DNA of 64,000 nucleotides from Solidesulfovibrio carbinoliphilus subsp. oakridgensis (GTDB lineage: Bacteria > Desulfobacterota > Desulfovibrionia > Desulfovibrionales > Desulfovibrionaceae). The number at the start of each line of letters is the position of its first letter. The first letter of the stretch is position 1. Below, one piece after another: positions 1 through 64,000 of this stretch. Below the pieces are notes generated by a model, which did not search any database, was not told where the DNA came from, and worked only from the letters and a program-made list of their open reading frames with translations. A program made the position numbers and the translations under genes. The DNA lies in assembly GCF_000177215.2 (NCBI RefSeq), contig NZ_CM001368.1, positions 434,001 through 498,000 on the forward strand, in the 5' to 3' direction.

Positions 1-429
1 AAGGCCCGCCGCCATGTGCTCCAAAACCTCGACACCATGGTGGTCAAGGCCGCGGCCGAATCCGGCGGCTACGGCATGCTGGTCGGCCCTGCGGCCACGC
101 CCGAGGAACGCCGGGCCTTTGCCGCCAAGATCGAGGCCGATCCCCGGAACTACATCGCCCAGCCGACCATCGGCCTCTCGCGCACCCCGGTCATTGTCGG
201 CGACCGGTTCGAGGGCCGCCACGTGGACCTGCGGCCCTACGTCCTTTACGGCGAGGACATCCGGGTCATCCCCGGGGGACTCACCCGGGTGGCCCTTAAA
301 AAGGGGTCGCTGGTGGTCAACTCCTCCCAGGGCGGCGGCAGCAAGGACACCTGGGTCCTCGGACCGGGGGCGGCCGCGGCCGCCCCGGCCGCCGACAAGC
401 GGGGGCAGGAGCAGGGCCGGCGGGGTTGA
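1..429 (+). CDS. Circularly permuted ATP-grasp protein (C-terminal fragment)
   Basis: The frame is open at base 1, so only about the last 142 residues are present and the start lies outside the window. The visible part carries the conserved segments [31 protein letters not shown] and [11 protein letters not shown], which are typical of the C-terminal region of circularly permuted type 2 ATP-grasp proteins. The family is predicted to form amide bonds, probably in peptide or glutamyl ligation, but its substrate is not established. The C-terminal 25 residues are Ala/Gly-rich and probably disordered. The alpha-E gene follows after 50 bases, and an Anbu peptidase and a transglutaminase complete the familiar gene set. 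Family assignment is firm; substrate is unknown. Confidence 0.85.
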
Positions 430-479
430 GGCATATGGCCGCGCCGGCGGCCGCAAGCGACCGATTTGCAGGAGGACCC

Positions 480-1454
480 ATGCTCAGTCGCGTGGCCGAC
501 GCCATCTACTGGATGAGCCGCTATCTCGAACGGGCCGAGAATATCGCCCGTTTCCTCGACGTCAACTGGCACCTCACCCTGGACACGCCCGGGCAGATGA
601 CCGAGCAATGGCTGCCGCTGGTGCGGGCCATGGGCGAGTTCGACCGGTTCACCGAGCGGGGGCTCGGCCACGACCGCACGAGCGTCATCCGCTTCCTGGC
701 CTTTGACGCGGCCTCGCCCAACTCCATCGTGTCCTGCCTGTCCCACGCCCGGGACAACGCCCGCACCATCCGCGAGATCATCCCCTCCGAGATGTGGGAG
801 CAGATCAACACGTTTTACCATCTGGTGCGCGAGGCGGCCCGCAACGGCGAGGAGGTCCTTCGAAACCCCTACCGCTTCTGCGACGAGGTCAAGCGCCGCG
901 ACCTGACCATAAGCGGCATTGCCGGCGACGCCATGTCCCACGACGAGGCCTGGGATTTTTTCCGTCTCGGCCGGCTGCTCGAACGGGCGGACAAGACCTC
1001 GCGCATCCTGGACGTCAAATACTTCATCCTCCTGCCCCATCCGGCGGATGTGGGCACCAACCTCGACTACGTGCAGTGGGCGGCCCTTTTAAAGGCCATA
1101 AGCGCCCTGGAGGCCTACCGCCGCCGCCACGGCCGCATCCAGCCCGACCGCATCGTCGAGTTCCTGCTCCTGGACCACGACTTTCCCCGGTCCGTGTTGT
1201 GCTGCCTGACCAAGGCCAAGGAGTGCCTGCACGCCATCACCGGCACGACCATGGGGTATTTCTCCAATCCGGCGGAAAAGCGCCTGGGGCATCTCTGCGG
1301 CGACCTGGCCTACAGCGGCGTGGACGAGATTTTCGCCCTGGGGCTCCACGAATTCACGGACACGTTGCAGACGCGCATGAACCTGGTGGACGAGGCCGTG
1401 TTCGCCACGTTTTTCTCAACCTTTCCGGCTATTGACGCCGCCAGCCAACAGTGA
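480..1454 (+). CDS. Alpha-E domain protein (DUF403)
   Basis: This 324-residue, mostly helical protein begins MLSRVADAIYWMSRYLERAE, the characteristic opening of alpha-E proteins. The ATG at 480 is chosen over an in-frame start at 426 because it is preceded by GGAGG and family homology begins there. Alpha-E proteins occur next to, or fused to, circularly permuted ATP-grasp enzymes and are thought to act with them. No catalytic motif is visible, so a scaffold or substrate-binding role is only inferred. It lies between the ATP-grasp and the peptidase genes, and the next start is 13 bases after its stop, which suggests one transcript. Confidence 0.88.
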   Translation: MLSRVADAIYWMSRYLERAENIARFLDVNWHLTLDTPGQMTEQWLPLVRAMGEFDRFTERGLGHDRTSVIRFLAFDAASPNSIVSCLSHARDNARTIREIIPSEMWEQINTFYHLVREAARNGEEVLRNPYRFCDEVKRRDLTISGIAGDAMSHDEAWDFFRLGRLLERADKTSRILDVKYFILLPHPADVGTNLDYVQWAALLKAISALEAYRRRHGRIQPDRIVEFLLLDHDFPRSVLCCLTKAKECLHAITGTTMGYFSNPAEKRLGHLCGDLAYSGVDEIFALGLHEFTDTLQTRMNLVDEAVFATFFSTFPAIDAASQQ

Positions 1455-1467
1455 GAAACTTGACGCC

Positions 1468-2235
1468 ATGACATTTTGCCTGGGCATCACGGTCGAGGAA
1501 GGACTGGTCGGCATCGCCGACACCCGCATCACCTCCGGCAACGAACTGACCAGCGCCCAGAAGGTGACCACCTACCAGAACGGCAACGGCGCCTTTTTTC
1601 TCATGACCTCGGGCCTGCGTTCGGTGCGCGACAAGACGCTCACCTATTTCGACGAGACCCTGGAGGTCCGCTCCGAGCCCTTTGACAAGCTCTACAAGGC
1701 TGTCAACGCCTTTGCCGCCGAACTGCGGCGTGTGGGAACCGAGGACAAGGCCTTCCTGGCCGACTCCGGGCTGCGCTTCGACCTGTGCGCCCTGATCGGC
1801 GGCCAGTTGACGGGCGACCGCTCCCACAAGCTCTTTCTGGTCTATCCCGAAGGCAACTGGGTGGAGATCACCCCGGGTACGCCGTACCACATCATCGGTG
1901 AGGGCGGGTACGGCAAGCCGGTCCTCGACCGGACGCTCAAGTACTCCGATTCCCTGCGCATGGCCCTCAAAGTCGGCTGCCTGGCCTTCGATTCCACCCG
2001 CATCAGCGCCTCGGACGTGGATTTTCCCATCGACGTGGTCCTCTACCACAAGGGCTGCCTCGATCTCGTCCAGCACCGCTACGAGAAGGAGGATCTGGCC
2101 GAGATTTCCTCCTGGTGGCAGGAGCACCTGCGCGGCCTCGTCCACGACCTGCCCTCGGAGTGGATCGACAACGTGGCCTCCAAGCTGACCAAGGTCTCCC
2201 ACCGGGCTGCCTGCGATCCCCTGCCCCCGAAGTAG
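1468..2235 (+). CDS. Anbu-type proteasome-like peptidase
   Basis: The 255-residue product starts MTFCLGITVEEGLVGIADTR. The Thr immediately after the initiator Met, the Asp at residue 18 and a Lys at residue 32 fit the Ntn-hydrolase catalytic layout of proteasome beta/HslV/Anbu proteins. The start at 1468 exposes this Thr after Met removal; the in-frame upstream start at 1432 would bury it, so it is rejected. Anbu proteins form HslV-like assemblies but lack an assigned ATPase partner, and none is seen here. The association with ATP-grasp, alpha-E and transglutaminase genes is characteristic. Whether it cleaves a tag made by the ATP-grasp enzyme is inference. Confidence 0.87.
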   Translation: MTFCLGITVEEGLVGIADTRITSGNELTSAQKVTTYQNGNGAFFLMTSGLRSVRDKTLTYFDETLEVRSEPFDKLYKAVNAFAAELRRVGTEDKAFLADSGLRFDLCALIGGQLTGDRSHKLFLVYPEGNWVEITPGTPYHIIGEGGYGKPVLDRTLKYSDSLRMALKVGCLAFDSTRISASDVDFPIDVVLYHKGCLDLVQHRYEKEDLAEISSWWQEHLRGLVHDLPSEWIDNVASKLTKVSHRAACDPLPPK

Positions 2236-2238
2236 CCC

Positions 2239-3084
2239 GTGCAGTATCGTCTCACGCACCGCACCGCCTACGCCTTCGACCGTCCCGTGTTCCTCGAGCC
2301 CCACCACATCCGGCTCGTGCCGCGCGGCGACGGGTCCCAGCGTCTCCACGCCCTGGACGTGGCCATCGAGCCCGAGCCGGCCGGCCGGTCGCTTCTGACC
2401 GATCTCCACGGCAACACCGTGGTCGCGGCCTGGTTTGGGGGGCTGGCCGACCGGCTGGTGGTGACGACCACGGCGCGCGGCGAGACGCTGCGGCCAAACC
2501 CTTTTGATTATCTTCCCGACCAGGGCGCCGATGTCCTGCCCGTGCCGTTGTCCAAGGCGGCGGCCGCCTCGGCCGCGCCCTGCCTGGCCCCGGTCCGGGC
2601 CCCGCACGGCGAAGCCGCCGCCCTGGCCGACCGGCTGGTCCGGGACGGGGCGAGAGGGCCCCAGGCCTTTGCCCAGGCGCTTCTTGGCTGGATGGCCGGC
2701 CGGCTGGCCACGGTCGCGCGTCCGGAGCCCGGCCTTCTTTCCCCGGACGCGGTCCTGGCGCGCGGGCAGGGGGCCTGCCGCGATCTGGCGGTCTTTTTCC
2801 TGGCCGCCTGCCGGCGCGTCGGCCTGCCGGCCCGGTTCGTCAGCGGCTATCATGAAGGCGAGCCGGAAAGCGGGGAGAGGGACCTGCACGCCTGGGCCGA
2901 GGCGTATCTCCCGGGCGGCGGCTGGCGCGGCTTCGATCCGTCGCTCGGCCTGGCCGTGGCCGACCGCCATGTGGCCGTGGCCGCGGCCCCGGACCCCGAG
3001 GACGCGGCGCCGGTTGTGGGCGCGTTTCGCGGGGAGGGGAACATGGTCGGTCTTACCCACGCCATATGCCTGGAGATGTCCTGA
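2239..3084 (+). CDS. Transglutaminase-like cysteine protease family protein
   Basis: The product has 281 residues and starts with GTG three bases after the preceding stop, so it is probably translationally coupled. Residues 1-90 match the N-terminal beta domain of bacterial transglutaminase-like proteins (MQYRLTHRTAYAFDRPV). The core has Cys180 in GQGACRDLA, His217 in DLHAWAEAYLP and Asp233 in GFDPSLGL, giving the complete papain-like triad. There is no signal peptide, so it should act in the cytoplasm. In this gene set the enzyme is predicted to hydrolyse or form isopeptide bonds made by the ATP-grasp partner, but the substrate is unknown. A GC stretch followed by a run of eight T at 3096-3113 may help end the operon. 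Confidence 0.88.
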   Translation: MQYRLTHRTAYAFDRPVFLEPHHIRLVPRGDGSQRLHALDVAIEPEPAGRSLLTDLHGNTVVAAWFGGLADRLVVTTTARGETLRPNPFDYLPDQGADVLPVPLSKAAAASAAPCLAPVRAPHGEAAALADRLVRDGARGPQAFAQALLGWMAGRLATVARPEPGLLSPDAVLARGQGACRDLAVFFLAACRRVGLPARFVSGYHEGEPESGERDLHAWAEAYLPGGGWRGFDPSLGLAVADRHVAVAAAPDPEDAAPVVGAFRGEGNMVGLTHAICLEMS

Positions 3085-3165
3085 CCGGCCGGCCGGGGCG
3101 TCTTTTTTTTGTTGGGAATCGGAACCCGTTGGGCTATCGTCCCGCCAGACGACAAGCGGTACCCT

Positions 3166-6100
3166 ATGAAGCTCTTTACGCGTCTCTTCCGTGCGTTTTT
3201 CCGGCACGCTTTTTTTTGCGTCGTCCTGTCGGCGCTGCTGTGTGTTGTTTCCGCCTCCCGGACCGTGGCCGCCGCCCTCGATCTCACACCCGAGGAAAAG
3301 GCCTTTGTCGCAGCCCATCCGGTCGTGACCATAAGCGACGTGGACTGGCAGCCGCTGTCCATCGTGGCCGACGGCCGGCAGCAGGGGCTTTTCCACGACT
3401 ATTACGCGCTCATCGCCGAGCGCACGGGCCTGGCTTTTCGCTTTGTCCCCCTGGGCGACGGCCTGGACTTCCAGGTCGTGCTCGACGCCCTGCGCGACAA
3501 GCGCATCGACCTGATCGACGGCACGGGCAAGACCGCCGACCGGGCCGCCTACGCCCTTTTCGCCGGTCCGTTTTTCCGTTTTCCCCTGGCCGTGGCCTCG
3601 CGCGACGACGGGGTGGCCTATTCCCTCGAAACCCTGGCCGGCAAGAACGTGGCCGTGGCCCGGGGCTCGACCGCCGAGGAGTACCTGCGGGAGCGCGCCC
3701 CGGGCCTGTCCCTGGTCGAGACGCCCGATCCCGTGGCCGGACTGACCCTGGTCGCCACCCACAAGGCCGAGGCGGCCGTGGAGAACATGGCCGTCGCCGC
3801 CTACGCCATACGCAAGGCGGGGCTTGCCAACGTCAAGATTTCCGGCGTCCTCGACTACCAGTTCGAGATCTTTTCCCTGGTCCGGACCGACTGGCCGCTT
3901 CTGGCCTCCATTCTCCAGAAGGCCCACGACTCCGTGACCGAAGGGGAGAAGGCGGTCCTGCTCGCCAAGTGGCTGCCGGTCTACAAGGACGGCATGCAGG
4001 GCGGGGACCGGTCGGCCGAACAGGGGGAACGACGGGCCCCCGGACCCTCCATTGCCCTGACCGACCGGGAGCGGGAGTACCTGTCCCGGAAAAAAGCCCT
4101 GGCCTACTGCGTGGACCCGGACTGGGCCCCGATCGAGCGCATCGACGAGAACGGCCGCCATATCGGCATTTCCGCGGATTTCCTGTCCCTTATGGGCGAG
4201 CGGCTGGGCGTGCCCGTGGTGCTCGTGCCGACGAGTTCCTGGAGCCAGTCCCTGGCCGCGGTCAAGAACAGGCGCTGCGACTTCCTGCCCGCCGCCGGCG
4301 AGACCAAAGACCGCCGCCGCTTTCTGCTGTTCTCCTCGCCCTACCTGCGTTTCCCCATGGTCGTGGCCACCCAGGCCAAGGCCCCGTTCGTCAACGATCC
4401 GGCCGACCTGGCCGGCAAGACCCTCGGCGTGGTCAATGGCTACGCCAGTCTCGACATCCTGCGGGCCAAATACGCGGACATCCGCCTCATGGAAGTGGCC
4501 AGCGTGTCCGAAGGGCTGCGGCTCGTGGCCGAGGGCAAGCTCTTCGGCTATATCGACACCGTCCCGGCCATCAGCCAGGCCATGGCCAAGGACCACTTCA
4601 GCGACCTCAAGATCGCCGGCCGCCTCGACGCCCATCTGGATCTGGCCGTGGCCAGCCGCGACGACGAGCCGGAGCTGGCCTCGCTGTTCCAAAAAGCGGT
4701 CAATTCCCTGACCACCGAGGAATCCGACGCCATCATCAAGAAGTGGGTGGCCGTCACCTTCGAACAAAAGTTCGACTACGCCCTGCTGTGGAAGGTCCTG
4801 GCCGGGGCCGCCGTGGTCATGGCCGTGGTGGTCTGGTGGAACCGCAAGCTTTCCCGCCTCAATCGGGCCCTGCGCCAGGCCCACGAGGCCCTGGACGCCA
4901 CCAACCGGCGCCTGGCCGCGCTCCTCGACAACGCCGGCCAGGGCTTTTTGTCCGTCGGCCCGGACGGCCTGGTGGAACCCCAGTACAGCCAGGAGTGCCG
5001 CCACCTCTTCGGCGGGGACATCGAGGGGAAAGACGTGGCCGGGCTCCTTTTCCCGGACGACCCGGCGGCCGGCGAAACCATGGCCGGCAACGTCCGCCGC
5101 GTCCTCGACGAGCCGGACGCCTACCGCCGCTCCCTCTACCTTTCCCTCATGCCGGCCCGGGTCGTGCGGGCCGGGGCCAGCCTGCGGCTGGCCTACCGTC
5201 CCCTGGAGGACGGCCGGCTCATGTTCGTCATTACCGACGTCACCGGCGAGGTCCGTCTGAAGGACGCCGTGGCCAGGGAGCGCAACCGGCTTGCCTGCGT
5301 GGTGGCGGTGGTGCGCGAGCAGCGGGACTTTTTCACGGTCCTCGACGCCTTTGCCGCCTTCCGCCGGGACGGTGCCGCCGGGGCCGCCGACACCCCGGAC
5401 GGGCGGGCGGCCCTGGACGTCGTCTACCGGCAGGTCCACACCTTAAAGGGCCTCTTCCTCCAGCTCGAATGCGCCCACGTGGCCCGGGCCCTGGACGACA
5501 TGGAAGGCCGGCTTGCCGCCCTGCGCCAGGCCGGAGGCGCGGACCGGGCCGGACTTGCGGCCGTTTTGGCCGACACGGCCGTGGACGCGGCCCTGTCCGA
5601 GGACCTGGACGTGGTGCGCGAGGCCCTGGGGCCGGAGTTTTTCACCCGGCGGGGCGAAGTCTGCCTTGGCGGCGAACTGGCCGACGCCCTGTCCAGGCTG
5701 GCGGAAAAGCTTCTGGCCCGGCGTGGCGAGGATGGCTTTTCGCCGGCGGACGTGGCGGTCCTGGAAGCGGCCCGGGCCCTGCGGTTCGTGGATCTCAAAA
5801 AGCTTTTGTCCGCCTATCCCCGGACGGCCGGCCGCCTGGCCGCGGCCAGGGGGAAGTCGCTTGTTCCCTTTGACGTGGAAGGCGACAGCCTCCCGGTCGA
5901 TCCGGCCCGGTTCGGGCCCCTGGCCAAAAGCCTCGTCCACGTCTTTCGAAACGCCGTGGACCATGGCCTCGAAACACCGGCCGAACGGACCGCGGCCGGC
6001 AAGGATCCGGCCGGCCGCATCGCCTGCCGTGTGGCGGCCGAGGACGGCCGGGTCCGGATCGAAGTGGCCGAGGATGGCCGGGGCGTGGACATCGGGTCGG

Positions 6101-6375
6101 TCCGGACCCGCGCCTTCGAGCTGGGCCTTGGCGGGGCGGAGGAACTGGCGGCCATGGACGACGCCGCCATCCTGGATCTCGTTTTCCGCGACGGCTTCAC
6201 CTCGCGGCGGGTGGCCGGGGAACTTTCCGGCCGGGGCGTGGGCCTGTCCGCGGTCCGGGCCGAGGCCGAGCGCCTGGGCGGCCGGGTCTTTTTGGAAAAC
6301 CGTCCGGGCCGGGGCACGCGGCTTGTGGTGGACGTGCCCCTGGACCGGCCAGACGCTTCGTTGGAGAACGTATGA
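3166..6375 (+). CDS. Membrane sensor: two solute-binding domains, Hpt and HATPase
   Basis: This 1069-residue protein starts at ATG 3166, where a signal peptide (MKLFTRLFRAFF then a hydrophobic stretch) begins. Two successive family-3 solute-binding domains follow (about residues 40-275 and 300-545), then one membrane helix near residue 550-565, a short coiled coil and a PAS-like region. His758 in YRQVHTLKG is the phosphorylatable His of an Hpt domain. The C terminus is a GHKL ATPase with N-box NAVDH (Asn929) and glycine boxes DGRGVD and GRGVGLSAV. No CheW domain or HisKA dimer helix is visible. The protein therefore looks like a membrane kinase with CheA-like Hpt chemistry that senses periplasmic ligands. 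It overlaps the CheX gene by 4 bases (ATGA). Confidence 0.82.
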   Translation: MKLFTRLFRAFFRHAFFCVVLSALLCVVSASRTVAAALDLTPEEKAFVAAHPVVTISDVDWQPLSIVADGRQQGLFHDYYALIAERTGLAFRFVPLGDGLDFQVVLDALRDKRIDLIDGTGKTADRAAYALFAGPFFRFPLAVASRDDGVAYSLETLAGKNVAVARGSTAEEYLRERAPGLSLVETPDPVAGLTLVATHKAEAAVENMAVAAYAIRKAGLANVKISGVLDYQFEIFSLVRTDWPLLASILQKAHDSVTEGEKAVLLAKWLPVYKDGMQGGDRSAEQGERRAPGPSIALTDREREYLSRKKALAYCVDPDWAPIERIDENGRHIGISADFLSLMGERLGVPVVLVPTSSWSQSLAAVKNRRCDFLPAAGETKDRRRFLLFSSPYLRFPMVVATQAKAPFVNDPADLAGKTLGVVNGYASLDILRAKYADIRLMEVASVSEGLRLVAEGKLFGYIDTVPAISQAMAKDHFSDLKIAGRLDAHLDLAVASRDDEPELASLFQKAVNSLTTEESDAIIKKWVAVTFEQKFDYALLWKVLAGAAVVMAVVVWWNRKLSRLNRALRQAHEALDATNRRLAALLDNAGQGFLSVGPDGLVEPQYSQECRHLFGGDIEGKDVAGLLFPDDPAAGETMAGNVRRVLDEPDAYRRSLYLSLMPARVVRAGASLRLAYRPLEDGRLMFVITDVTGEVRLKDAVARERNRLACVVAVVREQRDFFTVLDAFAAFRRDGAAGAADTPDGRAALDVVYRQVHTLKGLFLQLECAHVARALDDMEGRLAALRQAGGADRAGLAAVLADTAVDAALSEDLDVVREALGPEFFTRRGEVCLGGELADALSRLAEKLLARRGEDGFSPADVAVLEAARALRFVDLKKLLSAYPRTAGRLAAARGKSLVPFDVEGDSLPVDPARFGPLAKSLVHVFRNAVDHGLETPAERTAAGKDPAGRIACRVAAEDGRVRIEVAEDGRGVDIGSVRTRAFELGLGGAEELAAMDDAAILDLVFRDGFTSRRVAGELSGRGVGLSAVRAEAERLGGRVFLENRPGRGTRLVVDVPLDRPDASLENV

Positions 6376-6893
6376 TCGAACACCTGGACGTCAACGCGTT
6401 CCTGGACGCCCTGAACCGCAGGACCGAGGCCTTTTTCCGGGAAGAGCTCGGCATCGGCATCACCAGCCGGTCTTTCCAGATCGACGACGTGCAAAAGCTC
6501 GATCTCAAGCACCTGACGGCCATCATGAGCGCCACGGGCGCCCTCAAGCTCTACCTGGCCTACAGCTTCGAGGCCGCGCTCATCGACGCGGCCTTCACCG
6601 CCTATACCGCCGACCTCGACATCGATCCCGGGGAACGCGACGACGCCATCCAGGAAACGGCCGGCGACATCATCAACATCATCGTCGGCAACGCCCTGGC
6701 CGACATCGCCGCCAAAGGCCCGGCCATCGCCCTGTCTCCGCCCATCATCCTGACCGAGGCCAAGTCGGTCATGCGCCACCGGGGGGCGAAATTCGCCTCG
6801 GCCGAGCTGGCCACGGCCGCGGGCAACCTGAGCATCCACCTGATCGGACCGGGCGAACTGTTTAACGACTCCCTTGAGTATGTGAAGGAGTAG
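6372..6893 (+). CDS. CheX-like chemotaxis phosphatase
   Basis: The 173-residue protein resembles CheX/CheC-type phosphatases, which dephosphorylate CheY-like receivers. The segment IQETAGDIINIIVGNAL carries the conserved Glu and Asn of the family active-site helix, followed by the family's typical LSPPIILTE segment. The start codon overlaps the stop of the upstream sensor, and the cognate receiver gene follows three bases downstream. A role in resetting phospho-signal from the sensor or from the next receiver is a reasonable inference. Confidence 0.8.
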   Translation: MIEHLDVNAFLDALNRRTEAFFREELGIGITSRSFQIDDVQKLDLKHLTAIMSATGALKLYLAYSFEAALIDAAFTAYTADLDIDPGERDDAIQETAGDIINIIVGNALADIAAKGPAIALSPPIILTEAKSVMRHRGAKFASAELATAAGNLSIHLIGPGELFNDSLEYVKE

Positions 6894-6896
6894 GGC

Positions 6897-7274
6897 ATGA
6901 GAGCGCTTCGCATCATGATGGTGGACGACTCGGGCCTCACCGTGAAGAAAATGGCCAAGCTGCTGGAAGAACTGGGCCATGAGGTGGCGGGTACGGCCAC
7001 GACCGGCTGGGAGGCCGTGGACGCCTACGCCGCCGTCGCCCCGGATATGGTCACCATGGACATCACCATGCCCGACATGAACGGCATCGAGGCCACGCGC
7101 CTGATCATGGCCGCCGATCCGGCCGCCCGCATCGTCATCGTCACCTCCCACGGCCAGGAGCAGATGGTCATGGACGCCATCGAGGCCGGGGCCAAGGGCT
7201 ATGTGCTCAAACCCGTCAAAAAGGAAAAACTGGCCGAAACCCTGGAAACCGTGGCGGCCAAGTATCTGCCATGA
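6897..7274 (+). CDS. CheY-like single-domain response regulator
   Basis: The product is a stand-alone receiver of 125 residues. It has the acidic pair in MMVDDSG, the phosphoacceptor Asp in MDITMPDMNG, the Thr/Ser switch in VTSHGQ and the conserved Lys in LKPVKKEK. There is no output domain, so it must act through protein contacts, like CheY or Spo0F. It sits between the CheX-like phosphatase and the PAS histidine kinase, with a 4-base overlap with the latter, which argues that it is the receiver of this operon. Confidence 0.93.
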   Translation: MRALRIMMVDDSGLTVKKMAKLLEELGHEVAGTATTGWEAVDAYAAVAPDMVTMDITMPDMNGIEATRLIMAADPAARIVIVTSHGQEQMVMDAIEAGAKGYVLKPVKKEKLAETLETVAAKYLP

Positions 7275-8422
7275 ATGCTTCCATGCTCGAAAGCGCCCTG
7301 CTCCAGACGCACTTCGACGTCATCCCCTTCGGCATCTATGTCGTGGATGTGGCGACCTACGAGTTGGTGTTCGTCAACAAGCACTTTCGCGACGCCCTGG
7401 GGGCCGGCCTTGGCCGCAAGTGCCACGAGGTCCTCTACGAGAGCGACGCGCCGTGCCTCAACTGCCGCATCCCCGAGCTCCTGACCCCGGCTGGCATGCC
7501 AAACGGCGTCACCGTGGTCTACGACCACTATAACGAACGCGACGAGCGCTGGGCCCAGATGCAGGAAAAGACCATGGGCTGGCCCGACGGCCGGGTGGTC
7601 AAGTATTCCATCGCGGTCGACATCTCCGAACTCAAGGAGACGCAAAACAGCCTGGCCGAGGCCCACGCCGAGCTGGCCATCCGCAACCGGGAGCTGATGG
7701 CCCAAAACCGCATCCTCCAGGAAAATATCGAGCTTCGCGAACACGTGGAGCGCATCGCCCGCCATGACCTGAAGGCCCCGCTCTCGGCCCTGATCGGCCT
7801 GCCCCAGGTCCTGCTCGACAATTACGATCTGCCCGACGCGGCTGCGGACGCGGTGCGCCTGATCGAACAGGCCGGCCACTCCATGCTCGAAATGCTGAAC
7901 CAATCCCTGGTCCTTTTCCGCCTGGAAACCGGCGCCTACGTCCTTTCGCCCACAGCCGTCGATCTGGCCGACCTGGCCCGGCGCACGGCCGCGCGGATGG
8001 CCACCATGCCCGTGGCCCGGGGCCGGAAGATCCGCGTCAGCCTGGCCGGCCGGCCCCTGGCCCCGGGAGAGCGGCTCGATTATTCCGGCGATGTCCTGCT
8101 CCTTGGCCCCATGCTCCAGAACCTGGTGGTCAACGGCCTCGAGGCCTCGCCCATGGGCGGCGAGGTGACGATCGACCTGGTGCGCGACCGGGACCGGGTG
8201 CTCGTGGCCGTCACCAACCAGGGCGAGGTGCCGGAACCGATCCGGTGCCGGATGTTCGCGAAATACGTCACCATGGGCAAGCGGGGCGGCACCGGCCTCG
8301 GGGCCTATTCCGCGGCCCTGGCGGCCCGGGCCCATGGCGGCCAAATCGAGCTCGACGCCGCCACTCCCGGTTGGACCACGGTGGCCGTCATCCTGCCGTC
8401 CGCTCCCGGTGTCGCCCCATGA
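7271..8422 (+). CDS. PAS-domain sensor histidine kinase
   Basis: This 383-residue cytoplasmic kinase has an N-terminal PAS domain (about residues 8-120), a coiled linker, and a dimerisation helix with phospho-acceptor His165 in ERIARHDLKAP. An HATPase domain occupies about residues 270-380 (N box NLVVNGLEA; final glycine box GGTGLGAYSA). The PAS has Cys51 and a Cys62-x2-Cys65 pair (PCLNCR) that could bind a cofactor or sense redox. No membrane segments are seen. The PAS is a close paralogue of that in the next gene, whose start overlaps this stop. The likely receiver is the CheY-like product directly upstream. Confidence 0.9.
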   Translation: MNASMLESALLQTHFDVIPFGIYVVDVATYELVFVNKHFRDALGAGLGRKCHEVLYESDAPCLNCRIPELLTPAGMPNGVTVVYDHYNERDERWAQMQEKTMGWPDGRVVKYSIAVDISELKETQNSLAEAHAELAIRNRELMAQNRILQENIELREHVERIARHDLKAPLSALIGLPQVLLDNYDLPDAAADAVRLIEQAGHSMLEMLNQSLVLFRLETGAYVLSPTAVDLADLARRTAARMATMPVARGRKIRVSLAGRPLAPGERLDYSGDVLLLGPMLQNLVVNGLEASPMGGEVTIDLVRDRDRVLVAVTNQGEVPEPIRCRMFAKYVTMGKRGGTGLGAYSAALAARAHGGQIELDAATPGWTTVAVILPSAPGVAP

Positions 8423-9318
8423 TGGAAAACGCCCTGTTCGAGAGCCACTTCGATCTCATCCCCTTTGGCATCTACGTGGTCGAAGCGGCCAGCTACACGT
8501 TTGTCTACAGCAACAAGGCCTTTATCGGACGGTTCGGCGACAACGCCGGCCGCACCTGCCACAAGGTGCTCTACGAGCGCGACACCCCGTGCCTCAACTG
8601 CCGCATGGCCGAATTGCTGACCGAAACGGGCCTGCCCAACGGCGAAACACTTGTTTTCGAACATTTCAACGAAGTGGACGACCGGTGGTACCAGATGCAG
8701 GTTCGGACCATGACCTGGCCCGACGGCCGGGTGGTCAAGTATTCCATCGCGGTCGACATCTCCGAACTCAAGGAGACCCAGAACCGTCTGGCCGAGGCCC
8801 ACGCCGAGCTGGCGCTCACAAACCGCGAACTCGTCCGGCTTTCGACCACGGACATGTTGACGGGCCTGGCCAACCGGCAGCGCGTGGACGCGCTGCTCGG
8901 CCAGGGGCTTTGCGCCATGGCCGAGGCGGGAACGCCGCTTAGCCTCGTCATGCTCGACATCGACCATTTCAAGCTCGTAAACGACCGCCACGGGCATCAG
9001 CGGGGCGACGAGGTCCTTCGCGCCGTCGCCGGCCGGCTGCGCGGGGCCGTGCCGCCGGAGTTCGCCGTCGGGCGGTGGGGCGGCGAGGAGTTCCTGGTCC
9101 TTTGCCCGGGCATGCGCCTCGCCGACGCCTATCTCCTGGCCGAGACCCTGCGGCAGGCCGTCTCCGCTCCGGACACGTCCGGCCCGGGCCGGCTCACCTG
9201 CAGTTTCGGCGTGGTCGAGGCCCGGTCCGGCGAGGACGGCGTGGGCCTGCTCGCCCGGGCCGACCAGGCCCTCTACGCGGCCAAGGGACTCGGCCGCGAC
9301 CGGGTGGAGACGGCCTGA
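8419..9318 (+). CDS. PAS-GGDEF diguanylate cyclase
   Basis: The 299-residue protein starts at 8419 (ATGA overlap with the kinase stop), where PAS homology begins; a longer in-frame ORF upstream is antiparallel noise. Residues 5-125 are a PAS domain with Cys47 and Cys58-x2-Cys61. Residues 140-295 form a GGDEF domain with an intact signature GGEEF at 221-225 and the substrate-site motif DIDHFKLVND. No RxxD inhibitory site precedes the signature. It should make c-di-GMP in response to the same type of input as the neighbouring kinase. The two PAS regions share long identical blocks such as PDGRVVKYSIAVDISELKET. Confidence 0.93.
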   Translation: MMENALFESHFDLIPFGIYVVEAASYTFVYSNKAFIGRFGDNAGRTCHKVLYERDTPCLNCRMAELLTETGLPNGETLVFEHFNEVDDRWYQMQVRTMTWPDGRVVKYSIAVDISELKETQNRLAEAHAELALTNRELVRLSTTDMLTGLANRQRVDALLGQGLCAMAEAGTPLSLVMLDIDHFKLVNDRHGHQRGDEVLRAVAGRLRGAVPPEFAVGRWGGEEFLVLCPGMRLADAYLLAETLRQAVSAPDTSGPGRLTCSFGVVEARSGEDGVGLLARADQALYAAKGLGRDRVETA

Positions 9319-9463
9319 CCCCGGAGTTGGGCCCGCGCCCGCCGATCTCCTGTCAAGTCTTTACAGGTCCCTCCAAAGCCTCTACCGCCCATCACACACG
9401 GCCGATGCGGACAGCGGCGGGTTCGCCCGGCTTCACATCCGATCACCTTCAAGGAGGCGCATC

Positions 9464-10018
9464 ATGGAGGCGAAACTGGCCAATCCGGCACCGCTCGGGC
9501 TCATGGGCTTCGGCATGACCACCATCCTGCTCAACATCCACAACGCCGGGTTTTTCCCCATCGGCTCCATGGTCCTGGCCATGGGCATCTTCTACGGCGG
9601 CCTGGCCCAGGTGCTGGCCGGGTTCCTGGAATTCAAAAAGGGCAACACGTTTGGCCTGACCGCCTTTGCCAGCTACGGCTTTTTCTGGCTGACCCTGGTC
9701 GGGCTCATCGTCTTGCCCAAGATGGGGCTGGCCGAGCCCACGCCCGAGGCCTTTATGGGCTGGTATCTCTTTTTGTGGGGCCTTTTTACCTTTTTCATGT
9801 TTCTCGGCACTCTTGGCGCCAACTTTGTCCTCAAGTTCGTTTTCGGGTCCCTGACCGTGCTCTTTTTCCTGCTGGCCGCCCGGGACTGGCTGGAATCCGC
9901 GGCCATCGGCCGGCTGGCCGGGTACGAGGGCATCCTGTGCGGCGCCAGCGCCTGCTATCTGGCCATGGCCGAGGTCATAAACGAAAAGTACGGCCGGGCC
10001 ATCCTGCCGGTGGGCTGA
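9464..10018 (+). CDS. GPR1/FUN34/YaaH family acetate transporter (SatP-like)
   Basis: The product has 184 residues with about six hydrophobic helices and begins with the family signature NPAPLGLMGFGMTTILLN. Members such as E. coli SatP carry acetate or succinate across the inner membrane with protons. An AAGGAGG site lies 8 bases before the ATG. The gene stands alone, with 145 bases upstream and a strong intrinsic terminator just after it. In an anaerobe acetate uptake or export is a sensible role, but the transported acid is inferred from the family. Confidence 0.92.
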   Translation: MEAKLANPAPLGLMGFGMTTILLNIHNAGFFPIGSMVLAMGIFYGGLAQVLAGFLEFKKGNTFGLTAFASYGFFWLTLVGLIVLPKMGLAEPTPEAFMGWYLFLWGLFTFFMFLGTLGANFVLKFVFGSLTVLFFLLAARDWLESAAIGRLAGYEGILCGASACYLAMAEVINEKYGRAILPVG

Positions 10019-10025
10019 CCCGGCC

Positions 10026-10068
10026 GGCAGGGCCGGCGTGACTGGCCGGCCCTGCCGCCTGATTTTTT
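10026..10068 (+). terminator. Intrinsic terminator of the acetate transporter gene
   Basis: A 12-bp perfect stem (GGCAGGGCCGGC at 10026-10037 with its complement at 10045-10056) is closed by a 7-base loop and followed by six T at 10063-10068, starting eight bases after the stop codon. Confidence 0.85.
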
Positions 10069-10141
10069 CCGTCACCGCCCTGGAAAAAGCCGGGGGAAGC
10101 GGGTAGTGTTTTCGAATCTGTTCGGTAGGGATCGAGGTTTC

Positions 10142-11308
10142 ATGACGCAAACGACGTTCCAGCACATCACCGTGGCGTTCGATTTCCCGGTCGTCTTCAC
10201 CCGCCGGGCCTTTGATCCCGGCAATCCGGCCCTGGCCGGGATCCTGGGCCGGGCCGGGGCCGGCCCCCACCGCCTGGGCGTGGTGGTCGACGGCGGCCTG
10301 GCCGCGGCCGATCCGGGCCTCCCAAGCCGCTTGGAAGCCTATGTGGCCGCCCATGCCGACAGGGCCGTCCTGGCCGCCCCGCCCGTGGTCGTTGCCGGCG
10401 GCGAGCGGGCCAAGGCGGATTTCGCGGTCCTCGAGGCCGTGTGGAAACTGACGGTGGAGGCCGGGCTTTGCCGCCAGTCCTTCATCGTGGCCATCGGCGG
10501 CGGGGCGGTCCTGGACGCGGTCGGCTTCGCCGCGGCCACGGCCCACCGGGGCGTGCGCCTCGTGCGCATGCCTTCCACCGCCCTGGCCCAGAACGATGCC
10601 GGCGTGGGTGTCAAAAACAGCATCAACGCCTTTGGCCGCAAAAACTATCTCGGCACCTTCGCCCCGCCCTATGCCGTCTTAAACGACCAGGCCCTGCTCG
10701 AGACCCTGCCGCCCCGCGAGGCCCGGGCCGGCCTGGCCGAAGCGGTCAAGGTGGCTCTCGTGCGCGACGCGGCCTTTTTTTCCTGGCTCAAGGAAAACGC
10801 CCCGCGTCTGGCCGCGCTCGAGCCCGAAGTCCTCGACGAGGCCAACAGGCGTTGCGCCGTGGCCCATTTGCAGCATATCGCCGGCGGCGGCGACCCCTTT
10901 GAGCTCGGTTCGGCCCGGCCGCTGGATTTCGGCCATTGGGCCGCCCATGCCCTGGAAGAGGCGACGGGCGGGGAGTTGCGCCACGGCGAGGCCGTGGCCG
11001 TCGGCGTGGCCCTCGACACCGTCTATTCCCGGATGATCGGCCTGATCGGCCCGGCCGAGGCCGAGGCCGTGCTCAGGCTGCTTGTGGACATCGGCCTGGA
11101 CGTCTGGCATCCGGCCCTGGCGGCCCTCGACATGGCCGCCTCGGTGGGCGCCTTTCGCGAACACCTGGGCGGCCGGCTGCATCTGAGCATGCTTACCGGC
11201 CTTGGCAGCCGCATCGAGGTCCACGAGGTCGATTTCGCCCGCATGGCCGCGGCCAGGGACGAGATACGGGCCAGGGCTTCCGTTTCCGGGTCCCGCCGGG
11301 AGGGCTGA
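10142..11308 (+). CDS. eboD: EboD-like 3-dehydroquinate synthase family protein
   Basis: The 388-residue product belongs to the dehydroquinate synthase superfamily: it has the NAD-binding GGGAVLDAVGFAAATAHRG block, the PSTALAQNDAGVGVKNSIN loop and the metal-binding HGEAVAVGVA motif. It is longer than and distinct from housekeeping AroB and matches the EboD type, which is also suggested by the EboE-like gene that follows. ATG 10142 is chosen because GAGG lies five bases upstream; an in-frame start at 10106 adds 12 non-conserved residues. Ebo proteins have been linked to export or trafficking of metabolite precursors to the periplasm; the product made here is unknown. Confidence 0.78.
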   Translation: MTQTTFQHITVAFDFPVVFTRRAFDPGNPALAGILGRAGAGPHRLGVVVDGGLAAADPGLPSRLEAYVAAHADRAVLAAPPVVVAGGERAKADFAVLEAVWKLTVEAGLCRQSFIVAIGGGAVLDAVGFAAATAHRGVRLVRMPSTALAQNDAGVGVKNSINAFGRKNYLGTFAPPYAVLNDQALLETLPPREARAGLAEAVKVALVRDAAFFSWLKENAPRLAALEPEVLDEANRRCAVAHLQHIAGGGDPFELGSARPLDFGHWAAHALEEATGGELRHGEAVAVGVALDTVYSRMIGLIGPAEAEAVLRLLVDIGLDVWHPALAALDMAASVGAFREHLGGRLHLSMLTGLGSRIEVHEVDFARMAAARDEIRARASVSGSRREG

Positions 11309-11376
11309 TTCCCCGGCGCCTTCCGGCCTGGAAAGAGGCGGGAACGGACGCATCCCAGGCGCAGGAGCGTTTTCCC

Positions 11377-12480
11377 ATGCATCCGATCACCTACTGCACC
11401 AACATCCATCCCGGCGAGACCCTGGCCGAGATCCGGGCCGGGCTCGACCGCCACGGCCTCGCGGTCAAGGCGGCGCTGTCGCCGGACGCGGCCTTTCCGC
11501 TCGGGTTGCGGCTGTCCGGCCGGGCCAGCCTGGAGTTGGCCCAGCCGGGCGCGGCCGAGGCCTTCGGCGGCTGGCTGCGGGAGCGGGGCCTGTACGCCGT
11601 GACCGTAAACGGCTTTCCCTACGGCCGCTTCCACGACACGCCGGTCAAGGAGAGCGTTTACCTCCCGGACTGGCGCGATCCCGAACGCCTGGCCTACACC
11701 CTGCGCTTGGCCCGGGTCCTGGCCTCCTGGCTGCCGGCCGGGGAGGCGGGCTCGATTTCCACGGTGCCCCTGGGGTTTCGTCGGGGCTTCCCGGAAGCGG
11801 ACCTGCCGCTGGCCCTGGCCAACCTGCGGCGGGCCCTTGCGGCCTTGGCCGAACTGTACGACGCCACCGGCCGGCGCATCCGGCTGGCCGTGGAGGCCGA
11901 GCCCGGCTGCCTGGTCGAGACCACGGCCGAGATGGTCGGCCTGTTCGACCGGCTGGGAACCGGGCCGGAAGTCGAGGACCATCTGCGCGTCTGCTACGAC
12001 TGCTGCCATCAGGCCCTGCAATACGAGGACCCGGCCGTCTCCCTGGACCTGCTGGCCCGGCACGGCATCCGGGTGGGCCATGTCCAGGTCTCTTCGGCCC
12101 TGCACCTGGAGGGCGGGGACCTCTCCAGGCTGGCCCGGTTCGCCGAGCCGGTCTACCTGCACCAGGCCGTGGCCCGGCGGCGGGACGGCACGCTTGCGCG
12201 CTTCGACGACCTGCCCGAGGCCCTGGCCGCGAGGCTTCCCGGCGTGGCCTCCTGGCGCGTCCACTTCCACCTGCCGGTCTTTGTGTCCCGCCTGCCGGAA
12301 TGCGACACCACCCAGCCGTTTTTGGAAGAGATCCTGCCTCTTTTCCCGGACGATGCGCCTATGGAGGTGGAGACCTACACCTGGGGCGTGCTGCCGCCGG
12401 AGCTCAAAACAGCCGCGGTGGCCGATTCCATCTGCCGGGAGATCGCCTGGATCGACAAGGCCCGACGGGCCCGGTCCTGA
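11377..12480 (+). CDS. eboE: EboE-like TIM-barrel protein
   Basis: This 367-residue protein begins MHPITYCTNIHPGETLAEI, a hallmark of EboE proteins, which have a xylose-isomerase-like TIM-barrel fold. Candidate metal ligands include Glu in AVEAEPGC, the CYDCCHQALQYED segment and the late acidic METYTWG. It lies 68 bases after the eboD-like gene on the same strand. The other usual members of the ebo cluster (eboA, eboB, eboC, eboF) are not in the window on this side, where an insertion sequence follows 232 bases downstream. Enzymatic activity has not been established for the family. Confidence 0.8.
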   Translation: MHPITYCTNIHPGETLAEIRAGLDRHGLAVKAALSPDAAFPLGLRLSGRASLELAQPGAAEAFGGWLRERGLYAVTVNGFPYGRFHDTPVKESVYLPDWRDPERLAYTLRLARVLASWLPAGEAGSISTVPLGFRRGFPEADLPLALANLRRALAALAELYDATGRRIRLAVEAEPGCLVETTAEMVGLFDRLGTGPEVEDHLRVCYDCCHQALQYEDPAVSLDLLARHGIRVGHVQVSSALHLEGGDLSRLARFAEPVYLHQAVARRRDGTLARFDDLPEALAARLPGVASWRVHFHLPVFVSRLPECDTTQPFLEEILPLFPDDAPMEVETYTWGVLPPELKTAAVADSICREIAWIDKARRARS

Positions 12481-12704
12481 CCCCGGCCTGAGCCCGGACC
12501 GCCGCGCCTGACCAGGGAAGCCCGCAACGAGCTCCGCCATTTCCACGCCAGCCGGCCGCGGCTCGGGCCTGTCCTCCCAAGGCCGGACGAGGCTTCGTTT
12601 CCCCCTCCCTTCTTGCGCCGTTTTCCCGGGGCTGTTTCCTCGCCGAGCCATTCCCTGACGTCCAGTGCGTCAGGGGAGGCCTTGTGCCTGGGACAGAAAC
12701 CTTC
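12481..12704. other. Intergenic region between eboE and the insertion sequence
   Basis: About 224 bases hold no convincing gene. One hairpin is visible: CCCTGACG at 12653-12660 with its complement at 12668-12675 around a 7-base loop, without a T-tract. It could end eboE transcription weakly. Confidence 0.5.
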
Positions 12705-12712
12705 TCAAAAAA
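12705..12712. repeat. Left copy of the 8-bp target-site duplication
   Basis: TCAAAAAA directly abuts the left inverted repeat of the insertion sequence and is identical to 14041-14048 at the other end. An 8-bp duplication is the usual size for ISL3-family elements. Confidence 0.9.
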
Positions 12713-14040
12713 GGTCCTTCCGGATTTTCCGTGGGTACCCGGGTTCAGGCCTGTCTAGGATAGAGGTCCAGGCCGCCGCAGAAGAAGTAGATAGCGGTCT
12801 TGAAGTGCTCCCGATTGCGGTACCCGCACGCCCTGCGCTTGATGGCCATGATCTTGCTGTTGAGTCCCTCGGCCGCGCCGTTGGTGATCCGATGCCGGCA
12901 AAAGGTCAGGATGTTGTCCAGATGCCGAGAGAGCATCTCCCCGACCTTGCGCATCGGGGGCAAGTCTGACTTCCTCACCCAGGTCAGCCAGCGTTTCATG
13001 AACCGCTTTGCCCAGCCGACGCTGAGGTAGTTCCACAATCCGGCCAGGCTTTCTTTCATCGCCCAGGCCTTGGCCACCTTCAGGTTCGTGGCCTTCAGGG
13101 CTTCCAAGGTCGGTCGGTGCTTGTCCGGCAGATTCTCTTCCCGGTAAAGCCAGATGTACTTGGTGCCCTTGAGGCGTTCGTCTTCCTGGCGGAGCAGTTC
13201 GCGATGTTCCTGCCGGCGGACCTTGTCCACGGCCTGGCCCACGTGCTGCATGATGTGAAAGCGGTCATGGACGATCTTGTGCGCCGCATCGGGCACGTGC
13301 TTGATCGTGGCCTTGAAGTACGGTTCCCACATGTCCATGGCCACGGCCCGGATGCGCTCGAGTTGCTGCGCCGTGAACTGCCGGTAATAGTCCTCGAGGC
13401 TCTCGGTCTTGCGATCCTGGGCCACAAACTCCACTGTTCCGCCAAGCAGGTCGCAGACCACGGTCATGTAGTCGTGACCTTTGCGGAAGGCCTTCTCATC
13501 GATACCAAGATAGCGTGCGGGGGTGGTCTTCTTCCTGGTTTGCCCTCGCCGGACGGCTCGATCCATGACGTTCCAGGCCTCATCCCAGCTGATCCGCATG
13601 AGCCGGCAGGTGCCGGACACGGTGGCGCACTCGCGCAACACATCGATGATCAAGCGCTCCATGAGCAAGGTAAAACGCCCTTTAGCCTCGGCCCAAGGCA
13701 CTCTCACCTGAAGCACGCCGTGCTCGGGGCACTCGACGCGCGGAATCCGGGCATGAAGGAAGGTCTTGAACTGGCAGGTGTCGAGGTGACGCCATACCCG
13801 AGGCTCGGCATGATCCCGACAAGCCAGTTCGCGACCACAGGTCGGACAGCGCCAGCGGACACCGGCAACATGATCAACATGGACGTCCACCCGGCCTCCC
13901 GCCGTGTCCAACTCGACGTCGGCAACAAACCACGGGTCACTCAGCCCCAGAATCCGAGAATACAGGTCCGTGTCCTTCATGGTCACCCTCCCGGGGCGGA
14001 CCATATCCGGTCACCTACCCACGGAAAAGTCGGAAGGACC
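12713..14040 (-). mobile_element. Intact ISL3-family insertion sequence (1328 bp)
   Basis: The element is bounded by 25-bp inverted repeats at 12713-12737 and 14016-14040 (GGTCCTTCCG then TTTTCCGTGGGTA, two mismatches at positions 11-12). It is flanked by identical 8-bp duplications TCAAAAAA. One full-length transposase gene on the minus strand fills it. The perfect duplication and undamaged ORF indicate a recent insertion. The host site is the T-tract of the terminator of the RND operon. Confidence 0.95.
12745..13980 (-). CDS. ISL3-family transposase
   Basis: The product has 411 residues from the ATG at 13980, which follows a GGGAGGGTGA ribosome site; an in-frame start 24 bases upstream adds residues outside this context. 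The N terminus has a zinc-binding pattern (CPTCGRELAC, later VECPEHG) and a helix-turn-helix region. The DDE catalytic core shows the first Asp in ARYLGIDEKAFRKGHDY, the second in VAMDMWEPY and the Glu in ITNGAAEGLNSKIMAIKRR, the ISL3 signature. It is full length, uninterrupted and contained within the element's inverted repeats. Confidence 0.95.
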   Translation of the reverse strand: MKDTDLYSRILGLSDPWFVADVELDTAGGRVDVHVDHVAGVRWRCPTCGRELACRDHAEPRVWRHLDTCQFKTFLHARIPRVECPEHGVLQVRVPWAEAKGRFTLLMERLIIDVLRECATVSGTCRLMRISWDEAWNVMDRAVRRGQTRKKTTPARYLGIDEKAFRKGHDYMTVVCDLLGGTVEFVAQDRKTESLEDYYRQFTAQQLERIRAVAMDMWEPYFKATIKHVPDAAHKIVHDRFHIMQHVGQAVDKVRRQEHRELLRQEDERLKGTKYIWLYREENLPDKHRPTLEALKATNLKVAKAWAMKESLAGLWNYLSVGWAKRFMKRWLTWVRKSDLPPMRKVGEMLSRHLDNILTFCRHRITNGAAEGLNSKIMAIKRRACGYRNREHFKTAIYFFCGGLDLYPRQA

Positions 14041-14048
14041 TCAAAAAA
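14041..14048. repeat. Right copy of the 8-bp target-site duplication
   Basis: TCAAAAAA follows the right inverted repeat directly and equals the left copy at 12705-12712. It is part of the T-tract (minus strand) of the adjoining terminator. Confidence 0.9.
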
Positions 14049-14103
14049 AGCCGCCCGGGCATCGCGGCCGACGAGGGGGGCGTCGGCCGCTTTGTCCGGG
14101 CGG
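14041..14103 (-). terminator. Intrinsic terminator of the RND efflux operon
   Basis: Read on the minus strand, an outer stem (14096-14103 with 14051-14058, CCGCCCGG) encloses a 10-bp inner stem (14081-14090 with 14064-14073, GCGGCCGACG) and is followed by C and seven T. It lies 22 bases past the pump stop codon. The insertion sequence joins at the far end of the T-tract; the target duplication leaves the tract intact on this side. Confidence 0.85.
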
Positions 14104-14125
14104 GTGGGGGGGGAGGAGGATTCCC

Positions 14126-17100
14126 TTAGGCGGGCGGGCCGGCCGGGGCGTCAGGCGCGGCCGGGCCCGGCGTCTTGCGGCCGAGCAGGGCGCCAAGGCT
14201 CATGATCAGCTTGAAGAACACCGGGATGAAAAGCGGCGCGAGGAGCGTCGCCCCGAGCATGCCGCCGATGACGCCCGTGCCGATGGCGTGGCGGCTGTTG
14301 GCGCCGGCTCCGGTGGAGATGGCCAGCGGCAGGCAGCCCAGGATGAAGGCCAGGGAGGTCATGACGATAGGTCGGAAGCGGAGTTTGGCGGCGGAAAGGG
14401 CCGCATCGCTCAAGGTTTTGCCGGCCTGAACCTCGAGCACGGCGAATTCCACGATCAGGATCGCGTTTTTGGCGGCCAAGCCAATGAGCGTCACGAGCGC
14501 GATCTGGAAGTAGATGTCGTTGGAGAGCCCCCGGCCGAAGACCGCCGCAATGGCCCCGAAAAGGGCGAAGGGCACGGCCATGATGACGGCGAACGGCAGG
14601 GACCACCGTTCGTACTGGGCGGCCAGGATCAGGATGACCATGACGATGCCCATGCCGAAGACCAACATGGACGAACCCTGGGCCGCCTTTTCCTGATAGG
14701 CCGAGCCGGTCCAGGCCAGGGTGTAGTCGGAGGGCAGCACGCTTGCCGCCGCCTTGTCCATGGCGGCCAGGGCCTCGCTCGAGGTGTGGCCGTCGGCGGG
14801 CTGGCCCATGATCTTGGCCGCCGTGAAGACGTTGAAGCGTTCCATGACCTCGGGGCCGGTGGACTTCTCGATGGTGGCCAGGGCGGTCAGCGGGATCATT
14901 TCGCCCTTGCTCGAGCGCACGTAGACGTCGCGCAGGTCTTCCGGCCGGTCGCGGAAATCGGCATCGGACTGGATCTGGACCCGGAAGGTACGGCCGAATT
15001 TATTGAAGTCGTTGACGTAATACGAGCCGAAGGTGGCCTGCATGGCGTCGTAGACGTCGCTTATGGCCACCCCGAGGGCTTTGGCCTTTTGCCGGTCGAG
15101 ATCCACACGCAACTGCGGCACGTTGGCCCCGAAGGTGGTGGCCACGCGCCCGAGGGCCGGATATTTTTTGGCCTCGGCCACGAGCTTTTCGGTCATGGTG
15201 GCCAGATCCTGGACGGAACCTTCGCCGCGGCTTTGCAGGTAGGCTTCGAAGCCGCCGGTGTTGGACATGCCGGTGATGGCCGGCGGATTGAAGGCCAGGG
15301 TCATGCTTTTGGGCAGGGACATGCCGCGTCCGAAGACGCGCTTGACGAAGTCGAACGAGCTTTCACCCGGTTTTCGACGTTCTTCCCAGGGCTTGAGCGG
15401 AATGAACAGTGTGCCGTAGTTGGAGCGGTAGGTGGAGGTCAGAAGGTCCAGGCCCGTGATGGTGATCTGGTGTTCGACCACGGGATCCTTGGCGTTTAAG
15501 GCGTCCATGGCGTCGTCGATGTGTTCGGTGGCCCGAAGCGACGTGCCGTCGGGCAGGATGTTGACCGCGATGATGTACCCTTGGTCCTCGTCCGGGACCA
15601 GACCGCCGGGGACGACGCGGAAAAGCGCCAGCGCCCCGGCGCAAAGGACTGCGAACAGCGTCAGGGCGATGACGACGTGGCGCAGGAGGAAGGACACGCT
15701 GGCTGTGTAGCCGTCCGTCACCTTGTCGAAAAGCCGGTTGAAGGCGCGGAAAAATCGGTTGGGTTCCCGATGGCCGGCTTTCAGCAGCGAGGCGCACAGA
15801 GCCGGGGTCAGGGTCAGGGCGACCAGGCCCGAGATGACCACGGACACGGCGATGGTGATGGCGAACTGCTTGTACATCTGGCCGGTCAGGCCCCCGAGAA
15901 AGGCCACCGGTACGAACACGGCGCAAAGGACCAGCACGATGGCGATGACAGGCCCCGTCACCTCCTCCATGGCCTTGGCCGTGGCCAACCGTGGCGAAAG
16001 GTGCTCGGCGGTCATGATACGCTCGACGTTTTCGAGCACCACGATGGCGTCGTCGACCACGATGCCGATGGCCAGCACCATGCCGAAAAGCGTCAGGGTG
16101 TTTATCGTGAAGCCAAGCGCGTACATGCCGGCGAAGGTGCCGATGATGGAGACCGGCACGGCCAGACAGGGGATGAGGGTGGCTCGGAAGTTTTGCAGGA
16201 AGAGAAACACCACCAGGAAGACCAGGATCATGGCCTCGACCAGGGTGTGGACGACCTCCTCGATGGAGACGCGCACGAAGGTGGTGGTGTCGAGCGGCAC
16301 TTTATAGGCGATGCCCTCGGGAAAACGCTTGGACAGTTCCGCCAGCTTGGCCGTGACCAGGTCGGCCGTGGCCAGGGCGTTGGCTCCGGGGGACAGGTAG
16401 ATGCCGATGTTGACAGCCGGGTTGCCGGTGATCTTGGAGACGGAATTGTAGTCCTTGGCCCCAAGTTCCACCCGGGCCACGTCCTTGACGCGCAGGACCG
16501 AGCCGTCGGGCTGGGCCTTCAGGATGATGTTCTCGAATTCTTCGGGCGTGAGCAGCCGGCCCTTGGTGGTGACCATGTAGTTGAGGGCCACCGGCTGGTC
16601 TGGATTGGTGGGTTCCGCGCCGATGCGGCCGGCCGCGAACTGGGCGTTTTGCTCCTGGATGGCGGTGGCCACGTCGCCCGGCGTGAGCTTGAGCTGGGCC
16701 AGCTTGTCGGGCCGCAGCCAGACCCGCATGGAATAGTCCTGGGCCCCGAAAATGGAGGCATCGCCGACGCCGGGCAGGCGTTTGAGCTCGTCGAGGACGT
16801 TCACCAGCACGTAGTTGCTGATGTAGACGGCGTCGTAGCGCTTGGTCGGGGACTCGAAGGTTACGACCTGGAGGATGTTGGAGGATTTCTTGCGCACGGT
16901 CACGCCCTGGCGCTGCACTTCCGTGGGCAGGGTGGTCAGGGCGGCCTGGACGCGGTTGTTGACGTTGATGGTGTTCTGGTCGGGATTCGTGCCCACGGCG
17001 AAGGTGACGGTCATGGACAGCGAGCCGTCGCCGGAGCTGGTCGAGCGCATGTAGAGCATGTTGTCGACGCCGTTTATCTGCTGCTCGAGGGGTGCGGCGA

Positions 17101-17284
17101 CCGTGGCGGCGATGACCTCGGGGCTGGCCCCGGGGTAGGCGGTCGTGACGTTGACTTCCGGCGGAACGATGTCCGGATACTGGGCGATGGGCAGGCTTTT
17201 GATCGCTGCCAGTCCCGCCAGGATGATGACCAGCGAGATGACGATGGAAAAAACCGGGCGGCCCAGGAAGAAACGCGAGATCAT
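14126..17284 (-). CDS. RND efflux pump, HAE1 family (AcrB/MexB-like)
   Basis: This 1052-residue inner-membrane protein starts [20 protein letters not shown] and has the length and layout of AcrB: twelve helices with two large periplasmic loops. The conserved Asp pair in [16 protein letters not shown], in the fourth helix, belongs to the proton relay. It should extrude hydrophobic or amphiphilic compounds with the adaptor encoded just upstream (ATGA overlap) and an outer-membrane channel encoded elsewhere, since no TolC/OprM gene is in the window. The substrate cannot be read from sequence. A TetR-type regulator at the head of the cluster is the likely controller. Confidence 0.95.
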
Positions 17285-18540
17285 GAACGGGGCTCCTTGG
17301 CGTCGGCGGCATCGGCCTTATTGGGGCCGGGGGCGCCGGCCGGAGCTGTTGACGCGGCAGCCGCCGGCGCGTCGTCGCGCACGCGCACGGTCATGCCCGG
17401 GCGGACCTTGATCACGCCTTCGGCCACGATGCGTTCGCCGTCGGACAGGCCGTTTTCCACCAGGAAGTCGTTGCCGACCGACTCTCCGATGGTCACGGGC
17501 CGGGGGGCGATCTGGTTTTTTTCATCGAGCACCCAGACCATGGCCCCCTGCTGGGTGTTCAAGACCGCGCCCTGGGGCACGGCCAGCACGTCTTTATAGC
17601 GCGCGCCTTCCAGGCGGACCCGCACGAACTGGCCGGGCAGGACCGAGGCGTCGGGGTTTTTGAATTCGGCCCGGACCCTGACCACGCCGGTGGTGGCGTC
17701 GACCTGGGTGTCGGTGAAGTTGATGCGGCCGGGCTCCCGGTATTCGCTGCCGTCGGGAAGGACCAGGCGGACCACGAAATCGCCGCTTTGGCCGATGACC
17801 ACCCGCCCTTCGGACAGCTGTTTGCGCAGGTGGAGCATCTCCTGGCCGGACATGGAGAAGTTGACGTAGAGCGGATCGACCCGGGAGATGGTGGTGAGCA
17901 GGCTGCCGTCGGCCGCGGTGGTGACGAGGCTGCCCTCGGACCGGGTCTCCTTGCTGGTCATGCCCGAGATCGGGGCCGTGACCTTGGTCCACTCCAGGTT
18001 GAGCGAGGCCTCGCGGACCTTGCCCCGGGCCGTTTCCACGGCGGCCGTGGTGGATTCCAGGCTGGTCTTGGCGTCGTCGAAGTCCTTTTTGGCCACCACG
18101 TCGCCCTTGTACAGGGTCTCCATGCGGGCGGCGTCGCGCTTGGCCTGGGCCAGGGTGGCCTCGGCTTGGCCGAGCGCCCCCTTGGCCTGCTCCAGGGCGG
18201 CCTGGAACGGGGCGGGGTCGATTTCGAACATGAGATCGCCCTGGTGCACGGACCGGCCTTCCTCATAGGCCCGGCGCAGGAGGATGCCGCCGACCCTGGC
18301 CCGGACCTCGACTTCACGGGAGCCGGCCGTCTGGCCCATGAAGGCCATTCCCAGCGGGATATCGGCCCGGTGGACTTTGTGGGCCACGATTTCGAGCGGC
18401 GGCGGGGCGGTGGCGGCCGCCTCCTGGCCGGCGCTGTCCGTGGCGCAGCCGGAAAGGGCGGCGGCAAGGGCCAGGGACAGGGGAAGGCCGAGGGCGGCGA
18501 AGAGCCGGACGGCAAAGCGGGGCAGGGAATACGCGATCAT
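17281..18540 (-). CDS. RND efflux periplasmic adaptor lipoprotein (AcrA/MexA-like)
   Basis: The product has 419 residues from ATG 18540, preceded by GGAGG. The N terminus has a signal with lipobox LSGC, so the mature protein should be lipid-anchored in the periplasm. The order is beta-barrel segment, lipoyl half-motifs ([19 protein letters not shown]), an alpha-helical hairpin around residues 125-180, the second lipoyl half ([15 protein letters not shown]) and a membrane-proximal domain. This is the membrane-fusion family of tripartite pumps. The C terminus is Ala/Pro-rich. Its stop overlaps the pump start by four bases. Confidence 0.95.
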
Positions 18541-18606
18541 GAAAAAACCTCCGGAAAAAAACCGGCCCCGGGAACGCACGGGGTCGGAAAGGGGCTTGGG
18601 GCTTAC

Positions 18607-19608
18607 CTATTGGAGTGTTGGACCAGACGTTTCGCCGCGCACGAGAAGCGGCATCCAGGCGGCGGCGAAACGATCGGCCGCCCGGGCCGTGAAGTGGTAG
18701 CCGTCGTTGCGGTCGAACCACGGCACGAGGAGATCGGTGTTGGGACCGGAAAAGATCCGGGTTCCGGGATCGGCCGCCGCTGTCTGGGCCGCGACGATGG
18801 CCGGACACGACTTGTAGCAGACCGGGCTTTGCCGGTCCCCGCAGACCGGATCGAGGAACAGCGAGGCCCGCGACACGAAGATGTCGCAGTCTTCCCCGAC
18901 CCGGCTCCGGACTTCGCCGAGCACATCCTGGAGCACGGACGCATATTCCTTGCCCGAAAGCCCGAGATAGCAGTCCGCCTCGCCCTGATGGAAAAAGACA
19001 TGGGTCGGTGCCAGGCCGTTTTCCCGCAGCGCGCCGAGGGTCTCGACCAGGAGCGCGCGCAGGCCGCCTTTGGCTCCCCAGTTGAGGATGGAAGAGCCGC
19101 CCCGGGCGATATCCACGAACAGCACCGTGTCGTAGAGGCCCGAGGTCACGATTCGGTCGCCAAGGCGGCTCCAGGTGCTCCCGTTGGCGCTTGACGCTCC
19201 GGGCAGGGCATCGTGGACGCGTTTGCATTGCCCGTCGTGCCAGGCGTAGACCGCAAGCGTGGCATCGTAGCCCCGGTCCACGGTATTGGCGGCATTGGAC
19301 TGGCCGAAAACCAGGGCGACCATGGTGCGCGGGCCGGCCAGGCCGGCGCAGTCCACGGCCGGTTCCCCGGGATCGCCTTCGTACACGGCCAGGTCTCCGT
19401 CGTTGGTGATGACGGGCATGTTGTTCCCGTGCCTGGCGTAGACGGCATCGAGTTCCCCGGCCCGGGCGGCCTCCCGGGCCAGCAGGCCGGCCGCGGCCAC
19501 GAGCAGGGCCAACGCGGCCAGTCCGGCGGCGCCTCTGGCCAGCCGGGCCAGCCGGGGTGTAAACGGGCGTTCACCTGGGGGGGAAAAAAAATCAAACCTT
19601 GATGGCAT
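18607..19608 (-). CDS. Sialate O-acetylesterase-like SGNH hydrolase, membrane-anchored
   Basis: The 333-residue protein has a cytoplasmic N terminus, one hydrophobic helix (about residues 26-44) and an exported SGNH/SASA-type domain. The nucleophile Ser104 lies in VFGQSNAAN, block III-like HQGEAD at residues 207-212, and DGYHFT near the C terminus supplies Asp and His. Family members are carbohydrate O-acetylesterases; the substrate here is unknown. Six or more cysteines suggest disulfides in the periplasm. The gene overlaps the TetR gene by 17 bases and precedes the RND adaptor by 66, so it appears to be part of the efflux operon, which is unusual. Confidence 0.75.
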   Translation of the reverse strand: MPSRFDFFSPPGERPFTPRLARLARGAAGLAALALLVAAAGLLAREAARAGELDAVYARHGNNMPVITNDGDLAVYEGDPGEPAVDCAGLAGPRTMVALVFGQSNAANTVDRGYDATLAVYAWHDGQCKRVHDALPGASSANGSTWSRLGDRIVTSGLYDTVLFVDIARGGSSILNWGAKGGLRALLVETLGALRENGLAPTHVFFHQGEADCYLGLSGKEYASVLQDVLGEVRSRVGEDCDIFVSRASLFLDPVCGDRQSPVCYKSCPAIVAAQTAAADPGTRIFSGPNTDLLVPWFDRNDGYHFTARAADRFAAAWMPLLVRGETSGPTLQ

Positions 19609-20185
19609 GGATGAAAAGCTCCCAACTGGCGGCGATCTGACGGGGTATGTCGACTTCCTCGGGATTGCGGGCGCACATGAGGGCGGGCATGGCGATGAGG
19701 CCCAGGAAATGGACGAACAGTTCCTCGGCCCGGATGTCGGTACGGATTTCCCCTTGCTCCTGCCCCTGGACGAACAGCTCCATCAGGGTTTCGCGCATGA
19801 ACTTGTGGTGCGCCAGCTTGAGGTCGAGAAGGCGTTTTTCCTCGAACCACAACACATCGGAGAGAAAGACGACCGGCAGGGCCCGGTATCGCGCCACGAG
19901 TTGCATGATGCTCCTGTAGAGGTGCTCGAGGGTGGCCAAGGGAGTGTGGCATTCGGCCTTGGCCCGGCGCACGTCGGCCAGGTGGATCTCGTGGTGTTCT
20001 TCGAGCACCGCGGCCAGGATGTCGCCTTTGTTCTTGTAGTGCCGGTACAGGGCGGCGGCGGAGATGCCGACCGCGTCGGCCACCCGGCGCACGGTCACGG
20101 CGCCGATGCCCCGCTCCACCACGATGGTGAGGGCGGCCTCGGCGATCTGCTCGCGGCGAAGGGGGGATTCCATGCGTTCGGCCAT
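19592..20185 (-). CDS. TetR/AcrR-family transcriptional regulator
   Basis: The 197-residue protein has an N-terminal helix-turn-helix (about residues 12-58, with [25 protein letters not shown]) and a variable ligand-binding domain. It heads a minus-strand cluster with an esterase and an RND pump, so autoregulation and control of efflux are likely. ATG 20185 is taken as the start. A second in-frame ATG lies at 20173, and neither has a clear Shine-Dalgarno, so leaderless or weak initiation is possible. A dyad overlapping the probable promoter lies just upstream. Confidence 0.92.
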
Positions 20186-20193
20186 GCCGGCAA

Positions 20194-20219
20194 GTTAACA
20201 TCTGTTTACGTGATGTCAA
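20194..20219 (-). promoter_or_regulatory. Candidate TetR operator and promoter -35
   Basis: On the minus strand TTGACA (20214-20219) is a perfect -35 hexamer. Between it and the start codon lies an imperfect dyad GTAAAC-N4-GTTAAC (20194-20209), AT-rich in a GC-rich context. A repressor bound here would block the promoter, as expected for TetR autoregulation. The -10 is not clear. Confidence 0.5.
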
Positions 20220-20306
20220 GAAGGAGGAAAGAGGAACCGGACTTTTGCGTCGGTCCGGCCAGGATGTCAATCCTGATGACCGGCCCTGGCGATACGGCCG
20301 CGCCGC

Positions 20307-20345
20307 CCCGGACGACCCGGCCGCGGCGGCTTGGGGTCGTCCGGG
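20307..20345 (-). terminator. Hairpin downstream of the porin gene
   Basis: An 11-bp perfect stem CCCGGACGACC (20307-20317 with 20335-20345) lies 20 bases past the porin stop, but has no T-tract. It may be a rho-assisted terminator or 3' stabilising hairpin. Confidence 0.45.
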
Positions 20346-20364
20346 CGCGGCGCGCCGATTCGGG

Positions 20365-21798
20365 TCAGAAAGTGTAGAGGAAGCCGATGGAGCCCATCCA
20401 GGCGTCGCTGGCCTGGTTGGTCAGGCGGTGCCCCCAGATGCTGGTCTTGAGCCCCTGAGGCGAGGCGTAGCCGGTCTGCATGGTCAGGGACAGTTCTTGG
20501 GTGATGGCGTAGCTGTGGTCGAAGTTGACGCCGATCACCCATTCGCCCTGGGCCAGGTTCTTGCCCATGGCCAGGTATTCGCCGACCCCGCCGCTGGCGG
20601 CGACGGCCTTGCGCAGGCCGGCCGGACTGCTCGTGCCGGCGATGGCGGCCACGGTGAGCCGGCTTTTGAGGGCCTCGATGAAGCTTATATCACGAAGGGA
20701 GATGGCCAGACCCCAGGTGCCGGTGGGATCGATCCCCACGGTGTTGTTGGCGAACTCCTGGTCGCCGTCAAAGAGAAACGAGGTGCCCGGAGCCCATTTG
20801 GGGGTGATGACCGGCAGACGCTCGCTGCCGTTGGCGAGGCTCGCATCCTCGCCGCTGGCCAGCCAGCCGAAGACGCCGGGCAGGGCCCATTCGAGGCCGG
20901 TGTAGGTGACGCCGGCGTCGAGGAAGTAACCCCGGCGGCGGTTTCGCTCGCGGTCGGAAGAGGCCGCGTCGCCGTAGATGCCGTCGAAGTAGAACTTGAA
21001 GGGATCGAGGGCCGAGACGGTTATGGCCACGCCCGCCCACCACATGGCGTTCTGGTTGTCCTTCCAGCCATAGCCGCTCGGGTTCAGGTAGCTTGCGCCC
21101 GAGCGCAGGCCGGCGTCAAAGAGGCCTTCCGGATCGGCGCCCTTGCCGTAGACCCCGACCAGGCCCCAGGGCGTGGCCGAAAACCCCTCCACGGCCACGG
21201 GCAGGGCCAGTTGGTAAACGTCGAAGGCGTCCCCGATCTGGGTCGTGTCCGGCTGGTAGGTCCGGTTGGCGGCCAAGAGCCGGGCATAGGCCGCCTCGAT
21301 GGCAAAGGCGTCCTCGACCACCGGGATTTTCACGTGCAGGGCCGCGCTCGACTGGTCGCCGTCGTCGGCGGCCAGGACGATGCTGTCATAGAAGACCTCG
21401 GTCTGGGGCACGGAGAAGGGCTGGTAGCCGGCCGTCACCTCGATGTCGGTGCCGGGCCATTTGAACTGGAGGTAGGCCAGGTACGGCTCGATGGCCACCT
21501 GGGGATTGGCGGCGGTCAGGTAGCCGTGGCCCCAGGCCTCGTCGTCGATGCGCATGCCGAAGCGGAACTTCAGGTTTTCGTTGGCCACGAAGTCGGTGCG
21601 CAGCCGCAGGCGCTGCCAGATGGTGGTGCGGTCCTCGGTCCGGGTGCCGGTTTCGTCCCAGCCGGTGAAGTTGCGGTTGGCGAAAAAGACCCCGTAGATG
21701 CGGGCGTCGCCGGCCATTTTCACTTCGGTGGCGGCCAGAGCCTGGGGCGCCGTCACGGCCACCAGGGCCAGGGCGAGCGCGAGAATCCGTAAACGCAT
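20365..21798 (-). CDS. Outer-membrane homotrimeric porin
   Basis: The product has 477 residues from ATG 21798, after a GGGAG site; in-frame sequence further upstream is not conserved. It has a signal peptide ending around PQALA-ATEVKM, alternating beta strands throughout and a terminal Phe (GSIGFLYTF) as required for outer-membrane insertion. Motifs such as DEAWGHGY, LAYLQFKWPGTDIEVTAGYQ and MWWAGVA match porins common in Desulfovibrio. It should form a general diffusion channel for small solutes. It is monocistronic, with no clear regulator beside it. Confidence 0.88.
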   Translation of the reverse strand: MRLRILALALALVAVTAPQALAATEVKMAGDARIYGVFFANRNFTGWDETGTRTEDRTTIWQRLRLRTDFVANENLKFRFGMRIDDEAWGHGYLTAANPQVAIEPYLAYLQFKWPGTDIEVTAGYQPFSVPQTEVFYDSIVLAADDGDQSSAALHVKIPVVEDAFAIEAAYARLLAANRTYQPDTTQIGDAFDVYQLALPVAVEGFSATPWGLVGVYGKGADPEGLFDAGLRSGASYLNPSGYGWKDNQNAMWWAGVAITVSALDPFKFYFDGIYGDAASSDRERNRRRGYFLDAGVTYTGLEWALPGVFGWLASGEDASLANGSERLPVITPKWAPGTSFLFDGDQEFANNTVGIDPTGTWGLAISLRDISFIEALKSRLTVAAIAGTSSPAGLRKAVAASGGVGEYLAMGKNLAQGEWVIGVNFDHSYAITQELSLTMQTGYASPQGLKTSIWGHRLTNQASDAWMGSIGFLYTF

Positions 21799-21892
21799 GG
21801 TGAGTACTCCCTGAGACGTGAACGCGTGCGCATGGATCTTTGGTGACACGGGGAGTGGGTTTTTATGTCTTCAAGGCTCTCCTCCCTCCGAT

Positions 21893-24079
21893 TTAGAGGT
21901 TCTTCCCCAACTGGTAAACGGCCACGGCCACCGCGAAGCCCAGCGCCGTGTTGGCGACCACCGCGAAGCCGGCCCAGAGCCAGGAAGCCTCCCGGGCCAT
22001 GACCGCGACGGTCACGAAGCAGGGGGCGTAGAGGATGGTGAAGGCAAGGAGGGCCAGGGCGGTGGCCGGGGAAAAGGCCGGGTCGGCCCGGAGCTGTTCG
22101 GACAGGGCGTCCGGCGCTTCGGGCGAGACATCGCCCAGGGCGTAGGCCGTGGCCATGGTCGAAACCACCACTTCCTTGGCGGCCAGGCCCCCGATCAGGG
22201 CGATGTTGATCCGCCAGTCGAAGCCGGCCAGGCGGCTTACGCCCTCCAGGGCCACGCCCAGGCGTCCGGCCAGGGAATGGCGCAGGGCCTCCTCGGCCTC
22301 AAGGTTTCGAAGCGCGTCAGCCCGGGCCTCCAGGTCCTTGGCCGCGGCTTCGGTTGCGGGACCGGAGCCGAGCCCGGCCGCCTCCCGGGCCAGGGCGGCC
22401 CGCTCGGCTTCGAATCCGGCGGCCTGGTCGGCCGGCAGGCCCGGAAAGGTCATGGCCGCCCACATGATGATGGAGATGGCGAGAATGGTGGTGCCGGCCT
22501 TCTTGGCGTACTGCCAAGCCCGCTCGCCGGTGTGGATGGCAAGTCCCCGCAGGGTCGGCAGGCGGTAGGGCGGCAGTTCCATGAGAAAGGGCGTGGCCTC
22601 GCCCGGGATGACCGTCGACCGCCACAATCTGGCCACACACAGGGCCGCGGCCCAGGAAGCCAGCGTGATGGCGAACATGACCGTGCCCGGATGCCCGGGG
22701 AAAAAGGCGGCGATGAGAAGGAAAAAGACCGGGATCTTGGCCCCGCAGGCCATGAACGGGGCGCACAGGATGGTGGCCAGCCGCTCGCGCGGGCTTCGCA
22801 GCGTCCGGGCGGCCATGACCCCGGGCACGGCGCAGCCGCCCGGAATACCGCCCGAGATGATAAACGGCATGACCGAGGCCCCGTGCAGGCCGAAGGCCCG
22901 GAAGAGTCGGTCAAGCATGTAGGCCATGCGGGCCATGTAGCCGAGGTCCTCCAGGCACGAGAGCAGGAAGAACATGATGCAGATGAGCGGCACGAAGCCG
23001 AGGACCCCGCCGACTCCGGCGATGACCCCGGAGACGAGCAGCGACCGGAAAAGCCCGGGCGGCAGGGCGGCGGCGGCCTGGTCCCCGAAAAAGGCGAATC
23101 CGGCCTCCAGCCAGTCCATGGGATAGCGGCTGGCCAGAAAGGTCAGCTGGAACATGCCGAAGAGCACCGCCAGCATGATGGCCGGGCCAAGGACGGCGTG
23201 GGTCAGCACCCGGTCCACGGCGTCGGACAGAGCGACGCGGTCCGGGCTGCCGTTTCTCCTCAGCACCCCCCGGCGCAGGAGCGTGGCGATAAAGCCGTAG
23301 CGGTAGTCCGAGATGACGGCCTCGGCGTAGGTTCCGGTCGTCTCCCGGATGTGCCGGGCAAGGCGTCCGGCCAGGGCCTCGAGCGCGTCGGCGGTCGGGC
23401 CCGAGGCCCGGCCAAGGCCCATGACCTCCTCGTCGCCCTCGATATATTTGAGGGCCAGCCACCGGGCCGGAAACCGGTCGGTCAGGAAGCGGTCGGCTTC
23501 GATCCGGGCCTGCATGGCCAGGAGCGTGCGGTCCACGTCCGGCCCGTAGGAGAGGTGAAGCGGCTTCCAGCTTCCCCGGCGTTTTTCGGCAAAGGCCAGG
23601 GCCTCGCGCACAAGCTCGTCCTTGCCCTCGCCCCGCCGGGCCACGGTCTCGACCACGGGTACGCCAAGGAGGCGCGAGAGGCGCCCCGAATGGAGGACCA
23701 TGCCCTTGCGCCGGGCCTCGTCCATCATGTTGACGGCAAGGACCAAGGGCACGCCGAGTTCCAGGAACTGCACGGCCAGATAGAGGCCCCGTTCCAGGGT
23801 GCCGGCGTCCAGGACGTCGATGACGCAGCTCGGCTTTTCCTCGACCAGAAAGGCCCGGGCCGCCCGCTCGTCGGCGGAATAGGCGGTCAGGGAATACATG
23901 CCCGGCAGGTCCACCACGGTCAGGTCCCGATTGCCGGCGTGACACCGGCCTTCGCGTTTTTCCACGGTCACGCCGGGATAGTTGGCCACGTGCTGCCGGG
24001 CCCCGGTCAGGGCGTTAAAGAGCGTGGTCTTGCCGCAGTTGGGGTTGCCGGCCAGGGCGAAGGTGAACGTCGGTGACAT
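21893..24079 (-). CDS. feoB: Ferrous iron transport protein B
   Basis: The 728-residue protein has an N-terminal G domain: G1 GNPNCGKTT at residues 11-19, G3 DLPGMYSLTA and G4 NMMD. A GDI-like helical region follows, then a membrane part with the Gate motifs (for example GGIPGGCAVPG). It imports Fe(II) across the inner membrane. Start ATG 24079 follows AAAGGA. No FeoA gene is adjacent on either side, so FeoA must be encoded elsewhere or be dispensable. A Fur-box-like site lies 36 bases upstream, which fits iron repression. Confidence 0.96.
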   Translation of the reverse strand: MSPTFTFALAGNPNCGKTTLFNALTGARQHVANYPGVTVEKREGRCHAGNRDLTVVDLPGMYSLTAYSADERAARAFLVEEKPSCVIDVLDAGTLERGLYLAVQFLELGVPLVLAVNMMDEARRKGMVLHSGRLSRLLGVPVVETVARRGEGKDELVREALAFAEKRRGSWKPLHLSYGPDVDRTLLAMQARIEADRFLTDRFPARWLALKYIEGDEEVMGLGRASGPTADALEALAGRLARHIRETTGTYAEAVISDYRYGFIATLLRRGVLRRNGSPDRVALSDAVDRVLTHAVLGPAIMLAVLFGMFQLTFLASRYPMDWLEAGFAFFGDQAAAALPPGLFRSLLVSGVIAGVGGVLGFVPLICIMFFLLSCLEDLGYMARMAYMLDRLFRAFGLHGASVMPFIISGGIPGGCAVPGVMAARTLRSPRERLATILCAPFMACGAKIPVFFLLIAAFFPGHPGTVMFAITLASWAAALCVARLWRSTVIPGEATPFLMELPPYRLPTLRGLAIHTGERAWQYAKKAGTTILAISIIMWAAMTFPGLPADQAAGFEAERAALAREAAGLGSGPATEAAAKDLEARADALRNLEAEEALRHSLAGRLGVALEGVSRLAGFDWRINIALIGGLAAKEVVVSTMATAYALGDVSPEAPDALSEQLRADPAFSPATALALLAFTILYAPCFVTVAVMAREASWLWAGFAVVANTALGFAVAVAVYQLGKNL

Positions 24080-24114
24080 CGGGAATCCTTTGGGAGCCGT
24101 GGCTATTTGAAGCA

Positions 24115-24133
24115 GATTACGACAGTCATTATC
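24115..24133 (-). promoter_or_regulatory. Fur-box-like site upstream of feoB
   Basis: The minus strand reads GATAATGACTGTCGTAATC, which agrees with the 19-bp Fur consensus at 14 positions. It lies 36-54 bases upstream of the feoB start in a short AT-rich gap. Location and gene function agree; binding is inferred. Confidence 0.65.
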
Positions 24134-24154
24134 AATTGTAGAACAGGGCGCGGT

Positions 24155-25159
24155 TCACTCCGCCGGAGCCTCGGGGCCGGCCAGGGCCGCCTGGTCGCCG
24201 CCGGCGGTCTTGGCCCGATAGAGGGCCGCGTCGCAACGGGCGGCCAGGGATTCGAGCCGGGGCGGCGGGTCGCGGCGCGGGTCCAGGCAGGCCACGCCGA
24301 GGCTGGCCGTGGCGCCGTATGGGTTTGCCGCGGCGAACCGCTCCCGGATCCGCTCGGCCACGCGCAGGGCCCCGGACCGGGGCAGGCGGGTGAGGACCAC
24401 GGCGAACTCGTCCCCGCCCAGGCGAAAGGCCATGTCCAGGCCCTCGCGGGTGGAGTCGCGAAGGGTCCTGCCCATGGCGGCCAGGACCGTATCCCCGGTC
24501 GGATGGCCGAACCGGTCGTTTATGGCCTTGAAGGCATCGCAGTCGATGAGGAGCAGCCAGAAGGGAAAGTTGCGGGCCACGGCCTCGTCGGCGAGCGGCG
24601 GAAGCATGGCGTCGAAGTGGCGGCGGTTGGCAAGGCCGGTCAAGCCGTCGGTGCGGGAGAGGCCCTCGAAGTGGCGCTCCCGCTCCTTGGTTTCGTCCAG
24701 GAGGGCGCGCAGCCAGGTTTCGCGGGTCTCCACGCTGTGGGCCAGCCAGTTGAGATCGCGCTTCAAGCGCAGGATTTCGTGCTCGTCGTCGCCCTGGGGC
24801 GGCAGGGGCAGGCGGCGGTGGTAGTCGCCCCGGCGCAGGGCCCCGCAAAAGGCGTTCAGGGCCGCGATGTCGCCAAGGGCCACGAACCGGGCGACCAGGC
24901 GCGAGACCGGCAGCAGGAGCACCAGGGACAGGGCCAGCCACAGGCCGAGCATCCGCCCCGGCGAGGCGACATGGCCGTTTTCGACCAGGTACAGGGCCGT
25001 GGCCGGCGGCAGGGCCAACAGCAGGAAAAGGGTCAGGCGCATGCGGGCCGTGACCCCGAGCAGGGCGGCCCGGGACGGCCGGCCCGGGGCCCGGGCCGCG
25101 CGGTCGGTGGCCGCTACGTCGCGGCCGAGACTCCGGGAGGTGGTGGTTGCGGTCTGCAT
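24155..25159 (-). CDS. Membrane diguanylate cyclase (GGDEF)
   Basis: The product has about 334 residues. Start ATG 25159 is preferred because AAAGGA lies eight bases upstream; an ATG at 25186 lacks a ribosome site but would add nine residues. Two hydrophobic helices (about residues 42-60 and 70-92) anchor it, followed by a HAMP-like linker and coiled coil. The GGDEF domain has intact GGDEF (FRLGGDEFAVVL) and the metal site DCDAFKAIND. It should make c-di-GMP. It lies 40 bases downstream of an HD-GYP gene of opposite activity and just upstream of feoB. Confidence 0.92.
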   Translation of the reverse strand: MQTATTTSRSLGRDVAATDRAARAPGRPSRAALLGVTARMRLTLFLLLALPPATALYLVENGHVASPGRMLGLWLALSLVLLLPVSRLVARFVALGDIAALNAFCGALRRGDYHRRLPLPPQGDDEHEILRLKRDLNWLAHSVETRETWLRALLDETKERERHFEGLSRTDGLTGLANRRHFDAMLPPLADEAVARNFPFWLLLIDCDAFKAINDRFGHPTGDTVLAAMGRTLRDSTREGLDMAFRLGGDEFAVVLTRLPRSGALRVAERIRERFAAANPYGATASLGVACLDPRRDPPPRLESLAARCDAALYRAKTAGGDQAALAGPEAPAE

Positions 25160-25199
25160 GGAGCCATCCTTTGCGGGACGTGACATGAAAAAGGACCGG

Positions 25200-25898
25200 C
25201 TAGGCCGCGTCGTCGGCCCGGCGAAAGGCCCGGGTCAGGCGGGCGAGCCCCTCGCGCACGGCCACAAAGGCTTCGACCACGGCCGGATCGAACTGGGTGC
25301 CGGCGCAGCGCCGGATTTCGCGGTCCGCGTCCTCGAAGGTCATGGCCGGCCGGTAGGGCCGGGCCTGGAGCATGGCCGACAGGCTGTCGGCCACGGCGAT
25401 GACCCGGGCCCCGAGGGGGATGCTCTGGCCGCGAAGGCCATGGGGATAGCCCTGGCCGTCGAAGCGTTCGTGGTGGGCCCCGACCATGCCGACCACGCCG
25501 ATCTCGGCCAGGCAGGAGAGCGGGGCCAGGATTTCGGCGCCAATGGCGGGGTGGGTCTTCATGCGTTCCCATTCGTCCGGGGCGAGCCGGCCGGGCTTGC
25601 CGAGGACCGCGTCCGGCACGCCGATCTTGCCGATGTCGTGCAGGTGGCCGGCCACGTGGACGGCCTGGGCCAGCTTGTCGCCAAGGCCCATGCCGACAGC
25701 CAGGACCCGGGACACCTCGGCCACTTCCTCGGAATGGGCCAGGGTGTGCGGGTCCTTGGCGTCGATGGCCTTGCCGAGCGACGTGGCCAGTTCGTGGACG
25801 AGCAGCATGACTGCGTCCTGGTCCGGCGCGGCCTGCCGGGCCGCCAGAGACCCGACCAGTCCGGCGGCGTCGAGGAGAGGGCTTTTGAGCATGGGCAT
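25200..25898 (-). CDS. HD-GYP domain c-di-GMP phosphodiesterase (predicted)
   Basis: The 232-residue protein is essentially one HD-GYP domain: HSEEVAEVS, the HD pair in HLHDIGKIGVPD, HHERFDGQGYP (the GYP loop) and ADSLSAMLQARPYR. All main metal ligands appear present. It has no receiver or sensory domain, so input must come through a partner. The start is at 25898 or the ATG two codons later, with no clear Shine-Dalgarno; coupling to the gene 18 bases upstream is plausible. Together with the following diguanylate cyclase it forms an opposed c-di-GMP pair inside the metal gene block. Confidence 0.92.
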   Translation of the reverse strand: MPMLKSPLLDAAGLVGSLAARQAAPDQDAVMLLVHELATSLGKAIDAKDPHTLAHSEEVAEVSRVLAVGMGLGDKLAQAVHVAGHLHDIGKIGVPDAVLGKPGRLAPDEWERMKTHPAIGAEILAPLSCLAEIGVVGMVGAHHERFDGQGYPHGLRGQSIPLGARVIAVADSLSAMLQARPYRPAMTFEDADREIRRCAGTQFDPAVVEAFVAVREGLARLTRAFRRADDAA

Positions 25899-25916
25899 CT
25901 CGAATGGCGGCGGGTC

Positions 25917-26360
25917 CTAGGCCAGGAACCGGCGGCGGTACATGGTCAGATGCCAGGCGGCGAAGCCGGCCAGCCCCAGGCCGAAGACCAGGTGGGCGGC
26001 CTTGGTGTCGGCCAGTCCCGTGGCCACGGCGCCGGCCATGCAGGTGGCCAGTCCGATCTTCTGGGTGCGGCGCTTGATCTTGGCGACGTTGGCCATCTTT
26101 CCGTCCCGGGCGGGCTTGGCCGGGACAGTCGCGCCGGTTGCGGCGTGGCTGGCGGCATACTGCTCGGCCATGGCCACGAGGTCTGCCGTGGCGATGGACT
26201 CGTCATGGGTCACAAGCAGGCTGCCGGTGCGGGGATTGGCCTCGACGCCGGTGATGCCGGGCAGGGCGGCCACTTGCTCGGCCACCTCCCGAAGGAGGGT
26301 GGCGTCGGTCAGGGCCGGGTGGCGCAGCCGGAGGCGGCCTTCAATGCAGCTGGCTATCAT
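25917..26360 (-). CDS. HMA-like membrane protein linked to the P-type ATPase
   Basis: The 147-residue product starts at ATG 26360 inside the tail of the ATPase gene (20-base overlap, GGAG upstream). The longer ORF through 26663 is a shadow of the ATPase in another frame. Residues 1-75 resemble the ferredoxin-like fold of HMA domains (IEGRLRLRHPAL, LPGITGVEANPRTGSLLV), but the CxxC metal site is absent. Residues 100-140 contain one or two hydrophobic helices. The N-terminal layout parallels that of the adjacent ATPase, so it probably works with that pump, perhaps as a regulatory subunit (inference). Confidence 0.78.
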   Translation of the reverse strand: MIASCIEGRLRLRHPALTDATLLREVAEQVAALPGITGVEANPRTGSLLVTHDESIATADLVAMAEQYAASHAATGATVPAKPARDGKMANVAKIKRRTQKIGLATCMAGAVATGLADTKAAHLVFGLGLAGFAAWHLTMYRRRFLA

Positions 26361-28587
26361 GGGGATTGTCTCCGCTGGGAAGGGGTTTGGGCAGATAGGG
26401 CCGCAGGCTGGAAAGGGCCACGCCCACGGTCGCCAGGTTGTGGGCCAGGGCCGAGACGCCCGGGGTGAACCGGCCCATGAGGCCAAGGCCGAGGATGGCG
26501 GAATTGACCAGGCAGATGGTGCGGAAATTGGCGCGCAGCCGGTCCATGAGCCCGGAGGCGATGTCGCGAAGGCCAACCACGCTTTCGAGCCGGCCCTCGG
26601 CGAGGAGGATGTCGGCGGCGGCCTTGGCGATGTCCGCGCCGTGGCGCGGGGCGATGCCGACATTGGCTGCGGACAGGGCCGGGGAGTCGTTTATGCCGTC
26701 GCCGACCATGGCCACCACGTGGCCGGCGGCGCGCAGCTCGCGCACGATCCGGGTCTTGTCCTCGGGCAGGACCTGGGCGTGGAACTCGGTGATGCCAAGG
26801 CGTCTGGCCGCGATGGCGGCCGGCTCCGGGGCGTCGCCGGTCAGCATGACCATCCGGGTGACGCCCCGGGCGGCGAGTTCGCCAAGAACGCGCGGCGCCT
26901 CGGGCACGAGGGGGTCCTCGATGGCGAGCACCCCGGCCACGGCGTCGTCGATGGCCAGATAGAGGGCGGAGAGGCCGGAGAGGCCCTTGGCCGCGAGCAC
27001 GGCGTCGGCCTCGGCCACGTCGATGCCCTCGTCCTCGTTGATGAAGTGGCGGCTCCCCAGGCGCACCCGCTCGGCGCCGACCATGGAGGACAGGCCGTGG
27101 GCCAGGATGTAGTCCACCTCGGCGTGGAACTCCCGGTGGACGACCCCTTCCTCCTCGGCCAGCCGGACGACCGCCCGGGCCACGGGGTGGGGGAAGTGCT
27201 CCTCCAGGCAGGCGGCGAGCTTGAGCACGTCGTAACGGGAGTGGCCGTTAAGGGGCAGCACGGCCGCGACCTTGGGCCGGGCCCTGGTCAGGGTGCCGGT
27301 CTTGTCGAAGACGAAGGTGTCGGCCGAGGCCACGCCTTCCAGGAACTTGCCGCCCTTGACCAGTACGCCGCCGGCCGCGGCCTCGCGCATGGCGGCAAGG
27401 ACCGCCAGCGGCGCGGAGAGCTTGATGGCGCAGGAAAAATCGACCAGCAGCACGGCCGAGGCCAGCCTCGGGTTGCGGGTGAGGAGAAAGACGCCGAGCG
27501 AACCGAGCAGCGTCCAGGGCACGAGGGCGTCGGCGAACCGCTCGGCCAGGTCCTGCGCCTTGGCCTTGTAGTTTTCCGATTCCTCGATCACGGCCACCAT
27601 CTTCTGGATGCGGGTCTCGCCGCCGGCCCGCTCCACCCGGATCACAAGCCCGCCTTCCTCGACCACCGTGCCGGCGAAGACCGTGTGCCCGACCCGCTTG
27701 TGGGCGGGCAGGGGCTCGCCGGTCATGGAGGCCTGGTTGACGAGGGCCTCGCCCTCGGCCACCACGCCGTCGACCGGAATGGCGGTGCCCATGTCCACGA
27801 TGGCCAGATCGCCCGGCACGACTTCTGCGGCCGGGATGCGTACGGCCTCGCCGCCCCGCCGGACCCAGACCGCGTCGAAGGAGGCGGACAGGGTCTCGGC
27901 CAGGGACTCGCGCGACCGCTTGCGGGTGTAGCTTTCGAGCATCTCGCCGAGGCCGAGCAGGATGGCGATGCCGGCTGCGGCCCGAAAGTCGCGGCGGGCG
28001 ATGGACACGCCGATGGCCATGGCGTCGAGGACCTCCACGTTGACCTTGCCGCGCAGAAGGGCCGAGGCCCCGCGCCGCAGGTACGGCAGGACCCGGCGCA
28101 GGAGAAAGAGCGGCCTAAGCGGCGCCGGCAGGAACCGGCGCAGGACGAAAAGGCCGGCCTCGCGCAGGAAGGCGGCTCCCGGCGTGGTGGCCGGCGGGTC
28201 GTCCGGGGCCGTGGCCGGCAGGTGCGTCGACAGCTTGGCTGCGGCCCGGGCCCTGGGATCGGCCGCGATTTTGAGGGCCTTGGCGGCGCGGCCGGCTTCG
28301 GCCAGGACGGTCCTCCCCGCGACGATGTCGGCGAGCCGGGGTTTGGGCCGGCCGGCGAACGGGGACACGCCGTTTTGGGTGATGGCCAGGATGGCCAGCC
28401 GGACAGGCTCTCCGTCGTAGCGGATGAGCATCCCCCGGGTGCGGGGCGAGGTCGTGACCTCGCCCACACCGGGCAGGGCGGACACGGCCGAGGCGAGCGC
28501 CGCAGCCTTGGCCGCGTAGTCCGCGGCCGAAGCAAAGCGCAGGCGGATGCGGCCCGCGATGTCGTGGACGATTTCGCAGTGCGTCAT
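26341..28587 (-). CDS. P1B-type heavy-metal P-type ATPase with SCA motif
   Basis: This 748-residue pump has a degenerate HMA-like N terminus (residues 1-70, no CxxC), membrane helices, the actuator motif TGE (289-291), the phosphorylation site DKTGTLT (Asp428) and the hinge MVGDGINDSP. The transmembrane metal site usually read as CPC, SPC or CPH is here FSCAIKLSAP (Ser385-Cys386-Ala387), with no Pro beside the Cys. That places it outside the standard Cu, Zn and Co classes, so its ion is uncertain. It lies between a small membrane protein and an HMA-like protein in one operon behind a Fur-box-like site, which suggests iron or manganese. Confidence 0.9.
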   Translation of the reverse strand: MTHCEIVHDIAGRIRLRFASAADYAAKAAALASAVSALPGVGEVTTSPRTRGMLIRYDGEPVRLAILAITQNGVSPFAGRPKPRLADIVAGRTVLAEAGRAAKALKIAADPRARAAAKLSTHLPATAPDDPPATTPGAAFLREAGLFVLRRFLPAPLRPLFLLRRVLPYLRRGASALLRGKVNVEVLDAMAIGVSIARRDFRAAAGIAILLGLGEMLESYTRKRSRESLAETLSASFDAVWVRRGGEAVRIPAAEVVPGDLAIVDMGTAIPVDGVVAEGEALVNQASMTGEPLPAHKRVGHTVFAGTVVEEGGLVIRVERAGGETRIQKMVAVIEESENYKAKAQDLAERFADALVPWTLLGSLGVFLLTRNPRLASAVLLVDFSCAIKLSAPLAVLAAMREAAAGGVLVKGGKFLEGVASADTFVFDKTGTLTRARPKVAAVLPLNGHSRYDVLKLAACLEEHFPHPVARAVVRLAEEEGVVHREFHAEVDYILAHGLSSMVGAERVRLGSRHFINEDEGIDVAEADAVLAAKGLSGLSALYLAIDDAVAGVLAIEDPLVPEAPRVLGELAARGVTRMVMLTGDAPEPAAIAARRLGITEFHAQVLPEDKTRIVRELRAAGHVVAMVGDGINDSPALSAANVGIAPRHGADIAKAAADILLAEGRLESVVGLRDIASGLMDRLRANFRTICLVNSAILGLGLMGRFTPGVSALAHNLATVGVALSSLRPYLPKPLPSGDNPHDSQLH

Positions 28588-28614
28588 GCGATACGGCTCC
28601 AGCCGAGGCCCGGC

Positions 28615-28908
28615 TTAGGCGGTTTCCCCTTGGGGGGCCACGGATTCGGGCGCGCCATCGGTTTTTGGGGTTTTGGGGGTTTCCCGGGATTCCTTGGCGT
28701 GTTTGGCCTCGGCCATCAGGTCTTCCATGTTTTCCTTGGCCCGTTCGAGAACGGCCGCAGTCTTTTCCTTGAGTTCCAGGCCGTGGGCGAGGAGATCGGT
28801 CATGGCCGGGCGGATGGAGAACTTGCCCTTGCCGAGGGCCACCGCGCCAAGCGCGCCGATGGCCACGCCGGCGGCCAGAAACAGTCCGTTTTTCATGTAG
28901 TCGTTCAT
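28615..28908 (-). CDS. Small single-pass membrane protein (YtxH/DUF5132-like)
   Basis: The 97-residue product starts at ATG 28908 after a perfect AAGGAGG; the longer upstream ORF lacks a site. Residues 6-24 (GLFLAAGVAIGALGAVALG) form one membrane helix. A charged amphipathic helix follows, then a Pro/Thr/Glu-rich tail that is probably disordered. It is the first gene of the ATPase operon, 27 bases ahead of the pump. Small membrane partners of metal ATPases are known (for example the DUF1490 protein next to CtpC in mycobacteria), so a scaffold or chaperone role is a plausible inference, not a demonstrated one. Confidence 0.8.
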   Translation of the reverse strand: MNDYMKNGLFLAAGVAIGALGAVALGKGKFSIRPAMTDLLAHGLELKEKTAAVLERAKENMEDLMAEAKHAKESRETPKTPKTDGAPESVAPQGETA

Positions 28909-29015
28909 GTGTCCTCCTTGTGTCGTCATCGCGTGGAGAAGAGGGTTCAAACCAGCATCGAACTCTGTAACCGTTTTGTCATATGGGCAGGGACTGGATT
29001 CGGTTTAACGACGTT

Positions 29016-29034
29016 GATAATTGTTGTCAATATC
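29016..29034 (-). promoter_or_regulatory. Fur-box-like site upstream of the P-type ATPase operon
   Basis: The minus strand reads GATATTGACAACAATTATC, matching the 19-bp Fur consensus at 15 positions. It overlaps a perfect -35 TTGACA (29025-29030); a weak -10 (TTAAAC or TAAACC) follows at 29002-29008. It is about 108 bases from the first start codon of the operon. Confidence 0.65.
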
Positions 29035-29054
29035 AAATAACCGCCCCGGCGGCC

Positions 29055-29096
29055 AAAACAAAGCCGCCGGCGGGGAGACCCGGCCGGCGGCTTTGT
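29055..29096 (-). terminator. Intrinsic terminator of cydAB
   Basis: A perfect 14-bp stem (ACAAAGCCGCCGGC at 29058-29071 with 29083-29096) with an 11-base loop ends in TTTT on the minus strand, 18 bases past the cydB stop. Confidence 0.85.
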
Positions 29097-29114
29097 CGGG
29101 GGACAGGGGGAAGG

Positions 29115-30143
29115 CTAATAGGCTTCGTCGTACTCCAGGTCCTTCTCCGTCACGGGATGGCGGAAGAGGTGGATGGTCCAGACCTGGTAGATGATGACGA
29201 TGGGCACGAAGACCAGGGCCACGCCGAGCATGATGGAAAGCGTCAGCGGCGTGGAGGCGGAGTTTTCGATGGTCATGGACCAGGCCGGGTTCAGGCTCGA
29301 CGGGAGCAGGGCCGGGAAGATGCCGACCACCCCGAAAAGGGCGGTGCCGAAGATGAGCACGGCCGAGCCGATCCAGGCGGCCAGGGCCCGCCCCTGGCGA
29401 CGGTAGAGGAAGGTCAGGACCAGTCCGGCCACGGGGATCAGCAGCAGGCCGAACAGGACCGGACTGACGAGGTAGTTCGTGAAGAGGTGGGTCATGCCGT
29501 AGGACATGGCCAGAAAGAGCACGATGACCGCGGCCACGATGGGCCAAAGCTTGCCGGCCAGGGCCATGGCCCTGGCGTGGATGTCGCCCTCGGACTTGAA
29601 GGCCAGCCACAGGGCCCCGTGGTGGGCAAAGAGCAGCACGAAGAGCACGCCCCCGGCCAGGCCGTAGGGATTGAGCAGGGTCAGCAGGTTGCCTTGCAGG
29701 ATGCCGTCCTGGTCGATGGGAATGCCTTTGAAGATGTTGGCAAAGGCCACGCCGAGCAGGAGGGCCGGCAGGAAGCTGCCGACGAAGTTCATGGCGTCCC
29801 AGAACTTGTTCCAGCGCAGGCTCAGGTTCTTGGCCCGAAATTCCAGGGTCACGCCCCGCAGGATCAGGCCGAACAGGAGCAGCATGAGCGGCGTGTAGAG
29901 GCTCGAGAACATGACGGCATAGGTCTTGGGAAAGGCGGCGAAGGTCACGCCGCCGGCCGTGATGAGCCAGACCTCGTTGCCGTCCCAGAAGGGGCCCATT
30001 GTGTTGTAGATGATGCGGGTCTCCACATCGTTTTTGGCGAAAAAGGGCCGTAGCGTGCCAAGACCGAGGTCATAGCCGTCGAGCATGAAATAGATCGCCC
30101 AGAGCACTCCCCAGAGGATAAACCAGATGGTACCGAGATCCAT
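29115..30143 (-). CDS. cydB: Cytochrome bd oxidase subunit II
   Basis: The product has 342 residues and about eight or nine membrane helices, with family signatures LGTIWFILWGVLWAIYFMLDG and FDGNEVW-like WDGNEVWLITAGG. It is the second core subunit of the cytochrome bd quinol oxidase, which reduces oxygen to water without pumping protons. The ATG at 30143 is chosen over the one at 30149 because AAGGAG lies seven bases before it but only one base before the other. The gene follows cydA by 78 bases. In a strict anaerobe the enzyme probably protects against oxygen. No CydX-like small ORF follows; the terminator comes directly. Confidence 0.96.
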   Translation of the reverse strand: MDLGTIWFILWGVLWAIYFMLDGYDLGLGTLRPFFAKNDVETRIIYNTMGPFWDGNEVWLITAGGVTFAAFPKTYAVMFSSLYTPLMLLLFGLILRGVTLEFRAKNLSLRWNKFWDAMNFVGSFLPALLLGVAFANIFKGIPIDQDGILQGNLLTLLNPYGLAGGVLFVLLFAHHGALWLAFKSEGDIHARAMALAGKLWPIVAAVIVLFLAMSYGMTHLFTNYLVSPVLFGLLLIPVAGLVLTFLYRRQGRALAAWIGSAVLIFGTALFGVVGIFPALLPSSLNPAWSMTIENSASTPLTLSIMLGVALVFVPIVIIYQVWTIHLFRHPVTEKDLEYDEAY

Positions 30144-30221
30144 GGCCATTCTCCTTCGTAACGGACCGGCCGGGCCGGGTTCGGACTTGCGTGTGAAAGT
30201 TTGCGCCGCGTGGCGTCGGGC

Positions 30222-31523
30222 CTAGGCCGGTTCCTGGCGGGCGTATTTGGCCAGCAGGTAGATGTCGAGGGCGGCGAGCAGGATGTAGACCACGAAGAAG
30301 GCGGCCAGGCTGACGGCCACCTGGGAAGTGGCCAAGGGCGAGACCGCGTCCCTGGTCCGCATGATGCCGTAGACGATCCATGGCTGGCGTCCGACTTCGG
30401 CCACGGCCCAGCCGGCCTGCAGGGCCAGGTAGGGAAGCGGGATGGTCCAGACGAAGGCCCGAAGGAGCTTTGGCGTGCTTTCCACCGGCTGGTGGCGGGC
30501 GATGAAGGCCAGGACGCCCATGAGGATCATCAGCGTGCCAAGGCCGACCATGAGCCGGAAGGAGGCGAAGGTCAGGGTGACGGGCGGGCGGTCTTCCTTG
30601 GGGAAATCCTTGAGCCCCTGCACCACGGCCGAGGGGTCGTTGAAGGCCATGAGGCTCAAAATGGCCGGGATGCGGCCGAACTGGACGCTGTTGCGCTCGT
30701 TCGCCGGATCGGGGATGGCCAGCAGGTACATGGGCGCGCCCTTTTCGGTGTCCCAGTGGGACTCCATGGCCGCGAGCTTGGTCGGCTGGACCTCGGCCAC
30801 GATGTTGCCTTGCCGGTGCCCGACCACGGCCACGAGCAGGGAGAAGACCAGGGCGAAGGACGCGCCGACGCGGAAGGACTTGGTGAAAAAGTCGACGTGG
30901 TGCTTGCGCAGCAGGTGCCAGGCCGAGATGCCGACCACGAAAAAGCCGGCCAGGGCCCAGGCGCCGGTCACGGTGTGCATGAAGGCGTTCCAGCCGTAGC
31001 CGTTGGTCACGACCTCGATGAAGCTGCTCAGTTCCGCCCGGCCGTTCTGGATCACGTAACCGACCGGGTGCTGCATGAAGCCGTTGGCCAGGATGATCCA
31101 CAGGGCCGAGAGGTTGGCGGCGAAGGCCACCAGCCAGATGGCCGTGGCGTGGAGCTTGGGCGAGAGCTTTTCCCAGCCGAAGACCCAGACGCCGACCATG
31201 GTGGATTCCAGGAAAAAGGCGGCCGTGGCCTCGATGGCCAGAAGCGAGCCGAAGATGTCTCCGACAAAGGCCGAATAGCGCGACCAGTTGGTGCCGAACT
31301 GGAACTCCAGGGTGATGCCGGTCACGACGCCCAGGGCGAAGTTGATCAGAAAAAGTTTGCCCCAGAACTTGGCCATCCGTTTGTAGGTCGCGTCGCCGCT
31401 TCGCACGTAGAGCGTTTCCATCACCGCCACGATGATGGAGAGCCCGAGCGTGAGCGGGACAAAGATGAAGTGGATGAACGTCGCAAAGGCGAACTGCAAC
31501 CGGGAAAGCATCAATACGTCCAT
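30222..31523 (-). CDS. cydA: Cytochrome bd oxidase subunit I
   Basis: The 433-residue protein starts at ATG 31523 (GGAGA upstream), beginning MDVLMLSRLQFAFATFIHF, where His18 is the expected heme b595 ligand. The periplasmic Q-loop is short compared with E. coli CydA (522 residues), placing it in the short-loop class. Motifs KLAAMESHWDTEKGAP and FASFRLMVGLG are typical quinol-site and heme regions. It binds heme b558, b595 and d and oxidises quinol. An Rrf2 regulator gene lies upstream on the same strand, with 182 bases between. Confidence 0.96.
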   Translation of the reverse strand: MDVLMLSRLQFAFATFIHFIFVPLTLGLSIIVAVMETLYVRSGDATYKRMAKFWGKLFLINFALGVVTGITLEFQFGTNWSRYSAFVGDIFGSLLAIEATAAFFLESTMVGVWVFGWEKLSPKLHATAIWLVAFAANLSALWIILANGFMQHPVGYVIQNGRAELSSFIEVVTNGYGWNAFMHTVTGAWALAGFFVVGISAWHLLRKHHVDFFTKSFRVGASFALVFSLLVAVVGHRQGNIVAEVQPTKLAAMESHWDTEKGAPMYLLAIPDPANERNSVQFGRIPAILSLMAFNDPSAVVQGLKDFPKEDRPPVTLTFASFRLMVGLGTLMILMGVLAFIARHQPVESTPKLLRAFVWTIPLPYLALQAGWAVAEVGRQPWIVYGIMRTRDAVSPLATSQVAVSLAAFFVVYILLAALDIYLLAKYARQEPA

Positions 31524-31705
31524 GGTCTGTCTCCTTTTCCTCCGTGTTGTCCGTGAACCCCTCGTGCGTGTTTCCTGGCGTACGGCCCCGGGCCGGATGT
31601 GCCGGCCGGGGTGTGGTCCTTTGAAAGTCGTTGTCGCGTTTCTACCACCCGGCCAGGAAAAACGCACCCCTCAACCACGTTTGAAAGGTGCGAAAACGTC
31701 TATCG

Positions 31706-32143
31706 TCACGGCCCGTCGGGCCGTTTGGCGCAGGCCTTGCTTTCGGTTTCGGCCAGTGCGGCCAGGGTCGTGGATCCAAGGGTCTCGCGCAGCTGGCTTC
31801 TGGCCTTGTCCCAGACGCGGTGCACCGAGCAGAGTTTGCGCCTGTCGCAACTCTCCGGCCGGCTGATGCAGTCGTTCAAGAAGATTTCGCCGTCGATGGC
31901 TTCGACCAGGGACAGAAGGGTGATGTCCTCGGGCCGCCGCACCAGCTCGTAGCCGCCCTGGGCTCCCTGGCGGATGGCGATGATGCCGGCCCGGGCAAGG
32001 TGCTGGGCCACCTTGCCCAGGAACTGGGCCGGGATGTCCATGGCCTCGGCGATTTCCTTGCGGGTGATGACCGGGCGGTCCCGGTGCATGGAAAGGTGCA
32101 GGACGCACCGGATGGCATATTCGCCGGCTCTGGTCAGACGCAT
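31706..32143 (-). CDS. Rrf2-family transcriptional regulator with Fe-S cysteines
   Basis: The 145-residue protein opens MRLTRAGEYAIRCVLHLS with a winged helix-turn-helix, and has Cys92, Cys99 and Cys105 in the cluster-binding loop (NDCISRPESCDRRKLC), as in IscR and NsrR. It should sense oxygen, NO or iron-sulfur status. The start at 32143 follows GAGG; the long ORF that extends upstream is a shadow. It lies just ahead of cydAB, which is the probable target, and its own promoter carries a dyad that suggests autoregulation. Confidence 0.92.
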   Translation of the reverse strand: MRLTRAGEYAIRCVLHLSMHRDRPVITRKEIAEAMDIPAQFLGKVAQHLARAGIIAIRQGAQGGYELVRRPEDITLLSLVEAIDGEIFLNDCISRPESCDRRKLCSVHRVWDKARSQLRETLGSTTLAALAETESKACAKRPDGP

Positions 32144-32157
32144 GGGGGCCTCAATTT

Positions 32158-32181
32158 GGATTAATCGGACATGATTGATCC
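32158..32181 (-). promoter_or_regulatory. Dyad operator for the Rrf2 regulator
   Basis: GGATTAAT-N8-ATTGATCC is a 24-bp dyad with one mismatch per arm pair, placed immediately downstream of and touching the -10 of the regulator promoter. Its size fits Rrf2-family sites. Confidence 0.6.
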
Positions 32182-32208
32182 TATATTCGGGCCGGCCAGG
32201 GCTGTCAA
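32180..32208 (-). promoter_or_regulatory. Sigma-70-type promoter of the Rrf2 gene
   Basis: On the minus strand TTGACA (32203-32208) is separated by exactly 17 bases from TATAGG (32180-32185). The start codon lies 37 bases beyond the -10. Confidence 0.75.
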
Positions 32209-32235
32209 CGGATTTTTGTTTTGCGGGGCGGCTTT

Positions 32236-33120
32236 TTAGGGCCGGCCGCGCCAGGTTTCGCAACCCGGAGCGTAGCGGTCGAGGAGGCGCCGGGCGATGC
32301 TCGATCGGGGGGGCAGCAACGGCGGCAGCCGGTCGGCGGAAAACCAGGCCGCGTCCTCGAGTTCGGTCCGGTCGAGGACGAGGTCGCCCCCGGCGTAGCG
32401 GGCCGTGAATCCGGCCATGATCTGGCTCGGGAAGGGCCAGTTCTGGCTTTCGAGATACCGGATATCCGTGAGGGCGAGGTTGGTCTCTTCCTTGACCTCC
32501 CGGGCCACGCATTCTTCCAGGGATTCGGCGAATTCGAGGTATCCGGCCACCAAGCCGAACTGGCCGGCCGGCCACTCGGGCTTTCGCACGAGCAGGAACT
32601 CCTCGCCCCGGGTGATGAGCACGATGACGGCCGGATGCAGGCGCGGATAGTACTCCCGGTTGCAGGCCGGGCAGCGCATGCCCCAGTTGCCGGGGATCTC
32701 GCGGGGCAGGCCGCCGCAGGCCGGACAGATGCGGCTGCGGTCTCGCCAGTGGAGGACCTGTCGGGCCAGTCCGGCCAGGGTCAGCATCCGGTCGTCCAGG
32801 ATCGGGGACCGGTAGCCGGCCGGGATCAGGGCCAGGGGGGCGGGGATGGAGGCCTCGGGAATGAGCCTTGCGGCGCGAAGCGGGCTTCCCTGCCACTCCC
32901 CCACGTAGACCGGGGGCACGGCAAAGGGCCCGGGCACCGGGACCGGGCCGCGGGGCAGGACCGGGCCGTGGCCGTTTTGCCGCATCACCAATCCTCCTTC
33001 GCGAAGGATGAGCCAGAAGCCGGGCGTTTCCGCCCGGTCGCGGTCCGGTGTGCCCGGGCGAAAATCATGGCGGATGATGGCTTGGTTATAAGGAATATGG
33101 ACCTCGTGCGGCTGGGGCAT
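32236..33120 (-). CDS. nudC: NudC-type Nudix hydrolase (NAD(H) pyrophosphatase)
   Basis: The product has 294 residues from ATG 33120. The order is an N-terminal NudC-like domain, a C4 zinc ribbon (Cys132, 135, 150, 153), a Nudix box starting at Gly193 (GYLEFAESLEECVAREVKEE) and the NudC specificity motif SQNWPFPS at residues 225-232. Such enzymes split NADH into NMNH and AMP and can remove NAD caps from RNA. The usual Gly after REVxEE is Thr here, a small departure. The N-terminal extension of the ORF beyond 33120 has no conservation signs and is left out. Confidence 0.92.
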   Translation of the reverse strand: MPQPHEVHIPYNQAIIRHDFRPGTPDRDRAETPGFWLILREGGLVMRQNGHGPVLPRGPVPVPGPFAVPPVYVGEWQGSPLRAARLIPEASIPAPLALIPAGYRSPILDDRMLTLAGLARQVLHWRDRSRICPACGGLPREIPGNWGMRCPACNREYYPRLHPAVIVLITRGEEFLLVRKPEWPAGQFGLVAGYLEFAESLEECVAREVKEETNLALTDIRYLESQNWPFPSQIMAGFTARYAGGDLVLDRTELEDAAWFSADRLPPLLPPRSSIARRLLDRYAPGCETWRGRP

Positions 33121-33730
33121 GGTTCGGGCCGTCCTTTTTCCCGGGCCGTGGGCCGGCGTGGCTGGAGGCGTGCCGGCGGGCGGAAAGCTTTGGAGTGGTC
33201 CCGATGCTACGCCACAGGGGCCGCCTTGGCTAGACGGGCCTGCCGGCTTCCGATTCGAACGGGTTGGGTCCCGGTGCCGGGACCGCGGGCCGCGGTCCGG
33301 CCTTGGTCGATCCGGCTCCCGTTTCAGGCCTGGCAGCGCCTGCTCCACGCGGGAGTCGGTTTTTCTCTGAGGAAAGGCCGGGGGCAAAAACCGGTTGCCT
33401 TGCGGAAATGTCTTCCGTGGGGTGTTTTTTTCATGGTCCCGGAAAAAAGAGTAGCCAAAAAAGTTCATGGCATGGTATCCATCGATACAAGTCCTGCCAT
33501 ATGCAAGGGCGAAGCAGAAGGAATGGTAGCAATACGACTCAGTTGAGGCGGGGGGTGGTTTATTCTTCTCTAGAAGGACGCAGGACAGGTGAAGCCTTCT
33601 CTATGGCTGATGATTGCAAAGCGATCGGAAATTTTGTTTTTCCTGAAAACTGTGGCAATCTTGTATCGGATAAACTTTCGAATAATAATTTAAAAAACAG
33701 CAGATGCAACCTCAACGGGAGAATGTGGTT
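33121..33730. other. Intergenic region with an AT-rich second half
   Basis: No gene is supported in these 610 bases. From about 33400 the base composition becomes markedly AT-richer than its surroundings. A nested hairpin lies at 33467-33500 (ATGGCA/TGCCAT outside, GTATC/GATAC inside). A candidate promoter lies near the right end. ORFs crossing the region have non-coding codon use. Confidence 0.5.
33661..33688 (+). promoter_or_regulatory. Candidate promoter of the stress cassette
   Basis: TTGTAT (33661-33666), a 16-base spacer and TAATAA (33683-33688) precede the small membrane peptide gene by 42 bases within an AT-rich stretch. Confidence 0.5.
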
Positions 33731-33808
33731 ATGGGAAAGTACTTTCTCGCTTGGTTGCTCGGAGTTCCGGCCGGGTTGCTGATCATTCTCTATCTCCTGT
33801 TCCATTAA
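33731..33808 (+). CDS. 25-residue single-helix membrane peptide
   Basis: ATG 33731 follows a GGGAG site and opens a 26-codon frame beginning MGKYFLAWLLGVPAGLL and ending with FH before TAA. The sequence is one hydrophobic helix with a Gly-Val-Pro turn near the start, a pattern I associate with very short conserved proteobacterial membrane peptides. It has no assigned function. It precedes the BON-domain gene by 51 bases on the same strand, so co-expression in an envelope stress cassette is likely. Too short for ordinary gene finding, so confidence rests on the ribosome site, coherent hydrophobicity and context. Confidence 0.65.
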   Translation: MGKYFLAWLLGVPAGLLIILYLLFH

Positions 33809-33859
33809 TCGGGTCATTCCCGCAATCGGCGTTCCCACTTCCCTAAAGGAGGGTTTATC

Positions 33860-34324
33860 ATGAAAAAGACAGCAACATGGGGAGTTTCCGCGCTCTCTGT
33901 CGCGGCGTTGCTCTGGAGTCCCGGCGCGATGGCCGCCAAGACCATTGTGGTCGGGCCGGATGATGCAAACCTGCGGGTGGCCCAAGCCGCGCCGCCGGCG
34001 ACCATGAAAACCGTTCCGCCGAGTGACGCGGACAACAGCAGGCAAAACCAGATGAGTTCGCATCCCGGACAGATGAATGCGGACAAGCAAGGCAACCAGA
34101 AGGCGGATACGGAGATCACGCGTCAGATCCGCGAGGCGGTGACGGACGACAAATCCCTGTCCACCTACGCGCATAATGTCAAGATCATCACCAAAAACGG
34201 CAAGGTCTTCCTCAAGGGCCCGGTGCGGACCGCCGAGGAGCGGACCAATATCGGCGAAAAGGCCGCTGCCGTGGCCGGCGCCGAGAACGTGACCAACTCG
34301 CTTACGATCGCACCCAAGAAATAG
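33860..34324 (+). CDS. Secreted BON-domain protein
   Basis: The 154-residue protein has a signal peptide (MKKTATWGVSALSVAALLW, cleavage near AMA-AKT), a polar Gln/Asn/Lys-rich linker and a BON domain (about residues 82-152: TEITRQIREAV, NVKIITKNGKVFLKGPV, ENVTNSLTIAP). BON domains bind phospholipid or other envelope components; OsmY-like members respond to osmotic stress. The start has AAAGGAGG upstream. Codon and base use are less GC-rich at the start than in neighbouring operons. Confidence 0.9.
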   Translation: MKKTATWGVSALSVAALLWSPGAMAAKTIVVGPDDANLRVAQAAPPATMKTVPPSDADNSRQNQMSSHPGQMNADKQGNQKADTEITRQIREAVTDDKSLSTYAHNVKIITKNGKVFLKGPVRTAEERTNIGEKAAAVAGAENVTNSLTIAPKK

Positions 34325-34347
34325 CCGCAACGAAAAGGAGTTGTACC

Positions 34348-34872
34348 ATGCACGAGGACGATAAAATCGCGGTTTACGGATTGTATGCCAGCCGCCTTCA
34401 GGCCGAGGAGGCCGTGGATGCCCTGCGCGCCGCCGGCTACCGCAATTCCGACATCTCGGTGGTCTTCCCGGGCGAGCTCGACGGCGGCCAATCGGTCGGC
34501 CATGAAAAAGGCACCAAGTCTCCGGAAGGCGCAGCCACCGGCGCGGGCGCGGGCCTGGTCATCGGCGGGGCCCTGGGGTGGCTGGCCGGCATCGGCATGC
34601 TTGCCATCCCCGGCGTCGGTCCGCTGATCGCGGCCGGCCCCATCATGGCCCTGCTCGCCGGCGCCGGCGCCGGCGGCGCCCTTGGTGGCGTGGCCGGGGC
34701 CCTGGTCGGCCTCGGCGTGCCGGAATACGAGGCCAAACGGTATGAGGAACGGGTGCGGGAAGGCAAGATCCTCCTGTCCGTCCATGCCGACAACAGCGAC
34801 TGGCGGGACAAGGCCAAAAAGATCATGGAGTCCACCGGGGCCCAGGACATCTCGAGCAAGGACGAAGCCTAG
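34348..34872 (+). CDS. Glycine-zipper general-stress-type protein
   Basis: The 174-residue protein has an N-terminal alpha/beta part (YGLYASRLQAEEAVDALRAAGY, then DISVVFP) and a central Gly/Ala-rich hydrophobic stretch (residues 60-125) with repeated GxxxG spacing. A C-terminal part (GKILLSVHADNSDW) pairs with the first half. This is the layout of GSP17M/YflT-like stress proteins. It could insert in a membrane by its glycine zipper. It follows the BON gene by 23 bases with AAGGAG upstream, and probably shares its promoter. Exact function is unknown. Confidence 0.8.
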   Translation: MHEDDKIAVYGLYASRLQAEEAVDALRAAGYRNSDISVVFPGELDGGQSVGHEKGTKSPEGAATGAGAGLVIGGALGWLAGIGMLAIPGVGPLIAAGPIMALLAGAGAGGALGGVAGALVGLGVPEYEAKRYEERVREGKILLSVHADNSDWRDKAKKIMESTGAQDISSKDEA

Positions 34873-35090
34873 CCGCCCCTCCGGGCACGCCGGCCGCCGG
34901 CTGTCCGGAAGCGACCCACCGAAACGCCGCCCCGCAACGGGCCGGCCCCTGGCGCGCGGCAACCGCGTGTCCGGGACCGGGCCCCGCGCGGGGCACTTTT
35001 TTGTCTCCGGCCCGCCCGGCAAAGGCCGCTTGACGCCCCGGTCCGGCCCTGGCAGTGCCAGGAGACTGCCGCACACCGAGGAGGCGCACC

Positions 35091-36449
35091 ATGCGCGACT
35101 GCCTTGCCGAGGCCGAAGCCATTTTCCGGGCCGGGCTGGCCCGGGTCGATCCGCTGGCCATGATGGAGCGGGTGCTGTCGCTGACGGGCGACGTCCTGCG
35201 GGTGGCCACCGAAACCGAGTGCCACCAGTACGACCTGGCCGGCGTCAAACGCATTTTCGTCCTCGGCGCGGGCAAGGCCTCGGCCCGCATGGCCCTTGGC
35301 CTGGAACGCCTGCTCGGGGACCGGATCACGGCCGGGGTGGTGGCGGTCAAGGAAGGCTACCGGGAACGGCTCTCGCGCGTGCGGCTGCTCGAAGCGTCCC
35401 ATCCCGTGCCGGACGCACGCGGCGTGGCCGCGGCCCGGGAAGTCCTGGCCATGGCCCGGCAGGCCGGCCCGGACGATCTGGTCATCGTCCTGGTTTCCGG
35501 CGGCGGCTCGGCCATCCTGGCCGCGCCCGTCGACCTGCCGGGCCGTCGGCTGACCCTGGCCGACAAGCAGGAAACCACCCGGGTGCTCCTGGCCAGCGGC
35601 GCGACCATCCAGGAAATAAACTGTGTGCGCAAAAAGCTGTCCGCCGTCAAAGGCGGCCGGCTGGCTGCGGCCATAAGTCCGGCCCGGTGCCTGGGGCTGC
35701 TTCTCTCGGACGTGGTCGGCGACGACCTCGACGTCATCGCCAGCGGCCCGACAGTGGCCGATCCGACCACCGGGGCCGACGCCCTGGCCGTCCTGGCCCG
35801 CTACGGCGTCACGGACAAGGTCGCGCCCGAGGCCCTGGCCGTTCTCGACGACGTGGCCGCCGGCCGGGCCCCGGATACGCCCAAGCCCGGGGACCCGGTC
35901 TTCGCCCGCACCCGCACCGTGCTCGTGGGCACCAATTTCCAGGCCCTGCTGGCGGCCAGGGACAAGGCCCGGGAGTTCGGCTACGACACCGTGGTCCTGA
36001 CCTCGCACCTGACCGGAGAGGCCCGGGAGATGGCCAACCTCTTTCTCGGCATGGCCCGGGACATCGCCGAATACGGGGTGCCGCTTTCCAGGCCGGCCTG
36101 CGTCATCGCCGGCGGGGAGACGACCGTCACCCTGCGCGGGCCGGGGAAGGGCGGCCGCAACCAGGAAATGGCCCTGGCCTTCCTGGCCGGACTGGCGCGC
36201 CAGGCCAAAAGCGCCGAGGAGGCCGTGTTCCTGGCCGCTTCCACCGACGGCTCCGACGGCCCGACCGACGCCACCGGTGCCTTCGCCTCCCTGGACATCC
36301 TGCGCCGGGGCTTGGAACTCGGCCTCGACCCGGCCCTCTATCTGGTCGAAAACGACGCCTACCACTATTTCGAGGCCGTGGGCCGGCTGCTCAAGACCGG
36401 CCCCACCAACACCAACGTCTGCGACATCAAGGTGCTCTTGACCCCGTAG
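35091..36449 (+). CDS. Glycerate 2-kinase, type II (MOFRL family)
   Basis: The 452-residue product matches the DUF4147-MOFRL kinase family (GckA/TtuD): VLGAGKASARMA near residue 60, SGGGSAILAAP, CVRKKLSAVKGGRLA, GKGGRNQEMALAFL and STDGSDGPTDATGAF. These enzymes convert D-glycerate to 2-phosphoglycerate with ATP. ATG 35091 is preceded by GAGGAGG; the in-frame start at 35055 adds 12 unconserved residues. It stands alone, with a 218-base upstream gap and a bidirectional hairpin downstream. The particular pathway (glycine, tartronate or sugar-acid use) cannot be told from context. Confidence 0.93.
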   Translation: MRDCLAEAEAIFRAGLARVDPLAMMERVLSLTGDVLRVATETECHQYDLAGVKRIFVLGAGKASARMALGLERLLGDRITAGVVAVKEGYRERLSRVRLLEASHPVPDARGVAAAREVLAMARQAGPDDLVIVLVSGGGSAILAAPVDLPGRRLTLADKQETTRVLLASGATIQEINCVRKKLSAVKGGRLAAAISPARCLGLLLSDVVGDDLDVIASGPTVADPTTGADALAVLARYGVTDKVAPEALAVLDDVAAGRAPDTPKPGDPVFARTRTVLVGTNFQALLAARDKAREFGYDTVVLTSHLTGEAREMANLFLGMARDIAEYGVPLSRPACVIAGGETTVTLRGPGKGGRNQEMALAFLAGLARQAKSAEEAVFLAASTDGSDGPTDATGAFASLDILRRGLELGLDPALYLVENDAYHYFEAVGRLLKTGPTNTNVCDIKVLLTP

Positions 36450-36544
36450 GCCGGCGTACTGGACGGGCCGGGCGGCACCGGCACGGCGCGGGTGACCGGT
36501 ATGGGCTTGCCGACAGGGCCAAGGGAGCCTGCGGCAACGAAAGC

Positions 36545-36567
36545 GGCCCCGGAAACACCGGGGCCGT
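36545..36567. terminator. Hairpin between convergent genes
   Basis: A 9-bp perfect stem CGGCCCCGG (36545-36553 with 36559-36567) and 5-base loop lies between the glycerate kinase (+) and the chemotaxis operon (-). T-tracts are weak on both sides. Confidence 0.6.
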
Positions 36568-36605
36568 TCGTGCCGGCCGAGCCAGCCAGGGGAAAGGGGG
36601 CGGGA

Positions 36606-36968
36606 CTAGCGCAGGACTTTTTTCACCACGGCCACGAGCTGGTCCGGGGTGAAGGGCTTGACGATCCAACCCGTGGCCCCGGCGGCCTTGCCCTCGGCCT
36701 TTTTCCCGGCCTGGGACTCGGTGGTCAGCATGACGATGGGGATGAACTTGTAGGCGGCCTGGGCGCGGATGCCCTTGATGAGGCCGATGCCGTCGAGGTT
36801 CGGCATGTTGAGGTCGGTGATGACCATGTCCACGGTGCCGGAAAGCTTGGACAGGGCGTCCTTGCCGTCGGACGCCTCGATGACGTCGTAGCCTTCCTTC
36901 TTGAGCGTGAACGCCACCATCTGTCGCACGCTCGCCGAGTCGTCCACGGTCATGATTCGTTTAGCCAT
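36606..36968 (-). CDS. cheY: CheY response regulator
   Basis: The product is a 120-residue receiver starting MAKRIMTVDDSASVRQMVAF. It has the acidic Asp pair, phospho-acceptor Asp in MVITDLNMPNLDG, the Thr in MLTTES and Lys in WIVKPFTPDQL. ATG 36968 is favoured by a GAGG six bases before it. It is the last gene of the chemotaxis operon and overlaps the STAS gene by eight bases. It should carry the signal from the CheA encoded two genes upstream to the flagellar switch or another target. Confidence 0.93.
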   Translation of the reverse strand: MAKRIMTVDDSASVRQMVAFTLKKEGYDVIEASDGKDALSKLSGTVDMVITDLNMPNLDGIGLIKGIRAQAAYKFIPIVMLTTESQAGKKAEGKAAGATGWIVKPFTPDQLVAVVKKVLR

Positions 36969-37293
36969 CGCGTTCCTCATCGGCGAAAAAGGTTGCTAGT
37001 TGCGGCGTCTGGGCAAAGCCGGAAATCCGGGCCGCCTGGCTGGCCGCGACGGAGACCGGACCCGAGCGTTCCAGGCTTTTGCCGTCCCGGGCCAGGGTCA
37101 GGGCCGTGGACAGCAAGAGCTGTAAAAACGTGACATCGACTTCCGCCACGTCGGAGACGTCAAGGGCCAGTCCCTTGCCCGTAGAAACGGCGTCAAGCAG
37201 GGCTTCGCGCAGGGATGCGGCATGCTCCACCGTGCATTTTCCGGAAATGCCGAGCACGAGCCGTGCGTCGTCTTCGCTGCGGGTCAGTTCCAT
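36961..37293 (-). CDS. STAS-domain protein of the chemotaxis operon
   Basis: The 110-residue protein resembles anti-sigma factor antagonists (SpoIIAA type). At the position of the conserved phospho-Ser it has Thr55 (AEVDVTFLQLLLS), so it may be regulated by threonine phosphorylation or be a non-phosphorylated variant. It lies between cheA and cheY, separated from cheA by 26 bases. STAS genes in such operons suggest an additional switch; the interacting kinase is unknown. RsbW- and SpoIIE-like genes are present elsewhere in the window. Confidence 0.85.
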   Translation of the reverse strand: MELTRSEDDARLVLGISGKCTVEHAASLREALLDAVSTGKGLALDVSDVAEVDVTFLQLLLSTALTLARDGKSLERSGPVSVAASQAARISGFAQTPQLATFFADEERDG

Positions 37294-37319
37294 GGGGCCA
37301 CTCCTTCACGTGATCCGGC

Positions 37320-39491
37320 TCACTGGGCCAGTGTACGGGAGGCTTTGGCCGCGTGCAAGCGGGAGTCCTCCTGGCCGCGCACGAAGCGCACGAGTTGCGG
37401 GACATCGAGGATGAGCGAAATGCTGCCGTCGCCGTTTATCGTCGTGCCGGAAATCCACTTGAGGTGGCGGTAGCAGGTGTCGAGGCTCTTGATCACGGCC
37501 TGCTGCCGGCCGACCACCCGGTCCACGCAGAATCCGACCATCTCGCCCTCCACTTCCGTGACCACCACCCGCTCGTAGCCGGGCTGCTCGCCGGGCACGG
37601 AAAAGAGGCGCCGCAGGCTCACCACTGGGATCAGGTCGCCCATGCGCTCCATGTTCTCCACGGTGCGGGCCTCGCCCGTGACGAAGCGTTCCTGGAAGCC
37701 GCGCAGGGTGACGAGGGGCACGATGAAGGAGTCCCGGCCGACCACCACGTTGAAGCCGTCGATGATGGCCAAGGTCAGCGGCAGCTTGATGGTCACGGTG
37801 GTGCCCCGGCCAAGGACGCTTTCCACCTCCACCGTGCCGCGCAAGGCCTCGATGTTGCGTTTGACCACGTCCATGCCGACGCCCCGGCCGGAAACGTCGG
37901 AGATGGCGGCGGCCGTGGAAAAGCCGGGGGCGAAGATCAGGTCGAAGAGTTCCTTTTCCGAGGGGTCCGCGTCCGGGGCGAGGAGCCCCCGTTCCACGGC
38001 TTTCTGGCGCACGACGGCCGGGTCGATGCCCCGGCCGTCGTCGATGATGCTTATGACCACGTTGCCGCCGGAGTGGCTGGCGGACAGGGTGACGCGGCCA
38101 TGCGGGGTCTTGCCGGCCCGCTGGCGGGCGTCCGGCGGCTCCACGCCGTGGTCCAGGCTGTTGCGCAGCAGGTGGACGAGCGGGTCCTTGATCCGGTCGA
38201 TGACGGTCTTGTCGAGTTCCGTGTCCCCGCCGAGGGCCTCGAAGTCCACTTCCTTGCCGAGCGAGGCCGACAGGTCGCGCAGGAGCCGGGTGAACTGGCT
38301 GAACACCGTGCCGATCGGCAGCATGCGCAGGCCGAGGGCCACGTCGCGCATGGCGTCGGTCAGGCGCTCCAGGTCCTCGTCCACGGCCGCGGCCGCGTCG
38401 AGGTCCCGGGCCTGCACCGCCTGGCGCAGCCGGGATTGGAGGATGACCAGCTCCCCGGCCATGGTGACCACGCTGTCGAGCCGGGCCGCGTCCACCCGGA
38501 GGGTCGCGGCGGCGGGCGCGCCCTGGCGTTGGGCCCCGGCCTCGATTGCCCCGATGCGGGCCACTTTCGACCGCACTTGGGCCTTGGCCTGGCTGATGGA
38601 GGCGAGCATGGCGGCCAGGGCCCGGCCGAGGGTTTCAAGGACCACGTCCGTGGGCGCGGCGTCGAGTCCGGCCAGGTTGCCGAGCAGGGCGGTCAGATCG
38701 TCGTCCCGCAGGGCGCCTTCGTGGATGCGCTCGATGGTGACGTCGGAGTCGCCCTCGACAAAGATGAACACGTCGCGCAGGCTGTTGATGCCGCAGGGCG
38801 TGCGCACCAGCATGTCGTAGACGCCGTAGGCCTCCTCGGGCTCGAAGTCCGAGGCGTCCAGATCGGGCAGGGGACCGTGGCGCAGGACGCGCACGAGGCC
38901 CATGGCGTCGAGGTCGGCCAGAATGCGCACCGGATCGTTGCCCGTGTGCAGGATGCGCGGGGCCGGCCGGAAACGGATCCAGTAGATGCCGGGCGGGCCG
39001 GGCCGGCCTTCGCAGGCGTAGGCCGGCTGGTCGGGATTGGCGGACGCAACCGCCTCCCCGGCGGCTTGCGGGGCGGCGGCCGCGGGTTTTCCCGGCTGGG
39101 AGCCGGCGGGCAGGAAGGCGGCGAACGAGGCGAGCAGTTCGTCGGAGGCGGCCCGCAGTTCCGGACCCACGGCCTCGGCCGGGGCGTCGAGCAGGGCCAG
39201 GATATGGTCCTTGGCCGCGAGCGTCAGGCTCAAAAGCTCCCGGGTCACGGTCAGCTGGCCCGAACGGACCCGGTCGTAGACCGTCTCCACATCGTGGGTG
39301 AAGCGCGAGATCTCCTCGAACCCGAACATGGCCCCGCCGCCCTTGATGGTGTGCATGGCCCTGAAGCAGGCGTCCACGCCCTCCATGTCTGTCGGGTCCT
39401 TTTCGAGGTCGAGCAGTCCCCGTTCCAGTTCGCCGAGCAGCTCCCGCGTCTCCTCCACGTAGAGCCCGATGGACGGATCAATATCGCGCAT
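37320..39491 (-). CDS. cheA: Chemotaxis histidine kinase CheA
   Basis: The 723-residue kinase has an N-terminal Hpt domain with His47 in FRAMHTIKGGG, a roughly 170-residue variable region with Ala/Pro linkers, a dimerisation domain (LRVDAARLDSVVTMAGELVI), a GHKL ATPase (N box LLRNSLDHGVE, glycine boxes DDGRGID and GRGVGMDVVKRN) and a C-terminal CheW-like domain. It passes phosphate to CheY encoded 350 bases downstream. The operon also has cheW and a receptor but no cheR or cheB in this window. Confidence 0.96.
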   Translation of the reverse strand: MRDIDPSIGLYVEETRELLGELERGLLDLEKDPTDMEGVDACFRAMHTIKGGGAMFGFEEISRFTHDVETVYDRVRSGQLTVTRELLSLTLAAKDHILALLDAPAEAVGPELRAASDELLASFAAFLPAGSQPGKPAAAAPQAAGEAVASANPDQPAYACEGRPGPPGIYWIRFRPAPRILHTGNDPVRILADLDAMGLVRVLRHGPLPDLDASDFEPEEAYGVYDMLVRTPCGINSLRDVFIFVEGDSDVTIERIHEGALRDDDLTALLGNLAGLDAAPTDVVLETLGRALAAMLASISQAKAQVRSKVARIGAIEAGAQRQGAPAAATLRVDAARLDSVVTMAGELVILQSRLRQAVQARDLDAAAAVDEDLERLTDAMRDVALGLRMLPIGTVFSQFTRLLRDLSASLGKEVDFEALGGDTELDKTVIDRIKDPLVHLLRNSLDHGVEPPDARQRAGKTPHGRVTLSASHSGGNVVISIIDDGRGIDPAVVRQKAVERGLLAPDADPSEKELFDLIFAPGFSTAAAISDVSGRGVGMDVVKRNIEALRGTVEVESVLGRGTTVTIKLPLTLAIIDGFNVVVGRDSFIVPLVTLRGFQERFVTGEARTVENMERMGDLIPVVSLRRLFSVPGEQPGYERVVVTEVEGEMVGFCVDRVVGRQQAVIKSLDTCYRHLKWISGTTINGDGSISLILDVPQLVRFVRGQEDSRLHAAKASRTLAQ

Positions 39492-39550
39492 GGCGCACCT
39501 CGGCGGCGGTCAGGGTTTGGCCACCGGCGGAAACCGGAGCCAACACCGCC

Positions 39551-41668
39551 TTAGAACCGTTCGAACTGTTCATCGTCGCCGTCCATGTCGAGGGAGACCG
39601 CCGTGGCCCTGGATTTGGGCGCCAGCGGCCTTTCCGCTGGCTTCAGTGCGGCCGCGGATTTGCCGATGGCCGCCGGCCGGGCGGAGGGCCTGCCCTTGGC
39701 CGTGGCCGGGGCGATGGCCCGGGCCGGCCGGGAAGAGGCGTCCACCTGGAAGAAGGCGATGCTGGCCTGCAGCTGTTCGGCCTGGGCCGAGAGCTCTTCG
39801 GAGGTGGAGGCCAGCTCCTCGGAGGCGGAGGCGTTTTGCTGGATGACCTGGTCGAGCTGCTGCAGGGCCTTGTTGACCTGTCCGGAGCCGGTGGACTGTT
39901 CCTGGCTGGCGGCGTTTATTTCCTGGACCAGGTCGGCCGTGCGCTGGATGTCGGGCACGAGCTTGCCGAGGAGCTCCCCGGCCCGTTCGGCTACGCTGGT
40001 GGTCGTGCGCGACAGCTGGGTGATTTCCGAGGCCGCGGTCTGGCTGCGTTCGGCGAGCTTGCGGACTTCGGAGGCCACGACCGCGAATCCCCGGCCGTGT
40101 TCCCCGGCCCGGGCCGCCTCCACGGCGGCGTTCAGGGCCAGCAGGTCCGTTTGCCGGGCGATTTCCTCGATGATCGAGATCTTGCCCGCGATTTCCTTCA
40201 TGGCGGCCACGGCCTGGGTCACGGCCTGGCCCGATTCGCGGGCATCGCCCGCCGCCTTGACGGCGATGGCTTCGGTCTGGCTGGCATTGTCCGCGTTCTG
40301 GCTGATGCTCGAGACCATCTCTTCCATGGCCGAGGACGATTCCTCCACGGCCGAGGCCTGCTCGGTGGCGCCCTGGGACAGGGATTCGGCCGAGGCGCTC
40401 ATTTCCTCGCTGCCCGAGGCCACGTTCTCGGCCCCGGACTGGACCTCGCCGACCACGTCGCGCAGCCGGTCGATCATCTCGGCCATGCTTTTGAGCATGA
40501 CGTCCTTTTCCGACCGGGCGGTGACGGTCACCGTGAGATCGCCTTCGGCCAGGCGGCCGGCCACGTCGGCCGTGGTCCGCTCGGCCTCGATCATGCGTTC
40601 CATGGCCAGCAGGAGCGTACCGATCTCGTCGCGGCTGTCCACGGACACGTCCACGTCCAAGTCGCCGTGGGACACGGCTTCGGCCGCCGCAATCGCCTTT
40701 TTGATGCCGCGAAGGATGCCCTTGGTGATCAGCACGGCAAACAGGATGCCAAGAAGGGTTCCGGCCACGGCCGAGGCGATGCTCACCAAGTTGGCGGTGC
40801 GGGATTCGGCCGCCATGCTTTCCTGCTGGACGGTCACGGCTTCGGCGGCCACTTTCGAGGCCTTGTCGGCGGTGGCGGCCATCTCCTTGACCACCACGGC
40901 CTGTGTCTCGGCGGCCACGACAAAGCCGTCCATGCGGGCCTTGTAAGTCTCGGCCCGGGTGATGATCTCGGCCATCATGGACCGTTCCTCGGTCGAGGCC
41001 ATGATCTGCTGGGTCTCTCGGCCGGCGGCGACGAGCCCGTCCAGGAGGCCCCGGGCGGTGTCCATGCGGGCCTTGTCGCCCCGCCACAGGTAATAAAGGA
41101 CCTCGATCCGGGAACGCAGGAACTGCTGCACCACCTGCTCGACCCGGTACTGCGCGGCGGAGGCCTTCTGCACGGCCTCGACGCCCAGGCCGCCGGCCTT
41201 TTCCTGGGTTTCCGCCTCGCGTCGCGACAGGTCCTCGGCCAGCTTCTGCAGGGCTCCGGCCGCTTCGACCACGGCTTTGAAGGTTTCCTCGCGGGCCTTC
41301 TCGCTATCAAGGTATTTGGCCGCGCCGGCTTCGTAGTCGGTCACATTGGCGATAAGCGTGTCCATCATTTCCCGGTTGCGGGGAATGGCGAGGGTATGTT
41401 TCAGGGCCTGGGCCTTTTCCTTGGCCTTGCCCAGGTCCTTGCGGAAGGCGTCGAGGCGCGCCGGGTCTTTGGAATTGGTGAAATAAAGCATGTTCATGCG
41501 GGCGTTGGTGATGCTGTCGCTGATGTCGTTGACCGCTTCCATCTTGTCCGAACGCGACAGCAGCTGGTCAAGGCTCATGTAGCCGATCACGGCCACGGCG
41601 AGGGTGAAAAGGATGAGCAGGCCGAATCCCAGGCCGAGCTTGAAGGCCAATCCTCGATTTTTAAACAT
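39551..41668 (-). CDS. Methyl-accepting chemotaxis protein
   Basis: The 705-residue receptor has a membrane helix at residues 9-30, a long helical periplasmic region (about 31-292, the size of a helical bimodular sensor), a second membrane helix at about 294-316, a HAMP domain and a signalling domain with the conserved hairpin tip [22 protein letters not shown]. The last 70 residues are Ala/Lys-rich and end DEQFERF, an aromatic/acidic tail that could tether an adaptation enzyme. It lies between cheW and cheA. The ligand is unknown. Confidence 0.95.
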
Positions 41669-41790
41669 GATGGACTCCGGAGTTCAAGTTTCGGACGTAC
41701 ACGACGTTTCCGTCGGCACAGGCATGGGCCAAGGATGAGTCCAAAACGTCAAGAATATTCTGCCGGCGCCAAACCGTCAGGTGAAAACGC

Positions 41791-42339
41791 TTAACGGAGA
41801 AATGCTTCGTCCGGTCCCTCCTGGCGTGGGAGAGACGTGTCATCCTGGGAAGCTTCGCCGAGTACCTGGGAAATGTCCTGGATCTCCTCGCTGGAAAAAA
41901 CCTTTTCCACTTCGAGAATCAGGATGAAACGGTCGCCGTGCTTGCCGATGCCCCGGATGAAATCGGTGCGCACGGCCGCCCCCATGCGCGGCGGCGGATC
42001 GATGCGGTCCATCTCGAGTTCCAGCACTTCCTTGACCGAATCGGCCAGGGCACCCATGATGGAGACGGTGTCGTCCCGCTTGATTTCCACGATGACGATC
42101 CGGGTGTTGAGCGTCTGTTCCACGCGGCCCAGGCCGAACTTCATTTTCAGGTCCACGACAGGCACGGCATTGCCACGCACGTTGACTACCCCGCGCATGA
42201 ATTCCGGCGTCTGGGGGATGCGGGTGATGTCGGTGTAGTCGAGGATCTCGCGGACGGAGAAAATATCAATGGCGAATATTTCGTTGCCAAGCGTCATGGT
42301 AAGGAAACGTTGGCTTCCGGTTTGGGTGCCTGCGGCCAT
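41791..42339 (-). CDS. cheW: Chemotaxis coupling protein CheW
   Basis: The product has 182 residues from ATG 42339, with AAGGGA upstream; the in-frame extension to 42669 has no coding character and spans the promoter. Typical CheW segments are MTLGNEIFAIDIFSVREIL, MRGVVNVRGNAVPVVDLK and RGIGKHGDRFILILEVEKV. It links the receptor encoded next to CheA. It is the first gene of the operon and follows a strong promoter by about 85 bases. Confidence 0.96.
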   Translation of the reverse strand: MAAGTQTGSQRFLTMTLGNEIFAIDIFSVREILDYTDITRIPQTPEFMRGVVNVRGNAVPVVDLKMKFGLGRVEQTLNTRIVIVEIKRDDTVSIMGALADSVKEVLELEMDRIDPPPRMGAAVRTDFIRGIGKHGDRFILILEVEKVFSSEEIQDISQVLGEASQDDTSLPRQEGPDEAFLR

Positions 42340-42423
42340 GGTGGTCCCTTTTCCCTTGCATTGTATTGTGAACAACAGTTCGCATCTTTTTTCTTGCATC
42401 TTTATAAGATTTTCTATGGCCCC

Positions 42424-42452
42424 AATATACAACCAAAGTGATGGGATGACAA
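42424..42452 (-). promoter_or_regulatory. Sigma-70-type promoter of the chemotaxis operon
   Basis: On the minus strand TTGTCA (42447-42452), a 17-base spacer and TATATT (42424-42429) match the consensus at 10 of 12 positions. The surrounding 42360-42480 is strikingly AT-rich. No sigma-28-type motif was seen. Confidence 0.75.
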
Positions 42453-42684
42453 TATTTTTTTGAAAAAAGGGTTGGTTCTCATTATGCTTCACATTTACGG
42501 CAAAGGTGCGGCAATGGGGTGACCGGACAGCCGCGGCAGGGCAGCGTCGGCCTCGACGGCGCAGCCCTGGCCCGCAGCCCCCGGCCACGGCAGGCCGCGC
42601 ACGCGTCAGGCCTCCTGGTACGCCCACTTTGGGCTCCACTTTTTTTGGGTTTGGGCCTAGGATGGCCAAAACAGCGAGGATCCC
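42453..42684. other. Intergenic region between divergent genes
   Basis: The AT-rich left part holds the chemotaxis promoter upstream area. The GC-rich remainder up to the plus-strand gene at 42685 shows no convincing gene or motif. Confidence 0.4.
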
Positions 42685-43230
42685 ATGCCCCCCAAACGCG
42701 CCACCACTGCTGCCGTCGGCAAAACGTTGGAAGACCGGCGTGATGCCGCCCGCGATGCGGCTCTCAAAGAGTTGAAGGCCCTGCGCGCCGATCTCGCCAC
42801 CCTGGAGGCCGTGCTGTCAGGACGGCGCAGGAAGGGGGACTTTTCCCTTTTCGACGTGGCCCACGGCGCTTTTGAAATTTTCCGCAACGCCGCCGCCGCC
42901 TTTGAGGCCGAGACCCTCATGGAGGGTCTCGCCGGGGAGCTCGAGGCGGCAAAGTCAGTGGATTTCTTGGAAAAACACGGCGCGACCGAACTGGTCAAGC
43001 CGGCCGGCTGGCACTGGATATCCCCGCGGGGCGAGATGCATTTTCTCGGCAAGACCGACGACGCCCAGAAGGCGGCGGACAAGCTGGCCGCCCTCCTGCC
43101 GGGCTCGCGACGTCCCAAGAAGCGGGACAAGGCGTCCGGTGCCCCGGACGCGTCCCAGGCTTCGGAAGCCGGAAACGACGGGGAAGACAGCGAAACACCG
43201 GCCGGCCATGGGGATCTGGAACAGGCATGA
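42685..43230 (+). CDS. Hypothetical protein, helical, charged
   Basis: I do not recognise this 181-residue protein. It starts with a basic segment (MPPKRATTAAVGK), then charged helices with coiled-coil potential (about residues 15-50 and 75-95), a short strand-rich motif GWHWISPRGEMHFLGK near residue 110, and a Ser/Glu/Gly-rich disordered tail. No signal peptide or membrane helix is seen. Its stop overlaps the next start (ATGA), so the two are probably co-expressed. Codon use matches its neighbours. Confidence 0.75.
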   Translation: MPPKRATTAAVGKTLEDRRDAARDAALKELKALRADLATLEAVLSGRRRKGDFSLFDVAHGAFEIFRNAAAAFEAETLMEGLAGELEAAKSVDFLEKHGATELVKPAGWHWISPRGEMHFLGKTDDAQKAADKLAALLPGSRRPKKRDKASGAPDASQASEAGNDGEDSETPAGHGDLEQA

Positions 43231-44423
43231 GCGGGCCGGACGCGCGGCCGCGTGCCTCGCGGCGTGGGCAGGCCGTGGCCCTTGGGCTGGCGGCCCTTTT
43301 CCTTTTTCTCCTCCTGGCGGGCTGCTCCGACGACGCGCCCCCTGAAAGCCCGGATGCGGTCACGGGCAAGACTCCGGTGGTGCGGCCCGAGGACGTCCAT
43401 GTCCGGGGGACGGGCGGCGCGGCCGTGCTGGCCCCGGACTATCGCCAGGGCCTGGCCGCCGATCTCCCGGCCGAAGCGGAGAAAAAGCCGTCCCGCCCGA
43501 CTGCGGTGGCGGCGGCCGGACCGGACGCGTCCCGGACCGCTCCCCCTGTTTCCAGCCTTGCCGGCGGCCAATCCGTGGCCGGCCAGCCCGCCGTGGCCAT
43601 GACGACGAGCCCTGCGGCCGCCGTGGGCGCCCGTCCCGGCGATGCGGCCGGCCGGACTCCCGGCCTGGCTCCGGGACGGCCCGAAAGCCCGCTTCCGGCC
43701 GTTCCGGCTTCGGCCGCAGCCGACTCCGGCCGAAATCCTTCCTCGGGGAGCTTTCCCGTGCCCAATTGCCGGCAGCTGGTGCTGGTGGTGGCCCCGACCT
43801 TCGAGGCGGACCGGGGGACCTTGCGTCGGTTCGAGCGGCAGGGGCCGGATAGTCCCTGGGTCGAGGCCGGGGCCCCGTCGCCGTGCGTGCTCGGCCGCAA
43901 GGGCCTTGGCGCCGGGCGGGGCCTCACGCCGCCCCTGGCCGGCCCGGCCAAGCGGCAGGGCGACGGCCGCACGCCGGCCGGCCTGTTCCCCCTGCCCCTG
44001 GCCTTTGGCTACGCCGACGCCCAGGCGGCCCGGACGGTCGGTGTGCGCCTGCCGTACGTGGCCGTCACCGACCGCACGGCCTGCGTGACCGATCCGGCCT
44101 CCGACCTCTTCGGCCGGGTGGTCGGGCCCGAGGCGCGGCCGGCCGGCCTTCGAGGCCAGGACCGGATGGTCCGCGACGACCGGGCCAACGTCTGGGGTGT
44201 GGGCATCGGCCACAACCTGGACCGTCCCGACGCCGAGGCCGGATCGTGCCTTTTCGTCAACGTCCGTCCGGCCGGCGGGCCGCCGACCGGCGGCAGCATC
44301 GGCTGTCCCGAAACCGTGGCCGCGTCCCTGGCCGCCTGGCTCGATCCGGCGGCCGGGCCCCTTTTGGCCGTCCTGCCGGCCAAGGCCTACCAGGAGCGGC
44401 AGACGGCCTGGGGCCTGCCCTAG
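43227..44423 (+). CDS. L,D-transpeptidase (YkuD)-like lipoprotein
   Basis: The 398-residue protein has a basic N terminus, a hydrophobic helix and a lipobox ending LLAGCSD, so it should be a lipoprotein. A 140-residue Ala/Pro/Gly-rich linker leads to a C-terminal domain of the YkuD superfamily: KRQGDGRTPAGLFPLPLAF is a common substrate-loop motif and Cys360 in GGSIGCPE is the predicted nucleophile. Such enzymes cross-link peptidoglycan or attach proteins to it. The usual His upstream may be in GIGHNLD, and the family's Arg after Cys is replaced by Pro-Glu, so activity is not certain. Confidence 0.75.
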   Translation: MSGPDARPRASRRGQAVALGLAALFLFLLLAGCSDDAPPESPDAVTGKTPVVRPEDVHVRGTGGAAVLAPDYRQGLAADLPAEAEKKPSRPTAVAAAGPDASRTAPPVSSLAGGQSVAGQPAVAMTTSPAAAVGARPGDAAGRTPGLAPGRPESPLPAVPASAAADSGRNPSSGSFPVPNCRQLVLVVAPTFEADRGTLRRFERQGPDSPWVEAGAPSPCVLGRKGLGAGRGLTPPLAGPAKRQGDGRTPAGLFPLPLAFGYADAQAARTVGVRLPYVAVTDRTACVTDPASDLFGRVVGPEARPAGLRGQDRMVRDDRANVWGVGIGHNLDRPDAEAGSCLFVNVRPAGGPPTGGSIGCPETVAASLAAWLDPAAGPLLAVLPAKAYQERQTAWGLP

Positions 44424-44442
44424 CCTGGGGAAACGGCAAAAA

Positions 44443-44481
44443 AAGGCCCGTCTGCCCCGGCAGGCGGAGCGGACGGGCCTT
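44443..44481. terminator. Bidirectional terminator between convergent genes
   Basis: A 10-bp stem AAGGCCCGTC (44443-44452 with 44472-44481) is followed on the minus strand by a run of T (forward A at 44438-44444). It should stop the minus-strand cysteine-cluster gene and probably the plus-strand lipoprotein gene. Confidence 0.75.
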
Positions 44482-44553
44482 GCCGCACGGTCGCGGCGCA
44501 ATTTTTACGGTCGCGGACCCGCGGCCTCGTCTGGCGTTCGCTAAAAATATGGT

Positions 44554-44581
44554 CTCAAAATTCGTATGCACGAATTTTGAG
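44554..44581 (-). repeat. AT-rich perfect hairpin after the YkgJ-like gene
   Basis: A 12-bp stem CTCAAAATTCGT / ACGAATTTTGAG with a 4-base loop lies 14 bases past the gene's stop. It is very AT-rich for this genome and precedes the GC-rich terminator by 70 bases. Confidence 0.7.
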
Positions 44582-44594
44582 CACGTGAGCCTGT

Positions 44595-45404
44595 CTAGGG
44601 CATGGGCTGGCGTTTGCGGCGCAGATAGTCCTCCCGGCCGAAAAAGGCCAGCTCCAGCCAGTCGAGGCCGAAAATGAGGGCCTCCTCCTCGTCGGCCAGG
44701 ACCTTGCGCTGGCGGTCGTCGTCGATTTCCACGAGCCTGAAAAGCCCCATCTTGCCGATGAACTCCTGGAAGGCGTCGGGCTGGTACTGGGCCAGCCAGA
44801 CCATCTGGGACTGCTTGTCCGAAAGGACGGCGCCCTTGCCCCGGGCCAGGGCCATGAGCCGCATGTACCGGTCGTTGTAGTGGTTGTAGGTGGTCAGTTC
44901 CTGGTCGGCCAGCCAGCCGGGCGCGTCCCAGGTGGCGGCCTCCTCGAAGCCCCGGCAGTGGGGCTCTTTGACCACGAAGAACTGTTCCACCACGGTGCCG
45001 TCCGCGTCGAGCCGGGTGGCCCGGCCGAGGGGATAGGTGCGGCAGGCCCCGGGGCGGTCGGCGTAGACCTTGCACCCTTCGGGCGAGACGAAGGGGCACC
45101 GTTTGAGCCGTTCGTCGCGCATGGCCAGGCGCAGTATGGGAAAGCCGGTATCCGGGGCGGTGAACCGGGTGGTGAAGTGATTGATGAAATCCACGGCCGA
45201 AATGCCGAGAGCCCGGCGCAGGCGCAGGGCGTCGTAGGGTGTGAGCATGAGCGTCAGGTCCGAACAGCAGGCATTGAAGCACGGCACGTCCGGGTGGCAG
45301 GCAAAGCGAAAGGCCTCACCGGGTTTGAGCTCCGGCAGCGATTTGAGAAAGGCGTCCGTGGCGTCGGCCTCGTTTTCGATGAGTGCGTCGTTTAGGTCTT
45401 TCAT
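44595..45404 (-). CDS. YkgJ-family cysteine-cluster protein
   Basis: The 269-residue protein has the YkgJ/CxxCxxCC zinc- or iron-binding pattern: CHPDVPCFNACCSD at about residues 36-48, then CPFVSPEGCKVYADRPGACRTYPL near residue 105-130 and a late Cys in EPHCRG. The family binds a metal or Fe-S centre, but its reaction is unknown. The start at 45404 has GGAGGC upstream. The C-terminal 100 residues are helical and aromatic. It is monocistronic and divergent from the RsbW-like gene. Confidence 0.88.
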   Translation of the reverse strand: MKDLNDALIENEADATDAFLKSLPELKPGEAFRFACHPDVPCFNACCSDLTLMLTPYDALRLRRALGISAVDFINHFTTRFTAPDTGFPILRLAMRDERLKRCPFVSPEGCKVYADRPGACRTYPLGRATRLDADGTVVEQFFVVKEPHCRGFEEAATWDAPGWLADQELTTYNHYNDRYMRLMALARGKGAVLSDKQSQMVWLAQYQPDAFQEFIGKMGLFRLVEIDDDRQRKVLADEEEALIFGLDWLELAFFGREDYLRRKRQPMP

Positions 45405-45641
45405 GGCGGCGTGCCTCCTTGCCAGGGCCTTCTAATGCCGGCGGAGCGCCTTGGCAACCTTTGCCCCTTCGCCTTGACAGGCCTTGAAAAAACAGGAAGC
45501 TTGCGCCAATTGGTCATGCGCCGTCCGGGATTTCCGGCCAGGGCCGACCGGCCCGCGCACCGCTCGTTGGCGCGTTGGGCGCGCGGCGAAACCGCTTGGA
45601 CACGACGGGCCTCGGAAGTTCTCCCGGGCCCCGGGGACAGG

Positions 45642-46058
45642 ATGCAGCCGGGCTTTTCCTTGCGACTCCACAACCGCCTGCTGGAACTCGACCGCGTGGC
45701 CGACGCGGTCGAGGCCTTTGGCGAGGCCCACGGCCTTCCCGCCAGACTGCGTTTCCAGATCCGGCTCGCCCTCGACGAACTGCTCACCAACATCATAAGC
45801 TACGGCTACCCCGAAGACGGCGACCATCTGATCACCGTGGCCATGGGGCAGGAAGGGACCCGCCTGCGCTTCGTGCTCGAAGACGACGCCCAGCCCTTCG
45901 ACCCGCTGACGGCAAGGACGCCCGACACCACGGGGACCCCCGAAGAACGCCGTATCGGCGGGCTCGGCATCCATCTGGTGCGCACGATCATGGACCGCGT
46001 TGCCTACGAGCGCGTGGACGATAGAAACCGGCTCATACTCGAAAAAGACATCGACTAA
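45642..46058 (+). CDS. RsbW-like anti-sigma factor / serine kinase ATPase
   Basis: The 138-residue protein is a GHKL ATPase with N box LALDELLTNIISYGY, a short DDAQPFDP glycine box and GGLGIHLVRTIMD. This is the RsbW/SpoIIAB family that phosphorylates STAS antagonists and may bind a sigma factor. ATG 45642 is chosen because homology starts at SLRLHNRLLEL; the ORF upstream is Arg/Pro-rich noise. The STAS partner follows 18 bases downstream. No sigma factor gene is adjacent. Confidence 0.88.
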   Translation: MQPGFSLRLHNRLLELDRVADAVEAFGEAHGLPARLRFQIRLALDELLTNIISYGYPEDGDHLITVAMGQEGTRLRFVLEDDAQPFDPLTARTPDTTGTPEERRIGGLGIHLVRTIMDRVAYERVDDRNRLILEKDID

Positions 46059-46076
46059 CGCAAAAGGGGTGGCAAG

Positions 46077-46412
46077 ATGCAACTCGTGGAGAAGGAGAGC
46101 GGCGAGGTTACGGTGCTGGAGCTTGGCGGCAGGCTCGACAGCAACACCTCCAAGGTGCTGGAGGACAAGGTCATGGAGATCCTGGGGCAGGGCAAGACGA
46201 AAGTTCTCATGGACTTCAAGGACGTGGACTACATCAATTCCACCGGTCTCCGCGTCCTGCTCCTGGCCCTGCAGCAGCTCAAAAAGATCCAGGGCAAGCT
46301 TGTTTTGTCCACCATCAAGGATTACATGAAGGAAGTGTTCGAAATTTCCGGCTACACCGAGATATTTCCCATCTACGCCACCCAGGAGGAAGGCCTGGCG
46401 CATTTTTCCTGA
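46077..46412 (+). CDS. Anti-sigma factor antagonist (STAS domain)
   Basis: The 111-residue protein is a SpoIIAA-like STAS domain with the conserved phosphorylation site Ser55 in VDYINSTGLRVLLLALQ. It follows the RsbW-like kinase and is its probable substrate. Dephosphorylation would need a PP2C phosphatase; a SpoIIE-type one is encoded at 51586-53712. The downstream target of the switch is unknown. Confidence 0.93.
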   Translation: MQLVEKESGEVTVLELGGRLDSNTSKVLEDKVMEILGQGKTKVLMDFKDVDYINSTGLRVLLLALQQLKKIQGKLVLSTIKDYMKEVFEISGYTEIFPIYATQEEGLAHFS

Positions 46413-46447
46413 GCCCGGGCCGTGCCCGGGCCGGAAAAGGAGAGGCC

Positions 46448-47098
46448 ATGATGTTTCGGATTTGCCCCATCTTGCGATTGCCTGCGTGCGCCGCCGTCCT
46501 GGCCCTGGCCCTCTGGGGCGGCCCCGGCCCGGCCCGGGCCGCGGACGCGCCCCAGGAGCTGGCCGGCATCCGGCTCGGCCAGACGGTCGAGGCCATGGGG
46601 GACAAGCTCGTCCCCGCCGGCGCCAATCGGGCTCTCCACAGGCCCTTTATCGGCATCATGCCCGTGGCCCCGGTGCCGGGGTACCGCAGCGGCTACGTGG
46701 ACTACGGCCTTTGCGCCAAGCCCGGCCGGATCGTGCGGATCAAGATGCACTACGGCGACGATTCGCTGGCCTTTTTCAACCGGGTCATGGCCGCCCTGAC
46801 GAAGCGTTACGGCGAGCCCAAGGAGTGGCGCGGCAACGCCTTTGGCACGCTTCGGACCTGGAAGTGGGGCCTTCGGTCCGGCGACGGCCAGCCGGTCAGC
46901 CTCATCCTCATGCACTACGAGGGCGAGGACGGGGCCTTTACCGAGGGCAACTCCATCCGCATCGCCGCCACCTCGCTGGTGCGCGAGGAGGAGCGGTGCC
47001 AAGCCGAAAAGCAGGCCACCATCCAAGGGCGCGCCAACGCCCAAAGCGAGGCCAGGGACGCCCAAGCCCTTGGCCCGGACTGGTTCCTGCCGCGCTGA
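46448..47098 (+). CDS. Secreted protein of unknown function
   Basis: The 216-residue product has a signal peptide (hydrophobic residues 10-25, cleavage near ARA-ADA) and no family I recognise. A segment resembling repeat proteins that track alignment (IRLGQTVEAMGDKLVP) is followed by strands KPGRIVRIKMHYGDDSLAFFNRVMAALTKRYGEP and an alpha-helical Gln/Ala/Glu tail. Two Cys (one in GLCAKPG, one in EERCQAE) could pair in the periplasm. GGAGAGG lies before the start. It follows the STAS gene by 35 bases and may share its transcript. Confidence 0.75.
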   Translation: MMFRICPILRLPACAAVLALALWGGPGPARAADAPQELAGIRLGQTVEAMGDKLVPAGANRALHRPFIGIMPVAPVPGYRSGYVDYGLCAKPGRIVRIKMHYGDDSLAFFNRVMAALTKRYGEPKEWRGNAFGTLRTWKWGLRSGDGQPVSLILMHYEGEDGAFTEGNSIRIAATSLVREEERCQAEKQATIQGRANAQSEARDAQALGPDWFLPR

Positions 47099-47119
47099 CG
47101 GCCGGGCCGGGGGAGTCTT

Positions 47120-48871
47120 GTGACACCAACGCTTCTGGAATCCCGCTATCTTGCCCACCGGTCCGAACTGGCCGGCCTCCTGGGACGTCTCGGCGAACTG
47201 CTGGCCCGGTGCGGCCGCACGGACCTCGAAGCCACGGCCCGGGAACTGTTGGCCCATGTGTCCGAGCCGTTCCTCTTCGTGGTGGTCGGTGAGGTCAAGA
47301 CCGGCAAGAGCAGCCTCATAAACGCCCTGCTCGGGGCCCCGGTCACGGATGTGGCTCCGGACCCGTGCACGGACCGCATCCACATCATCAGCCGGGGCGA
47401 AGCCGCCGGGGCCCCGCCCGAGGGGCCGCTGGTGCGGCACGTGGCCCTGGACAATCCGCTGCTTGACGGGCTGGCCATCGTGGACACGCCGGGCGTGGAC
47501 AGCATCATCGACCGCCACCAGGAGATCACGGAGGAGTTCATCCCCCGGGCCGATCTGGTGCTCTTCGTCTTTTCGGCGCTCAATCCCTACTCCCGCTCGG
47601 CCTGGGACTTTTTCGACCTCATGGCCACCACCTGGCGGCGCAACGTGGCCTTTGCCCTGACCCAGGCCGATCTGGCCAGCCCTGAGCAGGTCGAGGTCAA
47701 CACCCGGCGGCTGCGGGAACTGGCCGGGGCCCACGGTCTGGCCGATCCCCTGGTTTTCCTCATTTCCTCGACCAGGAGCCTGGCCGACCCCGAGGCCGGC
47801 GGCATCGCGGCCCTGCGCGGCCACATCCGGCAGTTGACGGCCTCGGGCGGCCATTTCGCGGCCAAGCTCGAAGCCACCCGCCGGTCGGCCCGGCGCCTGT
47901 TGGACGACCTCGGCCAGTCGCTCGACACCCTGGCCCGGGAGCACGAGGCGGACACGGCCGAGGCCGGGCGGATCAGAAAGCGCCTGGACGCGGCCCGGCT
48001 GGCCGCCGGACGCGAGGCCGAGGTCCTGCGGACCCGGGTGGAGGCGGCCTATGCCCGTCTGGCCGGGGAGTTCGAGCAGGCCTTTGCCGGGGAGTTGCGG
48101 TTTGGCGGCATGATCGGCCGGGCCTTCACCGGCCTTTGGCGGCGCAAACAGGAGGCCGGCCCGGCGGCCCGGCTGCGGGAGCTCGGCGAGGTCTTCTCCC
48201 GGGATCTGGAGCGCGAGGTGGAAGGCATCGCCCGGCAGGGCGCGGTCCATATTTTCGAGAGTGTCAGCAACTCGGTCCGGATGATCCTCGACGAGCTGCG
48301 CCAGCGGCGAAGCGCCGGCCCGGGGCCCGATGCCGATGCCCTGACCGCCCAGCGCGACCGGGTGCTGGCCGAGGTGGCCGAGCGGGTGGAGGCCCTGCTC
48401 GCCTCGGGCGGGCCCATGGCCGGCATCGACCCCAAAAGCGTGTCCGGCCTCGACCCCAAGGCGGCCCTCGGCGGAGCCCTGGTGGTCCTTGGCACCATTT
48501 TCGCCCTGGCGGTCAAAAGTGCTGTCATCGACGTGACCGGCGGCGTGATCGCGGCCGGCGGAGCGCTCCTTGCCGGCAGCGCCCTTTTCTGGCAGCGGCC
48601 GCGCGTCCTGGCCGCCCTGCGCCGGCAGCTGGCGGCCGGCGGAGAGAAGCTTCGCCTGGAGATCGACGAGCGCCTGAGCGCCCGGGTGGACCGGATCTTT
48701 CGGGAGATCGAGGAGCGATTCGAGCCGTTTTTCGCGGACATCGAGGCGCGCCGGGCCTCGCTTGCCGACCTGTCCGCCCGGCGCGCCGCCCTCGACGCCG
48801 CCTTGACGGCCTTTCAGCCCGAGGACGCGGACCCCGATGCCCATGTCGATGCGGTTGCCGCCGTCTCCTGA
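47120..48871 (+). CDS. Dynamin-family GTPase
   Basis: The 583-residue protein starts with GTG. The G domain has P-loop VGEVKTGKSSL (residues 56-66), a switch Thr in PCTDRIHI, G3 VDTPGVDS and G4 TQAD. Long helices follow, with a hydrophobic segment near residues 450-500 (LGGALVVLGTIFALAVKSAVI, then VIAAGGALLAGSALFW) that looks like the membrane paddle or hairpin of bacterial dynamin-like proteins. These remodel or repair membranes. It is alone rather than in the usual tandem pair, so assembly would be homotypic. Confidence 0.85.
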   Translation: MTPTLLESRYLAHRSELAGLLGRLGELLARCGRTDLEATARELLAHVSEPFLFVVVGEVKTGKSSLINALLGAPVTDVAPDPCTDRIHIISRGEAAGAPPEGPLVRHVALDNPLLDGLAIVDTPGVDSIIDRHQEITEEFIPRADLVLFVFSALNPYSRSAWDFFDLMATTWRRNVAFALTQADLASPEQVEVNTRRLRELAGAHGLADPLVFLISSTRSLADPEAGGIAALRGHIRQLTASGGHFAAKLEATRRSARRLLDDLGQSLDTLAREHEADTAEAGRIRKRLDAARLAAGREAEVLRTRVEAAYARLAGEFEQAFAGELRFGGMIGRAFTGLWRRKQEAGPAARLRELGEVFSRDLEREVEGIARQGAVHIFESVSNSVRMILDELRQRRSAGPGPDADALTAQRDRVLAEVAERVEALLASGGPMAGIDPKSVSGLDPKAALGGALVVLGTIFALAVKSAVIDVTGGVIAAGGALLAGSALFWQRPRVLAALRRQLAAGGEKLRLEIDERLSARVDRIFREIEERFEPFFADIEARRASLADLSARRAALDAALTAFQPEDADPDAHVDAVAAVS

Positions 48872-48931
48872 ACGTCCGGTGTCCGGCCGCCTTTCCCCCG
48901 TGCCACGCCCCGGTTCGGGTGGGAGGCGGCC

Positions 48932-49771
48932 GTGACCGTGGAACCGCCTTTTCTGTTCCTGCACATCCCCCGCACGGCCGGCACCACGCTCAACAGGCTG
49001 CTCGAGCGCCACTTCCCGCCGGAAGCCGTGCTGTCCCTCTATACCCGCGACGATTTCAGCCGCCACGCCGTCCTGGACCCGGAGCGCCTGGACCGGCTGC
49101 GTCTGATCCAGGGGCATATCCTTCTTGGCGACTACGACCGCTTCACCCTGTACGACCGGCCGGTCCGGGCCTTCACCTTCCTGCGCGAGCCGGTGTCCCG
49201 GGTGGTGTCCGAGTACTTCTTCCTGCGCACCTGGCCGGACCAGCACGTCTACGAATACCTGCACCGGGAGAAGGTGACCCTTTCCGACTACGTCACCAGC
49301 CGAAACCGGCTCCTGCGCTACAAGGGCTCGAATTTCATGACCCGGGTCCTTTCCGGCCTGGACCCCGAGGAACGTCCCCAAGAGGCGCTGGCCCGGGCCA
49401 AGGCCAACCTGCGCGATCGGTTCGTCTGTTTCGGCCTGACCGAGCGGTTCGACGCCAGCCTCCTTGTGCTGGCCGACGCCCTGGGCCTTGGCGACCTGCT
49501 CTACGAGCGGCAAAACGCCCTGCGCCGTCCGGCCGGAGACCGGGCGACCGAGGCGGAGCGGGCCCTTGTGGCGGAGCGAAACCGCCTGGATGCCGATCTC
49601 CATGCCTTTGCGGCAACGCTGTTCGAGGAACGGGTGGCGGCCAAGGGGCCGGCCTTTGCCGGACGTCTGGCCCGCCACGAGCGGGTGTTGGCCAGGTTCC
49701 AGAAGGTGTGCGGCCTGCTCGAGGCCCGAAGCGGGATGATGGCCGGCGCGATCGAGAAGCCCAAAGGGTAG
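48932..49771 (+). CDS. Sulfotransferase family protein
   Basis: The 279-residue protein begins with GTG at 48932. The 5'-phosphosulfate loop is HIPRTAGTTL at residues 11-20 and the 3'-phosphate motif is FLREPVSRVVSEYFF. This pattern is that of sulfotransferase-2 type enzymes using PAPS to sulfate carbohydrates or other small acceptors. The acceptor is unknown. It follows the dynamin-like gene by 60 bases. Confidence 0.87.
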   Translation: MTVEPPFLFLHIPRTAGTTLNRLLERHFPPEAVLSLYTRDDFSRHAVLDPERLDRLRLIQGHILLGDYDRFTLYDRPVRAFTFLREPVSRVVSEYFFLRTWPDQHVYEYLHREKVTLSDYVTSRNRLLRYKGSNFMTRVLSGLDPEERPQEALARAKANLRDRFVCFGLTERFDASLLVLADALGLGDLLYERQNALRRPAGDRATEAERALVAERNRLDADLHAFAATLFEERVAAKGPAFAGRLARHERVLARFQKVCGLLEARSGMMAGAIEKPKG

Positions 49772-49831
49772 GGGGCGCGCCGCTGCCGGCGGCGGGAGAG
49801 TCCGGGCGCCGGGTTCGATCGGCCGGTGGCG

Positions 49832-50233
49832 TTACCGGGACAGAAGGCCGAGGGTCTCCAACTTGCCGAGGAGTTCCGAGCGGTTGGGCGGTTTGACCAG
49901 ATAGGCGGCTACCTGGCCGTCGAAGAGCGCGGTCATGGTGTTGGTCTCGTCGTCCATGGAGGTGACCATGACGGCCCGGACCCGCTTTCTCGGCGGCACG
50001 GCCGCGGCCTCTTCGGCCTCGCGGATGCGGACCAGGGTCTCGTGGCCGTCCATGTGAGGCATGATGATGTCCAGGAAGATCACATCGAAGGGCGCGTCCG
50101 CCGCGATGGCCGAGGAAGCGGCGGCCACGGCCTCGGTGCCCGAGGCGCACAGTGTGCACTCGGCCAGGCCGGCCAGTTGGGCGGCCAGCACATGTCGGCT
50201 GGCCGGGTCGTCGTCCACCACAAGGGCCCGCAT
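49832..50233 (-). CDS. Single-domain response regulator
   Basis: The 133-residue receiver begins MRALVVDDDPASRHVLAAQL at ATG 50233 after GGAGG; a longer ORF upstream is not supported. It has phospho-acceptor Asp in FDVIFLDIIMPHMDG, Thr/Ser in VMVTSMDD and Lys in YLVKPPNRSEL. There is no output domain. No kinase gene is adjacent; the partner cannot be told. Confidence 0.9.
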   Translation of the reverse strand: MRALVVDDDPASRHVLAAQLAGLAECTLCASGTEAVAAASSAIAADAPFDVIFLDIIMPHMDGHETLVRIREAEEAAAVPPRKRVRAVMVTSMDDETNTMTALFDGQVAAYLVKPPNRSELLGKLETLGLLSR

Positions 50234-50723
50234 GAAGCCTCCACAAAAATCTTGTCGATGACTATAAGCCAAAGGGTACCGCTTCTCAAGAAAAACCTGT
50301 CCGCACGGGCCGTCGGGCCTTGTCCGGTCACGCTTCTTCTGAAAAGCGCCACGTTGTGCCTGGGAACGTTTCCACGCCTGCTTTACGGCATGGCGCAAAG
50401 CTCCAAGGAGCGTTCCATGACGGTGATACGCAAAGACACTACGGCCAAAAGCCCGACCATCATGGAGAGCCGGGGGCATTCCCTTTGCCGGCGGGCGTCC
50501 ATGCCGGTCACAGCCACCGGCACACGCGCGCCAACCGGACGTTCTGACTTCAACGGCCGCTTTTTTTCGCCCGACACGCTGCAAAGCCGGTTTCCTGAAG
50601 GGTATCACGCCACTTCCCCGTGCCTGCTTGCAAAAGCCCCGGGTCGGGGTAGGGTCGGATCCTGCCCCGGACGCGACGCCCGGACAGGGCGGGCGCGGAA
50701 TTTTCCCGGACAGGAGGCATGGC
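50234..50723. other. Intergenic region, no supported gene
   Basis: About 490 bases between divergent genes. A candidate start at 50417 with AAGGAG upstream opens a frame that runs on to 51838 antisense to known genes and through them, so it is not credible. A minus-strand ORF of 64 codons (50383-50577) shows no family features. Nothing else stands out. Confidence 0.4.
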
Positions 50724-51512
50724 ATGGATTTGATCGAAGTGGATTGGGAGCGGTGCAAAAAAGACGGCCTGTGCGTGGCCGAGTGCCCGAGCGGGGCGCT
50801 TGCGGCCGACGCCGAGGGCGGACCGGTGGCGGCCGATCCGGCCGTGTGCAACGCCTGCGGCCACTGCGTGGCCGTGTGCCCCCACGACGCAATCGTGAAT
50901 TCCCGCGTGGCCGCCGTGGGCGGGGACGTGTCGCCAAACGTCCGGGCCTGGCCGGCGCCCGAGGTGGTGGACGGGTTTTTGCGCGGCCGTCGTTCCATCC
51001 GGGCCTACAAGGACAAGCCCGTGTCCCGCGAGATGCTGGCGGAACTGATCGACGTGGCCCGTTTCGCGCCAACGGCCTCCAACGCCCAGGAAGTCCGCTG
51101 GATCGTGGTGCCGGACAAGGACAAGGTGGCCACCCTGGCCGGACTGACCGCCGCCTGGTTCGCGGGCAACGGCCAGCGGAAGCAGTATTCGGCCATGTGG
51201 GACCAGGGACGCGACTACTTCCTGCGGGGCGCGCCGGCCCTGGCCGTCACCTACACCCACGACGCCGCACCCTTTGGCGCGGCCGATTGCGGCATTGCGC
51301 TGACCTTCCTGGAACTGGCCGCCGTGTCCCGGGGCCTTGGCACCTGCTGGGCCGGACTTTTAACCTACGCCGCCAACGGCGATCCGGCCGTGCGGCAGGC
51401 CCTCGGCGTGCCGGACGGGCACACCGTCCACGGCGGGCTCATGCTCGGCTATCCCAAGACCCGGTTCATGGGCGTGCCGCCGCGAAATCCGGCCGTCATC
51501 CACTGGGTCTAG
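50724..51512 (+). CDS. Ferredoxin-nitroreductase fusion protein
   Basis: The 262-residue protein starts at ATG 50724, after AGGAGG. Residues 8-56 are a two-cluster ferredoxin domain: the second motif CNACGHCVAVCP is canonical, while the first is Cys11-x2-Asp14-x2-Cys17-x3-Cys21, with Asp at the second ligand position as in Pyrococcus ferredoxin. Residues 70-262 form an FMN nitroreductase fold (GRRSIRAYKDKPVSREMLAEL, RFAPTASNAQ, GLGTCWAG). It should transfer electrons through the clusters to FMN and reduce an unknown acceptor. It is monocistronic. Confidence 0.92.
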   Translation: MDLIEVDWERCKKDGLCVAECPSGALAADAEGGPVAADPAVCNACGHCVAVCPHDAIVNSRVAAVGGDVSPNVRAWPAPEVVDGFLRGRRSIRAYKDKPVSREMLAELIDVARFAPTASNAQEVRWIVVPDKDKVATLAGLTAAWFAGNGQRKQYSAMWDQGRDYFLRGAPALAVTYTHDAAPFGAADCGIALTFLELAAVSRGLGTCWAGLLTYAANGDPAVRQALGVPDGHTVHGGLMLGYPKTRFMGVPPRNPAVIHWV

Positions 51513-51585
51513 GGCTGGGCGGCAAGGTTTCCGGTTTTCCCCCCGCCGGGGGCCTTGCCGTTTTGCCGGGTGGCCCGCCGCCGGT

Positions 51586-53712
51586 TCAGCCCAGGGCCTT
51601 GACCACAACCACGGTGATGTCGTCGTCCCGGGGGGCGCCGGCCTGGAACCCGGCCACGTCCTGGTGGATCGCGGCCACGATGGCTTCGGCCGTGCCCCGG
51701 GCCGTGGCCCGCAGCACCCGCCGGAACCGCTCCTTGCCGTACATCTCGCCGGCCGGATTTCGGGCTTCCCAGATGCCGTCCGTGCCGATGGCCAGCACCT
51801 GGCCCGGGGCGAGCCCGGAGTGCGACTGCTCCTCGTAGGCATAGTCGGGCAGCACGCCAAGCGGCAGCCCCGGCCCCATGAGTTCCTCGAAGGCGTCGGT
51901 GGCCGGATCGTAGAGCAGGGCCGGGTCGTGGCCGGCCCGGGCCCAGGTCAGCCCGCCGTCGGGAGCCAGGCCGCCGTCGGTGAGGCGCAGGTAGTAAAGG
52001 GTCAGGAAGCGGCCCGATTCCATGGTATCCTGCCACAAAAGTCCATTCGCCAGGGTGAGCAGGGCCGCCGGACCGGGCTCGCCGCCGCGTCCGGCCCGAA
52101 GGAGGGCCCGGCCCGTGGCCATGAAAAGGGCCGCCGCCACGCCGTGGCCCGTGGCGTCGCCGACGACCACGTCGCAGATGCCGCCGCCTTGGGGCGTCAG
52201 GTGCAGGTAGTCGAAATAGTCGCCCCCGGTCTCGTCGCAAAAGCTGGTGGCACCGGCGATGTCCAGGCCGGGCAGGACGGGCGGGGCCTTGGGCAGGAGG
52301 TTTTGCTGCACCTCCATGGCAAGGAGCATGTCCTGCTTGAGGCGCAGCCGTTCGGCCAGCTTGGGGGCCATGTCGTTGAACGTCGCGGCCAGGGTGGCCA
52401 GTTCGTCCCGGCCCGCGACCGGGGCCCGGGCGGCCAGGTCGCCCTGGGCCAGCCGCTCGGCCGCAAGGCACAGGGATGTCACCGGCCGGGTCACGGCCCT
52501 GGCACCGAAATAGGCCATCCCGGCCGCGCCGGCCACGGCGAGGAGTGCGAACGACACCACCACGGTCAGCATCCCCTGGGTGCGCGTGCGGATGGCCGCT
52601 TCGGCCGAAGCGGCCTGGCGGAGCACCGCCTGGCTGGGCACCAGCACGAGCAGGCCGGCCGGCGCGTCCGGAAAGGGCTTGTACACGGCGAAATACCGAT
52701 CCCCTTCCAGGGACAGCTCCATCTGCTCCGGCTGGCCGCCGTCGATGGCGGCGGCCAGCCGGGCCAGGGCGGCCGCATCCGGCGAGGCCAGCCGAACCGG
52801 CGCCAGGGGCGTGTTCCAGCCGCTCGTGGCGGCGAGAAAATCGCGGCTGCCGAGGACCTCCACCCCCGTCCCGGCACCGCCCTCGGTCCTGCCGGACGGA
52901 GGGGCGTTGCGGACGACAAGGGCCCGCACCCCCTCGCCCCAGCGCCGCGACAGGTCGCTTTCCGGCAAAAGGGTCTCGAGGGGCGCGTCGATGCCGGCCA
53001 CGCCGAGGAGCTTTCCGTCCGGCCCCGGAATGGGCGCGGCCACCGTGGCCGTCAGCCGGCCGGTGGACGCGTCGCGCAGGATGGTCCAGGCCGCGTCGCC
53101 CCGGTGGAGCGCCGCCTGGTACCAGGGCCGCTCCCGGGGATCGTAGCCGGCCGGCATGCGGCCATGGCCGGGAAAGGTGCAAAGGAGTCCGCTCGGCAGG
53201 GCCACGTAGGCCCAGAGCATGTTCCCGGCCAGCTTGGCCTGGAGGGTGGCGAGGGTCGGCAGGAGGCGGGTCAGGCGGCGGGCGTCGTCCGTGGGCCAGA
53301 TTCCGGCGCTACCGGCCGGCCGGCTGAAGGACGGGGCGTCGGCCGTGGCCGGGACGCCGAGGCCGGCGAGCGGGGTCAGCCCGGCGGGCAGGCCGCGGGC
53401 CGCGTCAAAGGCGTCGCTCGAAAAGACGGTGGCGCCGTCCGGCGCAGGAGCGGCCAGGACCCGGCCGGCTTCCTGGGCCAGGAAAGCCAGGGACAGTTCG
53501 AGCATCTGCCGGTTGTCGTTTACGTCCTCGCCAATGAGCTCCACCATGAGGGCCAGCTCCTGTGCGGCCGCGTGCCGCGAGGAATCGGCGGCCGTGCCCG
53601 CCAGTTCCTCGCCGAGGAGCCGCCCCTGGCGCAGGGCGTAGTAGCTGACGGCCACCAGCGGCGGCAGCACCAGGGCCAGGAGAAAGAGGAGCAGTTTGGT
53701 GCGAATGCGCAT
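51586..53712 (-). CDS. SpoIIE-type PP2C phosphatase with extracellular sensor and HAMP
   Basis: The 708-residue protein starts at ATG 53712 (GAGGACC upstream); the ORF extends another 490 codons antisense to ribosomal genes, which is spurious. The order is a membrane helix (residues 6-26), a Cache-like extracytoplasmic domain (about 30-345, DPRERPWYQAAL), a second membrane helix (about 390-410), HAMP, and a PP2C/SpoIIE domain with metal-binding Asp in CDVVVGDATGHG, IGTDGIWEA and DDDITVVVVK. It should remove phosphate from STAS proteins. Two STAS genes lie at 36961 and 46077. Confidence 0.92.
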   Translation of the reverse strand: MRIRTKLLLFLLALVLPPLVAVSYYALRQGRLLGEELAGTAADSSRHAAAQELALMVELIGEDVNDNRQMLELSLAFLAQEAGRVLAAPAPDGATVFSSDAFDAARGLPAGLTPLAGLGVPATADAPSFSRPAGSAGIWPTDDARRLTRLLPTLATLQAKLAGNMLWAYVALPSGLLCTFPGHGRMPAGYDPRERPWYQAALHRGDAAWTILRDASTGRLTATVAAPIPGPDGKLLGVAGIDAPLETLLPESDLSRRWGEGVRALVVRNAPPSGRTEGGAGTGVEVLGSRDFLAATSGWNTPLAPVRLASPDAAALARLAAAIDGGQPEQMELSLEGDRYFAVYKPFPDAPAGLLVLVPSQAVLRQAASAEAAIRTRTQGMLTVVVSFALLAVAGAAGMAYFGARAVTRPVTSLCLAAERLAQGDLAARAPVAGRDELATLAATFNDMAPKLAERLRLKQDMLLAMEVQQNLLPKAPPVLPGLDIAGATSFCDETGGDYFDYLHLTPQGGGICDVVVGDATGHGVAAALFMATGRALLRAGRGGEPGPAALLTLANGLLWQDTMESGRFLTLYYLRLTDGGLAPDGGLTWARAGHDPALLYDPATDAFEELMGPGLPLGVLPDYAYEEQSHSGLAPGQVLAIGTDGIWEARNPAGEMYGKERFRRVLRATARGTAEAIVAAIHQDVAGFQAGAPRDDDITVVVVKALG

Positions 53713-53814
53713 GGGGTCCTCGGGCTCGGGGCCAGGGCCGCCAAAGCCGTTTTTTTCCGGTAGGCTATTGTGTATGCCGGCGGCGGCGCCTTTGGCAAGA
53801 AGCGGCCGCCGCTC

Positions 53815-53843
53815 TTGACAAGAACGGGGAGGGGAGGTAATTG
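53815..53843 (+). promoter_or_regulatory. Candidate promoter of the rpsF operon
   Basis: A perfect -35 TTGACA (53815-53820) is followed by a 17-base GC-rich spacer and the weak -10 TAATTG (53838-53843). The rpsF start is 70 bases downstream. Confidence 0.5.
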
Positions 53844-53857
53844 CCCGCTCTTGCCTT

Positions 53858-53892
53858 GCTCTTTCCGATGGGTTTTGCCCGGGAGAAAGGGC
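53858..53892 (+). promoter_or_regulatory. Candidate S6:S18 autoregulatory leader
   Basis: A 7-bp stem (GCTCTTT 53858-53864 with AAAGGGC 53886-53892) encloses an internal loop with CCG at 53865-53867 and an apical GGG/CCC stem with a TTTT loop. A CCG in an internal loop is the feature recognised by the S6:S18 complex in known leaders. It lies between the promoter and the rpsF ribosome site. Confidence 0.5.
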
Positions 53893-53913
53893 CATGGACC
53901 AGAAGGAGGAACC

Positions 53914-54222
53914 ATGCGGAAGTACGAAGCCTTGCTGTTGCTCTCTCCGGAGTTGGCAACCGACAATCGGCAGGAGATCATCGAGAACCTGAAAGGTGTT
54001 CTCGAGCGTCAAAGCGCCACCATTCTGCTCGTCGACGAGTGGGGGATGCGCGATCTTGCCTACCCCGTCCAGAAAAAGTCCCGCGGCCACTTCACCCGCT
54101 TTGAATTCGCGGCTCCGGCCACGGCCATCGCGGAATTCGAACGTATCGTGCGCATCACCGACGGCATCATGAAGTTCATCACCGTCAAGCTCGCCGACAA
54201 GTTCGTGCCAGAGGGAGCGTAA
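53914..54222 (+). CDS. rpsF: 30S ribosomal protein S6
   Basis: The 102-residue product starts MRKYEALLLLSPEL after AAGGAGG; in-frame sequence from 53770 is untranslated leader. It has typical S6 length and motifs (DEWGMRDLAYPVQKKSRGHF). It binds S18 and helps form the platform of the small subunit. First gene of the S6-S18-L9-DnaB operon. Confidence 0.98.
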   Translation: MRKYEALLLLSPELATDNRQEIIENLKGVLERQSATILLVDEWGMRDLAYPVQKKSRGHFTRFEFAAPATAIAEFERIVRITDGIMKFITVKLADKFVPEGA

Positions 54223-54225
54223 GTC

Positions 54226-54483
54226 ATGGCCTTTAAGAAGAAATTCACCCCCAAGAAGAAATTCTGCCGCTTCTGCGCCAACAAGAACCTGCCCGTCGAC
54301 TACAAGCGCCCTGACATCCTCAAGGATTTCGTCACGGATCGCGGCAAGATCATCGCCCGGCGCATCACCGGCACCTGCGCCAAGTGCCAGCGCAAGCTGA
54401 CCTTGGAAATCAAGCGGGCCCGCCAGATGGCCATGCTGTACTATACGGCCACCCACAGCGCCGATCTTCTGAAGAAAATGTAA
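54226..54483 (+). CDS. rpsR: 30S ribosomal protein S18
   Basis: The 85-residue protein is rich in basic residues with a Cys-bearing N terminus ([11 protein letters not shown]) and motif [20 protein letters not shown]. The four Cys are in the zinc-ribbon-like arrangement of Cys-containing (C+) ribosomal proteins. It follows rpsF by three bases, as expected for partners in the ribosome. Confidence 0.98.
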
Positions 54484-54495
54484 GGTAGGGACGCC

Positions 54496-55029
54496 ATGGA
54501 ACTTATTTTGCGCGCGGACGTGGAAAACCTGGGCCGCCTCGGCGACAAGGTCGCCGTCAAGCCGGGCTACGGCCGCAATTATCTGATTCCCCAGGGCTTG
54601 GCCATGCTGGCCTCTGACGCCAACCTGCGCCGTTTTGAAAACGAGCGCAAAAAACTGCAGGCCAAGCGCGACGCCCTGGCCTCCGCCGCCCAGTCCCTGG
54701 CCGACAGGCTGGCCGCCGCCGAGATCGTCATCGAGGTCCGCGTGGGCGAGGGCGACAAGCTCTACGGCTCCGTCACCTCCGGCATCATCGCCGACCGGCT
54801 GGCCGAGAAGGGCATCGAGATCGACCGCAAGAAGATCGTCCTCGACGAGCCCATCCGGTCCCTTGGCGTGTACGAGGTCCCGGTGAAACTCCTGCCCGAA
54901 CTGCGCGGCCTGGTCCGGGTGACCGTGAAACGCCAGGGCGGTGCCGAGGAAGAACCCGTTCTCGCCCCGGCGGGAGCCCCTGTGACCGAGGCCGAAGCCA
55001 GTGGACAGCCCGAGGAAGAAACCGCGTAA
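54496..55029 (+). CDS. rplI: 50S ribosomal protein L9
   Basis: The 177-residue product starts MELILRADVENLGRLGDKV and has the rigid central helix (about residues 42-75) joining two RNA-binding domains. The C-terminal domain (LYGSVTSGIIADRL) is followed by a 25-residue acidic, Ala-rich extension not usual in L9 of about 148 residues. Its last 29 bases overlap the dnaB coding region. Confidence 0.97.
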   Translation: MELILRADVENLGRLGDKVAVKPGYGRNYLIPQGLAMLASDANLRRFENERKKLQAKRDALASAAQSLADRLAAAEIVIEVRVGEGDKLYGSVTSGIIADRLAEKGIEIDRKKIVLDEPIRSLGVYEVPVKLLPELRGLVRVTVKRQGGAEEEPVLAPAGAPVTEAEASGQPEEETA

Positions 55030-56458
55030 CGCCAAGTCTTCTGGTCCGGCCGGAAGCGGTACCACGCTGACCGGGCAGGACCTGGAGCGGGTCTCTTCAG
55101 ACGTCCTTAGAAAAGTCCCCCCCCAGAACCTCGAAGCCGAGCAAGCGGTTCTGGGGGGGATTTTACTCAAGAATTCCGTCCTTTTCAATCTCGTCGATCT
55201 GGTCGGGGAAGACGATTTCTACTCTCCGGCCCACCGCCTCGTCTTTCAGGCCATCCTCGAGCTGTCGCGCAAAAACGCCCCCATCGACCTCGTGTCCCTG
55301 GCCGAGGCCCTGCGCACGGCCGGACGCCTGGAAGAAGTCGGCGGCCCGGCCTATCTGGCCGAGCTGACCTCCTCTACGGTCTCGGCGGCCAACGCCCTGC
55401 ACCACGCCGGCATCGTCCGGGAAAAGGCGGTGCAGCGAAAGCTCATCAGCGCGGCCGTGGACATCATCACCAAGTGCTACGAAGGCGGCCAGGAGACGGA
55501 AAACCTGCTCGACGAATCCGAGCAGGCCATCTTCGCCATCGCCGACTCGCGCACCACCAAGGGCCTGCATTCGTCCAAGGACCTCGTGACCCGCGTTTTC
55601 GAGCAGATCGAGAAACGCATGGAAAACAAGGAACTGGTCACCGGCGTCCCCACCGGCTACTACCAGTTCGACGAATACACCGCCGGGCTCCAGCCCTCGG
55701 ACCTCATCATCATCGCCGGCCGGCCCTCCATGGGCAAGACCGCCTTTGCCATGAACGTGGCCATGCGCGGCTCGGCCATGCACGGCGCGCCCACCGCTAT
55801 TTTTTCGCTCGAAATGTCCATGGAGCAGATCATGCAGCGCATGCTCTGCTGCTGGGGCAAGGTCGACCTGTCCAAGCTCCGTCGTGGGCGGCTCGACGAC
55901 GAGGACTGGTCGCGGCTTTACGACGCCGCCAACCACCTTTCCGCCGCGCCCATTTTTATCGACGACACCCCGGCCATCACCACCATGGACCTGCGCGCCC
56001 GGTGCCGGCGCCTCAAGGCCGAGCACGGCCTCGGCCTCATCGTGGTCGACTACTTGCAACTCATGCGGGCCTCGCGCCGCATCGAATCGCGCGAACAGGA
56101 AATTTCCGAGATCTCCCGAAGCCTCAAAGCCCTGGCCAAGGAACTGCATGTGCCGGTCATCGCCCTCTCCCAGCTCAACCGCAAGGTCGAGGAGCGGGCC
56201 GACAAGCGCCCCATGATGTCCGACCTGCGCGAATCCGGGGCCATTGAGCAGGACGCCGACGTCATCATTTTCCTCTACCGGGCCGCGGCCTACAAGAAAA
56301 AAGAGGAACTGACCCCGGAAGACAACGTGGCCGAGGTCATCATCGGCAAGCAGCGTAACGGCCCGACCGGCATGGTCCGGCTGACGTTTCTCAAGGAATC
56401 GACCTCCTTCGAGAATCTTTCCGACATCCCGCCCCCGTCCGAACTGAGCATGGGCTGA
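55001..56458 (+). CDS. dnaB: Replicative DNA helicase
   Basis: The 485-residue helicase has the N-terminal primase-interaction domain (NLEAEQAVLGGILL), the linker, and a RecA-type motor with Walker A GRPSMGKT, Walker B IVVDYLQLM, the DnaB motif EISRSLKALAKEL and SGAIEQDADVIIFL. It unwinds DNA at the fork. The GTG at 55001 is the only in-frame start before the conserved region and overlaps rplI by 29 bases, with GAGG upstream, so translation is probably coupled. Confidence 0.96.
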   Translation: MDSPRKKPRNAKSSGPAGSGTTLTGQDLERVSSDVLRKVPPQNLEAEQAVLGGILLKNSVLFNLVDLVGEDDFYSPAHRLVFQAILELSRKNAPIDLVSLAEALRTAGRLEEVGGPAYLAELTSSTVSAANALHHAGIVREKAVQRKLISAAVDIITKCYEGGQETENLLDESEQAIFAIADSRTTKGLHSSKDLVTRVFEQIEKRMENKELVTGVPTGYYQFDEYTAGLQPSDLIIIAGRPSMGKTAFAMNVAMRGSAMHGAPTAIFSLEMSMEQIMQRMLCCWGKVDLSKLRRGRLDDEDWSRLYDAANHLSAAPIFIDDTPAITTMDLRARCRRLKAEHGLGLIVVDYLQLMRASRRIESREQEISEISRSLKALAKELHVPVIALSQLNRKVEERADKRPMMSDLRESGAIEQDADVIIFLYRAAAYKKKEELTPEDNVAEVIIGKQRNGPTGMVRLTFLKESTSFENLSDIPPPSELSMG

Positions 56459-56607
56459 TTTCCGGCCGTTTCCGGCCAAAAGCCCCCGTTTGCCCCCTCC
56501 GTCCGACTTGATGAACGCCCCAGGCAGGGGTATAGCCAGCCCACCGGATCGGCCGGGGCTTTGCCGGGACGCTGCCCCGGACCCCGCCAGGGCGTTGCCC
56601 TGGACCC

Positions 56608-56640
56608 GCCGGGGGGAATGATTCCCCCGGCCCCCCCGGC
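56608..56640. repeat. Dispersed GC palindrome, copy 1
   Basis: GCCGGGGGGAATGATTCCCC and the following GGCCCCCCCGGC form a palindrome centred on AATGATT. A second near-identical copy is at 62569-62601, also between genes. Confidence 0.8.
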
Positions 56641-56848
56641 TGTGGGGCCCGCCAGGGGTGACGGACGCCCGGGTGTCCTCGGCGTACCCGGGCAGGATCG
56701 GCTTCGGGCCGATGCATTCGCCTGCGGACGAAAGAACGTGTTTTGCCGGAGCCGTTCCGGCCTGGACCGGCACCCAGGCCCGTATTGCTCTCACACTCGG
56801 GTTGCCGAACACTGCGGCCCGCTGAAAGTTTTTCGGGGAAGGAGGGGT

Positions 56849-56894
56849 GTGGGGAGGGAACCCCCTTTTTTCAAAAAGGGGGTTCCCTCCCCAC
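56849..56894. terminator. 22-bp perfect hairpin upstream of the CoA ligase gene
   Basis: A perfect 22-bp stem (56849-56870 with 56873-56894) with a 2-base loop includes CCCCCTTTTT / AAAAAGGGGG at its tip. It ends 18 bases before the next start codon. It could be a terminator for upstream transcription or a repeat-derived element; if transcribed it would sit in the 5' leader of the next gene. Confidence 0.65.
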
Positions 56895-56912
56895 ATTCCG
56901 AAAGGAGCGAGC

Positions 56913-58211
56913 GTGTACTACGACGAGGCGGAGAAGCTCTCCCGGCTGGAGATCGAGCGGCTGCAACTGATGCGGCTGCAAAGGACGCTCAGGCAGGCGG
57001 CGAAATCGCCCTTTTACGGGGCGCTTTTCCGCGAGCGCGGCGTTGACCCCGAAAAGGTCACGAGCCTCGCCGACGTCCGCCGGCTGCCTTTCACCACCAA
57101 GCAGGACCTGCGCGACAGCTATCCGGACAGGCTGCTCGCCATGCCGCAAAGCGAGATGGTCCGCATGCACGTCTCCTCCGGCACCACCGGCACGCCGACC
57201 GTCATCTACCACACCAAGAGAGACCTGGACTGGTGGGCCTCGCTCATGGCCCGTTGCATGCACATGGTGGGCCTGCGAAAGACCGACGTCTTCCAGAACA
57301 TGTCCGGGTACGGTCTTTTCACCGGCGGCCTTGGCATCCACTGCGGCGCGGAAAAGCTCGGCTGCCTGACCATTCCGGCCGGGGCGGGCAACAGCCAGCG
57401 CCAGATAAAGCTCCTCATGGATTTCAAGGTCACGGGCATCCACATCATCCCGTCTTATGCCCTGCACCTGTCCACGGTCTTTGCCGGACTCGGCATCGAC
57501 CCGAGGACGCTGCCCCTTCGCATCGCCCTGGTCGGGGCCGAGCCCTACACCGAGGAGGCCCGTCGCCGCCTGGAAGCGATGTACGACATGAAGGTCTACA
57601 ATTCCTACGGCCTGTCCGAGATGAACGGCCCGGGCGTGGCCTTCGAGTGCCAGGAACAGCACGGCATGCACGTCTGGGAAGACGCCTACCTGGCCGAGAT
57701 CGTGGATCCGCAGACCGGCGAGCCTTTGCCTGACGGCGAGCTCGGGGAACTGGTCATGACCAGCCTCGGCCGCGAGGGCATGCCGATCATCCGCTACCGG
57801 ACCCGGGACCTGACCCGGTTTCTGACCGGCCAGTGCCCGTGCGGCCGGGTCCACCGCCGCATCGACCGGCTGCAGGGCCGCTGCGACGACATGATGATCG
57901 TCAAGGGCGTGAACATCTTTCCCATGCAGATCGAGCGCATTCTCATGTCCATGCCCGAGGTCGGCCAGGACTATCTGATCATCCTGGAGCGCGACGGCTA
58001 CATCGACAACATCCGCATCAAGGTGGAGATCCGCGAGGAATACTTCGTGGAAGACATGCGGACGCTGGCTGTTTTGCAAAAGCGCATTGCCTCCAGGCTG
58101 CGCGATGAGATATTGGTGACGCCCCGGGTGGAGCTGGTGGAGCACAATTCCCTGCCCAAGTCCGACGGCAAGGCCGCCCGGGTGTGCGACAGGCGGGGGG
58201 AGGGGGCCTAG
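56913..58211 (+). CDS. paaK: Phenylacetate-CoA ligase family protein
   Basis: The 432-residue AMP-forming ligase starts at GTG 56913 after AAAGGAG; upstream in-frame sequence is part of the hairpin. It has the phosphate loop VSSGTTGTPTVIYH, the NSYGLSEMNGPG adenine motif, IRYRTRDLTRF and the late Lys motif in SLPKSDGKAAR. It makes an aryl-CoA (phenylacetyl-CoA in characterised relatives). In sulfate reducers paralogues often lie beside indolepyruvate oxidoreductase genes; none is here, so the substrate is not fixed. Confidence 0.92.
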   Translation: MYYDEAEKLSRLEIERLQLMRLQRTLRQAAKSPFYGALFRERGVDPEKVTSLADVRRLPFTTKQDLRDSYPDRLLAMPQSEMVRMHVSSGTTGTPTVIYHTKRDLDWWASLMARCMHMVGLRKTDVFQNMSGYGLFTGGLGIHCGAEKLGCLTIPAGAGNSQRQIKLLMDFKVTGIHIIPSYALHLSTVFAGLGIDPRTLPLRIALVGAEPYTEEARRRLEAMYDMKVYNSYGLSEMNGPGVAFECQEQHGMHVWEDAYLAEIVDPQTGEPLPDGELGELVMTSLGREGMPIIRYRTRDLTRFLTGQCPCGRVHRRIDRLQGRCDDMMIVKGVNIFPMQIERILMSMPEVGQDYLIILERDGYIDNIRIKVEIREEYFVEDMRTLAVLQKRIASRLRDEILVTPRVELVEHNSLPKSDGKAARVCDRRGEGA

Positions 58212-58270
58212 GCCCGTCTCCGCCCGGGACCCCGGCCGCAAAGCGTGACCCGGGGCAGAGGAATACGAAC

Positions 58271-58777
58271 ATGCTCACGCTCTACGTCAGTCTTTTTTTG
58301 CTTCTCCTGCTCGCCTGCCTGGGGCTCAACATTTTCGGCCTGCCCGGCAACTGGCTGCTCGTCGGCCTGCTTGTCCTGTGGGATGTTCTCCAGCCGGAGC
58401 CCCATTTCGGGTTCGGCTTCTACGCCCTGGTGGTCGGGGTGGGTCTGGCCGGCGAGGCGGCCGAGCTTTTTGCCCAGCTTTTCGGGGGCAGGCGCTACGG
58501 AGCCACGGGCAAGGGCAACCTGGGCGGATTTCTCGGCGCGTTCGCCGGGGCGCTTTTGGGCGCGCCTTTTTTCCTGGGCCTTGGCGCGCTTTTCGGAGCC
58601 GTTGCCGGGGCCTTTGTCGGCTGCTATGTGTTTGAGCGCGCCCATGGGCGCACGGACCCCGAGGCCCGTCGGGCGGCCATGGGGGCCATGTACGGCAAGG
58701 TCTTCGGGATCACGGCCAAGGTGGCCTGCGGCGTCGTCATGTGGACGGCGGCCGCAAGACAGCTCTGGCCCGCCTAA
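58271..58777 (+). CDS. DUF456 family membrane protein
   Basis: The 168-residue protein starts at ATG 58271 (AGAGGAA upstream) and has four or five hydrophobic helices. It shows the DUF456 motif LNIFGLPGNWLLVG at residues 17-30 and a glycine-rich segment GKGNLGGFLGAFAGALLGAPFFLGLG. The function of the family is unknown. It lies between the CoA ligase and threonine synthase genes on the same strand, 12 bases before thrC. Confidence 0.9.
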   Translation: MLTLYVSLFLLLLLACLGLNIFGLPGNWLLVGLLVLWDVLQPEPHFGFGFYALVVGVGLAGEAAELFAQLFGGRRYGATGKGNLGGFLGAFAGALLGAPFFLGLGALFGAVAGAFVGCYVFERAHGRTDPEARRAAMGAMYGKVFGITAKVACGVVMWTAAARQLWPA

Positions 58778-58789
58778 CAAGGGAGCGGC

Positions 58790-60241
58790 ATGATCACGGT
58801 CAGCGATTTCCCCACCTATCGGGGCACGATGGAATATGTCTGCCTGGGCTGCCAGGCCCGGTTCGACATCCGCGAACTCTACTACACCTGTCCGCACTGC
58901 GGGGGCGTCTTCATCCTCGAGGACACGTCCTTCGACAGTCTCCTCGAATACCCGGCCAGCTACTGGCAGTCGCTGTTCGACAAGCGCGCGGCCACCCGGG
59001 TCACGGCGTTGCGCGGGGTGCTGCGGTTTTACGAGCTGATGGCCCCGGTGGTGGACGAGGAGGACATCGTCTACCTGGGCGAGGGCCACACGCCGCTCGT
59101 CGCCGCCAACGAGGCCCTCTCCGGCATCGTCGGCGCGCCCTTTTACTACAAAAACGACGGGCAGAACCCGAGCGCGTCCTTCAAGGACCGGGGCATGGCC
59201 TGCGCCTTCAGCTATTTGAAGCACCTGGTCCGGGTGAACGATTGGGATTCGGTTCTGACCGTGTGCGCCTCCACCGGCGACACCTCGGCCGCGGCCGCGC
59301 TCTACGCCGCCTATGTGGGCGGGCCGATCAAGTCCGTGGTCATCCTGCCCAAGGGCAAGGTCACGCCCCAGCAGCTGGCCCAGCCGCTCGGCAGCGGGGC
59401 CACCGTCATCGAGGTGCCGGGGGTCTTTGACGACTGTATGAAGGTGGTCGAGCACCTGGCCGACAACTTCCGGGTGGCGCTTTTAAATTCCAAAAACGCC
59501 TGGCGCATCCTCGGCCAGGAGTCCTACGCCTTCGAGGTGGCCCAGTGGTTTGGCTGGGACACCTACCGCAAGTGCGTGTTCGTGCCCATCGGCAACGCGG
59601 GCAACGTGACGGCCATCATGAGCGGTTTTCTGAAGCTCCAAAAGCTCGGCGTCATTCGCTCCCTGCCCCGCATCTTCGGCGTCCAGTCCCACCACGCCGA
59701 CCCGGTCTACCAGTATTACGACGAGGCCGATCCGGCCAAGCGCCGCTTCGAGCCGGTGCCGGTCACCCCGTCCGTGGCCCAGGCGGCCATGATCGGAAAT
59801 CCGGTCTCCTTTCCGCGCGTGGCCCACTACGCCAGGGAGTACGAGAAGATCGGCGGCCCGGGCAGCTTCCAGGTGGTCCAGGTGACCGAGCAGGCCATCA
59901 TCGAGGGGATGCTCTTGGCCAACCGCCACGGGCATATCAGCTGCACCCAGGGTGGCGAATGCCTGGCCGGGCTCCTCAAAGCCCGGGAGTTGGGGCTCGT
60001 CGAGCCGTCGGAGGTTTCGATCCTCGACGCCACGGCCCACCACCTCAAATTCATCGGCTTCCAGGAGATGTATTTCGAAAACTCCTTCCCGGCCGCCTAC
60101 GGCATCACCCCGGATGCGAAATACGTCAACCGGCCGCGCTCCATCATGACCGACGCGGACAAGGCCGCCCTCTCGCCCGAGGACTATACGGCCAAGGCTT
60201 CGGCCGCCATCGTGGAGGCCCTGGGGCTGGCCCGCAAGTAA
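58790..60241 (+). CDS. thrC: Threonine synthase
   Basis: The 483-residue PLP enzyme converts O-phosphohomoserine to threonine. An N-terminal zinc-ribbon-like motif (Cys18, 21, 34, 37) precedes the catalytic fold. Lys132 in NPSASFKDRGM binds PLP, with STGDTSAAA and PIGNAGNVTAIMSGF as phosphate and substrate loops. It follows DUF456 by 12 bases with GGGAG and ends in a strong terminator, so the last gene of the transcript. Confidence 0.95.
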   Translation: MITVSDFPTYRGTMEYVCLGCQARFDIRELYYTCPHCGGVFILEDTSFDSLLEYPASYWQSLFDKRAATRVTALRGVLRFYELMAPVVDEEDIVYLGEGHTPLVAANEALSGIVGAPFYYKNDGQNPSASFKDRGMACAFSYLKHLVRVNDWDSVLTVCASTGDTSAAAALYAAYVGGPIKSVVILPKGKVTPQQLAQPLGSGATVIEVPGVFDDCMKVVEHLADNFRVALLNSKNAWRILGQESYAFEVAQWFGWDTYRKCVFVPIGNAGNVTAIMSGFLKLQKLGVIRSLPRIFGVQSHHADPVYQYYDEADPAKRRFEPVPVTPSVAQAAMIGNPVSFPRVAHYAREYEKIGGPGSFQVVQVTEQAIIEGMLLANRHGHISCTQGGECLAGLLKARELGLVEPSEVSILDATAHHLKFIGFQEMYFENSFPAAYGITPDAKYVNRPRSIMTDADKAALSPEDYTAKASAAIVEALGLARK

Positions 60242-60288
60242 GAAGGGCGGGGCAGCCGGCAGCGGCCTGCCCACACGCCGCAAGTAGA

Positions 60289-60328
60289 ACGCCGGCCCGG
60301 AGATGCGTCTCCGGGCCGGCGTGTTTTT
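60289..60328 (+). terminator. Intrinsic terminator of thrC
   Basis: A perfect 15-bp stem ACGCCGGCCCGGAGA (60289-60303 with 60308-60322) with a 4-base loop is followed by GTTTTT, 48 bases past the stop. Confidence 0.9.
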
Positions 60329-60397
60329 GCGGCCGGCAAGTGGCGGGCTTGCGGCCGATCCGGGCCGGGAGGGGGGCGTCTCCCGGCGAGGGCGCGG

Positions 60398-60967
60398 TCA
60401 GGCCGCCTTTTTCGTGGCAGTCCCGAAAGCGGCCCGGGCCGCGTCCATGGCGACGACAAGAGGTTCGCGGAAGGAAAATCCCCGGCTCTGGCCCCACGCG
60501 GCCGTATCGGCCAGACGGCCGTCGTAGCAGACGTCGTCGAGCACCAGGTAGTCCGGCACGCCGAGGATGTGGTCCCAGCGCTGCACGAAGAACTGGAAGA
60601 GGGCCGGGTCGTAGCGCGCCACGTTCTTCCAGGTCCAGGTCCGGGAACAGGCTTCGTCGTCGTAGCCGAGCAGGCACAGCTGGCTTTCCGGGCTGTCCAG
60701 GAAGGCCCGTTGGGTGACCATGGACGCGGCCGTGGCGATGCGGGCCGTCTCCAGGCGCACGGGGGCGCCGTCCACCGTGACTTCGAGCAGCGAATCGGCT
60801 GCCAGGCGCATGCCGCAGGTGTTGTTGGTGTTGGCCCGCCACCATTCGATGGAATTGGTCTTGTAGAGGTCTTCGCCTAGGGCGCAGACGCGGGCGGCGG
60901 TTTCCGTATCCACCGGGTGCAGGGCCAAGTCGCAGCAGAAGCCGGTGAGGGTCAGGGTCAGGTCCAT
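60398..60967 (-). CDS. Unknown protein, divergent from a sigma-54 activator
   Basis: I do not recognise this 189-residue protein. ATG 60967 is seven bases after AAGGAG; an in-frame TTG two codons upstream is less likely. It is soluble, with many aromatic residues (YKTNSIEWWRANTNNTCG, CSRTWTWKNVARYDPALFQFFVQRWDH) and seven Cys spread along it, including CC in GFCCDLAL. No signal peptide or known cofactor motif is seen. A sigma-54-type promoter lies about 60-75 bases upstream, next to the divergent activator gene, which is the probable regulator. Confidence 0.75.
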   Translation of the reverse strand: MDLTLTLTGFCCDLALHPVDTETAARVCALGEDLYKTNSIEWWRANTNNTCGMRLAADSLLEVTVDGAPVRLETARIATAASMVTQRAFLDSPESQLCLLGYDDEACSRTWTWKNVARYDPALFQFFVQRWDHILGVPDYLVLDDVCYDGRLADTAAWGQSRGFSFREPLVVAMDAARAAFGTATKKAA

Positions 60968-61027
60968 ATGCAATCTCCTTGGAGCGTGTTGCGGGGTGGT
61001 GGCACCGTTCGGTCAATGGGAAAAAAA

Positions 61028-61041
61028 GCACTTTTCATGCC
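61028..61041 (-). promoter_or_regulatory. Candidate sigma-54 (-24/-12) promoter
   Basis: The minus strand reads CGGCATGAAAAGTGCT, with GG and GC ten bases apart as required, resembling TGGCAC-N5-TTGCT. It lies 61 bases upstream of the unknown gene and faces it. Confidence 0.55.
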
Positions 61042-61206
61042 GTTTCACTTAGATAGTTATTCCAGGATATTGCGTTTCAGGCTTTTTGTCGGCCGGGAGG
61101 TGGGGACGATTTTTGCTTCCGGCGGCGTTGACCGGATCGGCCCAGGGGCGCACACTGGCGCCATGAGCCGCCTGCGCCCGACATCCCTTTTTGGCCGGAG
61201 CCGGCC

Positions 61207-62547
61207 GTGAAGCGGCCCCTTGGCCCTTTTCCCGGGGACGACGCCAGCGCCTTTGCCCTGGAAAACGTGGCCGACGCCGTTTTTGCCGTGGATCGGGACT
61301 TCCTCGTCCGCTACTGCAACCTGGCCGCCGGCGAGATCGCCCGCATCGACCCGGCCGAGGCCATCGGCCGGACCTGCCGCGAGGTCTTCGGCGTGTCCAA
61401 CTGCCGGTCGGTCTGCGTGCTGCGCCAGAGCATGGAAGAGGCCAGGCCCATCGCCAACCGGATCGTGACGCTCAAGCGCCAAGGCTGCCCGGACGTGCCG
61501 GTCACCATCAGCGCCGCGCCCATCTGGGCCATGGGCGGGGCGGTCATCGGCGGGGTGCAGGTCTTTCGCGACCTGTCGGGCGGGGGGTTCGTCAGCCGGC
61601 TGGCCGGGCTCCAGCCGCTGGACGACTTCGGCACCCGCGACCCGCAACTCTCCGAAATCGTCCGCATGCTGCCCCAGATCGCCCAGAGCGACTCCACGGT
61701 CCTGCTCCTTGGCGAGTCCGGCACCGGCAAGGAGGTCTTTGCCCGGGCCATCCACAAGCTGTCCGAGCGCAGTTCCGGGCCGTTCGTGGCCGTCAACTGC
61801 GGGGCCCTGCCCGAACAGCTCATGGAGTCGGAGCTTTTCGGCTACAAGTCCGGGGCCTTCACCGACGCCCGGAAAGACAAGCCCGGCCGCTTCGCCCTGG
61901 CCGAGGCCGGGACGCTTTTGCTCGACGAGATCGGCGACCTGCCCTACGCCATGCAGGCCAAGATCCTGCGCGCCCTCCAGGAACGGGCCTACGAGCCGCT
62001 TGGCGGCGTGGCCACCTTGCCGGCCGACGTGCGGGTCATTGCCGCCACCAACCGGGATCTCGGCAAAATGGTCGCCGACGGGGCCTTTCGCCAGGACCTC
62101 TTTTATCGCCTGAGCGTGGTGGTCATCCGCATCCCGCCGCTGCGCGAGCGGCCGGGCGACGTGCCGCTCCTGGTCGACCGGGTCCTTGGCCGCTGCCGCA
62201 TGGCTGTCACCAAGCGCATCGAGGCCATAAGCCCCGAGGCCATGGAGCGCCTGCTGGCCCACGACTATCCCGGCAACATCCGGGAACTCGAAAACATCCT
62301 CGAATACGCGGCCATCCTCAGTCCCGGCCGTACCATCGAGCTGTGCCACCTGCCCGAGCACCTGCGCGGCCCGGCCCCGGCCTGTCCGTTCAAAAACGGC
62401 CGCACCATGGCCGAGATCCGCTTCCTCGCCGCCCGCGAGGCGGTCGCGCGGTGCGGCGGCAACCGCAACGCCGCCTGCCGCGAACTCGGCATCTCCAAGG
62501 ACACCCTGCGCCGCATCCTCGGCCGGCGCGACGAGGAAAGAGGATAA
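61207..62547 (+). CDS. Sigma-54-dependent activator with PAS domain
   Basis: The 446-residue protein starts with GTG after GGAG. A PAS domain (residues 15-125, with Cys57, Cys66 and Cys70) is followed by a AAA+ domain (Walker A GESGTGKE at 169-176, Walker B LLLDEIGDLP) and a Fis-type helix-turn-helix (NRNAACRELGISKDTLRRIL). The sigma-54 contact loop, normally GAFTGA, reads GAFTDA at 216-221, a natural variant. It should sense a small molecule or redox state and activate the divergent gene at 60967. Confidence 0.92.
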   Translation: MKRPLGPFPGDDASAFALENVADAVFAVDRDFLVRYCNLAAGEIARIDPAEAIGRTCREVFGVSNCRSVCVLRQSMEEARPIANRIVTLKRQGCPDVPVTISAAPIWAMGGAVIGGVQVFRDLSGGGFVSRLAGLQPLDDFGTRDPQLSEIVRMLPQIAQSDSTVLLLGESGTGKEVFARAIHKLSERSSGPFVAVNCGALPEQLMESELFGYKSGAFTDARKDKPGRFALAEAGTLLLDEIGDLPYAMQAKILRALQERAYEPLGGVATLPADVRVIAATNRDLGKMVADGAFRQDLFYRLSVVVIRIPPLRERPGDVPLLVDRVLGRCRMAVTKRIEAISPEAMERLLAHDYPGNIRELENILEYAAILSPGRTIELCHLPEHLRGPAPACPFKNGRTMAEIRFLAAREAVARCGGNRNAACRELGISKDTLRRILGRRDEERG

Positions 62548-62568
62548 AGAAAGGAAGATGCCTCCGGC

Positions 62569-62601
62569 GGCCGGGGGGAATGATTCCCCCCGGCCCCCCC
62601 C
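62569..62601. repeat. Dispersed GC palindrome, copy 2
   Basis: GGCCGGGGGGAATGATTCCC followed by CCCGGCCCCCCCC repeats the copy at 56608-56640 almost exactly, between the activator and TlyA genes. A short dyad GACGCG-AAA-CGCGTC lies downstream at 62657-62671. Confidence 0.8.
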
Positions 62602-62693
62602 GATGGGGAGGGACGGGCGATGGGACGCGGAGTGCGTCTTTTGGGGGAGTAGTCGGACGCGAAACGCGTCTGGTGGAGTGGGGAAGGAAGAGG

Positions 62694-63464
62694 ATGGCCA
62701 AGGAAAAATTTCGGGCGGACCGCCTGGTCTTCGAGCAAGGGCTGGCCGAATCCCAGGAAGCGGCCCTGCGGCTGGTCATGGCCGGCCTGGTCCGGGTGGA
62801 GCAGAAGGGGAAGCTCGCGGCCGTGGACAAGCCCGGCCGGATGTTTCCGGCCGACGCGGCCTTTTCCCTGGCCGCGACCGACCCCTACGTCAGCCGGGGC
62901 GGCGGCAAGCTGGCCACGGCGTTGGACGCCTTCGGCCTCGACGTTTCGGGCGTGACGGCCCTGGACGCCGGCGCCTCGACCGGCGGCTTCACGGACTGCC
63001 TGCTCCAGCACGGGGCGGTCAAGGTCTACGCCGTGGACGTGGGCACGGCCCAGCTCCACGAGAAGCTCCGGGCCGATCCCCGGGTGGTGTCCATGGAAAA
63101 CTGCAACCTGCGCCACGCCCCGGCCGACCTCCTCCCTGAACCCGTGGACCTTGTGGTGGCCGATGTTTCGTTTATTTCCCTGACCAAGGTCCTGCCGGCC
63201 TGCCTGCAGTTCCTGCGTCCCGGCGGCCGGGTGGTGGCGCTGGTGAAGCCCCAGTTCGAGCTGCCGCCGGAAAAGGTGGGGCACGGCGGGGTGGTCCGCG
63301 AGGAGGCCTGGCGCCAGGAGGCCGTGGACAGGGTCACGGACTTCGCCCGGGAGGCGCTGGGATTGACGCTTGCCGGCGTGGTGCCGTCCAAGGTCAAGGG
63401 ACCCAAGGGCAACCAGGAATACCTGGTGGTCTTTGCCGCGCCGGCCGCCGAAACGGGGCAGTAG
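62694..63464 (+). CDS. tlyA: TlyA-type rRNA 2'-O-methyltransferase / S4-domain protein
   Basis: The 256-residue protein has an N-terminal S4 RNA-binding domain (RADRLVFEQGLAESQEAALRL) and a Rossmann methyltransferase: DAGASTGGFTDCLLQ binds SAM, followed by VYAVDVGTAQ and VVADVSFISL. Catalytic Lys is in the KPQFE motif. It methylates ribose of rRNA in both subunits in known members. The start at 62694 follows AGGAAGAGG; the longer ORF upstream covers the repeat and is not coding. Confidence 0.93.
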   Translation: MAKEKFRADRLVFEQGLAESQEAALRLVMAGLVRVEQKGKLAAVDKPGRMFPADAAFSLAATDPYVSRGGGKLATALDAFGLDVSGVTALDAGASTGGFTDCLLQHGAVKVYAVDVGTAQLHEKLRADPRVVSMENCNLRHAPADLLPEPVDLVVADVSFISLTKVLPACLQFLRPGGRVVALVKPQFELPPEKVGHGGVVREEAWRQEAVDRVTDFAREALGLTLAGVVPSKVKGPKGNQEYLVVFAAPAAETGQ

Positions 63465-63485
63465 CCCCGCGGCGCGAAAGCCGGC

Positions 63486-63522
63486 TCCTCCCGGAGCGGG
63501 AAGAGGCAGGCCTCCGGGAGGA
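63486..63522. terminator. Hairpin after tlyA
   Basis: An 11-bp stem TCCTCCCGGAG (63486-63496 with 63512-63522) lies 21 bases past the stop without a T-tract, so termination is uncertain. Confidence 0.45.
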
Positions 63523-63619
63523 TCGGCCTTGTGCCCCGGCCGGGCCGGAGAGAAGAAGGTTTTTGGCGACGGACAGCCCGTCCGGCGCGTCACCCACGAA
63601 ACCACAGGAGAGGCACACC

Positions 63620-64000
63620 ATGTCCATGGGCGTGAAAGAAGCCATTGCCGCGCGCCACAGCGTGCGCGCCTTTGCCAGGAAACCGTTGACCGAGGGGCAG
63701 ATCACCGAATTGCTCGAAGCCGCGAGAAACGCGCCGTCGAGCCTCAACAGCCAGCCCTGGCGGTTTCGGGTCGTCACCGACGCGGCCGATATCGCCTGGT
63801 TCGGCACGAGCGAAGCCTCCCGCAAGCAAAGCTGGCTGTCCGGCGCGGCCGCGATCTTCCTCTGCTGCGCCGACCTCGAGCATTACGTGAAGGATTCCCA
63901 GGCGGCCGCCTTTTTCTACCGCGACAACGACATCATAACGGGCGAGCCCATGGACGGCATCGACGCCTACGTGGCCCGGGAGGCGGCTGCGGTCGAGCAG
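63620..64000 (+). CDS. Nitroreductase family protein (3' truncated by window)
   Basis: The frame from ATG 63620 (AGGAGAGG upstream) is open at the window end, giving 127 residues. MSMGVKEAIAARHSVRAF and LLEAARNAPSSLNSQPWRF are the FMN-binding signatures of NfsB-like nitroreductases. Unlike the fusion at 50724, it has no ferredoxin part. Substrate and length are not determinable here. Confidence 0.9.
   Translation, partial: MSMGVKEAIAARHSVRAFARKPLTEGQITELLEAARNAPSSLNSQPWRFRVVTDAADIAWFGTSEASRKQSWLSGAAAIFLCCADLEHYVKDSQAAAFFYRDNDIITGEPMDGIDAYVAREAAAVEQ

Follow-up and report, generated by a model that had tools for sequence, protein, structure and literature searches.

The closest described relatives of the locus analysed here are the Anbu operons, which were defined in 2008-2009 and for which crystal structures and some biochemistry have appeared since 2017 (PMC5666114, PMC6376114). 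In the Anbu-1 operons of Pseudomonas aeruginosa (PA1733), Yersinia bercovieri and Pseudomonas putida (PP_2685-2688, read by us as the Anbu operon from the product names), the accessible parts of these reports describe the same four families as here, namely an ATP-grasp enzyme, an alpha-E protein, Anbu and a transglutaminase-like protein; a Thr, Asp and Lys active site and the lack of an AAA+ partner in the operon are further likenesses (PMC5666114, PMC6376114). Another mark of the Anbu family is its assembly as an open-ring dodecamer with a long C-terminal helix. A basic S1 pocket separates Anbu-2 from Anbu-1; it occurs in CHU_3460 of Cytophaga hutchinsonii, and delta-proteobacteria are named among the Anbu-2 hosts (PMC5666114). 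As far as the available portions of these papers go, the assayed Anbu proteins cut no standard substrate (PMC6376114, PMC5666114), no specific interaction of Anbu with its operon partners was found (PMC6376114), and proteasome inhibitors were bound by Pa-Anbu and not by the tested Anbu-2 (PMC5666114). An Anbu-less operon, composed of ATP-grasp, alpha-E and transglutaminase, shares three of the four families; HslV is, like Anbu, a proteasome-like Thr protease, but it has an adjoining ATPase gene.

The four genes that open the window, a stretch of 64,000 nucleotides of Solidesulfovibrio carbinoliphilus subsp. oakridgensis, are a further, well-preserved copy of this published and still unsolved operon, and a mostly ordinary one. 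They all lie on the plus strand within positions 1-3084, in the order ATP-grasp (3' end), alpha-E, Anbu and transglutaminase, with gaps of 50, 13 and 3 bases, in agreement with the tight spacing reported in the first-pass annotation; its four gene assignments were likewise confirmed by Pfam and phmmer, and none of the proteins is named by NCBIfam. No tRNA gene or Rfam match is present in the window. Among seven neighbour genes, one of them without any Pfam match, the Pfam scan revealed no AAA+ ATPase, as the annotation had stated; a complete HslV-HslU pair (NCBIfam TIGR03692, TIGR00390) lies elsewhere in this genome, near C1:3.39 Mb. The four proteins were not recognised as a known anti-phage defence system by PADLOC, whose models gave zero matches for them at E <= 0.01.

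The circularly permuted ATP-grasp enzyme is represented in the window by its C-terminal 142 residues of 501 (1..429, plus strand); the whole gene occupies C1:432924-434429 and starts 1077 bases ahead of the window. The protein covers both of its Pfam models, PF14403 (E 1.4e-165, profile 1-374/374) and PF04174 (E 7.1e-142, 1-332/332). In its upstream part, where conserved catalytic residues had been expected, E168, D169, N170, R172, D326, D327 and K328 are among the residues invariant in 59/59 operons. Over the whole chain K375 and others are equally invariant; these residues, counted in the alignment, are candidates for a catalytic role.

The alpha-E gene (480..1454, plus strand, 324 aa) matches PF04168 with an E value of 1.8e-100; its start was set at the ATG at 480, where the Pfam match begins, the mechanical ORF opening at 426. 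The protein is a tandem duplication, whose halves, residues 4-144 (489..911) and 155-303 (942..1388), both on the plus strand, are aligned by hhalign with a probability of 99.5 and E 2.5e-23. Each half carries an ER motif, E17-R18 in the first and E168-R169 in the second, and these four residues are invariant in 39/39 aligned sequences. An AF2 model (mean pLDDT 90.7, pTM 0.89) found nothing at E <= 0.001 in the PDB with Foldseek (best E 0.26), and a sequence search of the PDB gave no match; as failure to match an all-helical repeat says little, we do not propose a new fold.

Anbu is encoded at 1468..2235 on the plus strand (255 aa); the ATG at 1468 was preferred to the TTG at 1432 that opens the mechanical ORF, and 24/24 relatives align from this ATG. 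No Pfam or NCBIfam family recognises the protein at E <= 0.001, and PF00227, which detects HslV, misses it; conversely, phmmer against five solved Anbu sequences of the PDB gave E values from 7.6e-33 (5loy, the best) to 1.7e-23, with alignments running from residue 1 or 2 to 223-230. The protein begins with Met-Thr without a propeptide, and Asp18 and Lys32 (Met numbering) are conserved. The Thr noted in the first-pass annotation follows the initiator Met in 111/112 Anbu proteins, with Ser in the remaining one, and the active-site Asp and Lys are each found in 112/112; Thr2, once Met is removed, is expected to be the N-terminal nucleophile. The predicted S1 pocket, at the positions given in the available part of PMC5666114, is formed by I21, A30, T47, R51 and R54 (Met numbering); the two arginines, R50 and R53 in mature numbering, are shared by 64/112 Anbu proteins, this one included, while the other 48 have Leu plus Ser/Thr. 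This predicted pocket places the protein in subtype Anbu-2. Its identity with the two Anbu-1 proteins of its own phylum, which have Leu plus Ser/Thr at these positions, is 29-30%. The pocket listed for C. hutchinsonii (PMC5666114), I20-A29-R46-R50-T53, is here I20-A29-T46-R50-R53, a difference that may be real or due to the order of the list, the comparison being with the printed residues.

The last gene (2239..3084, plus strand, GTG start) produces a transglutaminase-like cysteine enzyme of 281 aa, with matches to PF01841 (E 6.9e-22) and PF08379 (E 5.6e-19). The complete triad described earlier is present as C180, H217 and D233; among 59 operons Cys is found in 57, His and Asp in all, the two Cys-less enzymes being those of L185 and L188.

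Co-occurrence in related genomes had been set beforehand as a test of the first-pass annotation, and the linkage is complete within the order: all 25 Anbu-bearing genomes among 150 contain the same four genes in the same order and strand, including three loci (L057, L060, L061) in which the contig stops within one of the outer genes. Alpha-E is present in all Anbu genomes of the order (25/25) and of the phylum (8/8, among 395 genomes). More broadly, 78 of 80 named Anbu loci are in genomes with alpha-E, adjacent in 54 and elsewhere in the genome in 24; the two exceptions, G534 (2.2 Mb) and G549 (3.6 Mb), are genomes given without a completeness value. Adjacency is not obligate, alpha-E being farther than 4.5 kb from Anbu, or absent, at 26/80 loci, and the idea that Anbu always stands beside alpha-E was rejected on this count; ATP-grasp was found in 25 of the 26 genomes whose Anbu locus has no adjacent alpha-E. 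In the opposite direction, alpha-E genomes without an Anbu match are 3/28 in the order and 11/19 in the phylum sample, as searched with one Anbu protein, which still retrieved a 29% identical Anbu-1 with E ~1e-22. Within the samples searched, Anbu thus has a distribution nested in those of alpha-E and ATP-grasp. Several Anbu-less genomes have a second ATP-grasp/alpha-E set, apparently fused.

In a phylogenetic analysis of 59 complete operons, there is one change of Anbu subtype on each of the trees of ATP-grasp, alpha-E and Anbu, against two on that of the transglutaminase; tree distances correlate at 0.77-0.92. Matching trees are equally expected from plain shared ancestry.

Gene order follows the subtype as a tendency and was rejected as a marker: alpha-E, transglutaminase, Anbu is the commonest arrangement in Anbu-1 (22/46 entries vs 3/36 of Anbu-2), whereas the arrangement seen here, alpha-E, Anbu, transglutaminase, accounts for 7/46 and 17/36, respectively, in a count of 82 entries from 80 loci, L152 and L185 being counted twice for a second copy. 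Where alpha-E adjoins Anbu, 7 of 54 loci showed no same-strand transglutaminase within 4.5 kb; in three of these a divergent gene lies upstream and in one it is found further upstream.

ORF clustering of 29 regions, performed once with all ORFs and once more after dropping those that overlap the four genes, supported no fifth operon gene. With the four genes removed and families counted only if present in at least 4 of the 29 regions, a sensor-kinase-like family is the sole one that includes this locus and reaches beyond the genus (11/29 regions, 4 outside the genus); an ABC-ATPase-like family is found in 5 regions and every other family outside the genus in 4 each, this locus not being included in any of them, and no candidate substrate gene appears among the families so counted. 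An N-formylglutamate amidohydrolase adjoins the stray Anbu of G479, the only such locus of 123 searched.

Published data suggest a nitrogen link for such genes in other organisms. On nitrate relative to ammonium, PP_2685 and PP_2688 of P. putida show log2 fold changes of 4.4 and 4.0 (PMC8050072), and the NtrC regulon of Burkholderia cenocepacia contains a cluster of DUF403, DUF404/407 and transglutaminase-like genes, Anbu not being named in the part of that report available (PMC5491218). Any such link in this organism would be hypothetical. Sigma-54/NtrC control found no support in this order: with a sigma-54 consensus, sites upstream of the operon are not enriched at 22 loci (mean best score 10.93 vs 10.64 background), and 42% of random windows score as high as the best site at the locus itself. 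A good sigma-54-like site about 225 bases upstream is common to four loci of a single genus (L047, L048, L049, L055), with scores of 12.5-13.0 that 0 to 8% of background windows reach; it is not claimed as a regulatory site, because close kinship could explain the sharing.

Since Anbu is nested in the alpha-E distribution and the ATP-grasp, alpha-E and Anbu trees split alike, we suggest that the substrate of Anbu is made by ATP-grasp and alpha-E. The reading we prefer, with a probability of roughly 45%, is that of four enzymes inherited together, whose pathway would form an amide or isopeptide bond and later cleave it, a hypothesis already in print for the Anbu operon. Aided by alpha-E, the ATP-grasp enzyme would activate a carboxylate with ATP and couple it to an amine; the transglutaminase-like enzyme would transfer or hydrolyse an amide of this product; and Anbu-2, as an Ntn hydrolase with two S1 arginines, would cut the product after an acidic residue. 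The bond, its substrate, the acidic specificity and the order of the steps are what we infer for this pathway. Neither of the two refuting outcomes named in the first-pass annotation, rare co-occurrence or a lack of conserved residues in the upstream part of the ATP-grasp gene, was observed. Its assignments, the Thr, the triad and the linkage stand; the judgement of a poorly described system does not, the operon having long been in print, and the peptide ligation that it proposed is a reading drawn from comparative genomics. A bolder form of the preferred pathway, to which we give only a slim chance, would make Anbu-2 the dedicated eraser of a Glu-/Asp-rich isopeptide chain written by ATP-grasp and alpha-E, with the duplicated helical alpha-E, through its one Glu-Arg motif per half and its many invariant arginines, holding the acidic chain for both enzymes; the operon would then be a tag system with a writer, a holder and a proteasome-like eraser, and without an unfoldase.

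Degradation is the role favoured for Anbu in PMC5666114, because the protein binds inhibitors, forms a ring with many sites of cleavage and comes with two kinds of pocket. In a first alternative, Anbu would be a general ATP-independent processive protease for peptides or damaged proteins, perhaps in nitrogen shortage, which its partners feed or regulate without any dedicated tag; the higher expression of the P. putida genes on nitrate (PMC8050072) agrees with this, and the ATP-dependent branch could be left to the HslVU encoded in this genome. However, the available text of PMC6376114 reports no peptidase activity, and the distribution of Anbu falls within that of a ligase-like enzyme, for which a general protease would have no need; we regard this explanation as unlikely. 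Doubtful, and a little more so, is the building of a small diffusible metabolite, a peptide or amide such as a nitrogen store, recycled by Anbu with no protein modified. The nearest PDB sequence to the ATP-grasp enzyme, 3n6x (E 2.9e-161), carries the annotation of a putative glutathionylspermidine synthase, ATP-grasp, alpha-E and transglutaminase are found without Anbu, and their domains group with those of urea use in marine metagenomes (PMC3597751); but no transporter or precursor gene is common to this locus and regions beyond the genus, among families in at least 4/29 regions, and a small-molecule amidase would not usually be expected to form a dodecameric ring. It is highly improbable that Anbu acts in the cell as a transpeptidase or ligase like its relative connectase, a proteasome-like protein ligase (PMC8665760), for although hydrolysis by Anbu was not detectable (PMC6376114), connectase is monomeric and without the first two helices (PMC8665760), and the literature consulted, as far as it was accessible, mentions no Anbu ligation product.

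The Anbu family received its name in 2008, and its substrate is still being sought. Both the nesting and the matching trees point the search to the product of ATP-grasp and alpha-E, and away from the standard proteasome peptides on which published assays relied; moreover, the clean division of the S1 pocket into two classes predicts that the substrate chemistry of Anbu-1 differs from that of Anbu-2, and the two operon types are directly comparable.

The Anbu operon is real, intact and conserved, and belongs to the Anbu-2 subtype of an already known, unsolved kind of system. The window spans G000:C1:434001-498000 in a genome of 4.22 Mb. The operon's genes lie on the forward strand and code for a circularly permuted ATP-grasp protein of 501 aa, whose last 142 residues fall within window 1-3084, alpha-E (324 aa, window 480-1454), Anbu (255 aa) and a transglutaminase-like protein (281 aa), the last two also within 1-3084; they are separated by 50, 13 and 3 bases. 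The first-pass annotation had named the same four genes, and Pfam and PDB searches bore out these assignments; that of Anbu rests on the PDB search, because no Pfam or NCBIfam model matches it. Among the named Anbu loci, the best 80 of at least 598 stretches (more exist), the nearest is that of Solidesulfovibrio magneticus UBA7700 (L111; 82% Anbu identity), in a listing from which records very near our genome may be absent. The minus strand carries, some 200 bases upstream of the ATP-grasp gene, a divergent gene without any Pfam match (7821-8726 of L002, the upstream region); it clusters in all 7 regions of the genus and in 0 of the other 22. Directly downstream, window 3166-8422 encodes a sensor kinase that carries two solute-binding stretches, together with a CheX-like phosphatase, a response regulator and a histidine kinase. 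Adjacent HslV and HslU genes are also present (L066, G000:C1:3386000-3396000, at 3497-5567); thus, two proteasome-like proteases are encoded in this genome.

A division into Anbu-1 and Anbu-2 has been described, the latter occurring in delta-proteobacteria among others and having a basic S1 pocket that might prefer acidic residues (PMC5666114). Alignment of 112 Anbu proteins (our own, 82 encoded at the 80 named loci and 29 encoded by further genomes of the phylum) separated the S1 positions into two classes with no intermediates: Arg at mature positions 50 and 53 (64/112, including our protein), or Leu and Ser/Thr at the same positions (48/112). Residue 2 is Thr in 111 of these proteins, ours included, and Ser in one, and the active-site Asp and Lys are kept in all 112. 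For the partners, 101 loci were considered: the 80 named ones, plus 21 Anbu-bearing regions out of the 30 taken from the order and phylum. Of these, the 59 with all four genes and a near-complete ATP-grasp entered the trees (36 Anbu-2, 23 Anbu-1). It had been proposed that the system would be doubtful if the part of the ATP-grasp gene upstream of the window lacked conserved catalytic residues; positions there, some perhaps catalytic, such as E168, D169, N170, R172, D326, D327 and K328, are invariant in 59/59 operons, as are K375 and others inside the window (numbers are those of the alignment, which started at protein residue 9, plus 8), and this check did not refute the system. The transglutaminase-like proteins keep Cys in 57/59 operons and His and Asp in all; in two Anbu-1 operons, L185 and L188, Cys is missing and His and Asp are kept.

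The subtype switches once on the ATP-grasp, alpha-E and Anbu trees and twice on the transglutaminase tree (FastTree, branch support not considered), and tree distances correlate at 0.77 to 0.92 in the 59 operons. Columns differing by subtype (at least 85% in each group) number 10 in ATP-grasp, 7 in alpha-E and 0 in the transglutaminase. Such matching trees show joint inheritance and not contact, since shared ancestry alone would yield the same pattern.

The alpha-E protein is, by its sequence, an internal tandem duplication: residues 4-144 match 155-303 in profile comparison (probability 99.5, E 2.5e-23), and each half carries one Glu-Arg motif (E17-R18 and E168-R169), invariant in 39/39. Half-versus-half comparison of ten single sequences gave z of 9.4 to 17.8 over shuffles for nine and no signal for that of L121. 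AlphaFold gives a confident model (pLDDT 90.7, pTM 0.89), and no PDB match was found by sequence search, nor by Foldseek at E <= 0.001. No novelty is claimed for the duplication, because the literature search, which found no mention of it, was limited, with the founding paper (PMC3268129) outside its scope.

As for function, PMC5666114 reports that inhibitors were bound by one Anbu-1 and not by one Anbu-2, that the standard substrates used there were not cleaved by Anbu, and that degradation is preferred over peptide synthesis as its role. In P. putida, PP_2685 and PP_2688 are 4.4 and 4.0 log2 units up on nitrate versus ammonium (PMC8050072), and in B. cenocepacia NtrC controls a cluster that includes DUF403, DUF404/407 and transglutaminase-like proteins (PMC5491218); this expression evidence points to a link with nitrogen. 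This link was not borne out in the present order, as no enrichment of sigma-54 sites was found in it.

In 150 genomes of the order, Anbu was found in 25 and alpha-E in 28, all 25 within the 28 (chance 1.7e-25 under an independence of genomes that does not hold), and the order ATP-grasp, alpha-E, Anbu, transglutaminase on a single strand is kept in 25/25, three of these operons having one end gene cut by a contig end. Among 395 genomes from the phylum, Anbu occurs in 8, three of them also counted in the order sample, all within the 19 with alpha-E, and the operon is together in 7; in the exception, G479, an Anbu-1 is separated from the alpha-E genes by about 390 kb and lies apart from ATP-grasp, adjoined by transglutaminase and an N-formylglutamate amidohydrolase (PF05013; L097, G479:C1:690500-707500, at 6355-8693). 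This amidohydrolase was found in no other of the 123 loci searched. Of the 80 named loci, 43 have all three partners on the strand of Anbu and no more than 4.5 kb away, and 54 have alpha-E there; the genomes of the other 26 contain alpha-E somewhere in 24 and ATP-grasp in 25. In three Dyadobacter loci (L131, L133, L145), S1 position 29 of Anbu-2 is Lys and no operon partner was found within 4.5 kb, ATP-grasp and alpha-E lying elsewhere in the genomes; they are possibly a specialised second lineage. Conversely, alpha-E occurs without an Anbu match in 3/28 genomes of the order and 11/19 of the phylum.

Except in two genomes of unknown completeness, the distribution of Anbu in these samples is nested inside that of alpha-E and ATP-grasp, and Anbu is most simply read as an add-on acting on the product of those two. 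The analysis adds this nested distribution, the clean S1 pocket classes together with the partner trees that match them, and the duplication in alpha-E.
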